DNA of 64,000 nucleotides from Epsilonproteobacteria bacterium tcs-49 (GTDB lineage Bacteria > Campylobacterota > Campylobacteria > Campylobacterales > Sulfurovaceae). Position 1 is the stretch's first letter. Each line of letters begins with the position of its first letter. The stretch is taken from NCBI GenBank assembly GCA_002049495.1, contig LLYS01000003.1:1-64000 (forward strand). Direction: 5' to 3'. Shown piece after piece: positions 1-64,000 of this stretch. The notes beneath the pieces are model-generated. The model was not told the origin of the DNA. It made no database searches and saw nothing but the letters and a program-made list of their open reading frames with translations. The position numbers were made by a program, and so were the translations under genes.

Positions 1-219
1 CAGCATCAACAGGAACGGCATCAGATACAGCTCCTGCATATCAAACACGATTCCGGCTAAATGCAGCTTCTTATGATCGAAACTGAGCAAAAAGATGTGG
101 TTACCGTCGATGGTAATCCACGGCAACACGATCGCCACCACCGTCACCAGCAGATAAAACCAATAGCGTTTTATGCGGTACGGGGTCTCGTGTTTTAGCT
201 CGGTATCGTGCGTTGACAC
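1..219 (-). CDS. ccoG: CcoG/FixG-type cytochrome oxidase assembly protein, N-terminal part (runs off the window)
   Basis: The first 73 codons can be read. CcoG is a membrane-bound polyferredoxin-like protein needed to mature the copper centre of cbb3 oxidase. A short charged N-terminus (YRIKRYWFY) leads into a transmembrane segment ending in a PWITIDG motif, then a stretch typical of CcoG (FDMQELYLMPFLLML). The iron-sulfur motifs lie outside the window. The start is GTG at 217-219 with an AGGAAAGGA ribosome site just upstream; no in-frame ATG is nearby. It is the last visible gene of the cco operon, 14 bases after the DUF4006-type gene, which fits its assembly role. Confidence 0.8.
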   Translation of the reverse strand, partial: MSTHDTELKHETPYRIKRYWFYLLVTVVAIVLPWITIDGNHIFLLSFDHKKLHLAGIVFDMQELYLMPFLLML

Positions 220-233
220 TGGATGATCCTTTC

Positions 234-443
234 CTAGTTGGCGTCGACAACGTGTTTATCGTTGTCTCTGCTGATTTTTTCAATATTCATAGGGTCTTTC
301 AACTTATAGTAGTTCTCCGCATTAGCCTGCTGCGTTCCCACAGCCATCGTTACGAGAAAAGCTAAGATTGCAAGGAGTAGTACAGTTGCTATAAGCATCC
401 CTGAGATACCGTGAATTCCAAATACGTTTCTACTTTCATTCAT
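234..443 (-). CDS. Small DUF4006-type membrane protein of the cco operon
   Basis: A 69-residue protein with one strong transmembrane helix (about residues 13-36, ending LVTMAVGTQQ) and a short polar C-terminal tail. Its size, the operon position after ccoP and the N-terminal FGIHGISGML stretch match the DUF4006 family described in Campylobacterota cbb3 operons; the family name is from memory. No catalytic motif is visible. It lies 10 bases after ccoP and 14 before ccoG, so it is co-transcribed with the oxidase. A role in assembly or stability of the oxidase is only inferred from position. Confidence 0.7.
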   Translation of the reverse strand: MNESRNVFGIHGISGMLIATVLLLAILAFLVTMAVGTQQANAENYYKLKDPMNIEKISRDNDKHVVDAN

Positions 444-453
444 CCCATGCTCC

Positions 454-1338
454 TTACATCTGAATAGAGTTGATATAGGTTGTCAACGCTTTTACTTGAA
501 CGGGAGTCAATCTTCCGTCAAAGCTAGGCATTGTACCGATATTACCCTTTTTACCGTCTTTCAAGATAGCGGCCATTGTGGCATTGTCAAATGCTACGAT
601 GTTTGGTCCCACACCCGGGATACCCTTACCGTCAGGTCCATGGCATCCGGCACACACTGCGTAGCCCGCAGGCTGGGCACCTTGCATACCGCTTGCGACA
701 TACTCCGCAATCTGCTCAGCAGACTCGCCCGTCGCCATATTCGCAGGCATTCCGCCGGGATATGTGGATTTGAAGTTGTGTCCGCCGTTTTGGATCGTGT
801 AGAGGATGCTCTCTTTAGACATTCTCTGAGTCAAATCCGCTGCTTTGCCGTCAAGTCCGTCGCCGGTATATCCGTGACAAGGCGCACACTGTACCAAAAA
901 TACGGATTTACCCATATTTTTCAAATCGCTCTGGCTCGCATCGGCCCACTGCGCTTCATACTCCGCTTTGTGCGCTTTTACTTCCTCGTTCCACTCACCG
1001 ATCTGGCTGTACGCCCATACCGGATAACCCATGGTCCAGTACCAAGCGGCCCATACCATAGTCCCAAGGAAAGACAGAGCCCAACCGATAGGCAACTCAT
1101 TTTTATACTCGCCGATACCGTCCCAGTTTTCGTCAGCCAACTCACCGGACGCCGTATCGTTTTTCATCTGGTTTACATATTTTAAACTAACCCCGATAGC
1201 AAGTACCAAGATAACCAATGCTGCCAAGATGGTAATGATATTAACGATGTCGTCACCGATAATATCGCCTACGTAAGAGTAGGTAAGACCCATCAAGATA
1301 ACACCAATGGCAATAGCTACGATAACAATATTTTTCAT
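454..1338 (-). CDS. ccoP: cbb3-type cytochrome c oxidase subunit III, dihaem cytochrome c
   Basis: Subunit CcoP passes electrons from the cytochrome bc1 complex or soluble cytochrome c to the catalytic subunit of the high-affinity terminal oxidase. Of 294 residues, the first about 105 hold two hydrophobic segments (near 1-50 and 85-105), a layout usual in Campylobacterota. Two cytochrome c domains follow, with haem-binding CAPCH at 151-155 and CAGCH at 229-233. Candidate axial methionines lie in GGMPANM (about 195-201) and GTMPSF near the C-terminus. Stop to start distance with ccoQ is three bases, so the genes are translationally coupled. Confidence 0.96.
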   Translation of the reverse strand: MKNIVIVAIAIGVILMGLTYSYVGDIIGDDIVNIITILAALVILVLAIGVSLKYVNQMKNDTASGELADENWDGIGEYKNELPIGWALSFLGTMVWAAWYWTMGYPVWAYSQIGEWNEEVKAHKAEYEAQWADASQSDLKNMGKSVFLVQCAPCHGYTGDGLDGKAADLTQRMSKESILYTIQNGGHNFKSTYPGGMPANMATGESAEQIAEYVASGMQGAQPAGYAVCAGCHGPDGKGIPGVGPNIVAFDNATMAAILKDGKKGNIGTMPSFDGRLTPVQVKALTTYINSIQM

Positions 1339-1341
1339 TTT

Positions 1342-1578
1342 TTATTGCTCCTTTGGTTTCTCATCGGTATCATCGACGCTTTTCTTCTGTTCGGATTTCT
1401 CTTCGATGGGCTTGTCCGTTATCTCGTCATCAAGCGCCATCTTCCCGTACTTTTCATAGTCTCTGATACCTTTTTTTTCACTTCTATAAAGATGAATAAT
1501 ATACCCATAGAGTATCAGGGTCAAAAAGACCGTAAAGAAAAAGTAGGCGTAACCCTGATATTCGTAAATGTCATTCAT
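1342..1578 (-). CDS. ccoQ: cbb3-type cytochrome c oxidase subunit IV
   Basis: A 78-residue protein between ccoO and ccoP. One transmembrane helix (about residues 10-29) is followed by a HLYRSEKKG stretch and a highly charged tail rich in Lys, Glu and Asp. CcoQ is a non-catalytic subunit thought to stabilise CcoP in the complex. The C-terminal tail (about residues 45-78) is longer and more charged than in most CcoQ proteins and is probably disordered. Identity rests on position, length and the single-helix layout more than on conserved residues. Confidence 0.88.
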   Translation of the reverse strand: MNDIYEYQGYAYFFFTVFLTLILYGYIIHLYRSEKKGIRDYEKYGKMALDDEITDKPIEEKSEQKKSVDDTDEKPKEQ

Positions 1579-1593
1579 CTTTTACCCCTCAAC

Positions 1594-2277
1594 TTATTTC
1601 AACCGGTTCATGTACGCGATGATCGCAACAATTTCGGGGATCTCCCCTCTTGCTACCGCATCTTTCACGTCTTGGTTTTTCATATCAGCCGCGATCGCTT
1701 CCGCTTCTTTAAGCGCCTGCGCACGTGCATCTTCCCAGCTTCCAAGCGCAACGTCTACGTTTCCGTCTCCGTTGATATCCTGGTCGTAAGGTACGTTAAA
1801 CACATTTTTAACGGTCAACGCTTCCGCGTACGCCGTTTCGATATCAGCGATGTTGCTGAACATGTGCTTATATGCGGGCATGATAGAGTTGGGCACTACC
1901 GATGTGGGTTCCCACATGTGGTTTTCATGCCAATCTGTCGTTCTGTAGTTCCCTACTCTGTGTAGGTCCGGACCGGTTCTTTTTGAACCCCATAGGAACG
2001 GTCTGTCGTAAGCGTATTCACCGCTAAGACTGTACATACCGTATCTGTCCGTTTCACTTTTGAACGGTCTGATAAGTTGTGAGTGGCAAGCGATACAGTT
2101 ATCTTTCTTGTATACCTCTTTACCAGCAATTTCCAAAACCGAATACGGCTTTAGTCCCTCAATAGGTCGTGATGCCTGCGCGAAGTTGGGCAGAATTTCG
2201 ATAAGCCCCGCAAACGCGATAACAACAAATACACCTACTGCAAAAAAGAAAGGTCTCTCTTCTAACCAATGAAACAT
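1594..2277 (-). CDS. ccoO: cbb3-type cytochrome c oxidase subunit II, monohaem cytochrome c
   Basis: CcoO is the membrane-anchored monohaem subunit of cbb3 oxidase. The 227-residue protein has one N-terminal transmembrane helix (about 10-30) and a single c-type haem motif, CIACH, at 61-65, followed by SQLIRPF as in other CcoO proteins. A methionine in NSIMPAY (about 135) is the likely distal haem ligand. The length is standard. It sits 11 bases downstream of ccoN and 15 upstream of ccoQ in the same operon. Confidence 0.96.
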   Translation of the reverse strand: MFHWLEERPFFFAVGVFVVIAFAGLIEILPNFAQASRPIEGLKPYSVLEIAGKEVYKKDNCIACHSQLIRPFKSETDRYGMYSLSGEYAYDRPFLWGSKRTGPDLHRVGNYRTTDWHENHMWEPTSVVPNSIMPAYKHMFSNIADIETAYAEALTVKNVFNVPYDQDINGDGNVDVALGSWEDARAQALKEAEAIAADMKNQDVKDAVARGEIPEIVAIIAYMNRLK

Positions 2278-2288
2278 TCTTTACCTCC

Positions 2289-3758
2289 TTATGCCGACAT
2301 AGGCGTTTTGTTTTGTAGCGTAGATCCGTCAACCTCTTTACCGGAAGCAAATGTTTTGTAAATGTTATACGCAAACATAAAGAAACCGATTAGGTATAAA
2401 AGACCACCGACAGCTCTGATCGTGTAGTATGGGTGCAGTACCGTTACGGTATCGATGAAAGAGTAAGCCAGATTACCGTACTCGTCAACGGCTCTCCACA
2501 TCATACCCTGCGTAATACCCGCAATCCACATACTTGAGAAGTAAAGGACGATACCGGTAGTTTGGAGCCAGAACTGCTTTTCTACCAAGCTCTTTGAGTA
2601 AAGCTCTTTGTTGAAAAGTCTTGGCGCCATATGGAAGATCGCAGCCATAATCATGAATACAACCCAACCGAGTACACCGTCGTGAACGTGTCCTGGAATC
2701 CAATCTGTAAAGTGCGCGATAGCGTTTACGGATTTGATGGACTGGATAGGACCTTCCAGCGTAGAAAGCATATAGAACGTAGATGCTAAAACCATGAATT
2801 TGATCAGTGGGTTTTCAGTCAACTGATTCCACTCACCCTTCATCGTAAGAAGCATGTTGATCGCACTACCCCAAGATGGCAGAATAAGAACAACCGAGAA
2901 AACTGAACCCATAGACTGCATCCAGTCAGGAACGGTAGAGTAGATCAAGTGGTGACCGCCGGCCCATAGATAAACAAACATCAGACCCCAGAAAGAGAGC
3001 AGTGAAAGCTTATATGAGTAAACGGCTTGACCGGATTCTTTGGGCAAGAAGTAATAAATCATCGCAATGATAGGTACCGTAAAACCAAACGCAACGGCGT
3101 TGTGTCCATACCACCACTGTACAAGCGCGTCATTTGTACCCGCGTACATAGACACCGAGTGCAGCCAGCTTCCGTAACCTGTAACAAGTTGGGTAGGAAT
3201 CGCCATATTGTTAAATAGGTAAAGCATTGCAATACCTAAGAATGTCGCGATGTAGTACCACATAGAGATATAAAGCGTTTTTTCTCTTCTGATCCCGATA
3301 AGACCGAAGATACTAAGACCCCATAATACCCACACAACTACGACTAAAAGATCCAGCGGCCACTCAAGCTGAGCGTACTCTTTGGATGCCGTGATCCCCA
3401 TCAAAAGCGTTACAACGGCAAGTACCATAACCAGCATATAAAGCCAGAAGTGGAGTTTACCGATAGCCATCAAAAAGGGCGATTCAGCCATAGATACCTT
3501 TAGAACTCTTTGGCCCACATAATACCATGTAGCCCAGATACCGCTCAATGTAAATCCAAAAATTACACCGTTTGTATGCAACGGTCTCAATCTTGAAAAT
3601 GTTCCGTATTCGCCTAACAGGTAGTTAAGCTCAGGAAATGCCAGTTGAGCAGCGATCAATGTTCCAATCACCATACCGACAATACCAAACAAAATGGTTG
3701 AAAAGACAAACATTTTGGCAATGGTATAGTCATATTCCAATGCAGCGTTATTTTGCAT
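2289..3758 (-). CDS. ccoN: cbb3-type cytochrome c oxidase subunit I, catalytic
   Basis: CcoN is the haem-copper catalytic subunit that reduces oxygen and pumps protons in the inner membrane. About twelve transmembrane segments are visible. Conserved histidines occur in RLRPLHTNGV, YGHNAVAF, AGGHHLIY and GHVHDG, which supply haem b, haem b3 and CuB ligands. The first ATG is at 3762-3764, but GGAGG at 3766-3770 lies only one base from it and seven from the ATG at 3756-3758, so the second is chosen (489 residues). It is the first gene of the operon, under a promoter with an FNR-type site. Confidence 0.97.
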   Translation of the reverse strand: MQNNAALEYDYTIAKMFVFSTILFGIVGMVIGTLIAAQLAFPELNYLLGEYGTFSRLRPLHTNGVIFGFTLSGIWATWYYVGQRVLKVSMAESPFLMAIGKLHFWLYMLVMVLAVVTLLMGITASKEYAQLEWPLDLLVVVVWVLWGLSIFGLIGIRREKTLYISMWYYIATFLGIAMLYLFNNMAIPTQLVTGYGSWLHSVSMYAGTNDALVQWWYGHNAVAFGFTVPIIAMIYYFLPKESGQAVYSYKLSLLSFWGLMFVYLWAGGHHLIYSTVPDWMQSMGSVFSVVLILPSWGSAINMLLTMKGEWNQLTENPLIKFMVLASTFYMLSTLEGPIQSIKSVNAIAHFTDWIPGHVHDGVLGWVVFMIMAAIFHMAPRLFNKELYSKSLVEKQFWLQTTGIVLYFSSMWIAGITQGMMWRAVDEYGNLAYSFIDTVTVLHPYYTIRAVGGLLYLIGFFMFAYNIYKTFASGKEVDGSTLQNKTPMSA

Positions 3759-3820
3759 TGTCATACCTCCTATAAAGTTTTAGCAAATCTACTAATCGGG
3801 CAAAAAGTAGACTAGACAAC

Positions 3821-3861
3821 AATATATTACAAAAAAATTTGTGATTTTTGACTTAAATCAA
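3821..3861 (-). promoter_or_regulatory. cco operon promoter with an FNR-type palindrome
   Basis: The palindrome TTGACTTAAATCAA lies at 3848-3861 and matches the FNR-family core TTGA-N6-TCAA exactly. On the minus strand TATATT at 3821-3826 can act as a -10 element, giving a start near 3814. The palindrome centre (3854.5) then falls near -41, the class II activator position. Regulation of cbb3 operons by FNR-family proteins is established in many proteobacteria. Which regulator acts here is not shown. Confidence 0.6.
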
Positions 3862-3869
3862 GCTTTTTG

Positions 3870-4196
3870 TTAAGTGATTGTTAAATTTTCTATAAATTCT
3901 ATGCGATCGGTGACAATCACCGCATCTATGGTATAAGCGGAGGTTATATTGCGGCTTTTACAATAGATATTGAGAGTCTTTATTATCTTTTTAAGCTTGG
4001 CTGCAGTTATGTTGTAGACGGGGTCGTATCCGCTGCCGCTTTTGACTTCGATGAAGTGGTAGGTATCACCCTTTTTCGCGATGATATCGATCTCGCCGAA
4101 GCGGGAGTAAAAGTTGCGTTCAACGACTGTAAAGCCCTCGTTTCGCAAGTACTCCGCCGCTTTTTCCTCGGCGAGATCACCTAACTTTTTCGACAT
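3870..4196 (-). CDS. yraN: YraN/UPF0102 family nuclease-like protein
   Basis: A 108-residue protein of the UPF0102 family, which has an endonuclease-like (Holliday junction resolvase/restriction) fold but no settled function. The signature GEIDIIA at about 49-55 and FIEVK at about 68-72 supply the Asp-Glu-Lys metal site expected of that fold. The start overlaps the end of the formate dehydrogenase-like gene by 20 bases, so translation is coupled. In Helicobacter and Campylobacter yraN usually follows hom directly (from memory); here another gene lies between them. Confidence 0.88.
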   Translation of the reverse strand: MSKKLGDLAEEKAAEYLRNEGFTVVERNFYSRFGEIDIIAKKGDTYHFIEVKSGSGYDPVYNITAAKLKKIIKTLNIYCKSRNITSAYTIDAVIVTDRIEFIENLTIT

Positions 4197-6183
4197 CCAC
4201 TTCCACCGCTTTGAAACGTGCCGTTTTAATCATATCGTCGCATTCGTCGCCGAAAAGAAAGTTGATCCTGCTTTTTGCGTGGTGAAAAGTAGCATACATC
4301 GTGCCCGGCTTTAAACTCTCATTAAAAACAATCGTTAACGGCGCGCTCTCACCGTAATCGCTTTGCAAGATCACTTTTTCACTGTCGAAAAAGGGCCGAT
4401 CCGCACTACTGACTTCCAGCAGATCCTTTTCGTAGGTTGCCATGAGCTTGGGGGTCCGTTTTGTCTGCGCGGCGTTGTTGTAGTGGTGCAGCACCCTGCC
4501 CGTTGTCAGCAGGAAGCGGCGCGTATAGGTTCTGGGTTTGTAAGCATGGTAGTGGAAGTGCCCCAACCGGTCATCGGTACGGAAAGCTTCCCCGTGTAAA
4601 ATCTCCGTACCGCCGCTGCCGATTGGCCACTGGATCGGGTTATCCTCCAACTTTTCATAGCTTGCGCCCCCAAAACGCGTTGGCGCGTCTTTGCGCACAT
4701 CCTCCCAGATCGCTTCGGTATCAAAGTAACCGCTTGCCTTGCCCATCTTCGCCGCAACGGCATTGAGCACTTCCCAATCATCGGGCAGCTCGGAAGATAC
4801 CAGCGGGGTACTCAGGTGCAGACGCCGCTCGGCGTTGATATAGACGCCCCGCTTCTCGTAGGCGCTTTTGACGCCAAAAACCACGTGGGCGAAGTTCGTG
4901 ATCTCATTTTCAAACAGTTCATGCACCACGATCAGGTCCAGCTTTTGCAACGCTTCGTGCATACGGCTTTGGTTGGGGTGGACATGGGCTAAATCCTCCC
5001 CCATATTATACAGCGTCTTGATCTTGCCCTCCAGCATCGCATCGACCATATCCGGCGTCATCAAACCCACCTCTTTGGGTTCTTGATAATCGGGCGCGAA
5101 GTAGGGAAGACAACCCATATCACACGTGCCCTGGACGTTGTTTTGCCCCCGAAGCGGCATCAGCCCCGTCCCGGGCTGCCCGATATTGCCGGTGATGAGC
5201 GCTAAATGCGTAATCGCCATCACCGCTTTAGACCCGTCAAAATGCTCGGTAACACCCAGACCCCAAAAGATCATACTCTTGCGCGTGGCGTACTCCCTGG
5301 CGACCCGGTGTATCTTCTCATACAGATCTTCATACCCCTCAAGGGTTTTGAGGTACTCCGGATTTGCCAAGGGGTCGTTTAAAATTTTCTGTTTATAACT
5401 TTCAAACCCGCTGGTACGCTTTTGAACGAAGCTTCGGTTATACAACCCCTCTTTCAAGATCACGTAGGCGAGCATGTTCAAAATCATCAAATTGGATTCA
5501 AAGGGGACGGTCAAGTGGTATTTGGCCTTTTTGCTCAACGGGATTTCGCGCACGTCGATAACGGCGATATCCTTTTTGGACTTGATCATTTTGCCCGAAA
5601 CGATAGGGTGGGCCTGAGTGGTGTTGGAGCCGATAACGAGCATGAAGTCGGTATGAAAAATGCTGTCGTAACTATTGGTCGCAGCCCCTTCGCCGATGGT
5701 GGTTTTCATCCCTTTGAGACTGGGACTGTGGCAGATACGCGCGCAACTGTCGATATTGGGCGAGTTCAAATACTCTCTGGTGAACTTTTGAAAGAAGTAG
5801 CCGTTTTCGCAGCTGGTTCGCGCCCCGCCGATACTGCCGTGGGAGTTTCCGCCGTGCTTTTGGATGCTGCTTCCAAGCGTTGCCGCAACGGCGTTGACGG
5901 CGGTTTCAAAATCGGTGGCGTAAAAGCGCTCGGAGTGCTCTTTGAGTCTCTCCTTGGGGATTTTCCTTGCTTCGGCAAACGCCTTTTCGATCAGAGGCGC
6001 CGTGATCCGATGGGGCGAGGAAACGAAATCAAAGGCGGTTTTACCCTTGACGCACAGTTTTCCTCCACTGACGGGGCCGCTTTCAAGCCCCGCGATCTTG
6101 ACGATCCGGTTTTTCTCAATCGTCGCTTCTATTTCGCAGCCTACGCCGCAGTAGGTACAAACACTGGTAACGGTTTTTGACAT
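4177..6183 (-). CDS. Formate dehydrogenase-like molybdopterin oxidoreductase, cysteine type
   Basis: Member of the molybdopterin/tungstopterin oxidoreductase family, 668 residues. The N-terminal [4Fe-4S] site has Cys 9, 12, 16 and 44 (CTYCGVGC ... LCVKGK). The catalytic loop reads DSCARICHSPS: Cys151 sits where E. coli FdhF has selenocysteine (ARVUHGPS). HPIVSGK is the conserved segment that follows. The C-terminal molybdopterin-dinucleotide-binding domain is present (LTTGRVLHHYN, about 563-573). No partner subunits (fdhB, fdhC) or signal peptide are nearby, so it may be a cytoplasmic enzyme with an unknown electron acceptor. It starts nine bases after hom. Substrate is inferred from family resemblance. 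Confidence 0.82.
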   Translation of the reverse strand: MSKTVTSVCTYCGVGCEIEATIEKNRIVKIAGLESGPVSGGKLCVKGKTAFDFVSSPHRITAPLIEKAFAEARKIPKERLKEHSERFYATDFETAVNAVAATLGSSIQKHGGNSHGSIGGARTSCENGYFFQKFTREYLNSPNIDSCARICHSPSLKGMKTTIGEGAATNSYDSIFHTDFMLVIGSNTTQAHPIVSGKMIKSKKDIAVIDVREIPLSKKAKYHLTVPFESNLMILNMLAYVILKEGLYNRSFVQKRTSGFESYKQKILNDPLANPEYLKTLEGYEDLYEKIHRVAREYATRKSMIFWGLGVTEHFDGSKAVMAITHLALITGNIGQPGTGLMPLRGQNNVQGTCDMGCLPYFAPDYQEPKEVGLMTPDMVDAMLEGKIKTLYNMGEDLAHVHPNQSRMHEALQKLDLIVVHELFENEITNFAHVVFGVKSAYEKRGVYINAERRLHLSTPLVSSELPDDWEVLNAVAAKMGKASGYFDTEAIWEDVRKDAPTRFGGASYEKLEDNPIQWPIGSGGTEILHGEAFRTDDRLGHFHYHAYKPRTYTRRFLLTTGRVLHHYNNAAQTKRTPKLMATYEKDLLEVSSADRPFFDSEKVILQSDYGESAPLTIVFNESLKPGTMYATFHHAKSRINFLFGDECDDMIKTARFKAVEVDVEKVR

Positions 6184-6192
6184 GGGAGTGCC

Positions 6193-7458
6193 TTAATCGA
6201 TCCTTATCATAGAGGGCTTAGCAAAAACGTTTCGGTTTTCGAACAGTTCTTCCATCACTTTGTTGATACTCTCCTCTTTGCAGATGTGCGTCGCCACGAG
6301 CAGGTTGGACATATCGGTCCCCGCGGGCTTTTGCAGCATCGTTTCGATGGAGATATCGTATTTGGCGAAGGTTTCGGAGATCTTGGCAAGAACTCCCGCT
6401 TCATCGTTGACCAGCAGCCGCAGATAGTATTTGGAGCGGATCTGCTCGGGTTCGACCAGCGTCAAGTCGGTCTCCAGCGGCCGGTTGTAGCCCAGCATCG
6501 CCGACGCGTTGCCCCGGACGATATCGATGATATCGGCGATCACCGCGCTTGCCGTGGCGTCTCCCCCGGCACCGGGTCCGTAATACAGCGTTTCACCCAC
6601 TTTGTCACCTACGGCGCTGATCCCGTTCATCACCCCGTCGATCTTGGCGATCATGGAGTTTTCGTCGATCATACATGGATGCACCCGCAGCTCGATCTTG
6701 TCGCCCTTTTTCTTAGCCATTCCCAGCAGTTTGATCTCGTAACCGAACTTGTTGGCAAACTCCACGTCGATGGCGTTGATGTGTTCGATCCCCTCGATGA
6801 CGATATCTTCGGGCTTGGCGTCGATGCCGTAGGCGATGCTTGCCAAAATCAACAGTTTGTGCGCCGCGTCAAAGCCGCCGATATCAAAGGTGGGATCCGC
6901 TTCCGCGTAGCCCAGCTCCTGCGCTTCCTTGAGCGTCGCGTCAAACTCCGCGCCCTCGTTGATCATCTTTGTCAGGATATAGTTGCACGTCCCGTTCATG
7001 ATCCCCGAGATCGATTCGATATGGTTCGCACTCAGTCCCGTTTTGAGCGCCTGGATGATGGGGATACCGCCCGCTACGCTGGCTTCATACCCAAAGGCCA
7101 ACCTCTTATCTCCGCCCGCGGCCTTTTGCAGATCGTACCGGTGATACGCCAGCAACGCTTTGTTGGCCGTTACGACCGATTTGCCGTTTTCCAAGGCTTT
7201 TTTCGTCAACTCGTAGGGTTTTTCCACACCCCCCATAAGTTCTACGATGATATCGATCTCGGGATCGTTTACCAACTCTTCGGGATTGTCCGAAAGGGTG
7301 ATATCGATATCTCTTTTTTTCGTGATATCGCGTACCACGCCTTTTGTGGGAACGATCTTTTTGCCCGCTCTCGCTTCGATGATATCCGCGTTTTCCTCGA
7401 GGATGCGAACGACGCTTTCTCCGACGGTGCCCACACCCAAGATACCTACTTTGACCAT
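6193..7458 (-). CDS. hom: Homoserine dehydrogenase
   Basis: Reduces aspartate semialdehyde to homoserine for threonine and methionine synthesis. The 421-residue protein has an N-terminal Rossmann motif (GILGVGTVGESV), the central catalytic domain with GIMNGTCNYI and EAQELGYAEADPT, and a C-terminal ACT domain from about residue 345 (YYLRLLVNDEAGVLAKI), normally a site of feedback control by threonine. Length and domain order are standard for the monofunctional enzyme. A tandem intergenic repeat ends 22 bases upstream of its ATG. Confidence 0.96.
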   Translation of the reverse strand: MVKVGILGVGTVGESVVRILEENADIIEARAGKKIVPTKGVVRDITKKRDIDITLSDNPEELVNDPEIDIIVELMGGVEKPYELTKKALENGKSVVTANKALLAYHRYDLQKAAGGDKRLAFGYEASVAGGIPIIQALKTGLSANHIESISGIMNGTCNYILTKMINEGAEFDATLKEAQELGYAEADPTFDIGGFDAAHKLLILASIAYGIDAKPEDIVIEGIEHINAIDVEFANKFGYEIKLLGMAKKKGDKIELRVHPCMIDENSMIAKIDGVMNGISAVGDKVGETLYYGPGAGGDATASAVIADIIDIVRGNASAMLGYNRPLETDLTLVEPEQIRSKYYLRLLVNDEAGVLAKISETFAKYDISIETMLQKPAGTDMSNLLVATHICKEESINKVMEELFENRNVFAKPSMIRID

Positions 7459-7479
7459 ATGTTTGCTCCTATTATTATA

Positions 7480-7646
7480 TTCTCCTTTTTCACGAACAAA
7501 GTCCGTAAAAAATTCCTCTCACTAAAGCTTCGGCCCCGCCTCAGCTCCGCTGCAAATAAGCCAAGCTCATTTTCCGCTGCGAGATTTCTCCTTTTTCACG
7601 AACAAAGTCCGTAAAAAATTCCTCTCACTAAAGCTTCGGCCCCGCC
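7480..7646. repeat. Intergenic direct repeat pair A (two identical 61-base copies)
   Basis: Copies at 7480-7540 and 7586-7646 are identical over 61 bases and offset by 106. Each contains, on the minus strand, an AT-flanked hairpin (ACGGAC, TTT loop, GTTCGT, with T and A runs continuing the stem) next to a GC-rich part with GAAGCTTTAG. The spacer 7541-7585 completes the unit. The pair fills the gap between the aminotransferase stop and the hom start. The GC-rich part resembles that of repeat pair B at 26617-26801. Confidence 0.9.
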
Positions 7647-7656
7647 GCCGACCGCT

Positions 7657-8868
7657 CTATTTATACCCGTTTAAAAACTTTTTGATGTTGCGCGCGGCTT
7701 GTCTGATCCGCTTCTCGTTTTCGATCAGGGCGATGCGTACATAGCCCTCTCCAAACTCTCCGAAACCGATCCCGGGGCTGACCGCCACTTTGGCTTCGGT
7801 CAGCAGACGCTTGGAAAATTCAAGACTGCCCAGATGTTCCACCTCTTTAGGGATCTTGGCCCAGACGAACATCGTCGCTTCGGGCGTATTCATATGCCAC
7901 CCCGCGTTATTGAACGCTTCGACCAAAACGTCGCGGCGCTTTCTGTATTTGGCGATGATTTCGTTTTCCACCACCTCATCCATCTCGTTCAAGGCGATAG
8001 TAGAAGCCACCTGAATGGGGGTAAACATCCCGTAATCGATCCAGCTTTTAATCTTTTGCAAGGCGCCTACGAGCTTTTTATTGCCTACGATAAAGCCCAC
8101 GCGCCAGCCGGCCATATTGTAGCTTTTACTCATGGTAAAGCTCTCCACCGCCACTTCATCGGCCCCCGGAACGGTCAGGATAGAGGGGGTTTTATACCCG
8201 TCGAAGGTAATATCGGCGTATGCGATATCACTGATAATATAAAAGCGCTCCTCCTTGGCAATCTGCACCAGCCGCTCGTAAAATTTGGGCGTCACCGTGG
8301 CCGTGGAGGGGTTGTGGGGGAAATTGACCACCACGTATTTTGGCTTGGGAACCGCCGTTTTCATGGATTTGTACAGGTTCTCAAAAAACTTATCCTCATC
8401 CACACGGTAGTGTTCGTCAAAAACCAGCTCCATTTTCTGGACGTTGCCCCCGGCCAAAACAAAGGCGTAGGAGTGGATGGGGTAGGTCGGGTCGGGCACG
8501 ATCGCCACGTCGCCGGGATTGGTGATCGCTTGCACCAGGTGCACATACCCCTCTTTTGAACCCATCGACGCTACCGACTGGGTTTCGGGGTCAAGTTCGA
8601 CGCCGTATTTGCGCTTATACCAATCACAGATCGCAAGCCGCAGTTTATATACCCCCTTGCTGGCGCTGTAACCGTGGGTTTTATCCCGGTCGGCCGCTTC
8701 GGTCAGCTTATCGACAATGGCCTGGGGCGCTTTTCCGTCGGGATTACCCATACTAAAATCGATGATATCCTCGCCCGCGCGTCTTGCTTCCATCTTCAAA
8801 TCATTCACCGCTGCAAAGATATACTTGGGCAGTCTATTCATCTTTTCAAACTGTATTTCGTCAAACAT
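7657..8868 (-). CDS. Class I/II PLP aminotransferase, AlaC-like
   Basis: A 403-residue fold type I aminotransferase. The PLP lysine lies in ESFTMSKSYNMAGWRVGF (about residue 245); NFPHNPSTA and SDIAYADITF carry the Asn, Asp and Tyr residues that hold the cofactor, and the substrate-carboxylate Arg is in GYVRIALIEN near the C-terminus. The SKSYNMAGWR motif and overall length resemble E. coli AlaC (glutamate-pyruvate aminotransferase) and proteins annotated as LL-diaminopimelate aminotransferase. Which substrate it uses cannot be decided from sequence alone. It lies upstream of hom. Confidence 0.85.
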   Translation of the reverse strand: MFDEIQFEKMNRLPKYIFAAVNDLKMEARRAGEDIIDFSMGNPDGKAPQAIVDKLTEAADRDKTHGYSASKGVYKLRLAICDWYKRKYGVELDPETQSVASMGSKEGYVHLVQAITNPGDVAIVPDPTYPIHSYAFVLAGGNVQKMELVFDEHYRVDEDKFFENLYKSMKTAVPKPKYVVVNFPHNPSTATVTPKFYERLVQIAKEERFYIISDIAYADITFDGYKTPSILTVPGADEVAVESFTMSKSYNMAGWRVGFIVGNKKLVGALQKIKSWIDYGMFTPIQVASTIALNEMDEVVENEIIAKYRKRRDVLVEAFNNAGWHMNTPEATMFVWAKIPKEVEHLGSLEFSKRLLTEAKVAVSPGIGFGEFGEGYVRIALIENEKRIRQAARNIKKFLNGYK

Positions 8869-8902
8869 TAGATAACTTCCTTCTTACTCGTAAATGGATA
8901 CA

Positions 8903-9721
8903 TCAGCGCTCACCCCGCAGTTTTATCCGTATTCCCCCCTTGAGATTCTCCAACTGATAGATATCGGAGACGGAGATATAGCGGGTCTGTTTGGTCAAGT
9001 CGATATAGAGGGTTTTTCGCACCTCATCCCTTTTGACCACTTTGATTATATTCAAATCCTTATCGTACAGCACCACTTCGGGGTACCACAAGCTACCGGG
9101 AAGCGGCTGCAAAACAGCGAATTTCCCCAGACTCACGTCAAACCAGATATCGTTGATCGCCCGCTTGACCTCTACGGATTCGTAGGGTTTGAGCCGCGGG
9201 ACGTCCAGCTTCGCATCGTGCAGATTCAAACCGTAGGTAAACCTGTTGTACGCATCCTTTTTTATAGATGCAATTATAGCATCATATCCTTCCAAACGCT
9301 GCGCCAAAATAAGCGGATCGACCACATAATTGCCCATATATTGAATTTTCCACGTCATTTTGCCGCCTTCAAAGACGACGTTGTCGGTCAGATAGTAGGT
9401 AAAGCCCATCTGCAGCAAAATATCGTTGACGATTTTTAAAAACAGTACCGGTTTGGAACTGGTGGTAAAGGTGATATGCGTCATGGTCGGTTTGTCGTAA
9501 AACAGTTGCAACAACCCGTTTTCTTTCAATACTTTCGCCACCTTCACCACGTTGACCCGCTCGCCTGCGTAGTAATCCTGCTCCTTTTGAAACAGGATAT
9601 CGATCAAGCGTTTATGTTTTTCATACTGCTTCTCGTCCACCAGGTCCTTGATGGTGCTGTCCAGTGCCGAGGCGTAGAGGCTTACGCTCAGCAGCATGAG
9701 AATAAGGAGCTTGCCTACCAA
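8903..9721 (-). CDS. Exported protein of unknown function
   Basis: I do not recognise this family. The 272-residue protein begins with a clear signal peptide (LLILMLLSVSLYASA), so it should be periplasmic or outer-membrane associated. The rest is soluble and mixed alpha/beta, with no cysteine motif and no repeats. The TTG start at 9719-9721 overlaps the end of the preceding gene by seven bases (coupling). An ATG nine codons in is a weaker alternative because it would cut into the signal peptide. It is the last gene of the rpmE-rsmI-trmH-linked group. A role linked to its HTH-transmembrane neighbour is a guess from position. Confidence 0.7.
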   Translation of the reverse strand: MVGKLLILMLLSVSLYASALDSTIKDLVDEKQYEKHKRLIDILFQKEQDYYAGERVNVVKVAKVLKENGLLQLFYDKPTMTHITFTTSSKPVLFLKIVNDILLQMGFTYYLTDNVVFEGGKMTWKIQYMGNYVVDPLILAQRLEGYDAIIASIKKDAYNRFTYGLNLHDAKLDVPRLKPYESVEVKRAINDIWFDVSLGKFAVLQPLPGSLWYPEVVLYDKDLNIIKVVKRDEVRKTLYIDLTKQTRYISVSDIYQLENLKGGIRIKLRGER

Positions 9722-10650
9722 AGCACATTCCCGTTTAAGTGTTTAAAGCTCGCTTCGTCAAGCTCTTGAAGCGTCCCGTCGATAAAGCGGAAATAGAGGC
9801 GCTCCCCCTGCCGGTAGGTTTGTTCCCCCACCGTAAAGCGGCCGTGTCCGGTAACGATGATCGTATTGTTGGTATCGATGGTGATATTGTTCTCCTTGTT
9901 TTTTTGCACCCGTGCGCCGCTGTCGAGGTTCACGTATCCGACCCACAGTTTCATCTCCGGCTGCAGCACCACCTTCTCCATGGGCATCTCTTTGATAACT
10001 CGAATTCCCGCAAACTCCTCCTCCTGTTTTTGCGCTTCGGGCTCCGTAGCGTTGTTCTCCTCCTTTTGCCGCGTAGACAGCTGCGCGACCTTTGGGGCGG
10101 GTTTAGGCTCGGTTTGCCCTTTTGAGCGCTCCGGTTCGGAGGGAGCCGCTACGGGTTGCGCATCCTCTTCTTGCTGTGACGCGTTTTGTTCAGAAGCGAC
10201 GGCCGCCGTCTTCTCGGGAGGCTGTTTCTCCGCTTCCGTTGCGGCCTCTACCTGCTGCGCGGCGGGAGCGCTCTCTTCCTCCGCGCTAAAAGATATCGCC
10301 TGGTTTTGGTAATTGATCAGATAGAGAATATACCCCGCCGCTACCAGCAGCACTACAAAGATCAAAACCCCGCCGGCGACGTTTTTTTGATGTTTGTAGC
10401 GGCGTTCGGTCACCAGCAGCTCCTGGGGAACGTGGCGAACGTCTTCGACGCTTGCTTTGACCTTTTCCTTCTCCGCGCTCAAATCCACTTCATACTCACG
10501 CTCTATAATTCCCAAAAAACCCAAAGCGTTGGTCTTGCTCAAGTTGTCGTAATCCCCGTTAAGCAGATTCAGCAGATTGTCCACCGAAACCTTTGTGCGC
10601 TCCTGAACGGCTTTGAGGGTGTGCCTATCGATTAATTCTTGTAATGTCAT
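9715..10650 (-). CDS. Membrane protein with N-terminal HTH-like region and Glu/Ala-rich periplasmic linker
   Basis: A 311-residue protein with a RodZ-like plan: a cytoplasmic helical region (1-85; LIDRHTLKAVQERTKVSVDNLLNLL looks like a degenerate helix-turn-helix), one transmembrane helix at about 92-112, a long low-complexity linker rich in Ala, Glu, Gln and Pro (about 125-210), and a small C-terminal beta-rich domain (KLWVGYVNLDSG ... GHGRFTVGEQ). True RodZ homology is not certain. It overlaps the end of the trmH-family gene by 26 bases and the next gene by 7, so it is co-expressed with both. Confidence 0.7.
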   Translation of the reverse strand: MTLQELIDRHTLKAVQERTKVSVDNLLNLLNGDYDNLSKTNALGFLGIIEREYEVDLSAEKEKVKASVEDVRHVPQELLVTERRYKHQKNVAGGVLIFVVLLVAAGYILYLINYQNQAISFSAEEESAPAAQQVEAATEAEKQPPEKTAAVASEQNASQQEEDAQPVAAPSEPERSKGQTEPKPAPKVAQLSTRQKEENNATEPEAQKQEEEFAGIRVIKEMPMEKVVLQPEMKLWVGYVNLDSGARVQKNKENNITIDTNNTIIVTGHGRFTVGEQTYRQGERLYFRFIDGTLQELDEASFKHLNGNVLW

Positions 10651-11320
10651 TGGTAATCCTGTGAATGATTATTCCCGCGCTCACGCTTACATTGAGTGAA
10701 TCAAACGCTCGCTGCATCCTTATAGCGATCTTTCTATCCAACTTTTTTAATATTTTACCACTAATTCCTTTACCTTCGCTTCCAAGAACCAGTGCGGTTT
10801 TGTTTTCAAAGTGCACTTTTTCGATATCTTCCCCGTCCATCGACGCGCCGTAGAGGGTAAAGCCCACCTGTTTCAACTCGTTGAGTACATCCAGACCGTT
10901 GGGTTCCAGAGCAAAATCCATATCAAACAGCGCCCCGCTGCTGGTACGCGCGATCGCTTCGAAATTCAGCGTTTTAACCCCCGTAGCGATCACCGCGTCA
11001 ATTCCCAAAGCATACGCCGTGCGCACGATCGCCCCGATATTGCCCACGTCGGTAAGTTCACTGAGGATCACCACGCTTTGGCTCTGTTTCACATCCTCCA
11101 GCCCCAACGGCTCAAAATCCTCTATCTCGATCAAAAGTCCCTGATGGTTGCCGCCTTTGGCGTACGCCTGCGCTTTTTTATTGTCGATAAAAACGATCTT
11201 ATCCCTGTGGCGGGAAAACTCCGACTGGGGAAGGACGTTTTTTTTGGCCACGTAGACCGTTTTGATGGGCAGCTTTTTTTGCAAAACGTAGTTGCAGCTT
11301 TGTTTTCCGTAAATAATCAT
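10625..11320 (-). CDS. rlmB: SpoU/TrmH-family RNA 2'-O-methyltransferase (RlmB-like)
   Basis: A SPOUT methyltransferase of 231 residues that would methylate a ribose 2'-OH, probably in 23S rRNA. The three family motifs are visible: ELTDVGNIGAIVRTA (motif 1, Asn and Arg), ALVLGSEGKGIS (motif 2), and IAIRMQRAFDSLNVSVSAG (motif 3, SLNVSVSAG). The N-terminal substrate-binding domain starts at residue 1 (IIYGKQSCNYVL). The start overlaps the rsmI stop by ATGA. The exact target (G2251 for RlmB or another) is not fixed by sequence. Confidence 0.88.
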   Translation of the reverse strand: MIIYGKQSCNYVLQKKLPIKTVYVAKKNVLPQSEFSRHRDKIVFIDNKKAQAYAKGGNHQGLLIEIEDFEPLGLEDVKQSQSVVILSELTDVGNIGAIVRTAYALGIDAVIATGVKTLNFEAIARTSSGALFDMDFALEPNGLDVLNELKQVGFTLYGASMDGEDIEKVHFENKTALVLGSEGKGISGKILKKLDRKIAIRMQRAFDSLNVSVSAGIIIHRITNDITRINR

Positions 11321-12117
11321 TGTTCACTTTCTTTGATGAGGGTGTTGTACCACTCTTTGGCACTTTTTGTACCCGTTTTGGCAAGCAGCTTCGCTTTTTG
11401 CTTCAAAGGAAGCTGCAGCTGCATAATCTCGTTTTGATCCAGCGTGACCCCGTTTTGCTCCGCGGGGGCGATGACGGCCACCCACTCCCCTTTGGGATTG
11501 GAAATCTCGATATCCGCGGCTTTGCCGTAAAAAAAGCTTTGGTATTTTTTACTGATCTCCTTGGCTAAAAAAAGCTCTCTTTCGGGATCGGTTTTTTTGA
11601 TCTGGTCCAGCAGCTTCTCGATGCGGTGGGGCGCTTCGTACACGATAGCGTAACAGGGGCTTTGCAATACCCGCTGCAAATCTTTGTTGCGCTTCTCCCT
11701 GGATAAAAAACCGTAAAAGAGGAACTCCCCTTCAAAGCCGCTTGCCGCAAAAGCCGTCACCGCCGCGCTGGGACCGGGAAGGACGTCGTACTCTATAGCG
11801 TTATCGCGGCAATACTGCACCAGTTTCGCCCCCGGATCGCTGATAGCGGGCATCCCGGCATCACTGACGTAAACGACGTTTCCGGTTTGAAAAAACTCGG
11901 GAGTAAATTCGCTTAAGCGCTGCTGCTGGTTGTGTTCGTGAAAGGAGATAAAGGTGGCGTCGACATGGAGATCGCTGCGCCGGGAAAGCAGGTCTATCAA
12001 CTGTTTGGTAACGCGCGTATCTTCACACAGTATAGTATCGCTGTTTTGAAAGGTTTCAAGACTTCTGAGGGTTATGTCGGAAAGATTGCCAATGGGTGTG
12101 GGTACGAAAGTGAGCAA
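11317..12117 (-). CDS. rsmI: 16S rRNA (cytidine-1402 2'-O)-methyltransferase
   Basis: RsmI, 266 residues, a tetrapyrrole-methylase-fold enzyme. The N-terminal FVPTPIGNLSDITLRSLE motif, EDTRVTKQLI, SDAGMPAISDPG (SAM-binding) and PGPSAAVTAFAASG are all characteristic. Start codon TTG at 12115-12117 is supported by GGAGGGG at 12122-12128 and by the perfect fit of the family N-terminus. That ribosome site is the right arm of a hairpin after rpmE. The C-terminal region has a short DUF-like extension with a KQKAKLLAKTGTKSAKEWY helix usual in the family. Confidence 0.95.
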   Translation of the reverse strand: MLTFVPTPIGNLSDITLRSLETFQNSDTILCEDTRVTKQLIDLLSRRSDLHVDATFISFHEHNQQQRLSEFTPEFFQTGNVVYVSDAGMPAISDPGAKLVQYCRDNAIEYDVLPGPSAAVTAFAASGFEGEFLFYGFLSREKRNKDLQRVLQSPCYAIVYEAPHRIEKLLDQIKKTDPERELFLAKEISKKYQSFFYGKAADIEISNPKGEWVAVIAPAEQNGVTLDQNEIMQLQLPLKQKAKLLAKTGTKSAKEWYNTLIKESEQ

Positions 12118-12141
12118 AAAACCCCTCCAAAAAGGAGGTGT
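12116..12141 (-). terminator. Hairpin with U-run between rpmE and rsmI that also contains the rsmI ribosome site
   Basis: On the minus strand ACACCTCC (12141-12134), a TTTTT loop and GGAGGGGT (12128-12121) form an eight-position stem with one A-G mismatch, followed by a T-run at 12120-12116. The structure looks like an intrinsic terminator of rpmE. The right arm is also the Shine-Dalgarno of rsmI, and the T-run ends in its TTG start. It could act as an attenuator, a translational lock, or both. Confidence 0.65.
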
Positions 12142-12144
12142 GGC

Positions 12145-12345
12145 TTATGATAAGTTGTATTTTTTCTTGAACTTATCGATTCTTCCGGCAGTATCTGCAA
12201 CTTTCTCCGTACCTGTGAAGAATGGGTGACAAGCACTGCAGATGTCGATCTTCATTTCAGGTTTGTTGGATCTGATTTCGAAACTGTTGCCGCATGCACA
12301 GTTTACTTTACACTCTACATAGTTAGGGTGAATATCTTTTTTCAT
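12145..12345 (-). CDS. rpmE: 50S ribosomal protein L31, zinc-binding type
   Basis: A 66-residue ribosomal protein. The N-terminus KKDIHPNY is the family signature. Cysteines in ECKVNCACG and [11 protein letters not shown] form the zinc-binding (C+) site, so this is the L31A type rather than the zinc-free YkgM type. It ends a few bases before the hairpin that precedes rsmI. A TATAGT at 12395-12400 is a reasonable promoter. Confidence 0.98.
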
Positions 12346-12394
12346 GATGTTTCTATCCTCATATAAATTTTTGAGACTGTCAAATGATTGTGAA

Positions 12395-12400
12395 ACTATA
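12395..12400 (-). promoter_or_regulatory. rpmE: Probable -10 element for rpmE
   Basis: TATAGT on the minus strand lies 50 bases upstream of the rpmE ATG in an AT-rich gap (12346-12428). The upstream region is A/T-rich with no clear -35 box, as is common for sigma-70 promoters in Campylobacterota. Confidence 0.4.
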
Positions 12401-12428
12401 TCTAAATAATTTTATTTTTAACTTAAAA

Positions 12429-12968
12429 TTACTCACTAGTTTGCTTGGCGGTTTTCACTTTGTAATAGTAGTATTTCAAACTGAAGCTGCCCTCCAAAAC
12501 CCCGTTTTTGGCTTGAAACTCGATGGGAAACTCCGTTTCGATGATATTGGAGTAGCGGTTGAGCTTGGTCAAAAATTCATAAAACTTCATGGGGGTGTCC
12601 ATGGAGGTCGTAACGGTGATACTGTAGCGCAGAAATTTCTCCTCGACCCGTGGATCACTCTTTTCAAACTTGACCGTTTGAAACTTGGAGTTGAGGTATT
12701 TTAAAAACGCCTGCTCGTCAAAACCGTTTTCAAAGGCGTCGATAATTTTGCGGTTATCGGATTTGAGCTCCTTTAGCTGCGTCAGCGCATCGCCGTGCTG
12801 GCGGCTGATCCTGTCGTACTTGGCTTTGACCTTTCTATACTCGCTGTTTTGCTTTTTATACATCTTCACCGAGGGGATCGCCAAAGCGAAAAAGAGGCTA
12901 AACAGTAAAACGATAATGATGATCACCCCCAGCAGAAGCCGGATCAGTTTCAATTCTTTGGGCGTCAT
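12429..12968 (-). CDS. PilO-like membrane protein
   Basis: A 179-residue protein with a cytoplasmic stub, one transmembrane helix (about 9-31), a coiled-coil (about 33-70, with YRKVKAKYDRISRQHGD) and a C-terminal ferredoxin-like domain with a PilO-type pattern (FYEFLTKLNRYSNIIETEFPI). PilO/GspM-like proteins form the inner-membrane alignment platform of type IV pili or type II secretion and transformation machines. The ATG at 12966-12968 shares ATGA with the stop of the preceding gene; a longer upstream start is possible but less likely. Identity is by fold pattern and neighbours. Confidence 0.65.
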   Translation of the reverse strand: MTPKELKLIRLLLGVIIIIVLLFSLFFALAIPSVKMYKKQNSEYRKVKAKYDRISRQHGDALTQLKELKSDNRKIIDAFENGFDEQAFLKYLNSKFQTVKFEKSDPRVEEKFLRYSITVTTSMDTPMKFYEFLTKLNRYSNIIETEFPIEFQAKNGVLEGSFSLKYYYYKVKTAKQTSE

Positions 12969-13489
12969 TGGGCCACCCCCGTTTCCCCGTGAAGGATATT
13001 GACCGAAACGAAACGGTACCAACCGTTTTCCAGGGAATAAAAGGTGGTCTTATTCTCGTGAAAAATCGATTTCAAAGGAGAGAGCAGCATAAAGTTATAC
13101 ACCTCCTTCGAAGGGGTCACCCCGTAAAGAACCAAGCGCTTTTTCTGCATGATCGAGCGCGTCAGCGTAATTTGATCGGGAACCAGGTCAAACAGGTTTT
13201 TGATACTTTCGCGAAGCAGCTCGTTGGTCGTATACACCTCATCGGCTTTTAAGCGCAGCTCCTGGATTTGACGCGCCTGGTATTTGTACCGCTCGATCTC
13301 CTTGCTCATCACCGCTATCTGTTTTGACATATCCTCGCTGCTGCTGCCCTTGGCATAGGATTTAACAAACAAGAAGGTAGAAAATCCGATGATCAGCGTA
13401 GCGGCGATAATAAGAAAAACGATAAGTATCTTGCTTTCGATATCGAGCAGACTCTTCTTTTTCGGGGTGATAAAACTCAGTTTCGCCAC
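12965..13489 (-). CDS. PilN-like membrane protein
   Basis: A 174-residue bitopic protein: short basic cytoplasmic N-terminus (KLSFITPKKKSLLD), transmembrane helix at about 20-42, coiled-coil (about 50-90), then an alpha/beta periplasmic domain with a PilN-type segment (LFDLVPDQITLTRSIMQKKRLVLYG). PilN binds PilM in the cytoplasm and PilO in the periplasm. GTG start at 13487-13489 shares one base with the TAG stop of the upstream gene. The start and stop overlaps link the three genes tightly. Confidence 0.68.
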   Translation of the reverse strand: MAKLSFITPKKKSLLDIESKILIVFLIIAATLIIGFSTFLFVKSYAKGSSSEDMSKQIAVMSKEIERYKYQARQIQELRLKADEVYTTNELLRESIKNLFDLVPDQITLTRSIMQKKRLVLYGVTPSKEVYNFMLLSPLKSIFHENKTTFYSLENGWYRFVSVNILHGETGVAQ

Positions 13490-14463
13490 TACGTATCCTT
13501 TAACATCAACTCTAAGACTTCCCTGTGCAGATCGATATTGCGCGAATCCACTTCACAGAAGATTTCATCTTTGATCAATTCATAGATATTCCTGCTCAGC
13601 GCCACCGTGTCAAGAATCTCCATATACTCCACAAAATCGCTCTGGACGCTTTCATCGCCGTAAAACTTCTCGATCGATTCCTTGATCGCGCTGTAGATTT
13701 TCAAATCATACTCTTTTAACTCGGCGTCTTGTTCCATATCGTCCTCTTCGATCTGCTCCTCAAGATCGTCCTCCATCCCCTCATCTTCCATCTCTTCGAT
13801 ATCGTCCAGATCATCCAGATCGTCCAGATCGCTGTCGTCGAGTTCGTCAAGGTCAAAATCCGCATCCAGATCATCCTCGATCTCTTCACCGGCTTCCTGA
13901 TCCTCTTCAAACTCCTCCAGTGCCGAGATAACCACGTGATCGCCGTAGATAAACTTTCCCTCTTTGTAGATGGAGATGATCAGCTGGTTCTGGCGGTGCA
14001 GGCAGATCAGCGCCGTCCCGGGGTAATCGCTTTTTACCTCGTCGACAAGAAAGAAGGGGGAGTAGATGTAATCCAGCTCAAGGGGCTTAAACAGCATATT
14101 GTCATTTTCCAAATCCATCGTGGAGATATAGCTGCTAAACTCCCCTTTACAGATCGTTTTGATAATGGAGGTATCCACATCCATCTGCGCCATTTCGGCT
14201 TTGGAGCAGGTCCCCACCGCCGAGCAGCTCTGCGCGGAGGTCAGATAGATCAGCTGGGTCTTGGGATAGGCTGAAAGGAAATCGCGCACATACTCCACCA
14301 TCTCCGTGGAGATCCGGTCATCTTCGAGTACAAAGGATTCCTCCTCCACCGTCTCCACGCTGCCCGAGGAGTTGATATACTCCGTGACATTCATCCCCTC
14401 GGGAACCTGGGAGAAGACGATATAGGAGTCGGGCCAAAGATTTTTGAACCAGTTTTTGATCAT
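13489..14463 (-). CDS. PilM-position protein with a long acidic insertion
   Basis: A 324-residue protein without a signal peptide. Position upstream of PilN- and PilO-like genes suggests a PilM-like cytoplasmic component, but the actin-like ATPase motifs of PilM are not evident. Residues about 185-245 form an almost purely acidic linker (DLDELDDSDLDDLDDLDD) encoded in part by tandem nine-base repeats. The flanking parts are ordinary globular sequence. A PilM role is inference; it could be a lineage-specific adaptor. In Campylobacterota similar trios serve DNA uptake. Confidence 0.5.
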   Translation of the reverse strand: MIKNWFKNLWPDSYIVFSQVPEGMNVTEYINSSGSVETVEEESFVLEDDRISTEMVEYVRDFLSAYPKTQLIYLTSAQSCSAVGTCSKAEMAQMDVDTSIIKTICKGEFSSYISTMDLENDNMLFKPLELDYIYSPFFLVDEVKSDYPGTALICLHRQNQLIISIYKEGKFIYGDHVVISALEEFEEDQEAGEEIEDDLDADFDLDELDDSDLDDLDDLDDIEEMEDEGMEDDLEEQIEEDDMEQDAELKEYDLKIYSAIKESIEKFYGDESVQSDFVEYMEILDTVALSRNIYELIKDEIFCEVDSRNIDLHREVLELMLKDT

Positions 14464-14524
14464 AGGCGGGTTCCTTTGTACTCATCTGCCGCAGATCGTT
14501 TTCTGTGCGGACTCACGGATTTCT

Positions 14525-15358
14525 TCATTTTTGCTCCTTGGCACACAGCGGATGCGACTGCATGTAGGCGCTTAACTTTTTCGCTTTGCTCAATTTCGTA
14601 TAGATCTGCGTCGACGCCAGCGACTCATGACCGAGCAGTTCGCTCACGTCCTTGATACGCGCGCCCTGTTCAAGCAGATCCGTGGCGAAGGAGTGGCGCA
14701 GCTGGTGCGGCGTGACCTTGATCCCTATAGCGGCAAAGCTTTTTTCGATCCTATATCTTATGCTATTTTGACTTAATTTTGCCCCATCTTGTTCAAAGAA
14801 AAAGCGTTTGGGCGCATATTTTTGCTTATATGCCGCTATCTCCCCCCGCAAAAAAGGGTGCACCGGAATAGTACGCGTCTTTGCTCCCTTTCCCGTCACT
14901 ACGGCCCACTCCTCTCCCACGTCGTCGGCTTCGAGGCTGCTCAGTTCACTGATACGAAGTCCCAGCGCATAGGTGAGCAAAATCATCATCAGAACCTGCG
15001 TATCGCCGTGTTGCAGCGCCTGGTCTATATACTTTTTCGCCACGGGTTTGGGAAGTGTTTGCGCTACTTTGATACTGCTGTCTGCAAGCACCTTTAAAGG
15101 AAGTTTTTTCTGTTCGCGCAAGAATTTCGCAAAGGAGCGCACGGCGCTGAGTTTCTTGGAGATGGTCTTTGCATTTTGGTTTTTTACGGCGATTCGGAAG
15201 GGGGTCAAGTCCAACTGCCAGCACTCCTGCTCCTCGTAAAAGTGCGCATGTTCCTCCATCTGCGTCAATGCCGTTTCGTAGGTGCGGATACTTTGTTGGC
15301 TGTAACCGCGTATCTTGTCCAGATAGTGCAAAAACTCTTCGATGTAGCGTTTAAGCAT
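14525..15358 (-). CDS. Tyrosine recombinase, XerC/XerD type
   Basis: A 277-residue site-specific recombinase. An N-terminal SAM-like core-binding domain (about 1-90) precedes the catalytic domain. The catalytic set is complete: Arg in LGLRISEL, Lys in TGKGAKTR, HQLRHSFA, His in LLGHESLASTQ, Tyr in IYTKLS. The ATG at 15356-15358 overlaps the previous gene by eight bases. It is shorter than XerH of Helicobacter/Campylobacter (about 355 residues, from memory), so it is a classical Xer protein, possibly for dimer resolution. No integrated element or dif-like site is visible nearby. Confidence 0.85.
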   Translation of the reverse strand: MLKRYIEEFLHYLDKIRGYSQQSIRTYETALTQMEEHAHFYEEQECWQLDLTPFRIAVKNQNAKTISKKLSAVRSFAKFLREQKKLPLKVLADSSIKVAQTLPKPVAKKYIDQALQHGDTQVLMMILLTYALGLRISELSSLEADDVGEEWAVVTGKGAKTRTIPVHPFLRGEIAAYKQKYAPKRFFFEQDGAKLSQNSIRYRIEKSFAAIGIKVTPHQLRHSFATDLLEQGARIKDVSELLGHESLASTQIYTKLSKAKKLSAYMQSHPLCAKEQK

Positions 15359-15863
15359 CGGGCTGCTCTTCGCTCTGGCTCTTTTGTTCGGGCCGTTCCC
15401 GCAGCTTGGTATCAAAAAGCTTTTCATAAAGGGAGACAAACGCATCCTTGTAGTAAGCGGCGTCCTCGATCAGTTCCCGATCGGTCAGGCGCGTAGGCAC
15501 CAACCGCTCATGGCTTTGGATCACCACCTCCGCAAGCATCTTCACTTTGGCACGGTCCGCTTTACCGATATTGTCCTTTTGCGAAATCTCCTTGATCTGC
15601 GAGTAGTACTCCTTCGCCATGGCGATATACTCCCGGTATTTCATCGCCGTGGTACTTTGTACCATCACCGTAAACGCCATACGGTTATAGGGGTTCATCT
15701 CATACGCCCTGCTCGCGCTCTCCTTCGCCGAAACGTAATCCCCGATCGTATAGTATATCCTGGCTTCCAAAGAAAGTTTGTAGGAGGGGTTAAGGTAGAA
15801 ATAGACCCCCATCCCCACCAGCAGCAACAGTGCAATAACGGAGTATACGAGTTTAGACTGCAT
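15351..15863 (-). CDS. Membrane-anchored TPR-like protein of unknown function
   Basis: A 170-residue protein with an N-terminal transmembrane helix (about 6-24) and an all-helical remainder. Residues 30-75 (EARIYYTIGDYVSAKESASRAYEMNP) look like a tetratricopeptide unit. The C-terminal tail is polar and Gln/Glu-rich. The N-terminus overlaps the end of the DUF374 gene by 11 bases and its end overlaps the Xer gene by 8. I cannot assign a function. Confidence 0.65.
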   Translation of the reverse strand: MQSKLVYSVIALLLLVGMGVYFYLNPSYKLSLEARIYYTIGDYVSAKESASRAYEMNPYNRMAFTVMVQSTTAMKYREYIAMAKEYYSQIKEISQKDNIGKADRAKVKMLAEVVIQSHERLVPTRLTDRELIEDAAYYKDAFVSLYEKLFDTKLRERPEQKSQSEEQPDA

Positions 15864-16491
15864 GGCGTAGCATCATCTCCTCGACGGTATCGTCTACATG
15901 CTCTTGGTCCAATTCCTCCAGATCGACGACCTGGACTTTGAAAAGGATTTTTGAAAAGGGTTTGGGGATCATAAAACGGTCCCAGCTGTTTAGGCGCCAA
16001 TACTTTTCCGGCCGTGCCGTTATTATAACAAGTTTGTTGCGTGCCCTTTTGGCGATGGCCAGCGCGCCGCTTTGAAACTTGTGGCGCGGCCCCCGCGGAC
16101 CGTCGGGCGTAAGGATCACGTCGCTGCCCTCTTTGATCTTTTTGATCGCTTGTACCAGCACCGCCCGCGCACCTTTTTTTGAGGAGCCGCGGATACTTTT
16201 GACCCCCGTAGCCAGGTAAAAAGTCCTCGCGATCAACTCCCCGTCGAAGTGGTGCGATACCATCGCGTAGGAATCAAATCCCCGGCGAAATTTGCTGTAA
16301 AAAACGGGATTGACGAACAGCTCCCCGTGCCACCCCACCACGACGCAGTTGTGCTGTGGCCACTCTCCGCTTATCTCGTATCGGACTCTGAGCGTGGCGT
16401 AGATGGCGCGCATCAAAAGCGCGGCAACGGGAGGGACGATAATCACGGCGAGTCTGCGCAGCAACTGTTTTTTACTCAACGATCTCTCCAT
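15853..16491 (-). CDS. DUF374-family lysophospholipid acyltransferase-like protein
   Basis: A 212-residue membrane-associated protein. [13 protein letters not shown] holds the catalytic histidine region of DUF374, and [18 protein letters not shown] is the second family motif. DUF374 proteins are LPLAT-like; some add secondary acyl groups to lipid A. A hydrophobic segment (about 12-30) anchors it. It overlaps miaB by 20 bases and the TPR-like gene by 11. Lipid A acylation would fit but the acceptor is not known. Confidence 0.8.
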
Positions 16492-17776
16492 CCAGGCTCA
16501 TGCGGTGGCTTTGGGTAATTTTCACCTTGCGGGTGTTTCCAAGCAGCTCTTCGCTGCCTTGTACCAGTACCAGGCGGTTGTTGTCGGTACGCCCCGCGAC
16601 GCGTCCTTCCGGGCGCAGCTCGTCGAAATATACCGCTTCGGTGCTGCCCACGGCTTGGGCCATACGCTTATCCAAAATCTCTTTGGCCAAAGCCTGCAAT
16701 CGCTCCAGCCGCTTTGAGGCCGTATCATCATCGACCTGTTCCTTGTAGTGCTGCGCGGGGGTGTTGGGTCTGGGGGAGTATTTGAAGCTGAACACTTGAT
16801 CAAACTCCACCCGCCGCATCACGTCGATCGTATGGGCGAAATCGGCTTCGCTCTCCCCGGGAAAGCCGACGATGATGTCGGTGCCGATAGTCACCTCGGG
16901 CACCAGGGCTTTGAGCTTTGCGACGCGGTTTAAAAACCACTCCTTGCTATAGCCGCGCTTCATCTGCCGTAAAATCTCCGTCGAACCGCTTTGCAGGGGC
17001 ATATGCATCGATTTGCATATCTTGGGGTTATTCGCGAACTCTTCGATAAAAGCGTCATCCATATGCAGCGGATGCGGGGAGGCGAAGCGGATGCGCTCAA
17101 GCCCCTCCACCTCGCTTATGCTTTGTAAAAGTCCCGTAAAATCGATCTTTCTGTGTTCGCCGCTGAAGCGTCTGCCGTAGTTGTTGACGTTTTGTCCCAG
17201 CAGCATCACCTCCTTCGCACCCTTTGCCACGGATTTTTCGATCTCCTTTTTGATCATATCTTCGGGGATGGAGATCTCTTCGCCTCTGGTGGAGGGGACG
17301 ATACAGAAGCTGCACTGCTTATCGCAGCCGATAGAGATGTTGACCATCGCTTTATAGGGGGAGTTTTGATAGGAATCGCTGAACTGGTAGGTGGTTTCGT
17401 CGTGGTTGATATCGGTTTGGACGAACCCCCTCTCCTTTACCGCCTGCGCGATTTTGGAAACGTTGCGCGCCCCCAGCACGAAATCCACCGCGGGAGCCCT
17501 TTTGATAATCTCTTTTCCCAGGTGGCTGGCGGTACAGCCGCACACGCCGATGCGCGCACCCTCTTTTTTCTGTTTTTTGAATTTGCCGATCTCGCTGAAA
17601 AGTTTCTTGACGGGTTTTTCCCTGACGCTGCAGGTGTTGATGATGATCAGATCCGCATCGCTTCGATCTTCGGTCAGGGCGTACTCTGCGGAGAGTTCCG
17701 CTACGATATGCTCACTGTCGCGAACGTTCATCGCGCATCCCAGAGTTTCGATATAAAGTTTTTGTTTACTGCTCAT
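16472..17776 (-). CDS. miaB: tRNA-2-methylthio-N6-dimethylallyladenosine synthase
   Basis: Radical-SAM methylthiotransferase of 434 residues that modifies A37 of tRNAs reading UNN codons. The N-terminal UPF0004 domain has the cluster cysteines in [15 protein letters not shown] and GVCGCTA. The radical-SAM motif CDKQCSFC is at about 150-157. A C-terminal TRAM domain ends the protein (about 365-434). Standard length and order. It is followed by the DUF374 gene and preceded by an HP0268-like gene, the same neighbour as in Helicobacter (from memory). Confidence 0.97.
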
Positions 17777-17892
17777 GAAACCTGTTTCTCTTTTTTTGCT
17801 GTTTTTTTGAAATCTTGTGTTTTGTCATCTTAGGGGAGTGTGGAATCAAGACCGCCCCTTAGCGGGTGCGGCCGAAATATGCGGATCGGGTG

Positions 17893-18120
17893 TTACATGA
17901 TGTGGACTTCATACATGTAATCCTCTTCATCCAAACCGTACTTAACCTCTCTGAGGTATACGCTTAAACCTTTATCCTCAAAATACTCCACCATCTTTAC
18001 CATATCCTTATGGGAGTTTTCTCTATCAAAATACAGGATATTATCATTCAAACTGATAGATTCTATATCTATTTTTTTCGGTTTTTGGTTTTTGTCTGCT
18101 CTTGCTACTAACAGTTCCAT
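17893..18120 (-). CDS. HP0268-family small protein
   Basis: A 75-residue protein whose C-terminal half (VYLREVKYGLDEEDYMYEVH) matches the HP0268 family of Campylobacterota. HP0268 of H. pylori was reported to have nicking-nuclease activity (known of the family, not shown here). Conserved charged residues Asp, Glu and Lys lie in that half. It is 116 bases upstream of miaB on the same strand, as HP0268 is beside HP0269 (miaB). No membrane segment or signal peptide. Confidence 0.8.
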   Translation of the reverse strand: MELLVARADKNQKPKKIDIESISLNDNILYFDRENSHKDMVKMVEYFEDKGLSVYLREVKYGLDEEDYMYEVHIM

Positions 18121-18382
18121 CCCTATCCTTTTCGTTACTGATTTTATACGTCTTTCAAACCGTACAACACATAAAATCGCTCTTGTATATTCCAGCTTCC
18201 AAGCAGCCCCTGCCCCGTTGTTGCATCGCTGCTTTATTGGTAAGCTTATATTATATCTTATCTTTTATTAAGCCAACTTTATGTAAAATATAACCATATA
18301 AAAAAAGCTGCAGTTTTTATCTTTTAAACTAAAGATTTTTAAAATCAAAAACTTATCAGAAAACTTAATATAGGGATTATCT

Positions 18383-19501
18383 TTGGAAAAAATCGGTGAC
18401 ATTATTGAATCTATCGCCCTGGAGAAGGGGTTAAGTAAAGAGGAAGTCAATGAAGCGTTCAAAAACGCGTTGATCTATACGGCAAAGGATGTAATTTCGC
18501 CCGACCAGGAGTTCAGCGTCGAGATCGAAGGCAAAAACTACACCCTTTACCAGGTGATCACGGTTGTGGACAACGATGATGAACGCCTCGAAGAGGAGGG
18601 GGAAAAATATATCTCCCTCGAAGAAGCGAAAGAACTCGACGCCGACGTGGAGGTGGGCGACGAGCTGCAAAACGAGATCAGCATCAACGACTTCGGCCGA
18701 ACCGCCGCGGCGAAACTGTTTTACGAAGTGGAACTCAACGTCCAAAAGGGGATCGAACAGAACCTTTTTGAAAAATACCGGGCAAAAGTGGGCACCATCG
18801 TCCACGGCAGCGTTACGCGCGTAGACAGCGAAGACAACACCTACATCGAGATCGACGAACTGCGGGGGGTTCTGCCCAGAAGAAACCGGATCAAAGGGGA
18901 AAGTTTCAAAAAGGGCGACGTCGTCAGAGCGCTGCTGAAATTTGTCAATATGGATAAGAAAAACGGGATGTATCTGGATTTGACCAGAACCTCTCCGGGC
19001 TTTTTGAATGAGCTTATCAGAAGAGAGGTTCCCGAAGTCCAAGACGGGCTGGTCGAGATCGTCAACTCCGCTCGCATCCCCGGAGAGCGTGCGAAAGTGG
19101 CCGTACGCACCGAATATGACGTGGACCCCGTAGGGGCGGTCGTAGGCGTCAAGGGGGTCCGCGTCAACGCCGTCAGCGAACAGCTCAAGGGAGAGAGTAT
19201 CGACTGTATCGAATACTCGGCGATCCCCGAAATCTTTATCTCCCGCTGCCTCTCCCCTGCGGTGGTCAACAGCGTGGTGATCGAAGACGATACGGCAAAG
19301 GTCCGCATCTCCACCGAACAAAAACCCAAAGCGATCGGAAAATCGGGGATCAATATCCGTCTGACTTCCATGCTCACCGGATACAAGATCGAGTTGATCG
19401 AGGATGCCACCGCACCGGCGCAAGCCAAAAGCGCCGACCGGAACGAAGAGGAGCAACCCACTCAGGATTCATCCGCTTTGGAGGCTCTGTTTAACTCGTA
19501 A
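18383..19501 (+). CDS. nusA: Transcription termination/antitermination factor NusA
   Basis: NusA binds RNA polymerase and RNA and controls pausing and termination. The 372-residue protein has the N-terminal polymerase-binding domain (1-125), an S1 domain (about 130-200, VHGSVTRVDSEDNTYIEI), KH1 (TEYDVDPVGAVVGVKGVRV) and KH2 (KAIGKSGINIRL). It lacks the C-terminal acidic repeats of E. coli NusA, as is usual outside gammaproteobacteria. The start is TTG at 18383-18385 with AGGGAT upstream; the N-terminus MEKIGDIIESIALEKGLS fits the family. Confidence 0.97.
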   Translation: MEKIGDIIESIALEKGLSKEEVNEAFKNALIYTAKDVISPDQEFSVEIEGKNYTLYQVITVVDNDDERLEEEGEKYISLEEAKELDADVEVGDELQNEISINDFGRTAAAKLFYEVELNVQKGIEQNLFEKYRAKVGTIVHGSVTRVDSEDNTYIEIDELRGVLPRRNRIKGESFKKGDVVRALLKFVNMDKKNGMYLDLTRTSPGFLNELIRREVPEVQDGLVEIVNSARIPGERAKVAVRTEYDVDPVGAVVGVKGVRVNAVSEQLKGESIDCIEYSAIPEIFISRCLSPAVVNSVVIEDDTAKVRISTEQKPKAIGKSGINIRLTSMLTGYKIELIEDATAPAQAKSADRNEEEQPTQDSSALEALFNS

Positions 19502-19527
19502 GCCGCACACAGCACAAGGAGATAGCT

Positions 19528-20127
19528 ATGGAAGCTATTTATCTTATCTCTATCGTCGCCCTCCTTGCCCTGGGAGGCGGGCTCTATTTCGTCTTGAGAA
19601 GAGATCCCGAACCCCAGATCGATTATGAAAAGGTGATCCGCCCCAAAGCCACCGTCACCGAACAAAACTCCGAATACCGCTATATCAACGCGGAGGAGTT
19701 TAAAGAGATTCTGGGCCACCTGCTGGTACAGTTTAAAATCAACAAACAGTTTAGCTCCGTCGCCCTGCTGCAGGTAGAGGGGCTGGAGGAAGCCTATGCC
19801 CAGCATGAAGAGATCGGCAACAGCATTTACCAAACCGTTGAAATCATCCTGGGTGAAGTTTTAAAAAACGGCGAACTGGTCACAAAGCCCGGAAGGGACA
19901 CTCTGCTCATCGCTTTTGAATATCTGGATAAAAAGGTCGCGGCGGACAAGGTGGAACAGATCCAAAGAAAGGTCGCCGCCCTCTCCAGCGGTCACTTGAA
20001 AGAGATCACCCTCAGCGCCGTCGTAGCACAAACGACCAAGGAGTTCACCATCGAGGGGATCGTCGACACCCTCGAACAAACCCTCAAAGACAAAGCCCGC
20101 GGGAAAAGTTACGTCGTGAAGGTTTAA
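19528..20127 (+). CDS. Membrane protein with a degenerate GGDEF-like domain
   Basis: A 199-residue protein with one N-terminal transmembrane helix (about 4-22) and a cytoplasmic domain of nucleotide-cyclase-like pattern. KINKQFSSVALLQVEGLEEAY resembles the strand-helix start of GGDEF domains, and KPGRDTLLIAFEYLDKKVA aligns with the LGGDEFAILL region, but GG(D/E)EF is replaced by GRDTL. Catalytic activity is therefore unlikely. The gene follows nusA by 26 bases and is probably co-transcribed. The GGDEF relation is by eye and needs a profile search. Confidence 0.55.
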   Translation: MEAIYLISIVALLALGGGLYFVLRRDPEPQIDYEKVIRPKATVTEQNSEYRYINAEEFKEILGHLLVQFKINKQFSSVALLQVEGLEEAYAQHEEIGNSIYQTVEIILGEVLKNGELVTKPGRDTLLIAFEYLDKKVAADKVEQIQRKVAALSSGHLKEITLSAVVAQTTKEFTIEGIVDTLEQTLKDKARGKSYVVKV

Positions 20128-21596
20128 TGCGACAACCGTTTGCCGTATTTGTAGATACTTAGCAGCGGCGCGAAGAAGCCGATCGCCACGACGGTGATCA
20201 GCAGCCAGCCCAGCTGGGAGTAATCCTGGGAAATACCCTTGTCGCTCACCTCCCTGGTCACCACAAAAATCTTATTGAGGTATTTACTGATAAGCCCTCC
20301 CGCACTCAAAGCCAGATTCATCAAACTCGCCATCAGCGCAAACCACGTACCGCGCTTGCCCTCGGGGGCGTAGATGGCGATAAGGGTCAGCATCAGCACC
20401 ATAGAGATATGGTTAAAAGGACTCGCCAAGGCCGTGTCGACGATGGCGATATCGCGCGCATCGATACCGAAATGGGCGTTGGTCCACTCATGCAGTCCGT
20501 AATACATCCCGATTACGGGCATGGAGAGGATCGTAGAAACCACCGTCAAAAAGATCAGCACCTTGGCGATGGAGCGTTTGATGATAAAATGCGACGCTAC
20601 CCACATCCCGATAATCGCAAGCACCGCGCCGATCTGATTGAGCGTTCCGAAAAACGCTTTGTCAAAGCCCAGCACGTCGATCTCCCACCACTGCAGCCCC
20701 GGACCCACGGAGGGGGTGGCGCGAAATACGAAAATCACGATAATCGCGGCGATAATATGGCGCAGGTGCTCCTGCGGCAGATCCGCCACGATCTGTTTGA
20801 TCATATACAGCACCACCGCCATGGAAACAAAGAAAACGATCTCCTGGGAATAGGTGAAATCGTTATACCCCATAAAAACGATAAAAGCGGCAAACACAAG
20901 ACCGCCGTAAAGGATCACGGGGTTGATGGGGCTTTTACTGACCGCATTGAGGCGGATAAAGGTTACGCCCGTGATCGACAGCAACGGGATCGCCAACCCC
21001 AAGGCAAAGATCGTTTCATAGGAATACACCTGGGCAAGCCAGCCGCCCAGACCCGCTACGGCCACCCCCGCCCCGGCCAGGGAGAGCCGGCCCAAAACCT
21101 GCACCATAGCCAACTCTTCATCGATCTTTTCCCGGGGCTGGGAGCGGTCCACCACTTCGGTACTCATGGTATCGGCCACCACGTCTTGCAGGACAAAGCC
21201 GATCACGCCGATGACCGAAGCGAAGATATAGGTTTTTTCCATATCCCACGCGCTGACGATCGGGTACCTGCCCGCCAGTGCCATAAGCAGCAGCATGCTT
21301 GCCGCTACCAGTCCCGCGCCGATATAGACATAGATTTTACGCTGGGAACCCAGGATCGGTACCGAATCCACCAGCTGGCCAAAAACCATCTTGATGGTCC
21401 AGGGTACCGTCAGCCATACGCTCAGCGCCATCAACTCATCGGCCCCCAGATCAAGCTCCTCCTTTACCCAAAAGCTTTCCGCGATTCCGGTAAAGATACT
21501 TGCCCCGTAGGCAAAGTAGATCAACAAAAGCGGTACATAGCGCAGCCGCATCGCCAAAAGCGGCGTTAAAAAGGATTTTTTAATCGTTTCGATCAT
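20124..21596 (-). CDS. MFS-type transporter, folate/biopterin transporter (FBT)-like
   Basis: A 490-residue integral membrane protein with about 12 hydrophobic segments. Features resembling the FBT family (PF03092) include the FAYGASIFTGIAESFWVKEEL start, WTIKMVFGQLVDSVPILGSQRKIY after helix 2, and DVVADTMSTEVVDRSQP after helix 4. Substrate is unknown; folate or pterin transport is one option. The stop overlaps that of the convergent gene by four bases. It follows a 101-residue hypothetical gene with an ATGA overlap. Confidence 0.72.
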   Translation of the reverse strand: MIETIKKSFLTPLLAMRLRYVPLLLIYFAYGASIFTGIAESFWVKEELDLGADELMALSVWLTVPWTIKMVFGQLVDSVPILGSQRKIYVYIGAGLVAASMLLLMALAGRYPIVSAWDMEKTYIFASVIGVIGFVLQDVVADTMSTEVVDRSQPREKIDEELAMVQVLGRLSLAGAGVAVAGLGGWLAQVYSYETIFALGLAIPLLSITGVTFIRLNAVSKSPINPVILYGGLVFAAFIVFMGYNDFTYSQEIVFFVSMAVVLYMIKQIVADLPQEHLRHIIAAIIVIFVFRATPSVGPGLQWWEIDVLGFDKAFFGTLNQIGAVLAIIGMWVASHFIIKRSIAKVLIFLTVVSTILSMPVIGMYYGLHEWTNAHFGIDARDIAIVDTALASPFNHISMVLMLTLIAIYAPEGKRGTWFALMASLMNLALSAGGLISKYLNKIFVVTREVSDKGISQDYSQLGWLLITVVAIGFFAPLLSIYKYGKRLSH

Positions 21597-21898
21597 AGCT
21601 CGTAGAGATCAAGTTTGTTATCCATATACGCGACCTTCAGCGCATGTTCGCCCTGCGTATCTTCGATATCAAAGGCAAAATCGGTAGCGTTAAAGCGCAT
21701 CTTTGTCTGCATGCCCATCTCTTTGACGATCTTGTTGACAAGGGCTTTATAGTTGCCGTTGTACGCCTCAAGCGTCTGCTCGTCTCCGCTGTCGTCAAGA
21801 TAAACCTCCTGGGCGAGATTGGAAAACTCGTTGAGCTTTTCAAAGTAGATCGTATTGTCGTTGTAATAATCTTTCAACTTCTGTATAATTTCATCCAT
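21593..21898 (-). CDS. Small acidic protein of unknown function
   Basis: A 101-residue soluble, acidic protein, mostly helical in its first half (EIIQKLKDYYNDNTIYFEKLNEF) and beta-like towards the end (MRFNATDFAFDIEDTQGEHALKVAYM). No motif that I recognise. Its stop overlaps the start of the MFS transporter (ATGA), so they form a small operon divergent from the HAD phosphatase gene. The divergent region 21899-21961 is AT-rich and holds both promoters. Confidence 0.65.
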   Translation of the reverse strand: MDEIIQKLKDYYNDNTIYFEKLNEFSNLAQEVYLDDSGDEQTLEAYNGNYKALVNKIVKEMGMQTKMRFNATDFAFDIEDTQGEHALKVAYMDNKLDLYEL

Positions 21899-21961
21899 TT
21901 ACCAGACACCTTCATGTAATTTGGGGGTATTATATCGTATACATTATTATAAGGGAAAAAT

Positions 21962-22603
21962 ATGACGATCCTTTTTGACCTGGACGGTACGCTGATCGAC
22001 TCCACAGAAGCGATTTTGCAAAGTTTTGAATACGCATTTGCACAAAAGGGGGAGCTGCCGCGCTCCCGCGAACAGATCAAAGCGCTCATCGGCCATCCGC
22101 TGGATTTTATGTTTGAACACCTGGGCATCGCAAAAGAGCGTGTACCGGAGTTTGTGGACACGTACAAAGAAAAATACCGTGAAATCAATCGGCCCATGAC
22201 CGAGCTGCTCCCCGGGGCAAAAGAGGCGGTAGTACGCGCGGGCACTATCGCTACGCTGGGGGTAGTCACGACGAAAACGGGAGTATACTCCAGGGAGCTG
22301 CTTGAGTATCTGGGTATTATGCACCATTTCCAAACCCTCGTAGGCAGAGAGGACGTCCTCTATCCAAAACCCCACCCCGAACCGGTGCTCAAAGCGATGA
22401 AGCACCTGGATGCGCACCCCGAAACAACGTGGATGATCGGTGACACCTGCATGGATATTAACTCCGCTGCTAAAGCAAAAGTAAAGAGTGTTGCTGTACA
22501 ATGTGGCTACGGAGCTGAGGAAGAGCTTCAAAGATGTTCGGAATTTATAAAAGAGAATGCGTTGGAAGCGGTGCAATTGATCGAAAAAATTCAGAGGGTT
22601 TAA
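21962..22603 (+). CDS. gph: HAD-superfamily phosphatase, phosphoglycolate phosphatase-like
   Basis: A 213-residue HAD hydrolase. Motif I FDLDGTLIDS (residues 5-14) has both catalytic aspartates; motif II threonine is in VVTTKTG; motif III Lys is in YPKPHPEP; motif IV is MIGDTCMDI. A helical C1 cap lies between about residues 15 and 75. Sequence around the cap (GHPLDFMF) resembles Gph and PpaX-type enzymes. The substrate is probable, not proven. An AAGGG ribosome site precedes the ATG. Confidence 0.82.
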   Translation: MTILFDLDGTLIDSTEAILQSFEYAFAQKGELPRSREQIKALIGHPLDFMFEHLGIAKERVPEFVDTYKEKYREINRPMTELLPGAKEAVVRAGTIATLGVVTTKTGVYSRELLEYLGIMHHFQTLVGREDVLYPKPHPEPVLKAMKHLDAHPETTWMIGDTCMDINSAAKAKVKSVAVQCGYGAEEELQRCSEFIKENALEAVQLIEKIQRV

Positions 22604-22655
22604 AAGCCCCATATTATGCTATTTTATTGCTATTTACTTAAGATTAAAAGCGTTC

Positions 22656-22673
22656 TTTGACAAAAGTGTCAAA
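22656..22673. promoter_or_regulatory. Perfect inverted repeat upstream of porG
   Basis: TTTGACA (22656-22662), AAAG spacer, TGTCAAA (22667-22673) form a perfect seven-base inverted repeat about 107 bases upstream of the porG start, in a 176-base gap. The TTGA-N8-TCAA spacing differs from the FNR core (N6) by two bases. It is a likely binding site for a dimeric regulator of the por operon; the protein is unknown. Confidence 0.5.
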
Positions 22674-22779
22674 ATGCTTACAAAAAGTTACATTTCGTAA
22701 AATACCGCACCCCCTATCAAGCATCTTTTAAGTGCTTATTCATTAGAATTTTTCCATTGTCTAATTATAGGAGAAAATT

Positions 22780-23337
22780 ATGTTAGAAATTAGATGGCAT
22801 AGCCGTGCCGGACAAGGTGCTGTTACCGGTGCTAAAGGTTTAGCAGATGTTGTTTCGACAACAGGTAAAGAGGTACAAGCTTTTGCATTTTATGGCTCAG
22901 CTAAAAGAGGTGCTGCTATGACGGCATACGATCGGATCGATGATAAACCTATCATCAACCATGAGAAATTCATGAACCCCGATTACGTATTGGTTATCGA
23001 CCCTGCATTAACATTTTCAGACGATATCACCGCCAATGAAAAAGATAATACAAAATACATTATCACGACACACATGAGTAAAGATGATCTAATCAAAGCT
23101 GCTCCTGTATTAGAAGGAAAAGATGTTTACGTGGTTGACTGTATCAAGATTTCACAAGACACTATCGGTAGAGCGATCCCCAACACTCCCATGCTTGGGG
23201 CTTTGATGAAAGTTTCGGGGATGTTTGACCTGGAGACGTTCAAAGAGAAGATGATGCATACGCTGGAAAAATTTCCGCAAAAGATCATCGATGCAAATAT
23301 GGCTGCGATCGAAAGAGCCTATAACGAAGTACAATAA
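22780..23337 (+). CDS. porG: Pyruvate:acceptor oxidoreductase gamma subunit
   Basis: A 185-residue gamma subunit of the four-subunit pyruvate oxidoreductase, which converts pyruvate and CoA to acetyl-CoA and CO2 or the reverse. The N-terminal EIRWHSRAGQGAVTGAK and FAFYGSAKRGAAMTAYDRID segments are diagnostic. First gene of porG-D-A-B, the order found in Helicobacter (from memory), unlike the single-chain enzyme of Campylobacter jejuni. TAGGAG precedes the ATG. The operon would serve central carbon metabolism, and in an autotroph could run in the carboxylating direction. Confidence 0.95.
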   Translation: MLEIRWHSRAGQGAVTGAKGLADVVSTTGKEVQAFAFYGSAKRGAAMTAYDRIDDKPIINHEKFMNPDYVLVIDPALTFSDDITANEKDNTKYIITTHMSKDDLIKAAPVLEGKDVYVVDCIKISQDTIGRAIPNTPMLGALMKVSGMFDLETFKEKMMHTLEKFPQKIIDANMAAIERAYNEVQ

Positions 23338-23348
23338 AAGGAATGAGT

Positions 23349-23744
23349 ATGCAAAAAGTAGGTTGGGATGAAGTATCTGCGGGTACTATTTTGGATTCTT
23401 TTAGCCAAGAGGTAGATAACTCCGCACTGGTAAGACCGGAAGACAGACCGTACGCGGATACGAACTCTTATACCGCAAGCGTTGCGGATTGGAGAGTTTT
23501 AAAACCGGTATACAACAGAGATATTTGTATTGATTGTCAAAACTGCTGGGTTTTCTGCCCGGATACATCAATCATTAGCCGCGACAAGAAGATGATCGGT
23601 ATCGATTACGACCACTGTAAAGGGTGCGGGGTATGCGTGGAAGTCTGCCCGACAAACCCCAAATCACTTCTTATGTTCGCTGAACAAGATGATAACGAAG
23701 AGGCACTGTCACAGTGGCCTGAAAAAAAGAAAAAGGGTGAGTAA
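23349..23744 (+). CDS. porD: Pyruvate:acceptor oxidoreductase delta (ferredoxin-like) subunit
   Basis: A 131-residue subunit that carries two [4Fe-4S] clusters: CIDCQNCWVFCPD and CKGCGVCVEVCPTNP. It relays electrons from the TPP subunit to the external acceptor. ATG codons occur at 23343 and 23349. AAAAGGA ends at 23342, so the second gives the better spacing and is used. The stop overlaps the porA start (TAATG). An N-terminal extension of about 55 residues before the first cluster is usual in Helicobacter-type PorD. Confidence 0.94.
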   Translation: MQKVGWDEVSAGTILDSFSQEVDNSALVRPEDRPYADTNSYTASVADWRVLKPVYNRDICIDCQNCWVFCPDTSIISRDKKMIGIDYDHCKGCGVCVEVCPTNPKSLLMFAEQDDNEEALSQWPEKKKKGE

Positions 23745-24964
23745 TGGCTGAAAAAATGGAACTTAAAGAGGTAGAAGTATGGGACGGAAACATGGCGTAC
23801 GCACAAGCCATGAGACAGGCGCAGATCGATGTAGTTGCCGCTTATCCTATTACGCCCTCTACACCGACGGTACAAAACTACTCTAAATTTCTAGCCGACG
23901 GTTACGTTGACGGCGAATTCGTTATGGTCGAGAGTGAACACGGTGCGATGAGTGGATGTATCGGTGCGGCCGCAGCGGGCGGCAGAGTCGCCACCGCGAC
24001 AAGTTCACAGGGATACGCGCTGATGATGGAAACACTCTATCAGGCAAGCGGGATGAGACTGCCCATCGTCCTTGGCGTGGTCAACAGAGCGATTGCGGCG
24101 CCTTTGAACGTAAACGGGGACCACTCCGATATGTATATGGGCCGTGACAGCGGTTGGATCCACGTAGCGACATACAATCCCCAGGAAGCGTACGATATGA
24201 TCCTGTGCGCCTTTAAAATCGGGGAGCATATGGATGTCAGACTTCCCGTTCAGGTTCATCAGGACGGGTTTATCTCTTCCCACACCGCGCAAAACGTACG
24301 CCCCCTTCAAGATGAGGATGCATACGATTTCGTCGGTGAGTATCAGGAAAAAAACGCGATGCTCGACTTCACGAAACCCGTAACATACGGGGCGCAAACC
24401 GAGGAAGATTGGCACTTTGAGCACAAGGCCAAGCAGCAAAAAGCGCTGATGGATTCCAGACCCGTTATCGACGAAGTATTTGAAGAGTTTGAAAAGAGAA
24501 CGGGAAGAAAGTACAACCGTGTCGAAACCTATATGATGGATGACGCCGATATCGCTATCGTAGCTCTTGGGACGACTGTTGAAAGCGCTAGAGCCGCGGC
24601 ACAGATCATGCGTGAGGAAAAGGGGATCAAAGTCGGCGTCGTAAGCCCCAGAGTCTTTAGACCCTTCCCCTATGAAAAGATGCAAGAAGCCCTTGCAAAC
24701 GTCAAAGCGGTCGCGACTATGGACAGAAGTGCCCCCGGCGGTACCGTAGGGATGCTGTTTAACGAACTCAGCGGTGCGCTCATCAACACCGATAAACGCC
24801 CGGTACTGACAAACTATATCTACGGACTTGGCGGACGTGACATGACGATCGAAAACCTTAAAACGATCATCGAAGAAACCAACGCAAACGCCGAAGCGGG
24901 GAAACTCACCGTACCGACACAACAGTTTTCAGGGCTCCGTGGTCCGAAACTATCATTTTTTTAA
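23744..24964 (+). CDS. porA: Pyruvate:acceptor oxidoreductase alpha subunit
   Basis: A 406-residue alpha subunit. YPITPSTPTVQNYSKF and VESEHGAMSGCIGAAAAGGRVATATSSQG form the N-terminal pyrimidine-binding (TPP) domain. The C-terminal transketolase-like domain contains VGVVSPRVFRPFPYEKM. Lengths and motifs are standard. It overlaps porD by one base and precedes porB by 12. Confidence 0.96.
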   Translation: MAEKMELKEVEVWDGNMAYAQAMRQAQIDVVAAYPITPSTPTVQNYSKFLADGYVDGEFVMVESEHGAMSGCIGAAAAGGRVATATSSQGYALMMETLYQASGMRLPIVLGVVNRAIAAPLNVNGDHSDMYMGRDSGWIHVATYNPQEAYDMILCAFKIGEHMDVRLPVQVHQDGFISSHTAQNVRPLQDEDAYDFVGEYQEKNAMLDFTKPVTYGAQTEEDWHFEHKAKQQKALMDSRPVIDEVFEEFEKRTGRKYNRVETYMMDDADIAIVALGTTVESARAAAQIMREEKGIKVGVVSPRVFRPFPYEKMQEALANVKAVATMDRSAPGGTVGMLFNELSGALINTDKRPVLTNYIYGLGGRDMTIENLKTIIEETNANAEAGKLTVPTQQFSGLRGPKLSFF

Positions 24965-24976
24965 TAGGAGAGCAAC

Positions 24977-25927
24977 ATGAGTAAAACAATTAAGAACCTA
25001 AAGCAGTTTTCAACGGCTAATGAAAGATTTGAGGGTGCTCACCTATTATGTCCCGGCTGTGCTCACTCAATGATCGTTAGAGAGCTTATGAACTGTACCG
25101 AGGACAACTTGGTACTTTCTACCAATACGGGATGCCTGGAAGTATCTACGGCGGTATATCCCTATACGTCATGGGACAGCTCCTGGATCCACATCGGCTT
25201 TGAAAACGCCGCTACGGCCGTAGCCGGTGCGGAGGCGATGTATAACGCGAAAAAGAGAAAGGGTACGCTGCCCAACCCCGACGCTCCGGTAAAATTCGTA
25301 GCCTTCGGCGGGGACGGTTCAACATACGATATCGGTTTCCAATGGCTCAGCGGTGCCGTGGAAAGAGGACACGATTTTACCTATATCTGCCTTGACAACG
25401 AAGTATACGCCAACACCGGCGGGCAGAGAAGTTCCTCCACGCCTATCGGTGCGAGTACGACCACGTCCCCCGCGGGACGCGTCAGCTACGGGGAAAAGAA
25501 GATGAAAAAAGATATCGTCGGAATCATGGGTGCGCACGGAGCACCATACGTAGCGCAAGTGGCTCCCAACAAGTGGAAAGACATGGTCAAGAAGTTGCAA
25601 AAATCCCTTGAAACGGAGGGACCGTGCTTTATCAACGCGATGAGTGCGTGTACCACCGAGTGGAAATTTGATCCAAAAGATACGATCAGCGTCAGCGACG
25701 TTGCGGTCGACAGTCTGGTTTTCCCGCTGTATGAGATCATCGACGGGAAGGAACTCAACATCACATACAGACCCAAAAACATCCTGCCCGTACGTGATTA
25801 TCTGGGGATTCAGGGACGCTTTAAGCACCTGTTTAAGCCTGAGAACCAGCACGTTATCGAACAGTGGCAAAAAGATGTTGACGCAAGATGGGAATACTTG
25901 CAAAGACGCGAGGAAGCGAGAGTATAA
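24977..25927 (+). CDS. porB: Pyruvate:acceptor oxidoreductase beta subunit (TPP-binding)
   Basis: A 316-residue subunit that binds thiamine diphosphate. CPGCAHS at about 23-29 gives cluster ligands. The TPP motif runs GGDGSTYDIGFQWL to DNEVYANTGGQRS (about residues 110-155). NTGGQRSSSTP is diagnostic for pyruvate-type enzymes. Last gene of the por operon; a strong hairpin at 25944-25969 follows the stop. Confidence 0.96.
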   Translation: MSKTIKNLKQFSTANERFEGAHLLCPGCAHSMIVRELMNCTEDNLVLSTNTGCLEVSTAVYPYTSWDSSWIHIGFENAATAVAGAEAMYNAKKRKGTLPNPDAPVKFVAFGGDGSTYDIGFQWLSGAVERGHDFTYICLDNEVYANTGGQRSSSTPIGASTTTSPAGRVSYGEKKMKKDIVGIMGAHGAPYVAQVAPNKWKDMVKKLQKSLETEGPCFINAMSACTTEWKFDPKDTISVSDVAVDSLVFPLYEIIDGKELNITYRPKNILPVRDYLGIQGRFKHLFKPENQHVIEQWQKDVDARWEYLQRREEARV

Positions 25928-25943
25928 TCTCCGCTTTCTTTTT

Positions 25944-25969
25944 CGCAGCTTGTATCGTTACAAGCTGCG
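25944..25969. terminator. Bidirectional intrinsic terminator between porB and the nitroreductase gene
   Basis: CGCAGCTTGTA (25944-25954), loop TCGT, TACAAGCTGCG (25959-25969): a perfect eleven-base stem. A CTTTCTTTTT run lies on the left side and CCTTTTATAA on the right, so the hairpin has a T-rich flank on each strand in a convergent gap. Confidence 0.8.
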
Positions 25970-25974
25970 ACCTT

Positions 25975-26592
25975 TTATAATACTTCTACCAATTCATCCA
26001 TATCCAGCCGGTACTTTTTCCCCGGTTCATTTATCCGGAAGCCAAACGCTACGATCACGGCGATCCGCTCCTTTGTCGTATCGATCCGTAAAATCTCCTC
26101 TACCTTTTGCGTTTCAAAGCCCTCGATGGCGCAGCTGTCGATCCCGATCATCGCCGCGGCACTCATCATGTTGCCCAGGGTGATATAGCACTGCTTTTGC
26201 GCCCAGCACTCGATATCTTTGTCGCTTAAAAAGTTTTCATAGCGCTGCAGGTACGCCTGCGTAGCATCTTCGGGCAAGCCGCGGCGGCCAAACATCGATT
26301 TGACGTACTCGCTTCCGGGCTTGACTTTCTCCGTTACCGCTTTGATCGCGATCAGGTCGCTGCAGGTCGTGATCTGCTTTTGATCCCAACATGCGGGCTT
26401 CAGCCGGGCTTTGAGCTTCTCATCTTTGATATGAAGCAAACGGTGCTGCTCCATCCCAAAGGAGGTTGGCGTCAAACGCGCCGTCTCAAGCAAAAACTGC
26501 ATATCGTCTTCACGGATTTTTCTGTTTTGGTCAAACTCTTTGCACGCGTGCCGGTAATTGTACGCGTGGATAATCTGTTCTTTTTCTATCAT
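25975..26592 (-). CDS. NAD(P)H-dependent nitroreductase-family flavoprotein
   Basis: A 205-residue FMN enzyme of the nitroreductase (NfsB/FRase I) family. The N-terminal YNYRHACKEFDQNRKI has the FMN-phosphate-binding Arg, TPTSFGMEQHRLL the second FMN segment, and MIGIDSCAIEGFE plus AFGFRINEPGKKYR the C-terminal part. It probably reduces quinones or nitroaromatics; the physiological substrate is open. A tandem repeat (pair B) ends 24 bases upstream of the ATG. Confidence 0.88.
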   Translation of the reverse strand: MIEKEQIIHAYNYRHACKEFDQNRKIREDDMQFLLETARLTPTSFGMEQHRLLHIKDEKLKARLKPACWDQKQITTCSDLIAIKAVTEKVKPGSEYVKSMFGRRGLPEDATQAYLQRYENFLSDKDIECWAQKQCYITLGNMMSAAAMIGIDSCAIEGFETQKVEEILRIDTTKERIAVIVAFGFRINEPGKKYRLDMDELVEVL

Positions 26593-26616
26593 GGTTTTCT
26601 CCTATTTCATTTTTTT

Positions 26617-26801
26617 AAAACGGCACAGCCGCTTTTTAAACTCTAAAGCCTCGCCCTTGGCTCGACTCCGTTACGCAGGAACCAAGTTCCCGCTTCACTC
26701 CATTTCAACTATTTTCAAAACGGCACAGCCGCTTTTTAAACCCTAAAGCCTCGCCCTTGGCTCGACTCCGTTACGCAGGAACCAAGTTCCCGCTTCACTC
26801 C
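26617..26801. repeat. Intergenic direct repeat pair B (two 85-base copies, one mismatch)
   Basis: Copies at 26617-26701 and 26717-26801 have an exact offset of 100 and differ at one base (T 26642, C 26742). On the minus strand each copy ends in a hairpin (CGGC, TGT loop, GCCG, flanked by A and T runs). The GC-rich part contains GAACTTGG ... GGCTTTAG, resembling GAGCTTGG ... AAGCTTTAG in pair A. The pair fills most of the gap 26593-26862 between the nitroreductase start and the iron-sulfur subunit stop. Confidence 0.9.
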
Positions 26802-26862
26802 GTATACCTACACACCTACCGCGATACCGCATAATAAAATCCTGTACAAGACCGTACTCTAC

Positions 26863-27546
26863 CTAAAACCCGGGGTTAAAACCAAAATCCATCGTCTGGA
26901 AGTTGGGATCGCTGTAGCCCGCCTGCACACTCTTTGCCCGCAGCACGTTGATATCGTCTTTGGAGCTAATCCCCTGCGGGCATACGGCACTGCACTCGCC
27001 GCACAGGGTACAATCCCACACGCCGTTTGTCTGTATCCCGTCGATAAAACTTTTTTTATCCGCTTCCTTTCGATCCTCCACATACTTCAGCACCCGCGTC
27101 AGCGCAAAGGGCCCCAGAAAGCTTTTATTGACCTCGTATACCGGACAAGCGCTGTAGCAGCTGCCACACAGGATACAATCGCTTTGCAGCTCGATTTTGT
27201 GCGCATCCTCGCCGGTAATCTTTTCTTGCGAATATTCGTGCAGATAGCACTCGCCAAGCGTTTCCTCGTGGCGCTTGACCCGAAGGTCTTTGATCACTTC
27301 GTGATAGCGCAGCGGTTCGATCCGCACCTGCTCCTCAAGCCTGCTTTGGCAGGCAAGCTTTTCACGCTCATTCACACGAACGCCGCAGCAACCGCACACC
27401 CCGCTTCTGCACCCGCTGTCAAACTCCAGTCCCGGATCAAGGTTTTCTTTGATATAGTGCAGCGCTTCCTGGATCGTTACCGCCGCGTCTTGGGGAACTT
27501 CGTAGCTTTGCGTTCCTGTGCTTTTTGCAACCGTTACTTTAACCAT
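26863..27546 (-). CDS. Succinate dehydrogenase/fumarate reductase-type iron-sulfur subunit
   Basis: A 227-residue protein with an N-terminal plant-type [2Fe-2S] domain (DSGCRSGVCGCCGVRVN, then LACQSR) and two C-terminal cluster motifs, CILCGSCYSACP and CTLCGECSAVCP. Layout is that of SdhB/FrdB; there is no CCG-domain fusion as in TfrB. The ATG at 27544-27546 overlaps the flavoprotein stop by eight bases; a longer in-frame start inside the flavoprotein gene was rejected. No membrane anchor or SdhE-like gene follows; only a repeat and the nitroreductase gene. Confidence 0.88.
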   Translation of the reverse strand: MVKVTVAKSTGTQSYEVPQDAAVTIQEALHYIKENLDPGLEFDSGCRSGVCGCCGVRVNEREKLACQSRLEEQVRIEPLRYHEVIKDLRVKRHEETLGECYLHEYSQEKITGEDAHKIELQSDCILCGSCYSACPVYEVNKSFLGPFALTRVLKYVEDRKEADKKSFIDGIQTNGVWDCTLCGECSAVCPQGISSKDDINVLRAKSVQAGYSDPNFQTMDFGFNPGF

Positions 27547-29041
27547 CCCTATCCTTTCTAAAGTGCGCTCCCACACTCTCTTCTCGCTGGAGCGCGGCCC
27601 GGGCGATGCTTTGGGCAAGCTCCAGGGTATTGCAAAACTCCAGATACTCGATCAGCGCTTTCGTTCCGCCGATCGCGCTTTTTTGAGCCCGGGTTTCCAA
27701 CCTGTCAAGCTCCCCTTGCAGCGCTTCCAACTCCGTCTGCTCTTTAAATATTCCCGCTTTATGAAACATCAGCTCCCCGAGGGTACGAAACAGTGCGTAA
27801 AAGTTTTCCCTGCCCTGCTGTTTTTGCAGCGCTTCGATGCGCTCTTGCCACCGCTTTTGCTCCTCTTCTTCGCCGCTGAATTCCTCGGCTTTAGAAGGTG
27901 CATTTTGGAGCGCGCTTTGTGCAGCCATACGGCCAAAAGCCGTGATCTCAAGCAGGGAGTTGCCCCCCAGACGGTTGGCCCCGTGGACGCCGCTGTCGCT
28001 GCACTCGCCCACCGCGTAAAGGTTTTCAATGCTGCTTTGAAATCCATCGTCTACCGCGATACCGCCCATACTGTAGTGCGCCGCGGGCGTAATGGGGATA
28101 AGCTCCTTCGCCGGATCCACCCCTTCGTAAAACTTCGCCAGCTTCGCTTCCTGGGGCATGAATTCATGAATAAACTCCTCCCCCAGGTGGCGGATATCCA
28201 AAAACACTTCCCTGCCCGCTTCCAACTGCTCGGCAATAGCCCTGCTGACCACGTCGCGGGGCAGCAGCTCATCCACAAAGCGCTCTTTGTCGCTATTGAG
28301 CAAATAGCCGCCCTCGCCCCTGGCACTTTCACTGATAAGCGCCTTTGAACTCTTCAGCGCGGTGGGGTGAAACTGCACAAACTCCATATGCGACAGCCGC
28401 GCCCCCGCCCGCTTGGCCGCGGCGATCCCGTCGCCGGTGGCAAAATCGGAGTTGGTGGTGTAGCCTTTGTACACACCCGTATACCCTCCGGTAGCCAGAA
28501 GAACGGTTTTGGCTTCTATCGCTTCGGTTTCGAGGGTGTCTCTGTGCACAAACAGCGCGCCGCGGCAACTGCCCTTTTCCACAAGCAGTTCCAACAAAAA
28601 CAGATCGTCGCGCCGATGGGTCCCCTTGGCGCTGTCAAAGAGCGTATGCAGTACCTTCAACCCCGTATAATCCTGTGAAAAACAGGCACGCTTGTGGCTC
28701 GCGCCGCCCAGTGCCCTTTGGGCAAACTCTCCATCTTCGGTTCTGTTAAAGGGCACCCCCAGACTATCGAGCCACTTGACCGTCTCCCCCGCGTTTTCGC
28801 ACAGCTTTCGCACCATCGATTCGCGGGCCAGACCGCCGGAGGCTTTGAGCGTATCGGCGACGTGATCGGATACGCTGTCAGCGTCTTTCAATGCGGCGTT
28901 CATCCCGCCCTGGGCCATACAGGTTTGCGACCAGGTGGGCGGCGTTTTGGAAACGAGCAGCACCTTTGCCCCCCGTGCCTTTGCCTCTATCGCCGCGCTC
29001 AATCCGGCCCCGCCGCTGCCTATGATCAGACAATCATACAT
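27539..29041 (-). CDS. Succinate dehydrogenase/fumarate reductase-type flavoprotein subunit
   Basis: A 500-residue FAD protein. The dinucleotide motif is IIGSGGAGLSAA (6-17). Active-site segments QFHPTA, SARGEGGYLLN, PAAHYSMGGIAVD and HGANRLGGNSLLE place it in the fumarate reductase/succinate dehydrogenase/NadB superfamily, nearer SdhA/FrdA by its HGANRLGGNSL segment and its iron-sulfur partner. Gln39 (WSQTCMAQGG) replaces the histidine that binds FAD covalently in SdhA and FrdA, so FAD should be non-covalent. Fumarate or succinate chemistry is likely but not proven. Confidence 0.82.
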   Translation of the reverse strand: MYDCLIIGSGGAGLSAAIEAKARGAKVLLVSKTPPTWSQTCMAQGGMNAALKDADSVSDHVADTLKASGGLARESMVRKLCENAGETVKWLDSLGVPFNRTEDGEFAQRALGGASHKRACFSQDYTGLKVLHTLFDSAKGTHRRDDLFLLELLVEKGSCRGALFVHRDTLETEAIEAKTVLLATGGYTGVYKGYTTNSDFATGDGIAAAKRAGARLSHMEFVQFHPTALKSSKALISESARGEGGYLLNSDKERFVDELLPRDVVSRAIAEQLEAGREVFLDIRHLGEEFIHEFMPQEAKLAKFYEGVDPAKELIPITPAAHYSMGGIAVDDGFQSSIENLYAVGECSDSGVHGANRLGGNSLLEITAFGRMAAQSALQNAPSKAEEFSGEEEEQKRWQERIEALQKQQGRENFYALFRTLGELMFHKAGIFKEQTELEALQGELDRLETRAQKSAIGGTKALIEYLEFCNTLELAQSIARAALQREESVGAHFRKDRDG

Positions 29042-29111
29042 TTATTTCCTTTTTTCACTTCGATTTCAACGTCTTTGCAAGAAGCTATCCCCCGCACTTG
29101 ACCTCTCTCCC

Positions 29112-29140
29112 TTGATATTTTTTTCAAAAAGGATTACAAT
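29112..29140 (+). promoter_or_regulatory. moaC: Probable sigma-70 promoter of moaC
   Basis: TTGATA (29112-29117) and TACAAT (29135-29140) are separated by 17 bases, 32 bases before the moaC ATG, in the divergent gap to the flavoprotein gene. Confidence 0.5.
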
Positions 29141-29172
29141 AGCGTTAATATAACACTTTTAGGATTAAAGAC

Positions 29173-29655
29173 ATGAATTTAACGCATCTGGATGAAAAAA
29201 GCAACCCTAAAATGGTGGATGTGACGCAAAAAGAAAACAGTGAACGCGTCGCAGTCGCCAGCGGGGTGATCTCCATGAGCCGGGCGGCCTTTGAAAGCGT
29301 GATCAACAATACCAACAAAAAGGGTCCGGTGATCCAAACGGCGGTAACGGCTGCGATCATGGGAGCGAAAAAGACCCCCGAGCTCATTCCCATGTGCCAC
29401 CCGCTGCTGCTGACTTCGATCAAGTGCGACGTGGAGGAGATGCCCGATCTTCCGGGTTTCAAACTGCAAGTGATGGCAAAGCTCAGCGGCCAGACCGGCG
29501 TAGAGATGGAAGCGCTGACGGGCGTCAACATCGGCTTGCTGACCATCTACGATATGTTAAAAGCGATCGATAAATCCATGGTGATATCAAATGTCCATCT
29601 GGAGATGAAAAAAGGAGGCAAAAGTGGCATGTTTACGGCAAAAAGCGCAGATTGA
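29173..29655 (+). CDS. moaC: Cyclic pyranopterin monophosphate synthase
   Basis: MoaC, 160 residues, makes cyclic pyranopterin monophosphate in molybdenum cofactor synthesis. [19 protein letters not shown] at the start, [11 protein letters not shown] (active-site motif), [20 protein letters not shown] and the conserved C-terminal lysine region ([12 protein letters not shown]) are all present. It would serve molybdoenzymes such as the formate dehydrogenase-like protein at 4177-6183. Its end overlaps the next gene by 32 bases. Confidence 0.96.
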
Positions 29656-29884
29656 TTACCCGTGCAACTGGTCTTATAAGATCATAGGAGCCAGCAAAGA
29701 ACACCTGGAGATAGCGGTAGAGGGTATCTGCGGCAACAAGGATTTTGATTTGAAACATTCAAACAACTCCAAAGGGGGCAAATACATCAGTATGAACCTG
29801 AGCCTTTTGGTGATGAATGAGGAGGAGCGGGTAGAGATTTTCCGCCAACTTGAAAATCATGAATCGGTAAAAATGGTGCTTTAA
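29624..29884 (+). CDS. DUF493 family protein (HP0495-like)
   Basis: An 86-residue protein with a YbeD/DUF493 ferredoxin-like fold pattern. [13 protein letters not shown] at the start and [18 protein letters not shown] resemble HP0495 of H. pylori (from memory). The start is GTG at 29624 with a strong AAAGGAGG at 29611-29618, all inside the end of moaC, so the two are coupled. Function unknown; no membrane or metal motif. Confidence 0.8.
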
Positions 29885-29959
29885 AGCATCTTTTTTACCT
29901 TTTTCCCAAAATTACAAGATATTTTACTTTCTATTAAGTTTAATTTAATAAATTTTAAA

Positions 29960-29965
29960 TATAAT
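29960..29965 (+). promoter_or_regulatory. -10 element of the tRNA cluster
   Basis: TATAAT 16 bases before the first tRNA base, inside a very AT-rich stretch (29920-29970) typical of stable RNA promoters in this group. No clear -35 box. Confidence 0.6.
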
Positions 29966-29980
29966 TTCAACTGCAAATAT

Positions 29981-30055
29981 GCGGGAGTAGCTCAGCGGTA
30001 GAGCACGACCTTGCCATGGTCGGGGTCGCGAGTTCGAACCTCGTCTCCCGCTCCA
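29981..30055 (+). tRNA. tRNA-Gly (anticodon GCC)
   Basis: Cloverleaf with acceptor GCGGGAG/CTCCCGC, D-arm AGCTCAGCGGTAGAGC, anticodon loop TTGCCAT (GCC) and T-arm GTTCGAAC. CCA is encoded (30053-30055). First of four tRNA genes on the plus strand. Confidence 0.97.
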
Positions 30056-30093
30056 TTTAAAAATCAAAAAAAACAATTCATAAACAAAGTGTC

Positions 30094-30181
30094 GCCCGGG
30101 TGGTGGAATTGGTAGACACAAGGGACTTAAAATCCCTCGGTCATTGCGACTGTGCCGGTTCAAGTCCGGCCTCGGGCACCA
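30094..30181 (+). tRNA. tRNA-Leu (anticodon TAA)
   Basis: Acceptor GCCCGGG/CTCGGGC, anticodon stem AGGGA/TCCCT with loop CTTAAAA (TAA), a long variable arm, T-loop GTTCAAGTC and encoded CCA (30179-30181). 88 bases with CCA, as expected of a class II tRNA. Confidence 0.97.
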
Positions 30182-30247
30182 TGCTTACAACACCGACGAA
30201 AAAATTCAACCATTTTTTGTTGTAAGGATACCCAAAGCCGGACAAAC

Positions 30248-30321
30248 GGCGGCATAGCCAAGTGGTAAGGCACGGGCCTGCAAAGCCTTGATCCCCGGTT
30301 CGAATCCGGGTGCCGCCTCCA
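30248..30321 (+). tRNA. tRNA-Cys (anticodon GCA)
   Basis: Acceptor GGCGGCA/TGCCGCC, D-arm AGCCAAGTGGTAAGGC, anticodon loop CTGCAAA (GCA), T-arm GGTTCGAATCC and encoded CCA (30319-30321). The outermost anticodon-stem pair is a C-T mismatch. Confidence 0.95.
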
Positions 30322-30337
30322 AATCTTACTACACGTT

Positions 30338-30425
30338 CGGGAGATGGCTGAGTGGTCGAAAGCACCGGTCTTGAAAACCGGCGAGGGTCACACCTCCCAG
30401 GGTTCGAATCCCTGTCTCCCGGCCA
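30338..30425 (+). tRNA. tRNA-Ser (anticodon TGA)
   Basis: Acceptor CGGGAGA/TCTCCCG, anticodon stem CCGGT/ACCGG with loop CTTGAAA (TGA), long variable arm GCGAGGGTCACACCTCCC, T-arm GGTTCGAATCC, encoded CCA (30423-30425). Last tRNA of the cluster. Confidence 0.97.
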
Positions 30426-30612
30426 CCTGTTCACAAATTTCTGCAATTCAACGGCCCTCTTTTTAAACCTGTGAAATCTCAAAAACCCTGTTGTAAAATT
30501 TATGCATGAATTTTTCGATCTCATTTTCTCTTCACTTCACTGTACTAACCGAATAAAACCCAGCCTATTTAAGATTTGTTGCACTTCCCCATTACCTAAT
30601 TTAAACACGGAC
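30426..30612. other. Gene-free stretch after the tRNA cluster
   Basis: I see no supportable gene, tRNA or repeat here. Together with the fic remnant it forms a 578-base segment without an intact gene between tRNA-Ser and the antiporter. No copy of the tRNA-Ser 3' end, which would mark an attachment site, was found. Confidence 0.5.
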
Positions 30613-30883
30613 TCACTCTAAAAGCGCTTCAAACTCAACATGCGCAAGTGCCCGTTTTGATCAATGCGGGATCACTTGATTTATTGGTATAGTCAAACAG
30701 CTTATCCAGCCCTTCGTTCAAGCGCTCAGGAGAGATAGGGATAAAAAGTATATTTCTTTTTGTTCTATCGGCTAAGTAGTTTTGCTCTGTTTTATAAGCA
30801 CCGGGATTTTTAGTCGCGCCCCGTCCGGAGGAAAGGAGCTCTTGGTGAGCCGCTTTAATAAGAAAGTATGGTTTGTTTATCAT
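30613..30883 (-). pseudogene. Remnant of a Fic-domain protein gene
   Basis: Reading leftwards from an ATG at 30881-30883, a segment reading SSGRGATKNPGAYKTEQNYL and then ILFIPISPERLNEGLDKL matches the region before the catalytic motif of Fic proteins (RGATKNPG...RTSQNWIGG, PP.P..V). The frame ends after PALIKTG; shifting the frame continues LAHVEFEALLE and then a stop at 30613-30615. Fic proteins normally read LAHVEFE.IHPF.DGNGR here, so the gene has a frameshift, lacks the HPFxxGNGR AMPylation motif, and has lost its N-terminal part. It lies just after the tRNA cluster, a common site of gene gain and loss. Confidence 0.72.
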
Positions 30884-30992
30884 AATAGTAATCTTTTTAT
30901 TGACAAATTGTTTTATTATCAATATATTCATGACAAAGTGTTTTCTTTATCATACTTCGCAAAATACAGTTATCAAATATTTACAATCGTGC

Positions 30993-30998
30993 TATAAT
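30993..30998 (+). promoter_or_regulatory. -10 element immediately before the antiporter start
   Basis: A consensus TATAAT ends five bases before the ATG at 31004, with no Shine-Dalgarno between. Transcription would start at or near the ATG, so the mRNA may be leaderless. An alternative start at the next ATG (31007) does not change this. Confidence 0.5.
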
Positions 30999-31003
30999 AC
31001 CCC

Positions 31004-32803
31004 ATGATGATCACCGTTTTAACAGCAATCCTAACCGTTTTACTGATTTCGCGAGCGATCGAGGAGAGTTTTGATATCCCCACGCCGCTGTCGCTGCTTG
31101 CACTTTCCTACCTCAGCAGTCTCTATTTCGGCGATATCTTCGCCGTTTCCAAAGAGCGCTTTAACGAACTTATCTATCTGATGCTGCCCATTATCCTGCT
31201 GCCCGATATTTTAAAACTCTCCCTTCACGAACTGCGCCAACACGCCTTTACCGTTATCTACCTGGCCTTTGCCGCCGTAATCTTTTCCATATTTTTAGGC
31301 ATACTCGTCGGACCGATGCTGCTTGCAAAGTATGAATTAAGCGTGCCGATGCTGCTGACGCTGTTTACTATGCTCATGGCCACCGACGCCATCAGCGTTT
31401 CGACTATTTTCAGCCGCTTCAACCTCCCCGACCGCCTCAAGGTCTACGCCGAGAGCGAAAGCCTTTTTAACGACGTCACCGCTTTGGTGCTGTTTTATTT
31501 TCTTGCCCTGCCCTTGATCAGCGGCGAACAGATCACTTTTGTAAGCATCAACCTCATCCTGCTCAAAGTTCTTTTACTCTCCAGTCTCATCGGGATAGCG
31601 ATCGGTTATCTGGGCTATCTTTTGGTCAAGCTTCTAAGTGAAACCCTGGAGCAGTTTATCATCATCTACCTGGTCGTCGTTATCGCCTTTTTGACCGCGG
31701 AGCATCTGCACGTTTCGGGAATTCTCGCCATCATCTCCTCGGCGATGGCGTTCAAACTCTTTGTGCGCAAAGAGTTGAAAAAACAACCCGAAAAGGCGGT
31801 ACTCAAACCGCGTCAAGACAGGCTGGCGACCCTGATCAACTACCTGTACAAAGTCCCCGCCATCACCAGAAAAGAGTTTCGCTACTTTAAAAAGGAAGCC
31901 TATTTCGTAGGGATCTTCGCCAACGCCGTTATCTTCGTGGTGATGGTACAGGTTTTTGACTTCTCTTTACTGCTGACCTACGCAAAGGAGATCGTTGCGA
32001 TCTTTGCATTGACGACGGCGATCCGCTTTCTCCCCATGCTGGCGTTGACCTCCTGGCAGCGTCTGCCCCTGCGCTGGAGCGGGGTACTGACCTTTTCGGG
32101 TATCAAGGGGGGACTGGCCATCATTATGGCCCACTCCCTGCCCCAGAGCTTTGTACACAAGGAGCTCTTCCTCGCCATCGTCATCGGCCACGTCATTCTC
32201 ACTACCTTTGGCTATACCTTCGTTTTACTGGCGATGATGCGCTTTTACAAGCAGGATTTCGAAAAGGAGAGATACGCCCTGCCGGCGGGGGACGAGTCGC
32301 AGATGCAGGAGAAAATCGCGGGGGATATCCAGTCGATTTTGGAAAAGGATTTGGAGACGGGGGTGTATAACGAAGTGTTGACCAACCGCATCCTCGAACA
32401 GGAGCTCGCCCGCTCCAAGCGCTACAAGCTTGATCTCTCCCTGCTGGCTATCGAGATAAATTTTGCCGCGGACGTAGCGCAGCAAGAGCGTTCAAAACTT
32501 TTGCGCCGCATCAGTGAAGTCACCTTTAAAAGTCTCCGTATCCACGACAGTCTGGGGAAGCTGCGCCGGGAGTGTTTCATGATCATCGCCGTCAACACCC
32601 CCGTAAGCGGAGCGACTATCCTCGCCCAAAGACTGCAACAGACCTACAAACACCGTTTCGGTACCTCCCGGGTGCGCATCGGCATAGGGATAACCGCCCT
32701 GGAATCAACCGATACGAGCGAAGAGCTGCAAGAAAAGCTTGATGACGCACTGGCTCGCACAAGGGAGCGAAAAAACGATCAGAATGTGGAGATAGAGACT
32801 TAG
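31004..32803 (+). CDS. CPA1-type Na+/H+ antiporter fused to a degenerate GGDEF domain
   Basis: A 599-residue protein. Residues 1 to about 430 hold some 12 hydrophobic segments; MLMATDAISVSTIF (TDA in place of the usual ND/TDP motif) and ESLFNDVTALVLF (about 153-165, the ND pair of CPA1/NhaP) support a cation/proton antiporter. Residues about 449-595 match a GGDEF fold: DLETGVYN at 449 (DxLTGLYN), LARSKRY, LSLLAIEINF, then LGKLRRECFMIIAV with RRECF (521-525) replacing GGDEF, and VRIGIGITAL. Catalysis of c-di-GMP is unlikely; nucleotide sensing is possible. The stop overlaps the convergent gene by four bases. Confidence 0.8.
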   Translation: MMITVLTAILTVLLISRAIEESFDIPTPLSLLALSYLSSLYFGDIFAVSKERFNELIYLMLPIILLPDILKLSLHELRQHAFTVIYLAFAAVIFSIFLGILVGPMLLAKYELSVPMLLTLFTMLMATDAISVSTIFSRFNLPDRLKVYAESESLFNDVTALVLFYFLALPLISGEQITFVSINLILLKVLLLSSLIGIAIGYLGYLLVKLLSETLEQFIIIYLVVVIAFLTAEHLHVSGILAIISSAMAFKLFVRKELKKQPEKAVLKPRQDRLATLINYLYKVPAITRKEFRYFKKEAYFVGIFANAVIFVVMVQVFDFSLLLTYAKEIVAIFALTTAIRFLPMLALTSWQRLPLRWSGVLTFSGIKGGLAIIMAHSLPQSFVHKELFLAIVIGHVILTTFGYTFVLLAMMRFYKQDFEKERYALPAGDESQMQEKIAGDIQSILEKDLETGVYNEVLTNRILEQELARSKRYKLDLSLLAIEINFAADVAQQERSKLLRRISEVTFKSLRIHDSLGKLRRECFMIIAVNTPVSGATILAQRLQQTYKHRFGTSRVRIGIGITALESTDTSEELQEKLDDALARTRERKNDQNVEIET

Positions 32804-33408
32804 TCCAGCGCCAAAACGGGCAGATGCCAACGGTAATACACCGCACACCAGCGAAGCAGCAAAAAAGCGATAAACGCCGCGACCAGTACGCCCCCGCTAA
32901 GCAAAGAGGTGAGGTGTAAAAGGTATAACGATACTCCGATAAAGATGGGGATCACCGCGTAAAAGTCGCTTTTCATGAAAAAGGGCACTTCGTTGATGAT
33001 CACGTCACGGCTCAACCCCCCGCCCACGGCCGTGATAAAAGCGCTGAGCACCACGCCGAAAATATTAAACTCCATCTGCAGCGCAACAAGTGCCCCGGTA
33101 AACGCGAAGGAGATCAAACCGATGGAATCGGCGATGAGAAAAAAACGGCTTTTTTCAAAGCGGGCGATCCGCTTGCGCCAAAACAGCAGCAGACACACCG
33201 TGGCTAAAACGATAATCCCGGGCAAAGCGCTCGTAAAGATATAGGGGGTTACTCCCGCGATGCTATCACGCATCAAGCCGCCCACCAAAGCGGTGGAGAA
33301 GGAGCTGATAAAGATCCCCAGCAGGTCCAGTTGCGCGCGCAGCGCGACGAGAAACCCGCTGATACTGAAAGAGATAATGCCGATGATTTCGGCTATTTCA
33401 TAAAGCAT
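32800..33408 (-). CDS. TRIC/UPF0126 family membrane protein (YicG-like)
   Basis: A 202-residue membrane protein with two UPF0126 repeats: first ISFSISGFLVALRAQLDLLG ... GGLMRDS, second GLISFAFTGALVALQ ... GGGLSRDVI. Seven hydrophobic segments fit the TRIC channel fold; prokaryotic TRIC proteins conduct cations, though the family also includes putative glycine transporters. Gly-Gly-x-x-Arg-Asp is kept in both repeats. Convergent with the antiporter gene. Confidence 0.88.
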   Translation of the reverse strand: MLYEIAEIIGIISFSISGFLVALRAQLDLLGIFISSFSTALVGGLMRDSIAGVTPYIFTSALPGIIVLATVCLLLFWRKRIARFEKSRFFLIADSIGLISFAFTGALVALQMEFNIFGVVLSAFITAVGGGLSRDVIINEVPFFMKSDFYAVIPIFIGVSLYLLHLTSLLSGGVLVAAFIAFLLLRWCAVYYRWHLPVLALD

Positions 33409-33415
33409 CGTCTGC

Positions 33416-34159
33416 TTACATCACCATCCCGCCGTTGACTTTGAGCGTCTCACCGGTGATGTAGCTGGAGTGGTCGCTGAGCAAAAACGCGATCGCTTCG
33501 GCCACCTCTTTGGCTTCACCGAAACGCTTCATGGGGATGTTGGCGATAAAGCCCTCACGTACCTTTTCACTGAGTTGCTCAGTCATATCCGTAGCGATAA
33601 AACCGGGGGTTACCGTGTTGTAGCGGATACCTCTGGCCGAAGCTTCCTTGGCGAAGGATTTGGTCATGGCGATCATGCCCCCCTTACTCGCGCTGTAGTT
33701 CACCTGTCCCGCGTTGCCCGTTTCGCCCACGACGCTGGCGACGTTGACTACCGAGCCGAAACGTTTTTTACTCATCGCTTTAAGCGCTTCTTTGGAGCCT
33801 AGAAACGCCGATGAGAGATTGGCTTTGAGCACGCTGTCAAAATCATCGAGCTTCATGCGCATAGCAAGCTTGTCGTTGGTAATGCCCGCGTTGTTGACCA
33901 GGTAGCTAAGCTCCCCGTCACTGTCCAGGATCACTTTGATCGCGTCGGCAAACGCTTGCTCGTCGCTGGCGTCAAAACCGATCACCGCGGCTTCGCCGCC
34001 CGCTTCCTCTATCTGCGCTTTTACGCCATCAGCCGCTTCTGCGCCGCTTCTGTAGTTGATCCACACCTTCAATCCGTATCCCGCCAGGGCTTTGGCGATC
34101 TCGGCGCCGATCCCTCTGCTTGATCCCGTTACCAGTACGTTTTTTCCGCTAAATTGCAT
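33416..34159 (-). CDS. fabG: 3-oxoacyl-[acyl-carrier-protein] reductase
   Basis: FabG, 247 residues, reduces beta-ketoacyl-ACP with NADPH in fatty acid synthesis. TGSSRGIGAEIAK is the cofactor motif, NNAGIT the structural motif, and the Ser-Tyr-Lys triad lies in VNVASVVG and NYSASKGGM. The C-terminal ITGETLKVNGGM is typical. No acpP or fabF gene is adjacent here, unlike many bacteria. It lies 53 bases downstream of gpmI. Confidence 0.93.
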   Translation of the reverse strand: MQFSGKNVLVTGSSRGIGAEIAKALAGYGLKVWINYRSGAEAADGVKAQIEEAGGEAAVIGFDASDEQAFADAIKVILDSDGELSYLVNNAGITNDKLAMRMKLDDFDSVLKANLSSAFLGSKEALKAMSKKRFGSVVNVASVVGETGNAGQVNYSASKGGMIAMTKSFAKEASARGIRYNTVTPGFIATDMTEQLSEKVREGFIANIPMKRFGEAKEVAEAIAFLLSDHSSYITGETLKVNGGMVM

Positions 34160-34212
34160 CCATATCCTTTTTATATAAATTTATTGAAAGTTTTTACCGG
34201 CCTCTCCCCGTA

Positions 34213-35676
<1,464 letters not shown>

Positions 35677-35713
35677 AAGTTCTCCTTAGAAATATATAAA
35701 AGCTATTAAATAA

Positions 35714-35741
35714 TTTATAACACAAAAAAGTTACATTGCAA
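35714..35741 (-). promoter_or_regulatory. gpmI: Probable sigma-70 promoter of gpmI
   Basis: On the minus strand TTGCAA (35736-35741) and TATAAA (35714-35719) are separated by 16 bases, about 38 bases before the TTG start, in the divergent gpmI-mraY gap. Confidence 0.55.
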
Positions 35742-35773
35742 AGGCATTTTTCTGTCGCCTTTTTAACCATAAG

Positions 35774-35779
35774 TATAGT
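35774..35779 (+). promoter_or_regulatory. mraY: Probable -10 element of mraY-murD
   Basis: TATAGT 34 bases before the mraY ATG in the same divergent gap; no clear -35 box. Confidence 0.4.
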
Positions 35780-35812
35780 AAAATCATACTTTTAAATTCA
35801 TTAGGACAATCG

Positions 35813-36874
35813 ATGCTATACTGGTTTTACCGACACTTAGATATCAACATTTTTCAATACATTACCGTTCGTGCGGGATTTGCCTTTTTCGTGGCATTTG
35901 TGCTTACGCTGATCCTGATTCCCAAATACAAGCGCTGGGCCAAACGCAAAAAAGCCAACCAACCCATCAACAAGTATGTTCCCGCCCACGAAATCAAGTG
36001 CGACACCCCCACCATGGGCGGTGCGGTTTTTATCTTTGCCGCGCTGGCCGGGGTGGTGCTTAGCGCGAAACTCAACAACTACTACGTCATAGGCGCGCTT
36101 ATCACCGTCGTGGGTTCGGCACTGATCGGGCTGAAAGACGATATGGCAAAGATCGTTTCAAAGGACAACCTGCAGGGTCTGACGGCCAAAGGGAAACTGG
36201 GACTGCAAATCGGCGTCAGTCTGCTTGCAAGCGCGTATTTGATCTTTTACGCGGGATTTTCCACCGAACTTTATGTCCCCTTTTACAAATACGCTTTGTT
36301 TGATATGGGGATCTTTGCGATGCTGTTTTGGACGCTGGTGATCGTAGCAACCAGCAACGCGGTCAATCTCACCGACGGACTGGACGGGCTGGCGACGGTA
36401 CCCTCGCTCATGGCCATAGCGACTCTGGGTATCATCGCCTATATCACGGGGCATGCGGTGATCAGCCAATACCTGCTCATGCCAAATATCAGCGGCGTCG
36501 GCGAAGTGACGATCTTTGCTTCTTCGATGGCGGGGGCGCTGCTTGGGTTTTTATGGTACAACTGCCACCCCGCGGAGCTGTTTATGGGCGATACGGGCAG
36601 TTTAAGCATCGGTGCGTTTCTGGGCTATATGGCGATCATCGGCAAAAGTGAAGTGCTGCTCATTCTCATCGGGTTTATCTTCGTCATCGAAACTTTCAGC
36701 GTCATTTTGCAGGTGGGCAGTTACAAGTGGCGCAACAAGCGCGTCTTTTTAAAAGCGCCCATCCACCACCACTTTGAGGAGAAGAAGTGGGCGGAAAACA
36801 AGATTATCGTACGCTTCTGGATCATCGCCCTGCTTTCAAACACCCTGGCACTGATCAGTTTAAAGATCCGCTGA
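35813..36874 (+). CDS. mraY: Phospho-N-acetylmuramoyl-pentapeptide-transferase
   Basis: MraY, 353 residues and about 10 transmembrane helices, makes lipid I from UDP-MurNAc-pentapeptide and undecaprenyl phosphate. [19 protein letters not shown] (Asp pair), [10 protein letters not shown] (catalytic Asp), [10 protein letters not shown] and the HHH motif APIHHHFE are intact. The stop overlaps the murD ATG (TGATG). Only mraY and murD of the division cluster are here. Confidence 0.97.
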
Positions 36875-38055
36875 TGACGCTTTTTGGCTACGGCAAAACC
36901 ACCCAGGCTATCGCGGAGCGCTTTGGCAACTGTACCGTTTTTGACGATGCTGTCACCGAACAAAGCGTGGATGCCAAGGGCAACATTTTGCTGCCCGCAA
37001 GCGAGTTCGACCCGCAAAAAAGTACACTGGAGATCACCAGTCCCGGCATCCCGCCCTCCCATCCGCTGATCCGCTGCGCGCGCAACCTCCAAAGCGAATA
37101 CGACCTGTTTGCCGATACCATGCCCCGCTCGGTGTGGATAAGCGGCAGCAACGGCAAAACCACCGCTACGAAGATGGTGCAGCATCTGCTGCCCTTTGCA
37201 CAAGCCGGCGGCAACGTGGGCCTGCCCCTGGCGCAGATGGATCCGACCCGGACGCCGTGGGTGCTGGAAAGCAGCTCCTTTACCCTTCACTACACCCGCT
37301 TTGCCAAGCCCGATATCTACCTGCTGCTGCCCATCACCCCCGACCACCTCAGCTGGCACGGGGATATGCGCGCGTACGAAGAAGCCAAGCTCTCCCCCTT
37401 AAAACGGATGCGGGAGGGGGAGCTGGCGCTGCTGCCGCGCAGATATGAGGGGATCGCCACCGACGCCTTTTGCGTCTTTTACGACAGCAGCGATGATATC
37501 GCCCGCTACTTCGGTATCGACACAAACAAGGTTGCGTACAAAGGCGGGTTTTTGCAAGACGCACTTTTTGCCCTGGCGACGCAGAAGGTGCTTTACGACC
37601 GCCTTGATTACGACGCGATCAACGCTTTTACCCTTGATCCCCACCGTCAGGAAAAACTCACGGACAGCAGGGGACGCACCTGGGTCAACGACAGCAAAGC
37701 CACCAACGTCGAAGCTGCGATCGCCGCGATAGAAACCTTTAAAGACAGGGGGCTGCACTTGATCTTAGGCGGCGAAGACAAAGGTGCGGATATGGCACCT
37801 CTTTTTGCCGCGCTACCCCAAACGGCTACGATCTACGCAATCGGTAAAAACCGTAAAAAGCTTATGGAGTTGGCAAAACAGCACGGCATAACCGCTTTTG
37901 AGTGCGAAGATTTAGCAAGCGCCGTCAAGCGGTGCGGCGAGCACCTGGATACCGGGGGCATCGCCCTGCTTTCCCCCGCTGCGGCGAGCTTTGACCAGTT
38001 TGATTCCTACGAAGCTCGGGGAGAAACTTTCAAAACCCTCGTTGCTAACCTTTAA
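36874..38055 (+). CDS. murD: UDP-N-acetylmuramoylalanine--D-glutamate ligase
   Basis: A 393-residue Mur ligase that adds D-Glu. The ATP motif is SGSNGKTTATKM (about 89-100); LESSSFTL and ITPDHLSWHG are typical of MurD; NDSKATNVEA (about 272) carries the C-terminal ligase motif. The N-terminal domain is short ([17 protein letters not shown]), making the protein about 45 residues shorter than E. coli MurD, as in other Campylobacterota. The ATG at 36874-36876 shares a base with the mraY stop; a longer in-frame start inside mraY was rejected. Confidence 0.95.
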   Translation: MTLFGYGKTTQAIAERFGNCTVFDDAVTEQSVDAKGNILLPASEFDPQKSTLEITSPGIPPSHPLIRCARNLQSEYDLFADTMPRSVWISGSNGKTTATKMVQHLLPFAQAGGNVGLPLAQMDPTRTPWVLESSSFTLHYTRFAKPDIYLLLPITPDHLSWHGDMRAYEEAKLSPLKRMREGELALLPRRYEGIATDAFCVFYDSSDDIARYFGIDTNKVAYKGGFLQDALFALATQKVLYDRLDYDAINAFTLDPHRQEKLTDSRGRTWVNDSKATNVEAAIAAIETFKDRGLHLILGGEDKGADMAPLFAALPQTATIYAIGKNRKKLMELAKQHGITAFECEDLASAVKRCGEHLDTGGIALLSPAAASFDQFDSYEARGETFKTLVANL

Positions 38056-38124
38056 TATATATTAACTCAAATATTTATAATTTATAGTTCATAATTATTT
38101 ATTTTCTTTTAAACTTTATTTACT

Positions 38125-38130
38125 TATAAT
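38125..38130 (+). promoter_or_regulatory. -10 element of comEA
   Basis: TATAAT 24 bases before the comEA ATG, in an AT-rich 99-base gap after murD. AAAGGAG at 38146-38152 is the ribosome site. Confidence 0.6.
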
Positions 38131-38154
38131 TGGTAAATTTACTTTAAAGGAGAC

Positions 38155-38397
38155 ATGATGAAAAAGATTTTATTCGTGTTGGCACTGCTTGCCCTTTCTC
38201 TCTATGCTTCCGTTAATATCAACACGGCTACCGCTGAACAACTGCAGAATTTACAAGGTATCGGTAAAGTCAAAGCCGAGCGTATCGTCAAATACCGTCA
38301 GGAACACGGCAACTTCCAAAGCGTCGAAGAATTAAAAGAGGTAAAAGGAATCGGTCAGGGAACCCTGGCGAAGCTTAAAGAGGAGTTGGAGCTTTAA
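38155..38397 (+). CDS. ComEA-family helix-hairpin-helix DNA-binding protein
   Basis: An 80-residue exported protein: signal peptide ([15 protein letters not shown]) followed directly by two helix-hairpin-helix motifs ([19 protein letters not shown] and [16 protein letters not shown]). This short form binds DNA in the periplasm during natural transformation. It would fit with the PilM/N/O-like genes at 12429-14463 if those serve DNA uptake. It stands alone with its own promoter. Confidence 0.88.
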
Positions 38398-38408
38398 GCT
38401 CTTCAAGT

Positions 38409-38427
38409 AGGCGGTTCTATACCGCCT
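38409..38427. terminator. Hairpin between comEA and hepT
   Basis: AGGCGGT (38409-38415), loop TCTAT, ACCGCCT (38421-38427): a perfect seven-base stem in the convergent gap. The T-run is weak on both sides. The left arm and loop extend into the hepT stop. A terminator role is plausible, not strong. Confidence 0.4.
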
Positions 38428-38887
38428 TGTTATCATAATAGGTTTTGATTCTATGGTAGATCGTTTCGATCACCTCTTTTTGTTTGTACACTTCATTAAT
38501 TGCAGCGCTCATCGCTTCGGCATCATCATCGTATTGGTGGGCAAGCTCATTACGTATATTACGCAGATCTATCCACTGCTTTGCACTTTTAAGCAAACTC
38601 AATTTTTCCAGTTTGTGTAAAATATCGATAAAAGCCAGTCCCTCTATATCTTCCTGCAGATATAGAAGCATATTTTTAAAAAGCTTTTTACCCATAGCAT
38701 CCTGAAGCTTTGAAAAGCGGAAGAGATACTGATCGATATGCTCGATCTCATCTTCGCTGAGTTTATCATATCTGTCTCTATCCAAGGGCATAAACAGACT
38801 CATCTTACGATAGGCACTGTTGATTCTTTTCAGATGAACGTCACATTCATTAAAAATTTTCTCCAATCTTTGTTTCTCCATCTTCAT
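38417..38887 (-). CDS. hepT: HEPN-domain toxin of the HepT family
   Basis: A 156-residue all-helical protein. The HEPN catalytic motif RX4HXY is present as Arg112-His117-Tyr119 in RNELAHQY. HepT toxins act as RNases or are neutralised when MntA AMPylates the tyrosine region (known of the family). It overlaps the upstream mntA gene by ATGA, the typical antitoxin-first order. The protein is longer than many HepT and resembles the HI0074-type of helical partner. Confidence 0.85.
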   Translation of the reverse strand: MKMEKQRLEKIFNECDVHLKRINSAYRKMSLFMPLDRDRYDKLSEDEIEHIDQYLFRFSKLQDAMGKKLFKNMLLYLQEDIEGLAFIDILHKLEKLSLLKSAKQWIDLRNIRNELAHQYDDDAEAMSAAINEVYKQKEVIETIYHRIKTYYDNKAV

Positions 38888-39183
38888 AGCCTTGCCCCCT
38901 TTTTTAACGCTTCTTTTTCAATCGCTCTTCCATCATCTTTTGCAACTATAATATCGATTTGCTGCTCTCCTATCCGCTCTTCAAGCAGATATAAAAGATC
39001 CAGTTTCTTTCGCAGCAGCTCTGCAGCACTTTCAGGTTTTAAAGGCTTGATATATAGGTCGATATCGCCTCCTCTTTTCGTATCATCCACGCGACTGCCA
39101 AAAAGCAGGATCTTTGTCCCCTCACCAAAGATTTCATAAACACTGTGTTTGATGCTTTGACACTCTTTTTGTGAAAGTCTCAT
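38884..39183 (-). CDS. mntA: MntA-type nucleotidyltransferase antitoxin
   Basis: A 99-residue minimal nucleotidyltransferase. The GSx10DxD motif is complete: Gly29-Ser30, Asp40 and Asp42 (FGSRVDD ... GGDIDLYI). A third acidic residue is in QQIDIIVA. It would add AMP to the partner HepT. The two genes form a compact pair between comEA and the SLC13 permease. Confidence 0.87.
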   Translation of the reverse strand: MRLSQKECQSIKHSVYEIFGEGTKILLFGSRVDDTKRGGDIDLYIKPLKPESAAELLRKKLDLLYLLEERIGEQQIDIIVAKDDGRAIEKEALKKGARL

Positions 39184-39222
39184 TTTGTCTGCTTTCTGTT
39201 TTTTACATATTATATCGTAACG

Positions 39223-40944
39223 CTAAAAAGGGAAAAAGATCGGGATGGAGATCAAAACCGTAGCCATGTATGCCAGCGAGACGGGGATACCTATGCGGGT
39301 AAAATCCGTAAACCTGTACTGCCCCACGCTGCTGACCATCAGATTGGTCTGGTACCCGTAGGGGCTTAAAAAGCTGGCACTGGCACCGTAGGCCACTGCC
39401 AGCACGAAGGGGACGGGATCGACTCCGAGCCCCGTCGCGGCGGCGTACGCCAGCGGAAAGCTCAGTGCCGCGGCGGCGTTGTTGGTGATCACTTCGGTTA
39501 AAAGATAGGTGATCAAAAAGATTCCGATAAAGCTTCCCCACACGCCGTTTGCGCCAAACAGCGCATTGATCTGCGCCGCCAACTCCCCCGCGACCCCGCT
39601 GCTGACCATCACCTTGGCAATGGCCAGCGATGAACCTACGATCAAAACGATCTCATAGGGAAAGCGCCGCTTGATCTCGGTAATATGCAGCACCTTTGAA
39701 ACCATCAATCCCGCGATCAGCAGCAGTAGCGCTTTGATAAAAGAGATCGCTCCCGTCGCCGCGGCGAGGATCGCAAGCAGAAATCCGCCCAATACAAAAT
39801 AGCTTTGCCGTTTTGTCAAATGCTTCTCTCCGTCAATATTGGAAAGGATGTGAAAGTTTTTCGCGATATTGTCCCTGCCGTAAAAATCGCTGCCCACGGC
39901 CAGGACCAGTTTATCCCCGGCTTGCAGACGTGTTTCGCCGATACGTTTTATATCTTCGCTACCGCGCTTCATCGCCACGATCGCCGCGTCGAACTTGGAC
40001 CGGAATCCGCTGTTTTTTACCTTCTCCCCGACAAGTGTCGATCCCGAAGCCACGACCGCTTCGACGAGGTTGCTGCCCAGCTGGAGCTTTTCGCGGCTCA
40101 GGTGTAGGCCGTCGAAACGCTTAAGCAGCTCCACGTGCTCCACCGCACCGCTAAAGATCAGCGTATCGCCCTCTTGTACCACCTCTTCGGGGCCCACTGG
40201 AGCGATGAGATGATCTTTTCGCTGCAGCTCCACCAAAAACAGCTCCTGCAGGTTGCGCAAGCCGTTTTCACTGATGCTTTTGCCGATCAGTTTCGACCCC
40301 GGGGCGACCTTCGTTTCCATAAAATAGCGGCTTTGCCGCAGGGAGGGCACCTCATATGCAGGCAGCAGACGGCTTGCCAGTAGCAGCGTCCCCAGCCCCG
40401 CTATCGTCACCAGTGCGCCCACGTAAAAAAAATCAAAGATCGCAAACCCCTCCATCCCGGCCTCCACGGCGAAACCGTTGACGATCAGGTTGGTCGATGT
40501 ACCGATCAGCGTCATGGTTCCCCCAAAGATCGCGCTGTAGGAGAGGGGAATGAGCAGTTTGGAGGGTTTGTGAAAGCGGTTTTGTTTGATGGATCCAAGC
40601 AAAGAAGCCACCACGGCCGTATTGTTTAGAAATGCGGAAAAAACGGAGGTAAAAGCACCCAGCTTGAGCAGGGAAAAGGTGTAGTTTTTACCGATCAGCG
40701 AAGAGGAGAGCTCCTTGACAAACACCGTTTTTTCCACGGCTAAAGAGATGATCAAAAGCAAAACCAAAATCACCAGCGAAGGGTTGACGTAGTTGTGTAC
40801 CCAGCTTTGAAACTCCAAAAACCCAAAGACGTAGTACAGCGCGGCAAGGCCCGTAAACAGCAGTGCGGGACGAATCCTGCCCTGGATCAGCAGCCCCAGC
40901 AATACCGCCAATGAGAGTAAAACCGCGGCCGTTTGCATCATCAA
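39223..40944 (-). CDS. SLC13/DASS-type anion permease with two RCK_C domains, probable sulfate importer
   Basis: A 573-residue membrane protein. Two hydrophobic halves carry the DASS repeats AFLNNTAVVASLL and TEVITNNAAAALSFP (SNT-like motifs). GTSTNLIVNG follows the first. Between them (about 205-380) are two TrkA-C/RCK_C domains (METKVAPGSKLIGKSI and VEAVVASGSTLVGEKV). This plan is that of bacterial sulfate permeases of the SLC13 family found next to cys genes. The start overlaps the cysN stop (ATGA). Sulfate is inferred from context. Confidence 0.85.
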   Translation of the reverse strand: MMMQTAAVLLSLAVLLGLLIQGRIRPALLFTGLAALYYVFGFLEFQSWVHNYVNPSLVILVLLLIISLAVEKTVFVKELSSSLIGKNYTFSLLKLGAFTSVFSAFLNNTAVVASLLGSIKQNRFHKPSKLLIPLSYSAIFGGTMTLIGTSTNLIVNGFAVEAGMEGFAIFDFFYVGALVTIAGLGTLLLASRLLPAYEVPSLRQSRYFMETKVAPGSKLIGKSISENGLRNLQELFLVELQRKDHLIAPVGPEEVVQEGDTLIFSGAVEHVELLKRFDGLHLSREKLQLGSNLVEAVVASGSTLVGEKVKNSGFRSKFDAAIVAMKRGSEDIKRIGETRLQAGDKLVLAVGSDFYGRDNIAKNFHILSNIDGEKHLTKRQSYFVLGGFLLAILAAATGAISFIKALLLLIAGLMVSKVLHITEIKRRFPYEIVLIVGSSLAIAKVMVSSGVAGELAAQINALFGANGVWGSFIGIFLITYLLTEVITNNAAAALSFPLAYAAATGLGVDPVPFVLAVAYGASASFLSPYGYQTNLMVSSVGQYRFTDFTRIGIPVSLAYMATVLISIPIFFPF

Positions 40945-42395
40945 ATCTTTTTACAGCCCCACTCCGGGTAGTGCTTGCGGATATAAGCGTTTAGCTCCCT
41001 TTCCGCTTCGCTGTAAACCCGCTGTGCCTGCTTTTCACCCTCGATACTTCGGACGATCATTCCCGCGCCTACGGTGTTGTTGCTGTAGCGGTCGATGATG
41101 ATAAAGCTGCCCGTAAAGCGGTTATGCTCATAGGGATCGCTGGCGATGGCGCGGTCAAGATGCAGCGAACATTTGGCGATGTCGTTGAGTTCAAGCTTAT
41201 CCGTTTCCAACTCGGCAAAGGAGTTGATATCCTTTTTAAAAGCGATGCCGGTAAAGCTGCCGTTCATCACCGAGGTGGCGCGCTTGATGATATAGTTTTG
41301 CCCAAGCTCCATGGGCGCTTCATTCATCCACACCGTCATCACTTCAAAATCCTGTGACACGTGGGGCACGGCGTCGCTGTGGACGATCATATCGCCGCGG
41401 CTGATATCGATCTCATCTTCAAGGGTAAGCGTCACCGCCATGGGAGCGTACGCGCTTTGCTGCGACTCGACGCTCTCATCCTGGGCCTTGGGACGCAGCT
41501 GCGCAATCTCGGGGGTGACGATCGATTTGACCCGGCTGGATTTGCGCGAGGGCAGCACCGTGATGCTATCGCCTACTTTGATGCTGCCGCCGGCGATGGT
41601 TCCGGCAAAGCCCCTGAAGTTCAGGTGCGGCCGGTTCACATACTGTACGGGCAGGCGAAAAGGCGCGTTTTCCAAAGTGTCATTTTCCACAGGCAGGCTG
41701 TCAAGCAGCTCCATCAACGGCCGCCCCTCATACCAGGGGGTGTTGTCGCTGAGACCGACCACATTATCGCCCTCCAACGCGGAGATGGGCAGGTACGTAA
41801 TCTCCAAATCACGATTTGGCAAATTGGGCAGCACCTCCCGCTTGTACTCCGCCACGATCTCGTCGTAGCGCTCCTTGCCATACTCCACAAGATCCATCTT
41901 GTTAATGGCAACGATGATGTTTTTGATCCCCAGCAGCGACGCGATGTAGCTGTGGCGCTTGGTCTGGGTCAGCACCCCCTGTCTCGCGTCAACCAAAATG
42001 ATCGCCAGATCCGCCGTACTCGCGCCTGTGGCCATATTTCTGGTGTACTGCTCATGCCCGGGGGTATCGGCGATGATAAATTTACGTTTGTCCGTGGAGA
42101 AAAAGCGGTATGCCACGTCGATGGTGATCCCCTGTTCACGCTCGCTTTGCAAGCCGTCTACAAGCAGTGCCAGATCGATCTTTTCTCCGGTGGTACCGCT
42201 TTTTTTACTATCCTTTTCCAAGCTGGCGAGCTGATCTTCAAAGATCATTTTGCTATCGTGCAGCAAACGGCCGATCAGCGTGCTTTTGCCGTCATCTACG
42301 CTGCCGCAGGTGATAAAGCGCAAAATCTCCTTGTTTTCATGCTCTTTTAAATAATCTTCGATATTTTCAGCTATCAGATCCGATTGGTGTGCCAT
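40941..42395 (-). CDS. cysN: Sulfate adenylyltransferase subunit 1 (GTPase)
   Basis: CysN, 484 residues, drives APS formation by GTP hydrolysis together with CysD. G1 is GSVDDGKSTLIGRLL (32-46), G3 DTPGHEQYTRNM, G4 NKMD. EF-Tu-like domains 2 and 3 follow (SRGDMIVHSD). No CysC domain is fused to it; cysC is a separate gene. It is separated from cysD by a toxin-antitoxin module, which is unusual. Confidence 0.96.
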   Translation of the reverse strand: MAHQSDLIAENIEDYLKEHENKEILRFITCGSVDDGKSTLIGRLLHDSKMIFEDQLASLEKDSKKSGTTGEKIDLALLVDGLQSEREQGITIDVAYRFFSTDKRKFIIADTPGHEQYTRNMATGASTADLAIILVDARQGVLTQTKRHSYIASLLGIKNIIVAINKMDLVEYGKERYDEIVAEYKREVLPNLPNRDLEITYLPISALEGDNVVGLSDNTPWYEGRPLMELLDSLPVENDTLENAPFRLPVQYVNRPHLNFRGFAGTIAGGSIKVGDSITVLPSRKSSRVKSIVTPEIAQLRPKAQDESVESQQSAYAPMAVTLTLEDEIDISRGDMIVHSDAVPHVSQDFEVMTVWMNEAPMELGQNYIIKRATSVMNGSFTGIAFKKDINSFAELETDKLELNDIAKCSLHLDRAIASDPYEHNRFTGSFIIIDRYSNNTVGAGMIVRSIEGEKQAQRVYSEAERELNAYIRKHYPEWGCKKI

Positions 42396-42410
42396 AGTTC
42401 AATATCCTTT

Positions 42411-42830
42411 TTATGTAATATACTTGTCGCAAAATGTTTTACTGTCCATAAGGTCAATATCCTTGCTTACAAAGCCTTTGTCATTTGAGATGATAAGATC
42501 ACACCCCTGTTTTTTGGCCATGATATATTGGATAGTATCTTCCAAATCATTATAATCACCATCTTCTCTCATCAACTTGCAGCTAAGCTCCATCTCTTTA
42601 TTTGAAAATGCTATCACCTTGAGTGTTTTATTGAGCACTTCTATATTGTCAAGGGCCTGCTGCCTGTCTATTTTTGCATTAACGTAATAGATGGTCGTCA
42701 TCACGTCACAGCTGGTAAATACCTGGGCATTTACGATCAAAAACTCATACGCTTGCATACTATGGCGATGAAAAGGCCTCATTTGATCATAGATATCTAA
42801 AATAACGTTGGCGTCGACAAAAACCTTCAT
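42411..42830 (-). CDS. vapC: PIN-domain toxin, VapC type
   Basis: A 139-residue PIN-domain ribonuclease. Acidic residues of the active site are Asp6 (VFVDANVILD), acidic residues in the DLEDTIQY segment (95-102) and Asp117 (ISNDKGF). The ATG overlaps the antitoxin stop (ATGA). It lies 15 bases upstream of cysN. Confidence 0.88.
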   Translation of the reverse strand: MKVFVDANVILDIYDQMRPFHRHSMQAYEFLIVNAQVFTSCDVMTTIYYVNAKIDRQQALDNIEVLNKTLKVIAFSNKEMELSCKLMREDGDYNDLEDTIQYIMAKKQGCDLIISNDKGFVSKDIDLMDSKTFCDKYIT

Positions 42831-43066
42831 AGATCCTCCGCCATTTCGGTTTTTATCGATTGAATGCTTTTGCCTGTCAATGACCCCGGCGGTACCGGGA
42901 CAAGGGAGCGAAAAGCTTCAAGCTTTTCCTGCCTGGAATACTCTTGATACCGCTGCTCAATCATCATCCGTATCACATCCGTTTGCGTTGTGTTTTCTTT
43001 CCTGGCGATCTCTTCGAGATGACCTGCTATCTCTTCCTCGAGTAAAAAGTTTTTTCTCACGGTCAT
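42827..43066 (-). CDS. vapB: Ribbon-helix-helix antitoxin of the VapC-type module
   Basis: A 79-residue protein with an N-terminal ribbon-helix-helix pattern (VRKNFLLEEEIAGHLEEIARKENTTQTDVIRMMIEQ, about 3-38) and a flexible C-terminal part that would wrap the toxin. The ATG at 43064-43066 has AAGGG upstream; an earlier in-frame ATG at 43084 falls inside the direct-repeat operator and lacks a ribosome site. Symbol is generic; the antitoxin type is CopG/RHH. Confidence 0.8.
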   Translation of the reverse strand: MTVRKNFLLEEEIAGHLEEIARKENTTQTDVIRMMIEQRYQEYSRQEKLEAFRSLVPVPPGSLTGKSIQSIKTEMAEDL

Positions 43067-43074
43067 ACTCAACC

Positions 43075-43126
43075 CTTTATACATAAAACTTTATACATAT
43101 TACCACAATCTGTATCGATCGGTCAA
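43075..43126 (-). promoter_or_regulatory. Promoter and direct-repeat operator of the toxin-antitoxin module
   Basis: On the minus strand TTGACC (43121-43126) and TAATAT (43097-43102) are 18 bases apart. Two exact ten-base direct repeats, CTTTATACAT on the plus strand, at 43075-43084 and 43089-43098 (14-base period) cover the -10 to +15 region. This is a natural site for autorepression by a ribbon-helix-helix antitoxin. Confidence 0.6.
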
Positions 43127-43130
43127 GTAT

Positions 43131-44042
43131 CTAAAAGTACCCCTCCTGTTTTTTCTTCTCCATCGACGCCGCGCTGTCGCTGTCGATCAGGCGTCCCTGC
43201 CGCTCACTGGTGCTTGTCAGCAGCATCTCCTGGATAATCTCGGGCAGCGTCGCAGCTTCGGAGTTGATCGCTCCGGTCAGCGGATAGCAGCCCAGCGTTC
43301 GAAAGCGCACCGTCTCCTCCTTGGCGGTTTTGCGAAGCTCTTCGGGCATCCGGTCATCATCGACGAGGATTTTGGTACCCTTGTACTCCACTACCGGACG
43401 TTTCGCCGCGTAATACAGCGGCACGATGGGGATCTGCTCTAAGTAGATATATTGCCAAATATCCAGCTCCGTCCAGTTGCTCAGGGGGAAAACCCGGATC
43501 GATTCGCCCTGCTTGTGGCGGCCGTTGTACACGTTCCACAGCTCGGGCCGCTGGTTTTTCGGATCCCAGCGGTGGTTTTCGTCGCGAAAAGAGTAGATCC
43601 GCTCCTTGGCACGGCTTTTCTCCTCGTCGCGTCTGGCCCCGCCAAACACCGCATCAAACTTGTACTTATCCAGCATCTGCTTGAGCCCCTCGGTTTTCAT
43701 GATGTCGGTGTGCATCGCCGAACCGTGGGTAAAGGGGGAGATATCCATCTCTTGCCCCTTGGGATTGATATGAACAATCAGATCCATCCCCACTTCCTGC
43801 GCGCGCTTGTCGCGAAAACGTACCATCTCTTTGAACTTCCACGTGGTATCGACGTGGACCAAAGGAAAAGGCGGCGGTGCGGGGTAAAACGCCTTTTGCG
43901 CCAGGTGCAGCATCACCGAGCTGTCCTTGCCGATACTGTAAAGCATCGCGGGATTTTCAAACTCGGCGATCACTTCGCGCATAATGTGGATCGATTCCGC
44001 CTCAAGCTGCTTGAGGTGCGTGAGTCGCTGTTTATCTATCAT
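43131..44042 (-). CDS. cysD: Sulfate adenylyltransferase subunit 2
   Basis: CysD, 303 residues, is the ATP pyrophosphatase-type subunit that forms APS from ATP and sulfate. PP-loop [12 protein letters not shown] (about 37-48), [16 protein letters not shown] and [17 protein letters not shown] are diagnostic. Start overlaps cysC by 11 bases. The stop is followed by the toxin-antitoxin promoter instead of cysN. Confidence 0.96.
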
Positions 44043-44649
44043 TGTTGTCCTTCCATTGGATATAACCTTTTTCTACCAGGTATGCGATGATCGGTTCGCA
44101 CGCCTGTTCTATGGTGATATTGTCGTTTTTGATACGGATTTGGGGATTTTGCGGCGCTTCATAGGGCGAATCCAATCCGGTGAAGTTTTTGATCTCGCCC
44201 GCTCGGGCTTTTTTGTACAACCCTTTGGGATCGCGCGCTTCACACGTATCCAGCGGCGCGTCGATAAAGATTTCGATAAATTCACCCTCTTCTACCAACG
44301 CTTTGACAAGCGCCCTGTCCGCGGCGAAAGGGGAGATAAACGCCGTCAAAACAAGCTGACCGCTGTCGACGAAAAGTTTGGCCACTTCCCCCACGCGGCG
44401 GATATTCTCCACCCGTGAAGCCTCATCAAAACCCAGGTCTTTGTTCAGCCCGTGTCGCACATTGTCGCCGTCAAGCAGATAGGTGGCGTTGCCGTTGGCG
44501 TGCAAAATCTCCTCCACCGCGTTGGCGATGGTGGATTTGCCGCTGCCGCTAAGGCCGGTAAACCAGAGAATGCAGGGTTTTTGCCCCGCCTGTTTCGCGC
44601 GGTCCGTTTTAGTCACTTTATGGTCGTGCCACGTCAGGTGCAGCTTCAT
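44032..44649 (-). CDS. cysC: Adenylylsulfate kinase
   Basis: CysC, 205 residues, phosphorylates APS to PAPS, the sulfate donor. The P-loop [12 protein letters not shown] is at about 32-43; [16 protein letters not shown] and [13 protein letters not shown] are the APS-binding segments; [23 protein letters not shown] is conserved. Adjacent to the cysQ stop with no gap. Confidence 0.96.
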
Positions 44650-45459
44650 CTACACCACCACGAAAAAGGGGTTAAGCAGATCGGGCTTGTTATACGCCAG
44701 CGGCGCAAACGTTTTAGGATCATGCAGATACGCCGCGGGGTCGCTGTCTTGCGTGTAGATATACGCCCCTTTGCCCGCTTCAAGCACCACCGCGTGCGCC
44801 GCCGCCGTATCCCACTCCATAGTCGGCGCCAAACGCGGGTAGATATCGGCACTGCCCTCGGCGACCATGCACAGCTTCAGCGAACTGCCCTTGGAGGTGC
44901 GCTCAATCTGCTGCGTATGCGGCTCCAGGGCGTCGATAAAGCGCTTGGTCTCTTCGGAGAGGTGGGATTTGCTCGCCACCACGCGCAGGATTTTTGCGCT
45001 GTCGCCCTTCTCTACGGGCAGCCGCTGTGTCCCGCCAGCGCTTTGCTTAAACGCGCCGCCGCCCTTTTGCGCGTAGTACAGCTCCTCCAGTGCCGGGGCG
45101 TACACCGCGCCCAAAACTGGAATGCCCTTTTCGATCAGGGCGATATTGACCGTAAATTCGCCGTTTTGTTTGATAAACTCCTTGGTTCCGTCCAGGGGAT
45201 CGACGCACCAGTAGCGCTCACGGTCCTTCCGATCCTCGTAAGCCTCCTGCTTGTTCTCTTCGGACATTATGGGAATATCGGAATAGAGTACGCGCAGTTT
45301 GTCGCAGATATGTTCATTGGCGGCTTTGTCGGCCTTTGTCAGCGGAGAGTCGTCGCTTTTGGCCTCTATGCCAAAATCCCCCGTTTGATAAATCTCCATG
45401 ATGATTTCGCCCGCTTCTTTGGCGATGGTGTTGATGGTTTGGATATCGATGTCTCGCAC
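44650..45459 (-). CDS. cysQ: 3'(2'),5'-bisphosphate nucleotidase
   Basis: CysQ, 269 residues, hydrolyses PAP, the by-product of sulfotransferases, and also PAPS. It belongs to the inositol monophosphatase fold: SDDSPLTKADKAAN, MSEEN, WCVDPLDGTKEFIK (metal-binding WxDPxDGT motif) and PTMEWDTAAAHAVV. The start is GTG at 45457-45459 with AAGGGA upstream. It is the first gene of cysQ-C-D-(TA)-N-permease. Confidence 0.94.
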   Translation of the reverse strand: MRDIDIQTINTIAKEAGEIIMEIYQTGDFGIEAKSDDSPLTKADKAANEHICDKLRVLYSDIPIMSEENKQEAYEDRKDRERYWCVDPLDGTKEFIKQNGEFTVNIALIEKGIPVLGAVYAPALEELYYAQKGGGAFKQSAGGTQRLPVEKGDSAKILRVVASKSHLSEETKRFIDALEPHTQQIERTSKGSSLKLCMVAEGSADIYPRLAPTMEWDTAAAHAVVLEAGKGAYIYTQDSDPAAYLHDPKTFAPLAYNKPDLLNPFFVVV

Positions 45460-45486
45460 GATAATAGGTCCCTTTTTTTAAAATAT

Positions 45487-45492
45487 ATTATA
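45487..45492 (-). promoter_or_regulatory. Probable -10 element of the cys operon
   Basis: TATAAT on the minus strand, 28 bases before the cysQ GTG, in the 52-base gap after the polysaccharide genes. The cys genes may therefore be transcribed separately as well as by read-through. Confidence 0.5.
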
Positions 45493-45511
45493 GCAGATCG
45501 GGCTGAAATGC

Positions 45512-47251
45512 TTAAGCGTTGGGGTTGTGGGTAAACTCGGGTACGATCCCCTGCAGCGCCTTGACCTTATCGTCACTTTGCAGTAAAAGCTCTATATCCC
45601 CATTGAGCCTGACTATATCGTAATGCTGCGTTTTTCCCACGGTGATGGAGCTGTACTGGGTACACGCTTTGGCGTCTTCAAGCAGCAGCTCCTCATAAAG
45701 CTTTTCCCCCGGCCGCAATCCGGTAAACTCGATCCGCACGTCGCTTTTGCCCGAAAGTTCGATCATCTTTTTAGCCAGATCGACGATCTTGACCGGCTCG
45801 CCCATATCCAGGATGAAGATCTCTCCCCCCCGGCCGATCGCCCCGGCTTGCAGCACCAGTTCACACGCTTCGGGAATGAGCATAAAATAGCGGGTGATCT
45901 CGGGGTGCGTGACGGTGAGGGGTCCCCCCTTTTCAAGCTGGGCTTTGAACTTGGGGATCACGCTGCCGCTGCTGCCGAGCACATTGCCAAAGCGCACCGC
46001 CACGATCTCGGTATCGCCTTGCCTGTTGGAGTTTTGCGCATACAGTTCACACACCCTCTTGGTCGCACCCATAACGTTGGTGGGCCGCACCGCCTTGTCC
46101 GTAGAGATCAGGATGAGTTTCTGCGCACCGTGTTCGATCGCCGCGTCAACGACGTTTTTCGTACCGATAATGTTGTTTTCGATCGCGGCTTGGACGTTGG
46201 CTTCACACAGGGGTACGTGCTTGTATGCCGCCGCGTGGATCACGATCTCTGGCTGAAAGCGCTTAAATACCTCATCTACCTTTTTGCCGTTGACTACGGA
46301 GACCATCTGCGAAGCGACGTTGTCAGCTCCCAACTCTTCGCTGATCGTATAAAGGTTGTATTCGCTATGATCTAACAATACCAACTCCCCCGCTCCAAAG
46401 CGGGCACACTGGCGGCTGATCTCACTGCCGATGCTTCCCCCCGCACCCGTAATCAGTACCCGTTTGCCGCGGATAAAGCGCTCAATAACCTCCTTGTCCA
46501 GATCCTGCGGGTGGCGCGCCAGCAGATCCTCGACGCTGATATCTTTGAGCTGGGTACTAAACGCTTTGTCCGCCAAAATCTCGTCCAGCGAGGGCAGGAT
46601 GCGGATCTCGTGAAAATAGGGGCTGAGTTTGTCATAGATCTGTTTGATCCGCTCCTTGGGTGCCGAAGGGATGGCGATAACCAGCAGGTCCAGCTTTGTT
46701 CCGTCGCCGATCGCCTTTTTCAGCCCCTCCTTGGAAAGGATCTGGATCCCGTCGATAGAGCGTTTTTGCAGCACCTTCGCATCATCGACGAAATATTTTA
46801 CCCGGTATGTACTGTGCTTAAACTCCTCCTCAAGCTTCATCCCCGCTTTGCCCGCACCGTAGATAACGACCGATCTGGTCTTTTGTACGCGGCTTTTATT
46901 GACTACAAAGTAGTAGCCATACATCAAAAAGGTGATGGAAAAGATATAAAAAAACAGTTCCGAAGCCAAAAAAGCGAAGCGGACCTCTCCGTAAAAGATG
47001 GGCAGATAGACACAAAATGCCGCAATATACACAAGACTTTTGAGCAAAAAGGTTTTTTGCGTCACCTTTGACCAGCTCAGGGAGTAATCTTTGAAAATCA
47101 GCAGCGATGCGGTGATGCGCAATGCGATGACGCTGAGGACGATATACCACTGAAACGGCTGGTGAAAAATAAAAAAGGTCCACCAGAAGGTAACATGGCT
47201 TAAGACGATGATAACGAGAAAGTTTAAGAGGCGTTTATCCAAAGTAAACAT
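45512..47251 (-). CDS. WbpM/PglF-type UDP-N-acetylhexosamine 4,6-dehydratase
   Basis: A 579-residue membrane-bound SDR. Four hydrophobic segments (about 8-115) precede a CoA-binding-like Rossmann domain (VVIYGAGKAGMKL) and the dehydratase domain (TGAGGSIGSEISRQ at about 267). The active site STDKAVRPTNVMGATKR has the TDK triad with Met-Lys replacing Tyr-Lys, characteristic of WbpM/PglF. Product: a UDP-4-keto-6-deoxy-HexNAc. Last gene of the polysaccharide cluster; its start overlaps the WbpL-like stop by one base. Confidence 0.92.
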   Translation of the reverse strand: MFTLDKRLLNFLVIIVLSHVTFWWTFFIFHQPFQWYIVLSVIALRITASLLIFKDYSLSWSKVTQKTFLLKSLVYIAAFCVYLPIFYGEVRFAFLASELFFYIFSITFLMYGYYFVVNKSRVQKTRSVVIYGAGKAGMKLEEEFKHSTYRVKYFVDDAKVLQKRSIDGIQILSKEGLKKAIGDGTKLDLLVIAIPSAPKERIKQIYDKLSPYFHEIRILPSLDEILADKAFSTQLKDISVEDLLARHPQDLDKEVIERFIRGKRVLITGAGGSIGSEISRQCARFGAGELVLLDHSEYNLYTISEELGADNVASQMVSVVNGKKVDEVFKRFQPEIVIHAAAYKHVPLCEANVQAAIENNIIGTKNVVDAAIEHGAQKLILISTDKAVRPTNVMGATKRVCELYAQNSNRQGDTEIVAVRFGNVLGSSGSVIPKFKAQLEKGGPLTVTHPEITRYFMLIPEACELVLQAGAIGRGGEIFILDMGEPVKIVDLAKKMIELSGKSDVRIEFTGLRPGEKLYEELLLEDAKACTQYSSITVGKTQHYDIVRLNGDIELLLQSDDKVKALQGIVPEFTHNPNA

Positions 47252-48213
47252 TATGCAAAAGCCTTTTTTCCATCAATTAGACGCATTATACTATAAAGCA
47301 GCCCCAGTGCCGCTATAAAGGCTACCTCTACCGCCGGCAGAAAAAACACAAAAAGAAGCAGTACTCCGTTTACTCCCAGTGCGTAAAGCGTAATTTTGTC
47401 ATGTTTCCAACCGCTTTGGTGCAGGCGCTGGTATCCATGTTTTTTATGGGCTTGGCTAAGCTTCTCGCCGTTGCGTTTTCTCCGCAGTAGCGTCAGCGTC
47501 GCATCAAACCAAAACAGGGCAAACAGGATAATCCATATCCAAAAGTTTTCCCCGCTCGCGTTACCGTAATACAGTGTAAAAACCGCTACATTGTAGCCCA
47601 AAAGCGTACTGCCCACATCTCCCATAAATATCTTGGCCCTATGCCAGTTCCAAAACAAAAATCCCAAAACGGCAGCAGCCAAAACCGCAAAATGTTCCCC
47701 GCCAAAAAGCAGGAGACCGGCCAGGGCGAGAAACACCATCTCCATACCGGCGTAACCGTCGATCCCGTCGAGAAAATTATACAGGTTGATAAACCAGATG
47801 ATGAGCAAAAAAGCAAACAGGTTTGTTACGAGCGGGTTTTCTATCGTTATAAAAAACAGATCCAGGCTTTGAAAACCACCCAGAGCAATCAACCCCGAAA
47901 CAGCAACAAACGCTTGCGCCAACAGCCGTATTTTGGGACTGAGCTCTATAATATCGTCGGTGAAACTCACAAGCGAGATCACGCTTCCCGCAAGCAGCGC
48001 CTGGAGTAAAGAGGACTCAACCACACCGTGATAGCCAAGGTACCCCACCCCGAGAAACCAGCTTAGAGCTATGGCTACCCCGCCTCCGTGCGGCGTGGGT
48101 ACACTGTGAGAACTTCGATCGTTGGGGATGTCCACCATCGATCTGCGCAGGGCGATCCGGCGAACCGTATAAGTCAGGATAAAGGAGAGAAAAAATACTG
48201 CCATATAGATCAC
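47251..48213 (-). CDS. WbpL/WecA-like glycosyl-1-phosphate transferase
   Basis: A 320-residue polyprenol-phosphate sugar-phosphate transferase (GT4 of MraY/WecA type) that would start repeat-unit assembly on undecaprenyl phosphate. About 10 transmembrane helices; SSHSVPTPHGGGVAI at the start, SFTDDIIELSPKIRL, NLYNFLDGIDGYAGME (catalytic Asp), FMGDVGSTLLGY and the basic HKKHGYQRL loop. GTG start at 48211-48213 with AAGGGG upstream overlaps the previous stop. Confidence 0.92.
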   Translation of the reverse strand: MIYMAVFFLSFILTYTVRRIALRRSMVDIPNDRSSHSVPTPHGGGVAIALSWFLGVGYLGYHGVVESSLLQALLAGSVISLVSFTDDIIELSPKIRLLAQAFVAVSGLIALGGFQSLDLFFITIENPLVTNLFAFLLIIWFINLYNFLDGIDGYAGMEMVFLALAGLLLFGGEHFAVLAAAVLGFLFWNWHRAKIFMGDVGSTLLGYNVAVFTLYYGNASGENFWIWIILFALFWFDATLTLLRRKRNGEKLSQAHKKHGYQRLHQSGWKHDKITLYALGVNGVLLLFVFFLPAVEVAFIAALGLLYSIMRLIDGKKAFA

Positions 48214-49067
48214 GTTTTTTCCCCTTTTATCATCAAATTGATCCCCTCTTGAGTACTGTAGGGGTTGTCAATCCCCAGTTCGCGTTTCGTAGCATCGTTA
48301 TTCACTGCAAGGCTGCAAAAGAGCCTTTGGTAGATGGAGGGTTTCAAACGCCGCAGCAGTGACGCAAAAAAAGGCACTTGGACAAGGAGGATCTTTTTTT
48401 CAAAGGCCCTCGCTATAGCGTGCACCAGCTCGGGCGTGCTCATCGCTTCATCGTCGCTTGCTAAAAACACCCCCGGTCGTTTTTGCAAAATCACTGTATC
48501 GAGCAGGTGGCACAGATTGCCTATATACACCATACTTCGCTTGTTGCGTATTCCTCCCAAAGGCAGAAAAGGGAGATATTTGACCAAATGAACAAGGCTT
48601 TTGATATTGGCCTTTACACCGTATCCGTACACAATCGGCGTACGAATAATGCTCACTTTAAAATCGTCCTCCTCCATTTCGCGCAACGCCTGTTCCGCTT
48701 CAAGCTTGCTTTGGCCGTATGGGTCAACGGGGTGGCACGGACTGGATTCGGTATAGGTCCTTTCACTCTCTTCCCCATGGACCTTGACCGTACTCATAAA
48801 GATAAAGTGGGCCACCTCGGAAGCTTTTGCCCTTTCGGCAAGGGCCAGCGTCTGTTCGACGTTTACCCTCCGGTACTCGCTCTTTGGCGCTCCTTGCATC
48901 TGATGCACCAGTGCTGAGAGATGGACAACCGTATCCACTCCGCCGCAGTCCAAAGCGGCAAAGTCATCACGCAGAAAAGAAAATGCGGCTATTTCATAGC
49001 TGGATTCATACTTTTTGGAAAAGTAACTCCCGACAAAACCGCCAGCACCTGTTAGCAGCAGCTTCAT
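48210..49067 (-). CDS. NAD-dependent epimerase/dehydratase, WbpV-like
   Basis: A 285-residue extended SDR. The cofactor motif TGAGGFVGSYF starts at residue 6; the active site has Ser-Thr in FMSTVKVHGE and YGQSK. With the adjacent WbpM- and WbpL-like genes it matches a wbpV-wbpL-wbpM module, in which WbpV reduces the 4-keto group to give UDP-QuiNAc or UDP-FucNAc. That reaction is inferred from family and neighbours. Overlaps at both ends. Confidence 0.82.
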   Translation of the reverse strand: MKLLLTGAGGFVGSYFSKKYESSYEIAAFSFLRDDFAALDCGGVDTVVHLSALVHQMQGAPKSEYRRVNVEQTLALAERAKASEVAHFIFMSTVKVHGEESERTYTESSPCHPVDPYGQSKLEAEQALREMEEDDFKVSIIRTPIVYGYGVKANIKSLVHLVKYLPFLPLGGIRNKRSMVYIGNLCHLLDTVILQKRPGVFLASDDEAMSTPELVHAIARAFEKKILLVQVPFFASLLRRLKPSIYQRLFCSLAVNNDATKRELGIDNPYSTQEGINLMIKGEKT

Positions 49068-50224
49068 AACTCATATACCTCTTTTGCCATCTGCTCCATG
49101 ATATGCGCCCTGCTGAAACGATGTTTAAACTCCGTTCGATCTATCGGAGCCTGAACGGCCGTTTCGTCGAAAGCGGATTTAAAGGAGTCGATATCACACG
49201 GCGTAAAAAGCATCGCACCCGCTATCCACTCTTTGACGAAATCCTTTGCATAGCCGTTAACGCCGGCGATAATATACTTATTCGTAACCGCATACTCAAA
49301 AAGCTTTGAGGGCAAAACCTTTTTAAACGCTTCGTAATCGTTAAGATGTAAAAATAAAATATCGCTTTGCCGGTAATGTTCAAGCAGCGTTTCCCTGTCG
49401 ACGGGAGGAAACATTTTGACGTTTTCATATTCTCTGACCTTTTCCGAAAGCCGTTCCTTCCGCCCGCCGTCTCCGATAATACGAATTTCATACTCCTCTC
49501 CAAGTGCGCCGGCAAGTCGGGGGATTATCTTCTCCAACCCCTGCCCCTCACCGATATTTCCGGCATAGGTCAGCACGGTTTTTCCCGTCGCTTCCGTCTT
49601 GGTAAAATCAACGTTCATGAAGATGTCGTCGATGCCGTTGGAGTAAAAGCTATAGGGTACCGTCCCGTTTATAGCGGTAAAGTACCGTTCAAACCCCCTG
49701 GATACGAGATTGATATGATTCGCCGCGTTGACCGTGTACTTTTCGATCCACTGAAAAACGGGGACGGCAAAACGCAGCTTGCTTTTTGCGAAAAGCGATT
49801 GCAGCGTATCGGGGAATATATCGCGTATATCCAGGTACAACGGAACCTTTTGATGCTTTGCCGCAAGTGCTCCCAAAAATGCGGTCATCAGCCTGGAAGA
49901 GGTGGCAAATACTTTATCATACCGTTGCCGCTTTTGCAACTCTTTCCATACGGCATAGGCATATTTCACAAACAGCTTAGACTGATCCATAAACCCGCTT
50001 TTGTGTGTCCCCAGTGGGATCCTTGTAATATGCACGTTGCCGTTTTGTTCATTTTGCGGGGCGCTTTGGCTGAAACTTTTGTAGCGGTTGGGCATCGTCG
50101 TAATAACCTCAACAACATCACCTGGGGACAACTGCTTTTGCAACTCGTTCACAAAGGCCGTTGTGCGGAAAGACCCGGCACAAAGATCCGGTTCATAATA
50201 AAACGACAATACCAGAATTCTCAT
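49064..50224 (-). CDS. GT4-type glycosyltransferase, WbuB-like
   Basis: A 386-residue GT-B glycosyltransferase. N-terminal LSFYYEPDLCAGSFRTTAF is seen in WbuB-type fucosaminyl transferases. C-terminal donor half: TYAGNIGEGQGLEKIIPR, RIIGDGGRKERLSE and the family EX7E region around HLNDYEAFKKVLPSKLFEYA. Donor and acceptor are unknown; a HexNAc donor is suggested by the following genes. It starts directly after the WecC stop. Confidence 0.85.
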   Translation of the reverse strand: MRILVLSFYYEPDLCAGSFRTTAFVNELQKQLSPGDVVEVITTMPNRYKSFSQSAPQNEQNGNVHITRIPLGTHKSGFMDQSKLFVKYAYAVWKELQKRQRYDKVFATSSRLMTAFLGALAAKHQKVPLYLDIRDIFPDTLQSLFAKSKLRFAVPVFQWIEKYTVNAANHINLVSRGFERYFTAINGTVPYSFYSNGIDDIFMNVDFTKTEATGKTVLTYAGNIGEGQGLEKIIPRLAGALGEEYEIRIIGDGGRKERLSEKVREYENVKMFPPVDRETLLEHYRQSDILFLHLNDYEAFKKVLPSKLFEYAVTNKYIIAGVNGYAKDFVKEWIAGAMLFTPCDIDSFKSAFDETAVQAPIDRTEFKHRFSRAHIMEQMAKEVYEL

Positions 50225-51424
50225 CTATACCCTCTCCAGTACGCCACAGAAATCAAGCTCTTTATCGCCTTCCATTCCCTGAAATTCCCTATGCGCGACA
50301 AGAAATGCCAAAATATCGGCTTCCTGCGGAGCGGCCGCATAATCAACAAGGGTGAACTGTTCGTGGGTTTCAATATTGGGCTCCACCGCGACGACGTTTA
50401 CCCCCTGCTCTTTTAAACTTTGCGCTACCAGCAGCGCGGGAGATTCGCGCAAATCGTCGATATCGGGTTTGAACGCTAATCCCATACACGCCACCGTAGG
50501 CTTTTTGCCGTAATCTTTTTCATAAAGCAGCGCTTTGTTTTTGATCTTTTCGATCACCCACTGCGTTTTATAGGTGTTGACCTCCCGCGACGTGCGGATG
50601 AGTTTCGCCGTTTCCCTCCCTTCATGGACGATAAACCAGGGATCGACGGCGATGCAGTGCCCCCCTACGCCCGTTCCCGGTTTCAGGATATTGACCCGGG
50701 GGTGTTTGTTGGCAAGATCTATCAACTCCCACACATTGATATCAAATTTATCGCAAAGCATTGAAAGTTCATTGGCAAAAGCGATATTGGTATCTCTGAA
50801 ACTGTTCTCGGTCAGTTTCGCCATCTCCGCGGTCCGTGCCGTCGTCTCCAAGACTTCCCCCTGAACAAATCCACGGTAAAATTCGGCTGCAGCAGCGGTT
50901 GCCTCCGGTGTAGTTCCTCCGACAATCCTGTCGTTTTCTACAAGTTCGCGCATAATATGCCCGGGAAGCACCCTCTCGGGGCAGTGTGCCACATGGATCT
51001 TTCCCGTATCCACACCCGCCCTACGCAGCGTATCGGCCACCATATCCGTCGTCCCCACGGGGGAAGTGGATTCTAGAATAACCACATTCCCGGTTTTGAC
51101 GAAAGGCGCAATCGCTTCGGTAGCCTGCTTGACGTAATCGGTATTGGGAACGTATCCGTCATGAAAGGGCGTCGGCACTGCGATGATAAATACATCCGCA
51201 AAATCCGGGACGGTAGCGGCTTTGAGACTGTCACTTCTCACCGCCGCCCGCACAAACATATCCAGATCCGGTTCGACGATGTGGATCTTGCCTTCATTGA
51301 TCGTCTCGACCACATCTTTTACCACATCGACCCCGTGGACCCGGTAACCTCTGTTTGCCAGCAGTGCGGAAGTGGGCAAGCCGATATACCCAAGCCCCAC
51401 TACACAAACTTTCTTCTCTGTCAT
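50225..51424 (-). CDS. wecC: UDP-N-acetyl-D-mannosamine dehydrogenase
   Basis: A 399-residue UDP-sugar dehydrogenase that oxidises UDP-ManNAc to UDP-ManNAcA. NAD motif [30 protein letters not shown]; catalytic Cys in [29 protein letters not shown] in the C-terminal domain. The ATG at 51422-51424 overlaps the wecB stop (ATGA); a longer start 14 codons upstream was rejected. WecB next to WecC supports the assignment. Confidence 0.94.
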
Positions 51425-52575
51425 CCTCCCAACCTTTCTTTTACAAATTCCACGATACGCTCGCACGCCTGCCCGTCGCCGTAGGGGTTGTGCGCTTTGC
51501 TCATCTTCTTATATTCAGTCTCGTCATCAAGCAGCTGCTGCGCACTGCGTACGATCGTATCCTCGTCCGTACCCACAAGCCTGACGGTACCGGCTTCTAC
51601 CGCTTCGGGCCGTTCCGTGGTTTCGCGCATTACAAGAACCGGCTTACCCAGACCCGGCGCTTCCTCCTGTACACCGCCGCTGTCGGTAATGATAAAACGG
51701 GCTTTCCCCATGAGGTAGACAAACGGTTCATAACCCAAAGGCGGAATCAAATGTACATTTTCAATTCCCGAAAGTACGTTTTTGACCGGTTTCTGAACAT
51801 TGGGGTTGAGATGTACCGGGTATATGATAACCACGTCTTTATTTTCTGCGGCTATGCGCCGCAGTGCCCGGCAAATGTTCACAAAACCCCGACCGAAGTT
51901 TTCCCGCCGGTGCCCCGTAACCAAAATAAGCTTTTTTTTCTCCGGATCCGTCATATCCATCCGTGTCTGTTCGCTGATACTTTCCAGTATCCGCTTTTCC
52001 AATCCTTCGTCTGAAGCAAGCCGCTCGTTGACCCAATACAAAGCGTCTATAACGGTATTTCCCGTAACCAATACCCTCTCCGGCGCCGCTTTTTCCCGCA
52101 GCAGGTTTTCCCGTGCTTTTTCCGTGGGGGCGAAATGGTACTTTGTCAAAACGGCCGTAAGCTGTCTATTGGCCTCTTCGGGCCAGGGGCTGTAGATATC
52201 ATACGTTCGCAGTCCCGCTTCCACATGTGCTACCTCGGTTTTTGCATAGAAACAGGCAAGAGAGGTCGTAAAGGTCGTAGTCGTATCCCCATGGACGAAT
52301 ACAAGATCGGGAGCGAACTCCTCGAGCACTCCGCGCATACCAAGCAGTACGTTAGAAGTCACGTCATGCAGATCCTGCCCCGGCTGCATAACGTCAAGAT
52401 CATAATGGGGTGTCAGCTCAAACAGTTCAAGCACCTGATCAAGCATCTGGCGGTGCTGCGCGCTGACGCATATCTTTGTTTCAAAAAACTCCCCGTACCG
52501 CTGGAATGCTTTTGCCAACGGTGCCATTTTGATCGCTTCGGGACGTGTACCAAAAACAATGAGTATTTTTTTCAT
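51421..52575 (-). CDS. wecB: UDP-N-acetylglucosamine 2-epimerase (non-hydrolysing)
   Basis: WecB, 384 residues, interconverts UDP-GlcNAc and UDP-ManNAc. [14 protein letters not shown] at the start, [35 protein letters not shown] and [29 protein letters not shown] are all conserved, including the active-site Asp, His and Glu segments. Gap of 41 bases to the heparinase-like gene. Confidence 0.96.
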
Positions 52576-52616
52576 TGAAGTTTAAACCTTTATTCAAACA
52601 ATTACCTGAAAGTGTA

Positions 52617-54185
52617 TCATATCCCTGCTGTTAAAGCATCTAAACGGATGGGGGTTTGTCGCTGTTGAGAGATCGGAAGTTCCAAAACGAACGCCTGCTG
52701 CCGCTTGTTAAACTCCGGAGCATACTCATACGTGTTGAGCGTATAGCTCCTATCCGCCAGATCAAAACAGCGCAGAATATCTTCCCGGCTTACCCGGGGA
52801 TGGAAGTGAAACCTCGCAACGGCGCTGAAGGCTTTATCCAAACGATCCTCGATGACGACGGCGTCATCGTAAAAACTCCACTCCCTTGTGTGGAGTACGC
52901 CAAACCTTTTCCGATAACCGTCGTGACGGGCAGATATCCTCTTTTCACCCTCTTCTAGGATCGTTACCCGTGCCCGGTCGGCCACTCTGAAGCCGCTCCA
53001 CACCTCACTGCTGTTCACCCCGCCGATCTCTACGGTATTATGTGCGGCGGTAGAGCGTTCATACTCCCGGTGCTCATCCGTTTCATACGTACCGGTGCCG
53101 CTGTCAACGATAAAGGGTTTTTTATTAACGTAGAGTTCAAAACTCAAACTATCCGCGTGGGCATGGCCGGGGATATATTCGGCTCCGACGGGCCCGATAT
53201 CGACAACGCATTCATACCGTTTTGCGTTTACCTTTCTGTAGCCGGAGTCTCGAAGCTGCCGACACCGCTGCTCAATATCCAGTCTCTTCGCATACGCTTT
53301 CAATTCATCCGTAGTAGGAGCGATATGTCTCGCGCTGTCGTTGAAAAGGGGGATCTCCCCGTTAGCATATGAAATTTGGCACAGCCACCCGAGCATAAGA
53401 GCGGCCTTTTGCCGCAAAAAAGGAAGTATTGTGTCGTTTTTCCACCCATTGTTTTGCACAAGGTTGACACAATCAAGCAAACGAAACAGCATCAGCTGAT
53501 GATACATGGGGCTGAGTTCAAAATGCGCTCCGTCATCAAGTATCTGCTCTTCCAACTCCTTGCCCAGTATCTCCACGGCCTTTTTGTAGAGCACCTCGTC
53601 TTGAAAATAGTACGCCCCAAACAGCAGACTGAATCCGTTTTCAAGCAGATGGTTGCCAAGAAGGTGGTATTCCAGATTGTCAAGCAGAATATAGTACTGT
53701 GCGTACAGACTTCCATCGATCTTTTCGTCACGAATACGGTAGCGTGAAAGGAACTTGATCCAGTTGATACCGCGCAAGCTGACAGGAAACGGTTCCAAAC
53801 CGCTTGTTACTCCTTGAATATTATCGATAAAATCATAGATCAACCCTATATCTTCTTCATCTTTCAAATACTCAAAATATGTAAGATTATAGGTCCACAG
53901 TTTACCGTAACCGTCAAAGTTCCAATCTATCTTTTCAAACGTTTTGGAGCGGTTTAGCAGGGTAAATGTCCCATGAACGTAAACACTGTGATGGTTCTGC
54001 GGAGAGATCTGCAGATTTAGTGTTGTAACGTCGGCAGGAGTTTTGGTATATTCGTAGTTGATTCCCAATGCTTTTCTGCTGCGATTTCTGAAAAGATAAT
54101 AGGCTCTATAATATATCTGTATCGGCTTTAAATACTTGATCGTATTGAACAAAAGCAGATATCTATTCAGCAATCTTAACCACAT
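52617..54185 (-). CDS. Heparinase II/III-fold protein of the polysaccharide locus
   Basis: A 522-residue protein with an N-terminal (alpha/alpha) toroid (about 60-300) and a C-terminal beta-sandwich with the heparinase II/III pattern: YIPGHAHADSLSFELYVN (His-containing metal/catalytic segment), FIVDSGTGTYE, and RSTAAHNTVEIGG. No signal peptide is obvious, though the first 30 residues are rather hydrophobic. Such proteins occur in polysaccharide biosynthesis loci, where the reaction (lyase, epimerase or other) is not settled. It overlaps the two-domain oxidoreductase by 23 bases. Confidence 0.88.
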   Translation of the reverse strand: MWLRLLNRYLLLFNTIKYLKPIQIYYRAYYLFRNRSRKALGINYEYTKTPADVTTLNLQISPQNHHSVYVHGTFTLLNRSKTFEKIDWNFDGYGKLWTYNLTYFEYLKDEEDIGLIYDFIDNIQGVTSGLEPFPVSLRGINWIKFLSRYRIRDEKIDGSLYAQYYILLDNLEYHLLGNHLLENGFSLLFGAYYFQDEVLYKKAVEILGKELEEQILDDGAHFELSPMYHQLMLFRLLDCVNLVQNNGWKNDTILPFLRQKAALMLGWLCQISYANGEIPLFNDSARHIAPTTDELKAYAKRLDIEQRCRQLRDSGYRKVNAKRYECVVDIGPVGAEYIPGHAHADSLSFELYVNKKPFIVDSGTGTYETDEHREYERSTAAHNTVEIGGVNSSEVWSGFRVADRARVTILEEGEKRISARHDGYRKRFGVLHTREWSFYDDAVVIEDRLDKAFSAVARFHFHPRVSREDILRCFDLADRSYTLNTYEYAPEFNKRQQAFVLELPISQQRQTPIRLDALTAGI

Positions 54186-56304
54186 TGTGCGTTTTTATCG
54201 ACTCCAATATCTTAAATGTTGTTTTCGTCGTATTGTAAATACTTTCAAAGCCGATAGCGTTCTCCCCGCTTGTTACGGCCTTCTTAAACGCGGTAAACTC
54301 TCCTTGGAAACCCTTGTCCTGGTTACCGCTTTTTTGCTTGGTCAGTTTGGAGTTTTTATATATCTTCAACTCCCTGAAGTTATCCATCTGCATACTTATG
54401 CCGCTGCCGAAAACTTCGATATACTCCTTGGGCATCGCCCCGTCGCCGTAAGCGTAGTAGCCGATAGTCGCCGTACTGCCGTTGGCATAGTTTAAGACGA
54501 TATTGACGTTGTCCTCGTCGGGGATAGACTGATCCTGTTTTGAAACGACGGAAGCATAGACGCTTACCACTTCACTCCCGGCAAGATAACTGCACGTGTC
54601 GATAAAATGGCAGACTTCACCGATGATCCGGCCTCCGCCGATCTCGCTGTCTTGTATCCAGACATCTTTGGGGATCACCCCAGCATTGACCCTATAGGTG
54701 ATCGCGACGGGTCCGTGCAGTGAGGTTTTCATCTTTTGTATCATAGGAGAAAAACGCCTGTTAAAGCCCACCTGCAATACCCGTTCGCCGCTATAGGCTT
54801 TTGCTATCTGTTCAAGCTCATCTTCACGGATACAGAGAGGCTTCTCCACGAAACAGTGTTTTCTGTGTGCAATCGCCTGCAACACAAAATCCGCATGATC
54901 ATTGTGTCTTGTAGTGATAAAAACGCTGTTGACCTCATCGTTGCTAAAAATCTCATCAGCCTGCGTCGTAATATATTTAAAGTCATGCTTTTTGCCCGTT
55001 GCTTCCGCGCTGACACCCGTAGCGGTGCAAAGCCCCACCGGTTCAAAACCGCCCGCTTTGAACATATTGGGCAGAATAACGGATTTGGTAAAGTTGCCCG
55101 CTCCGATCAAGCCGACGTTCACTCCGCTGCTTGGAACGGCTTTGTCGCTGCGTCGTATGGCGCTATGTTCCCGATGATCGATCGCTTCTTTGTACTCCAG
55201 TGCGATCCCCAGGTACTTCTCCTGTACCCGACCCTCAAGCAGATCATAAGCCCGCATGGCATCATCAAAAGCAAAAGTGTGCGTCAACAGCTCCTTGGGC
55301 CGTACCTTCCCCTCCTCTATAAGACCTAAAAAACTTTCAAAGTTCCGCTGTTCCGTATAGCGCACGAGATCATAGGGATAGTCGATACCCTTTTCTTCGT
55401 ATTCCGGATCATATCTACCCGGTCCGTATGCCATGGAGAGCTTGAGTTCAAGCTCCTTTTTGTAATACACATTCCGGGGTATGTCCATACCCACCATACC
55501 CACAACCACGACTTTGGCACGCATCCGTGCGATATCCCCCGCATCGACGATAGGCTGGTTGCTGGCGGTACTGGCACTGATGATAACGCTGTCAACCCCG
55601 TAACCGCTGCTGAAATCCGCCGCTTTATCGATAAGCTCGCCGGCGTGACATACCACATCGCATCCCATCTTTTTAGCAAGCTCCATCTTATCCGGATCGA
55701 TATCGCTACCTATCACTTTACAGCCGTTTGCTTTGAGCAGCTGCACGGTCAGCTGCCCCAGCAACCCAAGCCCCATAACCGCGACTTTGTCCCCGAGTCT
55801 GGGCTGGGCTTGACGTACGCCCTGCATGGCGATCGCACCGACGGTAACAAAACTCGCGTCAAGATCGCCCACCCCGTCGGGAATTTTAACCATCAGGTTT
55901 TTGGGGATGTAGTTGATCTGGGCATGATTTGCATATCCGGCTCCGCCGCACGCTACACGGTCCCCGACATTGACGCCTGTGAGCTTATCGCCAACCTCCA
56001 CGACTCTGCCTGCAAGCGAGTATCCTAAAGGAATAGGGGTATCAAGTTTGGTGAAAACTTTTTCAAGCGTATTGAGCATTCCCTCTTTTTTCATCTTGTC
56101 AAAGACCTGTTTGACAAGATCGGGCCGATCTTTAGCCTTGGCAAGTATGGGTTTTTTCGCAAAATCCACGAGCATCTTCTCCGTCCCCGCACTGACAAGA
56201 CTTGCGGAGGTTTGTACAAGTGCGCCGTTTGGTCCGCACACCGGAGCGGGTACGTCAAAGAGTCCCAACTCGCCCGTTTTAAAAGATTGTATCAACTGCT
56301 TCAT
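54163..56304 (-). CDS. Two-domain oxidoreductase: zinc-type alcohol dehydrogenase plus Gfo/Idh/MocA domain
   Basis: A 713-residue fusion. Residues 1 to about 375 are a medium-chain dehydrogenase: GYSLAGRVVEVG, NVGDRVACGG, AVMGLGLLGQLTVQLLKANG. From about 395 a Gfo/Idh/MocA domain begins (VNVGLIGAGNFTKS), with EKPLCIREDEL and EVCHFIDTCSYL. This fusion is often found beside a heparinase II/III protein in exopolysaccharide clusters (from memory), suggesting that the two act on the same sugar. Substrate unknown. Confidence 0.86.
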   Translation of the reverse strand: MKQLIQSFKTGELGLFDVPAPVCGPNGALVQTSASLVSAGTEKMLVDFAKKPILAKAKDRPDLVKQVFDKMKKEGMLNTLEKVFTKLDTPIPLGYSLAGRVVEVGDKLTGVNVGDRVACGGAGYANHAQINYIPKNLMVKIPDGVGDLDASFVTVGAIAMQGVRQAQPRLGDKVAVMGLGLLGQLTVQLLKANGCKVIGSDIDPDKMELAKKMGCDVVCHAGELIDKAADFSSGYGVDSVIISASTASNQPIVDAGDIARMRAKVVVVGMVGMDIPRNVYYKKELELKLSMAYGPGRYDPEYEEKGIDYPYDLVRYTEQRNFESFLGLIEEGKVRPKELLTHTFAFDDAMRAYDLLEGRVQEKYLGIALEYKEAIDHREHSAIRRSDKAVPSSGVNVGLIGAGNFTKSVILPNMFKAGGFEPVGLCTATGVSAEATGKKHDFKYITTQADEIFSNDEVNSVFITTRHNDHADFVLQAIAHRKHCFVEKPLCIREDELEQIAKAYSGERVLQVGFNRRFSPMIQKMKTSLHGPVAITYRVNAGVIPKDVWIQDSEIGGGRIIGEVCHFIDTCSYLAGSEVVSVYASVVSKQDQSIPDEDNVNIVLNYANGSTATIGYYAYGDGAMPKEYIEVFGSGISMQMDNFRELKIYKNSKLTKQKSGNQDKGFQGEFTAFKKAVTSGENAIGFESIYNTTKTTFKILESIKTHNVVKIAE

Positions 56305-56320
56305 GTTCCATTATTCCTTT

Positions 56321-58165
56321 TTAATCAATATATTGTCTAAACCACTCTTCAAGCACGATCAACGCCCAGATGTGAAGGGACCTGTCCCGCTTATTCGTTT
56401 CATGTTCCTGTATTATCTTTCGGATATGGGCATAGTTAAATATCCCCCGTTTTGTCACGCTTTCGTACGAAAGATACTCCTCTATAAACTTTCTCAAATC
56501 CTTCTTCAGCCACATTCCCATCGGCGGATTGAGGCCGAGCTTGGGTTTGTTGATGATCCTGTCGGGTATTTTACCCTGTAATATCTTTTTCATCAAATAT
56601 TTCGTCTGTCCGTTTTTAATACGATACCCGCTGTCTATACCCGTCATAAACTCTACGACTTTATGGTCGATAAGCGGAAACCGGACCTCGAAGGAGTTTG
56701 CCATGCTCATGGCATCCCCGTAATTTAAAAGATTATTGGGTAAAAACGTCTGCAAATCGACAATAGAGCTTTTTAAAAGACCCTCTTCGTATGCTTGCGT
56801 ATTCCACAAGTCTTTTACGGTGTGCCTGTAGGGTTTATACTCTTTAAACAACTGTTCCAACTCCTCGTCGTTGAAATATCCTATCCAGTCTTCATACATC
56901 TCATCTTCACTTTTGGAAAGGGAGTTAACAAAGGTTTTTATCCGGCGCAATTTGTGGTTGCCGCTGGAGCTTTCGGGAAGGAACCGTGTAAATTTCGACA
57001 AAAGACCGAATACACTTTTGGGAACCCTGCTCAGCGCGTCGGCGACAAGTACGGCTTCATACCTCGGGTACCCGCCAAACACTTCATCCCCGCCGTCTCC
57101 TGCCAAGGCGACGGTCGCAAGCTTTTTGGTCTCTTTTGTCAGTTCATGTATAAGCAGCGCCGTGGGGTTGCCGAAGGGTTCATCAAAATGGCTGACCATC
57201 GTAGGCAAAAGCTCACCCGCATCGGGGTCGATATCTATCTGGGTATGGTGTGTTCCAAAATAATCGGCCATCACTTTCGCGTCGTCGGTTTCATCGTATT
57301 TTTTCGCCCCTTTGAATCCCAGCGTATAAGTGTTGATCTTTTTATCACTGTGCTTTTGCATATAATACAGGATCATACTGCTGTCTATCCCACCGCTGAG
57401 AAAAGTCCCAAGTTCCACATCCGCTATCATTCTCATCTTGACAGATTCATCGAGAATCCCGTCCAAGGAGGTGATGATTTCGCTTTCACCCATGCCCCGG
57501 TGTATTCCTTTATAATCATCGATATCCCAGTATTTTTGTATGTTCACGGTGCCTTTCTCATAAAGCAGTGTACACCCAGGAGGCAGTTTCATAATACCGT
57601 TAAATATCGTATTGGGACAGGGCACGTAAAGATAATGCAGATACTGGGATATAGCCTCTTTATTGATATCGGGCGTATGGTTTAACGCTTCAAGTATCAC
57701 CTTTATTTCACTGCCGAAAGCAAAGCTGCCGTCTTTACAATAATACACAAACGGTTTTATCCCCAGGCGGTCCCTGGCGCAAAAGAGTCTGTCACGCTCA
57801 TTGTCGTATATGGCAAAGGCAAACATCCCCCGCAGCATCTGCACACACTCCTCTCCGTACTCGATGTAGCTGTAAAGGATCGCTTCTGTGTCGGAGCGGG
57901 TTTTAAAGGGGTAGTCGTGCCGAAGCTTCTCTCTGAGTGCGGCATGGTTGTACACTTCTCCGTTAAAAACTATCGTATACTTTCCGCATGCACTGGTCAT
58001 GGGCTGATGTGATAGTTCGTCGTGATCTACGATACTTAAACGGTTGTGCCCCAATGTGAATTTGTCAAATTTCTTCTCTGCGGTATAATCCGGCCCGCGA
58101 TGGTTCGTTACCCTGAAAAGATCACGATTGCTGCTTGTGAAGTTTAAACCTATAATCCCGCACAT
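56321..58165 (-). CDS. asnB: Asparagine synthase-type amidotransferase
   Basis: A 614-residue class II glutamine amidotransferase. The N-terminal nucleophile is Cys2 (MCGIIGLNF), followed by RLSIVDHDELSHQPM and FNGEVYNH. The synthetase domain has the PP-loop FLSGGIDSSMILY (about 259-271) and ALAGDGGDEVFGGYPRY. In surface polysaccharide loci such enzymes (for example WbpS) convert uronic acids to uronamides; with WecB/WecC here, a ManNAcA amide is a reasonable guess. Free asparagine synthesis cannot be excluded. Confidence 0.9.
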   Translation of the reverse strand: MCGIIGLNFTSSNRDLFRVTNHRGPDYTAEKKFDKFTLGHNRLSIVDHDELSHQPMTSACGKYTIVFNGEVYNHAALREKLRHDYPFKTRSDTEAILYSYIEYGEECVQMLRGMFAFAIYDNERDRLFCARDRLGIKPFVYYCKDGSFAFGSEIKVILEALNHTPDINKEAISQYLHYLYVPCPNTIFNGIMKLPPGCTLLYEKGTVNIQKYWDIDDYKGIHRGMGESEIITSLDGILDESVKMRMIADVELGTFLSGGIDSSMILYYMQKHSDKKINTYTLGFKGAKKYDETDDAKVMADYFGTHHTQIDIDPDAGELLPTMVSHFDEPFGNPTALLIHELTKETKKLATVALAGDGGDEVFGGYPRYEAVLVADALSRVPKSVFGLLSKFTRFLPESSSGNHKLRRIKTFVNSLSKSEDEMYEDWIGYFNDEELEQLFKEYKPYRHTVKDLWNTQAYEEGLLKSSIVDLQTFLPNNLLNYGDAMSMANSFEVRFPLIDHKVVEFMTGIDSGYRIKNGQTKYLMKKILQGKIPDRIINKPKLGLNPPMGMWLKKDLRKFIEEYLSYESVTKRGIFNYAHIRKIIQEHETNKRDRSLHIWALIVLEEWFRQYID

Positions 58166-58172
58166 ATCTATT

Positions 58173-59345
58173 TTACACTCCCGATTGTTGCATTAAAGTC
58201 CCTTGCCGTAAGACCTTTGTATAAATTTGCTCATGCTGTGTGGCCGCATGCCTGACATCCAGATGTTTAAGGGCCGTTTCCCGTGCCCGTTTTCCGCAGC
58301 TTTCCCGCAGCGCCCGATCTTTTATAAAACGGATAACCCGTTCAGACATCGCTTTATGGTCCCCCACTTCAACCGTGAATCCGTTTCCCCCTTGATTGAT
58401 CAGGGAGGGCACATCCCCCACGTCGGTACTGACAATCGCTTTTTCCATCGCCATCGCTTCAAACAACGACATGGGACCGGTCTCCGACAAAGAGGTACAA
58501 AGATAGATATCAACGCTTTTAAGCAGCTCCTCTGGGTGCCGCGATGGACCGTAGAAGTGAACACTGCCTTCCAGCTTTTTCGCCCTGACCAACTCCTGCA
58601 AATTTTTATAATAGTTGCTTTGACTGTTATAGACCGGCCCCACTATGTAAAATTCCGCTTGCGGATACTCTTTTTGCACTTCCGCCGCCACTTCTATAAA
58701 AGTTTCCAACCCTTTGACGGGATTGATATTGGCTACGGTAGCAATATTGATTCCGCTGGCTGCAAAAGCGGCTCCCTGGCCGGAACTCTTTGGATCAAAC
58801 CTGGCACAATCCACCGGAGGTCGGATAAGAGCGACGGGCTTTTGGGCTGCATCCAATCCGTGAAGGTAATACTGCCTAACCTTCTCCGCAGAAAGGGTAT
58901 AACCGTCTGTACCCCACTTTGCGAGCGGTTTAAAAATACGTTTGATATATCCGGGCATCATGGTATCGTTTAAGTGCCACAGGACTTTACATCCGGCCGC
59001 TTTCCCGGCTATAATCCCTTTCCACTGCCAACTGCCTCCGCTGTTATGGACGACATCAAACTTTTCTCGCTTCAGGTAGCGATACAGAATAAACAGCTCG
59101 TAAAAAAACAAAACAGCAAACAGCAGCAGGTGACGGGGCTCTTTTGTCAAGCGGTGCAAAGAAAGCGCTTTGTACTTCACCCCCTCTTTCTCAAGACGGG
59201 TTTTAAACGCCTCGCTACTTGCCTTCGGAAGGATAACGGTAGTCTCGATATTTGATTCCCGCAACGCTCCGGCAACCTCCGCTATCCTGATCTGCGGTCC
59301 GCCCAGCCGCCCCTCTTCTATAATATTTGCAACTTTAATTTTCAA
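58173..59345 (-). CDS. GT4-type glycosyltransferase
   Basis: A 390-residue GT-B glycosyltransferase of the GT4/GT1 group. N-terminal ANIIEEGRLGGPQIRIAEVA; donor-binding half with VATVANINPVKGLETFIEVA, FYIVGPVYNSQSNYYKNL, VHFYGPSRHPEELLKSVDIYLCTSLSE and the EX7E motif in ETGPMSLFEAMAMEKA. The start is TTG at 59343-59345, needed to complete the first strand; it overlaps the Wzy-like gene by 11 bases. Sugar specificity not known. Confidence 0.87.
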   Translation of the reverse strand: MKIKVANIIEEGRLGGPQIRIAEVAGALRESNIETTVILPKASSEAFKTRLEKEGVKYKALSLHRLTKEPRHLLLFAVLFFYELFILYRYLKREKFDVVHNSGGSWQWKGIIAGKAAGCKVLWHLNDTMMPGYIKRIFKPLAKWGTDGYTLSAEKVRQYYLHGLDAAQKPVALIRPPVDCARFDPKSSGQGAAFAASGINIATVANINPVKGLETFIEVAAEVQKEYPQAEFYIVGPVYNSQSNYYKNLQELVRAKKLEGSVHFYGPSRHPEELLKSVDIYLCTSLSETGPMSLFEAMAMEKAIVSTDVGDVPSLINQGGNGFTVEVGDHKAMSERVIRFIKDRALRESCGKRARETALKHLDVRHAATQHEQIYTKVLRQGTLMQQSGV

Positions 59346-60675
59346 AACGTTCTCTCTTTACCGTTATAAGTTCTTTGTGCCTGATAGCCGCTGAAAAAGC
59401 CAATACCGCGCCTATGACATAATACAGATAGTCAAATTCCGTCAATACCAGCACCGTGAAATATGTCATCAAGCAGTGCAGCATCGCCAAATAAAAAAAC
59501 TTGTACTGCGGATGATATGCATATCTGTATGCGCGGAAAAGAAAACGCAGCGCATACGCGGCAGCCCCTAAAAAAAGTCCCAGCCCGATCACCCCCGTCT
59601 CATTCAAAACCACCAGGTAGTAACCGATATCTCCCCCGTAGGCGATTTTACCCGCTTCCAGCAAATGGTCCTGCTGATACCGAATGGATCCGAGGGAAAA
59701 ACCGAACATCTTCTCCGCCAGATCCATATGGCCGTTTTGCAGCTGCGTTATCGCCTCATGGATATTTCGCATATAGATACTTAAGAGTTTCTGGTTTTCA
59801 TACAATGCTTCGGGGTGAAACGCGAAATTGTAAAAGGGCTGTACAATATCATGAAACAAACGATCGGAAAGCAGCAGCACCGGTACCGAGGCAACACCAA
59901 AGATCAGTACTTTGGCATATCTGCTTCTGTTTTCATACAAAAAGTATAGGACAAGAAACATTGAAGTAGCGAACAGCTCCGTTAAAGAAAGAGTGGCAAC
60001 GATACCAAGATAGATCACCACAGCCGGCAGCTTACTGCTTGCTTTGATCTTATAGAGATAGATGGATAAAAACATCGGCAGTATCAGCAAAAAAGGCACA
60101 ACCCCGGCATAGTTTGGACCGGTTGCCCGGGGCAGCCTGTAATCAAAGATTGTCCTTTGAAGCAAATATGTTTTATAAGACAAACTATCGGTTAAGATAT
60201 CTCTTATGTCAAATATCATGGCATACAGACTTTTGCCGATCAAGAACTCCAGAATCAAAACAGAGGCAACAACAGAGGCAAACAGCACGTACATTTTAAA
60301 AATCGCGATATGGCTATTTTTATACACCATGACAAAATTAAACAGATAGTACAGGATTATCACGATACTTGTTTTCATATAAGCTGCGATACTCACGGCG
60401 GTATTGTCGGCAAACAGCAGCAGCGTAAAAAAAGCATACAGATAAAAGACCAGATAGGGGATAAATACCTTTTTAACCGCGGCTTTATAGATATATCTGT
60501 AGTTGAAAAAAAGGTAAGCAACTACCACAAGGTGCAGGAGGTTTCTCATACTGATGCCCCCTATGTCATATTTAATCGGCATCAGGTAGGAGATAAACAG
60601 ATACAGGGCTATAAAGAAAAAATCTCTGTTTACCCTGTACAACTCCCCGTGTTGTTCCCGTGCACCGATGACCAT
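59335..60675 (-). CDS. O-antigen/capsule polymerase-like membrane protein (Wzy type)
   Basis: A 446-residue protein with about 11-12 transmembrane helices and one large soluble loop around residues 270-350 (DRLFHDIVQPFYNFAFHPEALYENQ), the plan of Wzy polymerases and O-antigen ligases. Sequence is too variable for firm naming. AGGG lies five bases before the ATG at 60673-60675. Its place among glycosyltransferases supports a polymerase. Confidence 0.72.
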   Translation of the reverse strand: MVIGAREQHGELYRVNRDFFFIALYLFISYLMPIKYDIGGISMRNLLHLVVVAYLFFNYRYIYKAAVKKVFIPYLVFYLYAFFTLLLFADNTAVSIAAYMKTSIVIILYYLFNFVMVYKNSHIAIFKMYVLFASVVASVLILEFLIGKSLYAMIFDIRDILTDSLSYKTYLLQRTIFDYRLPRATGPNYAGVVPFLLILPMFLSIYLYKIKASSKLPAVVIYLGIVATLSLTELFATSMFLVLYFLYENRSRYAKVLIFGVASVPVLLLSDRLFHDIVQPFYNFAFHPEALYENQKLLSIYMRNIHEAITQLQNGHMDLAEKMFGFSLGSIRYQQDHLLEAGKIAYGGDIGYYLVVLNETGVIGLGLFLGAAAYALRFLFRAYRYAYHPQYKFFYLAMLHCLMTYFTVLVLTEFDYLYYVIGAVLAFSAAIRHKELITVKRERFEN

Positions 60676-61481
60676 TATCCCTGTACCGTCCAGCTCCGAT
60701 CGTTTTCATATCCGAGTTTGATCAAAGCATCCCCCGCATAATGATCAAACACTTCCCTGGCTTCTTTTGAAAACTTGTTTTTCCAGTCCCCTACGATGCC
60801 TTTTCGCATAAAGCTGGAGCTGTTCTCCTCCCCGGGCTTTCTGCCCGATTGCTTTTCAAAGGAATATTTGTCGGCTATCTGCAGGGCCCGCTCTTTGCTG
60901 AGCTCCCTGCCGCTCAGCTCCCGCACAACGCGCATCAGTTCCTGTGCGGTGTCCGCCCGCAAATCTTCGTATTTCGTATGTACTACGTCCGCATCCGCCC
61001 AGACGTGTACAAAGTCACTCCAGCTAAACCGGGGGGAAACCTTCTCCTTATAAACCAGTTCGATAAACGCCGGCAGGTTTGTATGAATATCTTCGTAATC
61101 ATCAACTCTAAATTTCTTCCTTGTTATATCCACCAGTCGCCTGTTCCCTTTGTCGTTGAAAAAAAGCGAATGGTAATACTGCGAGACGACAATATCCCTG
61201 CCGTCTCGCCATAAAATTGCGGTATCTTTCATATTCCAGGGATGTAAATAGTGCCCGTGCATAATGCAGCTGCTAAACTTGGGCAACCTGTTTTTTGGAA
61301 ACGGCAAATCCAGCGCTTCGGCCATCATCTGCCCCAGCCACGTACCGCCGGATTTGGGGTACTCGTTTATCGTATAATGCCGGTTCACCCACCTGCATCC
61401 GCCCCGTACGATAAACTGCCGCAGCAACCCGTTGAGCTTAAACCAAAAAACATTGTTTCTTTGCTGTATCACCTCTTCCAC
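60675..61481 (-). CDS. PAPS-dependent sulfotransferase
   Basis: A 268-residue cytosolic-type sulfotransferase. The 5'-phosphosulfate loop is YPKSGGTWL at 41-49 (family TYPKSGTTW). The 3'-phosphate motif is RDGRDIVVS at 92-100. RKGIVGDWK at 226-234 matches the C-terminal RKGxxGDWK motif. MHGHYLH may carry the catalytic histidine. All PAPS-binding parts are intact. It would move sulfate from PAPS to a glycan made by the neighbouring genes. Start taken as GTG at 61479-61481; another GTG four codons in is possible. Confidence 0.9.
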   Translation of the reverse strand: MEEVIQQRNNVFWFKLNGLLRQFIVRGGCRWVNRHYTINEYPKSGGTWLGQMMAEALDLPFPKNRLPKFSSCIMHGHYLHPWNMKDTAILWRDGRDIVVSQYYHSLFFNDKGNRRLVDITRKKFRVDDYEDIHTNLPAFIELVYKEKVSPRFSWSDFVHVWADADVVHTKYEDLRADTAQELMRVVRELSGRELSKERALQIADKYSFEKQSGRKPGEENSSSFMRKGIVGDWKNKFSKEAREVFDHYAGDALIKLGYENDRSWTVQG

Positions 61482-61504
61482 CTCACTTTAATTTGTTTTA
61501 CTTT

Positions 61505-62401
61505 TCATCTATACTCTTGCAGTATCACTCTTTTGGCAATCGCCAACGGACTGATCATAACCAGTACAGGGTAGCTTTTCAAAGCGGCAAAGGCATTGTC
61601 ATACTGACGCTTTAGCAAAGCTTTGGCTATAAAAGAGGTTATCACGTAGGACATACTCATCACCACGGCAAACCTTAATCTCCCTGAAATACCGTTTTCT
61701 TTCATATAGCGTTTGAGAAAGTTCATCACTTCAACCCTGTTGTTAAACCGGTTGTGCAGACTCAGATTGCCACCGTGGACTCTGTAGGAGGTCAGCGGCT
61801 CATCTATACCTATCGCGGCATATCCGTTTTGCAAAACCCGCAGCAGCAGATCAAGATCTTCACAGTGGTTGAGGGTTTCATCTATCTTTCCCGATGCGAC
61901 CAGCACGCTTTTTTTCACTATAACGGAGGAAAATACGATAAAGTTTCCCTCGGTTAAAAGTGTATCGTGTATCTTGCCGGAGGGAGATTTTTTTGTACAC
62001 GAGACCGTTTTCCCCTCTTTGTCGATAACCTTGGAGCGCGAATAGATCAAAGAGGTCTTCTCCTCCTGCTTTGCCAATGCCTCGAAGGAGGTTTGCAGTT
62101 TACTGCGGTCCCACAGATCGTCACAGTCAAGAAAAGCCACCCATTCCCCGCTGCATTGAGAGATCGCCAGGTTTCTCGCTTTTCCCAACGGAGTAAACTC
62201 CGGAGCATAGAAGTATTTGATCCGGGAGTCGTCATAGGAGTGGACGATCCGGGCACTTTCATCCGTGGATTGGTTGTCCCAAAATACGATCTCCCAATTG
62301 TTGTAACTTTGATCGATGACGCTTTGAATCGCCTCACGTAGATAGGTATCACTGTTGTAACAGTTCATAATCACGGAAACCAGGGGCCGGCTACTATGCA
62401 T
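61505..62401 (-). CDS. GT2-type glycosyltransferase
   Basis: A 298-residue GT-A glycosyltransferase. VSVIMNCYNSDTYLREAIQSVIDQSY starts the nucleotide-binding domain; ECSGEWVAFLDCDDLWD-like QCSGEWVAFLDCDDLWD holds the DxD metal motif; LNHCEDLDLLLRV is the ED-containing base region. A hydrophobic C-terminal part (from about 235) may anchor it. ATG at 62399-62401 overlaps the aminotransferase stop by eight bases. Confidence 0.9.
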   Translation of the reverse strand: MHSSRPLVSVIMNCYNSDTYLREAIQSVIDQSYNNWEIVFWDNQSTDESARIVHSYDDSRIKYFYAPEFTPLGKARNLAISQCSGEWVAFLDCDDLWDRSKLQTSFEALAKQEEKTSLIYSRSKVIDKEGKTVSCTKKSPSGKIHDTLLTEGNFIVFSSVIVKKSVLVASGKIDETLNHCEDLDLLLRVLQNGYAAIGIDEPLTSYRVHGGNLSLHNRFNNRVEVMNFLKRYMKENGISGRLRFAVVMSMSYVITSFIAKALLKRQYDNAFAALKSYPVLVMISPLAIAKRVILQEYR

Positions 62402-63497
62402 AAAACCCTTTCACCGTTTGGATTACCCTGTCTTGTTCTTCTGTTGTTAAATCAACATGGCACGGCAGGGTCAAGATGCTTTCGTATACGTCTTCCGTTA
62501 CGGGTAGGTCATATCCCGTTTTATACTTTGTAAGGAGATGGTTGGGCTTGTAATGGACTCCGCACTCTATGTTGTTTGCCAGCAGGTGCTCTCTGAGGCC
62601 ATCCCTGTCCTTTGCCCGTATCACAAAGATATGGGGAAGAATCTGTTCAAAGTCAAAATCAGGCAATGTAACCTCTTCACAATTTGCGAAGACGGCTATA
62701 TAGCGACTTGCTATCTGCTGCCGTTTCTTTTTAAACTGTTCTATCCTCCCAAGCTGGACTATCCCTATTGCGGCCATAATATTGCTCATGTGGTATCTAA
62801 ACCCCTGTTCGCGTACGTCAAAATCCCAACTTCTTCGCCCCGCGTATCTTTGATCCGTATCCTTTTCCACACCCAGCAATCGCGCATCCTGTACCCTTCT
62901 CACCACGGCAGGGTCACTTGAGAGGACCGCACCCCCCTCTCCGGAAGTTATGTTTTTGATACCGTCAAAACTGAAACAGACGATATCGCCTTTTGTACCC
63001 ACAAGCTCCCCGTCACGGCGACTCCCGAAAGCTTGCGCCGCATCCTCGACGACCCTTAACCCAAACTCTTGTGCAAGTTCATACACCGCTTCCATACCTT
63101 TGGAGCTGCTGGCATAGTGTACCGGCATAATAGCTTTGGTATTTTCGGTTATCCGGGCTCTTGCGTCTTTGACGTCCAGAAAAAGTGTATCGGGCCGCAC
63201 TTCACAGGGAACGGGGGTGGCCCCGGTAGCGGAGATCGCCTGAAATGAAGCCACGTAGGTCAACGAAGGAACCAGTACCTCATCGCCCGCTCCAAACCCC
63301 AGAACACTCAAAGCCAGGTGCAGTGCGGCCGTTCCCGTATTGACACAGACGACCTCCATATCCGTTTGCAAATAAGCTTGTATCTGCGTTTCAAACCGCT
63401 GTACCTCTTCCCCCATGCCCAGATACTCTTTATCCAGCACCTGCAAGACCGCTTCTTTCTCAAAATCGGAGATAGATGATTTGGAAAGTCTTATCAT
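62394..63497 (-). CDS. DegT/DnrJ/EryC1/StrS-family sugar aminotransferase
   Basis: A 367-residue PLP enzyme that aminates keto-sugar nucleotides. NTGTAALHLALSVLG and EDAAQAFGS hold PLP; the PLP lysine is in CFSFDGIKNITSGEGGAV (about 184-201). With the WbpM-like 4,6-dehydratase at 45512-47251 it could make a UDP-4-amino-4,6-dideoxy-HexNAc (or a GDP/dTDP sugar from genes beyond the window). The next gene upstream is 16 bases away. Confidence 0.92.
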   Translation of the reverse strand: MIRLSKSSISDFEKEAVLQVLDKEYLGMGEEVQRFETQIQAYLQTDMEVVCVNTGTAALHLALSVLGFGAGDEVLVPSLTYVASFQAISATGATPVPCEVRPDTLFLDVKDARARITENTKAIMPVHYASSSKGMEAVYELAQEFGLRVVEDAAQAFGSRRDGELVGTKGDIVCFSFDGIKNITSGEGGAVLSSDPAVVRRVQDARLLGVEKDTDQRYAGRRSWDFDVREQGFRYHMSNIMAAIGIVQLGRIEQFKKKRQQIASRYIAVFANCEEVTLPDFDFEQILPHIFVIRAKDRDGLREHLLANNIECGVHYKPNHLLTKYKTGYDLPVTEDVYESILTLPCHVDLTTEEQDRVIQTVKGFYA

Positions 63498-63513
63498 GTA
63501 ATATCTATCCTCA

Positions 63514-64000
63514 TTAAATTTTATATAAATTTTTACAAAATTTATTGTATGAATTCATACACTGTGCACTTATATGATTCAATACTTTTTCAGATACCTC
63601 TATTTCTTTTTTATTAATCCTTATCGATTTATCACTGAGTTTATTCATAAACTTATCTTTTGAACAATAATTAAGTGCTTTATGAATCTCTTCATCAGTA
63701 AAATCTAAATCAAAATACGTAGATACTAACTTAATAAACTCAAACTGTTTTTGCATATAATCTTTAAAGTCCAAACAAATGACATTTTCTTTATTGTTTG
63801 TAGAAAACTCTGACCAACTGTTATTGAAGTCATTAAACCTTTTTATCAAGTTATATTTTTGATTATAGAATTCAAATTCACTTATTTCGTCAAGCCTTTT
63901 AGGTACCTCCTCTTGATTGGTATTTAAAGAATGTCTTAAATAGGATGTTACCTGTTCTCTGGGGTTGCGACTTAAAATAATATATTTTAATTTATTTTTT
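63514..64000 (-). CDS. Second sulfotransferase-like protein, C-terminal part (runs off the window)
   Basis: Reading leftwards from the window edge, the open frame gives 161 residues before the TAA at 63514-63516. It opens with KYIILSRNPREQVTSYLRH, a typical 3'-phosphate-binding segment of PAPS sulfotransferases (RxPREQxxSY). NVICLDFKDYMQKQFEFIKLVSTYFDL fits the segment before the C-terminal helices in that family. The 5'-phosphosulfate loop is outside the window. The gene is much richer in A and T than its neighbours, a sign of recent acquisition. A full sequence is needed to confirm the call. Confidence 0.65.
   Translation of the reverse strand, partial: KNKLKYIILSRNPREQVTSYLRHSLNTNQEEVPKRLDEISEFEFYNQKYNLIKRFNDFNNSWSEFSTNNKENVICLDFKDYMQKQFEFIKLVSTYFDLDFTDEEIHKALNYCSKDKFMNKLSDKSIRINKKEIEVSEKVLNHISAQCMNSYNKFCKNLYKI

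Follow-up and report, generated by a model that had tools for sequence, protein, structure and literature searches.

Architecture of the fused protein

A single gene in the 64,000-nucleotide stretch of Epsilonproteobacteria bacterium tcs-49 DNA analysed here (the window) raises the question of what a cyclase-like domain that has lost its catalytic signature could do at the end of an ion transporter. The initial annotation had read this gene as a CPA1-like Na+/H+ antiporter fused to a degenerate GGDEF domain, and our analysis bears out this reading. The open reading frame (31004-32803, forward strand) starts with ATG and runs uninterrupted through one protein of 599 residues, both domain profiles score above their cut-offs, and 18 further homologues carry the fusion intact. 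The membrane domain (residues 7-408) matches PF00999 with an E-value of 1.5e-26 and 93.6 bits against a gathering cut-off of 26.2, and the scores for TIGR00831 and TIGR00840 lie far below their equivalog cut-offs. The C-terminal domain (residues 449-592) matches PF00990 with an E-value of 7e-8 and 32.8 bits against a cut-off of 23.8, a match shared by all 19 fused proteins, and the window protein also exceeds the cut-off of TIGR00254. As previously described, the domain opens with DLETGVYN (449-456), which aligns with the D-LTG-YNR of intact GGDEF domains, and carries RRECF (521-525) where these have GG[DE]EF. The features are collected in Table 1.

Table 1. Features of the fused antiporter gene (positions refer to the window)
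Feature	Positions	Strand	Basis or remark
Antiporter - pseudo-GGDEF fusion, whole gene, 599 aa	31004..32803	+	
Na_H_Exchanger (PF00999) membrane domain, residues 7-408	31022..32227	+	Profile; fold match to SOS1/NHE1/PaNhaP
T127-D128 motif, antiporter core	31382..31387	+	Invariant in 71/71 fused and unfused homologues
N156-D157 ion/proton-site motif	31469..31474	+	Invariant in 71/71 fused and unfused homologues
FRxYKKE motif (FRYFKKE in the window), residues 292-298	31877..31897	+	Specific to the fused clade; candidate coupling surface
End of last TM helix and linker, residues 409-448	32228..32347	+	Unfused homologues stop about here
Degenerate GGDEF domain (PF00990), residues 449-592	32348..32779	+	Profile, AlphaFold2 model, PDB fold matches
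R470, equivalent of PleD R313 (partner-subunit I-site arginine)	32411..32413	+	R in 17/19
R512-I-H-D515, RxxD of the allosteric c-di-GMP site (PleD R359, D362)	32537..32548	+	17/19
RRECF replacing catalytic GG[DE]EF, residues 521-525	32564..32578	+	Alignment
R543, equivalent of PleD R390	32630..32632	+	R or K in 19/19

Structure prediction led to the same assignment. An AlphaFold2 model of the C-terminal 176 residues, built from an alignment of the 19 homologues, reached a pLDDT of 90.6, and its best matches in the PDB were all GGDEF domains, including a bacteriophytochrome-linked cyclase, SiaD, PleD, WspR, GcbC and DgcB, with query TM-scores of about 0.75-0.86 among the top matches. A profile built from the sequences of the 19 domains alone likewise ranked GGDEF chains first (best 8e-19). 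With a profile match above the gathering cut-off and the predicted fold in agreement, the C-terminal domain is a GGDEF domain by descent; profile search and modelling, the checks proposed initially, thus returned a GGDEF match and a GGDEF fold rather than no match or a different fold. In the full-length model (pLDDT 81.6, pTM 0.64), the membrane part matched SOS1, NHE1, SLC9C1 and PaNhaP, with target TM-scores of about 0.70-0.78 for SOS1, NHE1 and PaNhaP, whose structures comprise hardly more than the TM domain. Because of the pTM of 0.64 and a linker pLDDT below 50, the predicted placement of the antiporter and GGDEF domains relative to each other is unreliable.

Distribution and origin of the fusion

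Including the window protein, we found 19 intact fused homologues, distributed over six families within one order of Campylobacterota. Four belong to the window's own family (175 genomes searched), 11 to family f16, and one each to f4, f6, f8 and f11; a phylum-wide draw of 298 genomes yielded no further fused proteins, and a pattern scan of genome contigs, the one survey that reached beyond Campylobacterota, picks up close relatives only. One of the fused copies is found in a record entitled Campylobacterales bacterium GMC4. With 19 intact fused proteins, a frameshift or assembly artefact is ruled out. A search of plasmid records gave no match covering at least 80% of the query, the matches being to the antiporter part only. 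The window's genome encodes six PF00999 proteins, and the window locus is the only one there that matches the query across both domains.

Close unfused homologues are 435-450 residues long and stop just past the final TM helix, at the point where the fused proteins continue into the added domain. In the membrane-domain tree, the 19 fused proteins separate as a single group from 52 unfused ones (support 100/100), and a single fusion event is enough to account for this. The best explanation is a single gain of a C-terminal GGDEF domain by a CPA1-type antiporter, within Campylobacterota. The branching order inside the fused group is less sure, since the tree is midpoint-rooted and the window protein sits on a long branch. 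The spread is patchy, genus g3 lacking a match in three of its five genomes, and the gene neighbours of the fusion show no conservation beyond close relatives, which also left us with no conserved operon partner as a functional clue. Together, the patchy distribution and the unconserved neighbours suggest loss or transfer in the history of the fused gene.

Loss of the cyclase active site

As a reference for catalytic residues, we used the 32 GGDEF domains with intact motifs encoded in the window's genome, which have 23 nearly invariant columns. Of these 23, each fused protein retains between 0 and 8. The GG[DE]EF motif occurs in none of the 19, the guanine-binding loop around N335/D336 (PleD numbering) is deleted in all of them, and the position of the first metal-binding Asp, occupied by E484 in the window protein, is variable across the group. 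On alignment, then, every one of the 19 fused proteins has a destroyed cyclase site, which extends to the whole clade the missing catalytic signature that had been pointed out for the window protein. Significant matches to PF00990 and TIGR00254 might be taken to mean that the domain has remained active as a diguanylate cyclase, and VCA0965 is indeed an active cyclase with an altered motif, AGDEF (PMC3974145). Here, however, the motif reads RRECF, no homologue retains GG[DE]EF, and the metal, guanine and phosphate residues are gone; on these residues we rejected cyclase activity, to which we give almost no chance.

Retention of the residues of the allosteric c-di-GMP site

Beyond the features given in the initial annotation, we found that the allosteric c-di-GMP site has been kept in sequence. 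In PleD, this inhibition site (I-site) is composed of R359, D362 and R390 from one subunit and R313 from the other (PMC7288161). In the order R313, R359, D362 and R390, these residues align with R470, R512, D515 and R543 of the window protein. The spacing is identical as well, both for R359-D362-E370-R390 versus R512-D515-E523-R543 and for R313-D327 versus R470-E484, the first member of each pair being in PleD numbering. Among the 12 long forms of the fused protein, whose domains share about 43% mean pairwise identity and have 18 fully conserved columns, the quartet of R, R, D and R/K is complete in every member. RxxD is present in 17 of 19 fused proteins, compared with 24 of 32 intact and 3 of 26 other degenerate GGDEF domains of the window's genome, a contrast with a Fisher p of 2e-7 that is overstated because the 19 proteins are related and their agreement does not amount to 19 independent events. 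Among GGDEF domains in general, D515 and, to a lesser extent, R512 occur often and may be retained for structural reasons. Moreover, most of the other fused proteins carry K at position 543, whereas the counterpart in PelD, R402, is essential for binding.

The remaining seven proteins form a short-form subclade (L102, L103, L104, L105, L106, L107 and L080; 543-566 aa), in which the pseudo-GGDEF domain is about 30 residues shorter. Here the quartet is complete in four of seven when K is accepted at 470 and 543, and one quartet residue is lost in the other three. This subclade perhaps represents a second stage of decay or the use of a different ligand.

Judged by its residues, the domain of the window protein is a candidate degenerate-GGDEF receptor for c-di-GMP, with RxxD and the supporting arginines present. 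Loss of the catalytic site together with retention of the I-site is the pattern of the known receptors PelD and BcsE (PMC8461298) and PopA (PMC12564702), degenerate GGDEF proteins that bind c-di-GMP through the I-site and share with the fusion a dead active site and a kept RxxD. They differ from it in that c-di-GMP binding is proven for them and inferred for the fusion, and in that their targets are polysaccharide export, cellulose secretion or proteolysis rather than an ion transporter.

An intact antiporter core and a candidate coupling motif

At the antiporter end of the protein, T127, D128, E150, E152, N156, D157, R341 and K368 do not vary in any of the 71 homologues, fused or unfused, and the core is intact and conserved as for transport. 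Comparing the two groups, we identified 32 positions at which conservation is confined to the fused group. Six of these fall within residues 292-298, forming the motif FRxYKKE, a clustering for which random placement gives a p-value of about 0.0005. No comparable cluster appeared in two unfused control clades, whose lower divergence relative to the fused clade makes them a weak control. The motif is predicted to lie at the cytoplasmic start of TM10, its sidedness following from a predicted 13-TM layout with a cytoplasmic C-terminus. Placed by this layout on the side where the pseudo-GGDEF domain must be, FRxYKKE is a candidate surface for its docking and coupling.

Probable c-di-GMP signalling in the window's genome

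The window's own genome (G000, 2.2 Mb) contains 62 matches to the GGDEF profile, of which 61 exceed the cut-off and 32 have the motif intact. No PilZ match was found in this genome by a search that detects PilZ in five control genomes. With many intact cyclases and no PilZ, c-di-GMP is very probably made in this organism, and its readout must fall to receptors of other types.

A proposed c-di-GMP-controlled antiporter and its alternatives

We propose that the fused protein is a cation/proton antiporter controlled by c-di-GMP, with the pseudo-GGDEF domain as a built-in receptor, and put the probability of this reading at roughly 0.57. The GGDEF domain would have lost its cyclase function and kept the product-inhibition site, becoming a receptor. 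As CPA1-type antiporters work as dimers, two pseudo-GGDEF domains would lie side by side beneath the membrane, where, at high c-di-GMP, a c-di-GMP dimer could bind R512, D515 and R543 of one domain and R470 of the other and clamp the two together. The clamp would act through the linker and the FRxYKKE surface to alter the rate of cation/proton exchange; we infer the sign of this effect and the transported cation, as we do binding, the clamp and the effect itself. Control of ion transport by a cyclic dinucleotide or another nucleotide, as suggested initially, thereby gains a specific form: regulation by c-di-GMP is the best-supported reading, given the I-site quartet, the FRxYKKE motif and a cyclase-rich genome devoid of PilZ, while ligand binding and the effect on transport remain the predicted parts of it. 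The gene neighbourhood lends this reading no support. For the broader idea of a bacterial antiporter family gated directly by c-di-GMP, which would link the switch between sessile and motile life to ion and pH homeostasis, we consider the odds to be even.

The main rival, which we hold to be unlikely, is that the pseudo-GGDEF domain is a structural or dimerisation module, or binds another ligand, and regulates the antiporter without sensing c-di-GMP. Residues outside the I-site, such as K448, Y455, E467, G518, D570 and K578, are equally invariant, the short forms retain the domain yet erode the I-site, and the degenerate GGDEF domains of CC3396 and YybT bind GTP or hydrolyse ATP (PMC7288161). 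Use of GTP or ATP at the old active site is nevertheless improbable here, the substrate loop being deleted in all 19 proteins, and a mere scaffold does not account for the survival of the whole I-site quartet in every one of the 12 long forms. Information might also flow in the reverse direction, with the antiporter sensing ions or pH and the pseudo-GGDEF domain relaying the signal by pairing with active cyclases or phosphodiesterases. Such a sensor fusion is conceivable in light of the GGDEF-like stretch in PDB entries 8qj3 and 8qpf, which are named as an ammonium transporter, and the genome offers many intact GGDEF proteins as partners. We regard it as improbable, however, for a domain that by its residues has no output activity of its own, next to a gene that no conserved signalling partner adjoins and behind an antiporter core fully conserved as for transport. 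Finally, high divergence and the shortening of the domain in some members could point to a decaying passenger without function. This we think very improbable, as all 19 frames are intact, the long forms have 18 fully conserved columns at 43% mean identity, the I-site is conserved and the domain is retained throughout the clade. For the preferred reading, control of the antiporter by c-di-GMP, the prediction pins binding on four named residues.

Relation to known systems

Both halves of the protein are of known kinds, and the novelty is in their combination. The CPA1 antiporters NhaP, NHE1 and plant SOS1 resemble the fusion in fold, PF00999 profile, TD and ND motifs and basic residues, but have no GGDEF domain. 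SLC9C1 and SOS1, among the best full-length fold matches, follow the same plan of a CPA1-type exchanger followed by a cytoplasmic domain of nucleotide-binding type, which in their case is a CNBD (responding to cAMP/cGMP in SLC9C1) unrelated to GGDEF. The ammonium transporter structures 8qj3 and 8qpf, matched by our profile of the fused domains, likewise join a transporter to a GGDEF-family stretch, the transporter being of the Amt rather than the CPA1 family. Ion transporters directly controlled by c-di-AMP are well known, whereas such control by c-di-GMP is, to our knowledge, hardly known. An example of the former is the cation/proton antiporter CpaA of Staphylococcus aureus, also bacterial and also ending in a domain that binds a cyclic dinucleotide (PMC7288161), but with RCK_C and c-di-AMP in place of GGDEF and c-di-GMP. 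In the open-access full-text literature we found no description of a CPA1 antiporter joined to a pseudo-GGDEF domain, and within that scope the architecture is, as had been supposed, undescribed. If our reading is true, c-di-GMP, a messenger of biofilm formation and motility, would have a direct effect on the balance of sodium/potassium or protons, and a class of effector would be added to a genome that has 62 GGDEF matches but lacks a recognisable PilZ protein.

Immediate surroundings of the gene

Just upstream of the antiporter gene lies a cluster of tRNA genes for Gly, Leu, Cys and Ser (29981-30425, forward strand). Between the cluster and the gene, a 98-residue reading frame on the reverse strand (30635-30931) gave a weak Fic/DOC match below the cut-off (E 0.005) and is possibly the remnant of a Fic gene. 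Downstream, a convergent gene matching Gly_transporter (PF03458; 32800-33408, reverse strand) overlaps the stop of the antiporter gene by four bases.
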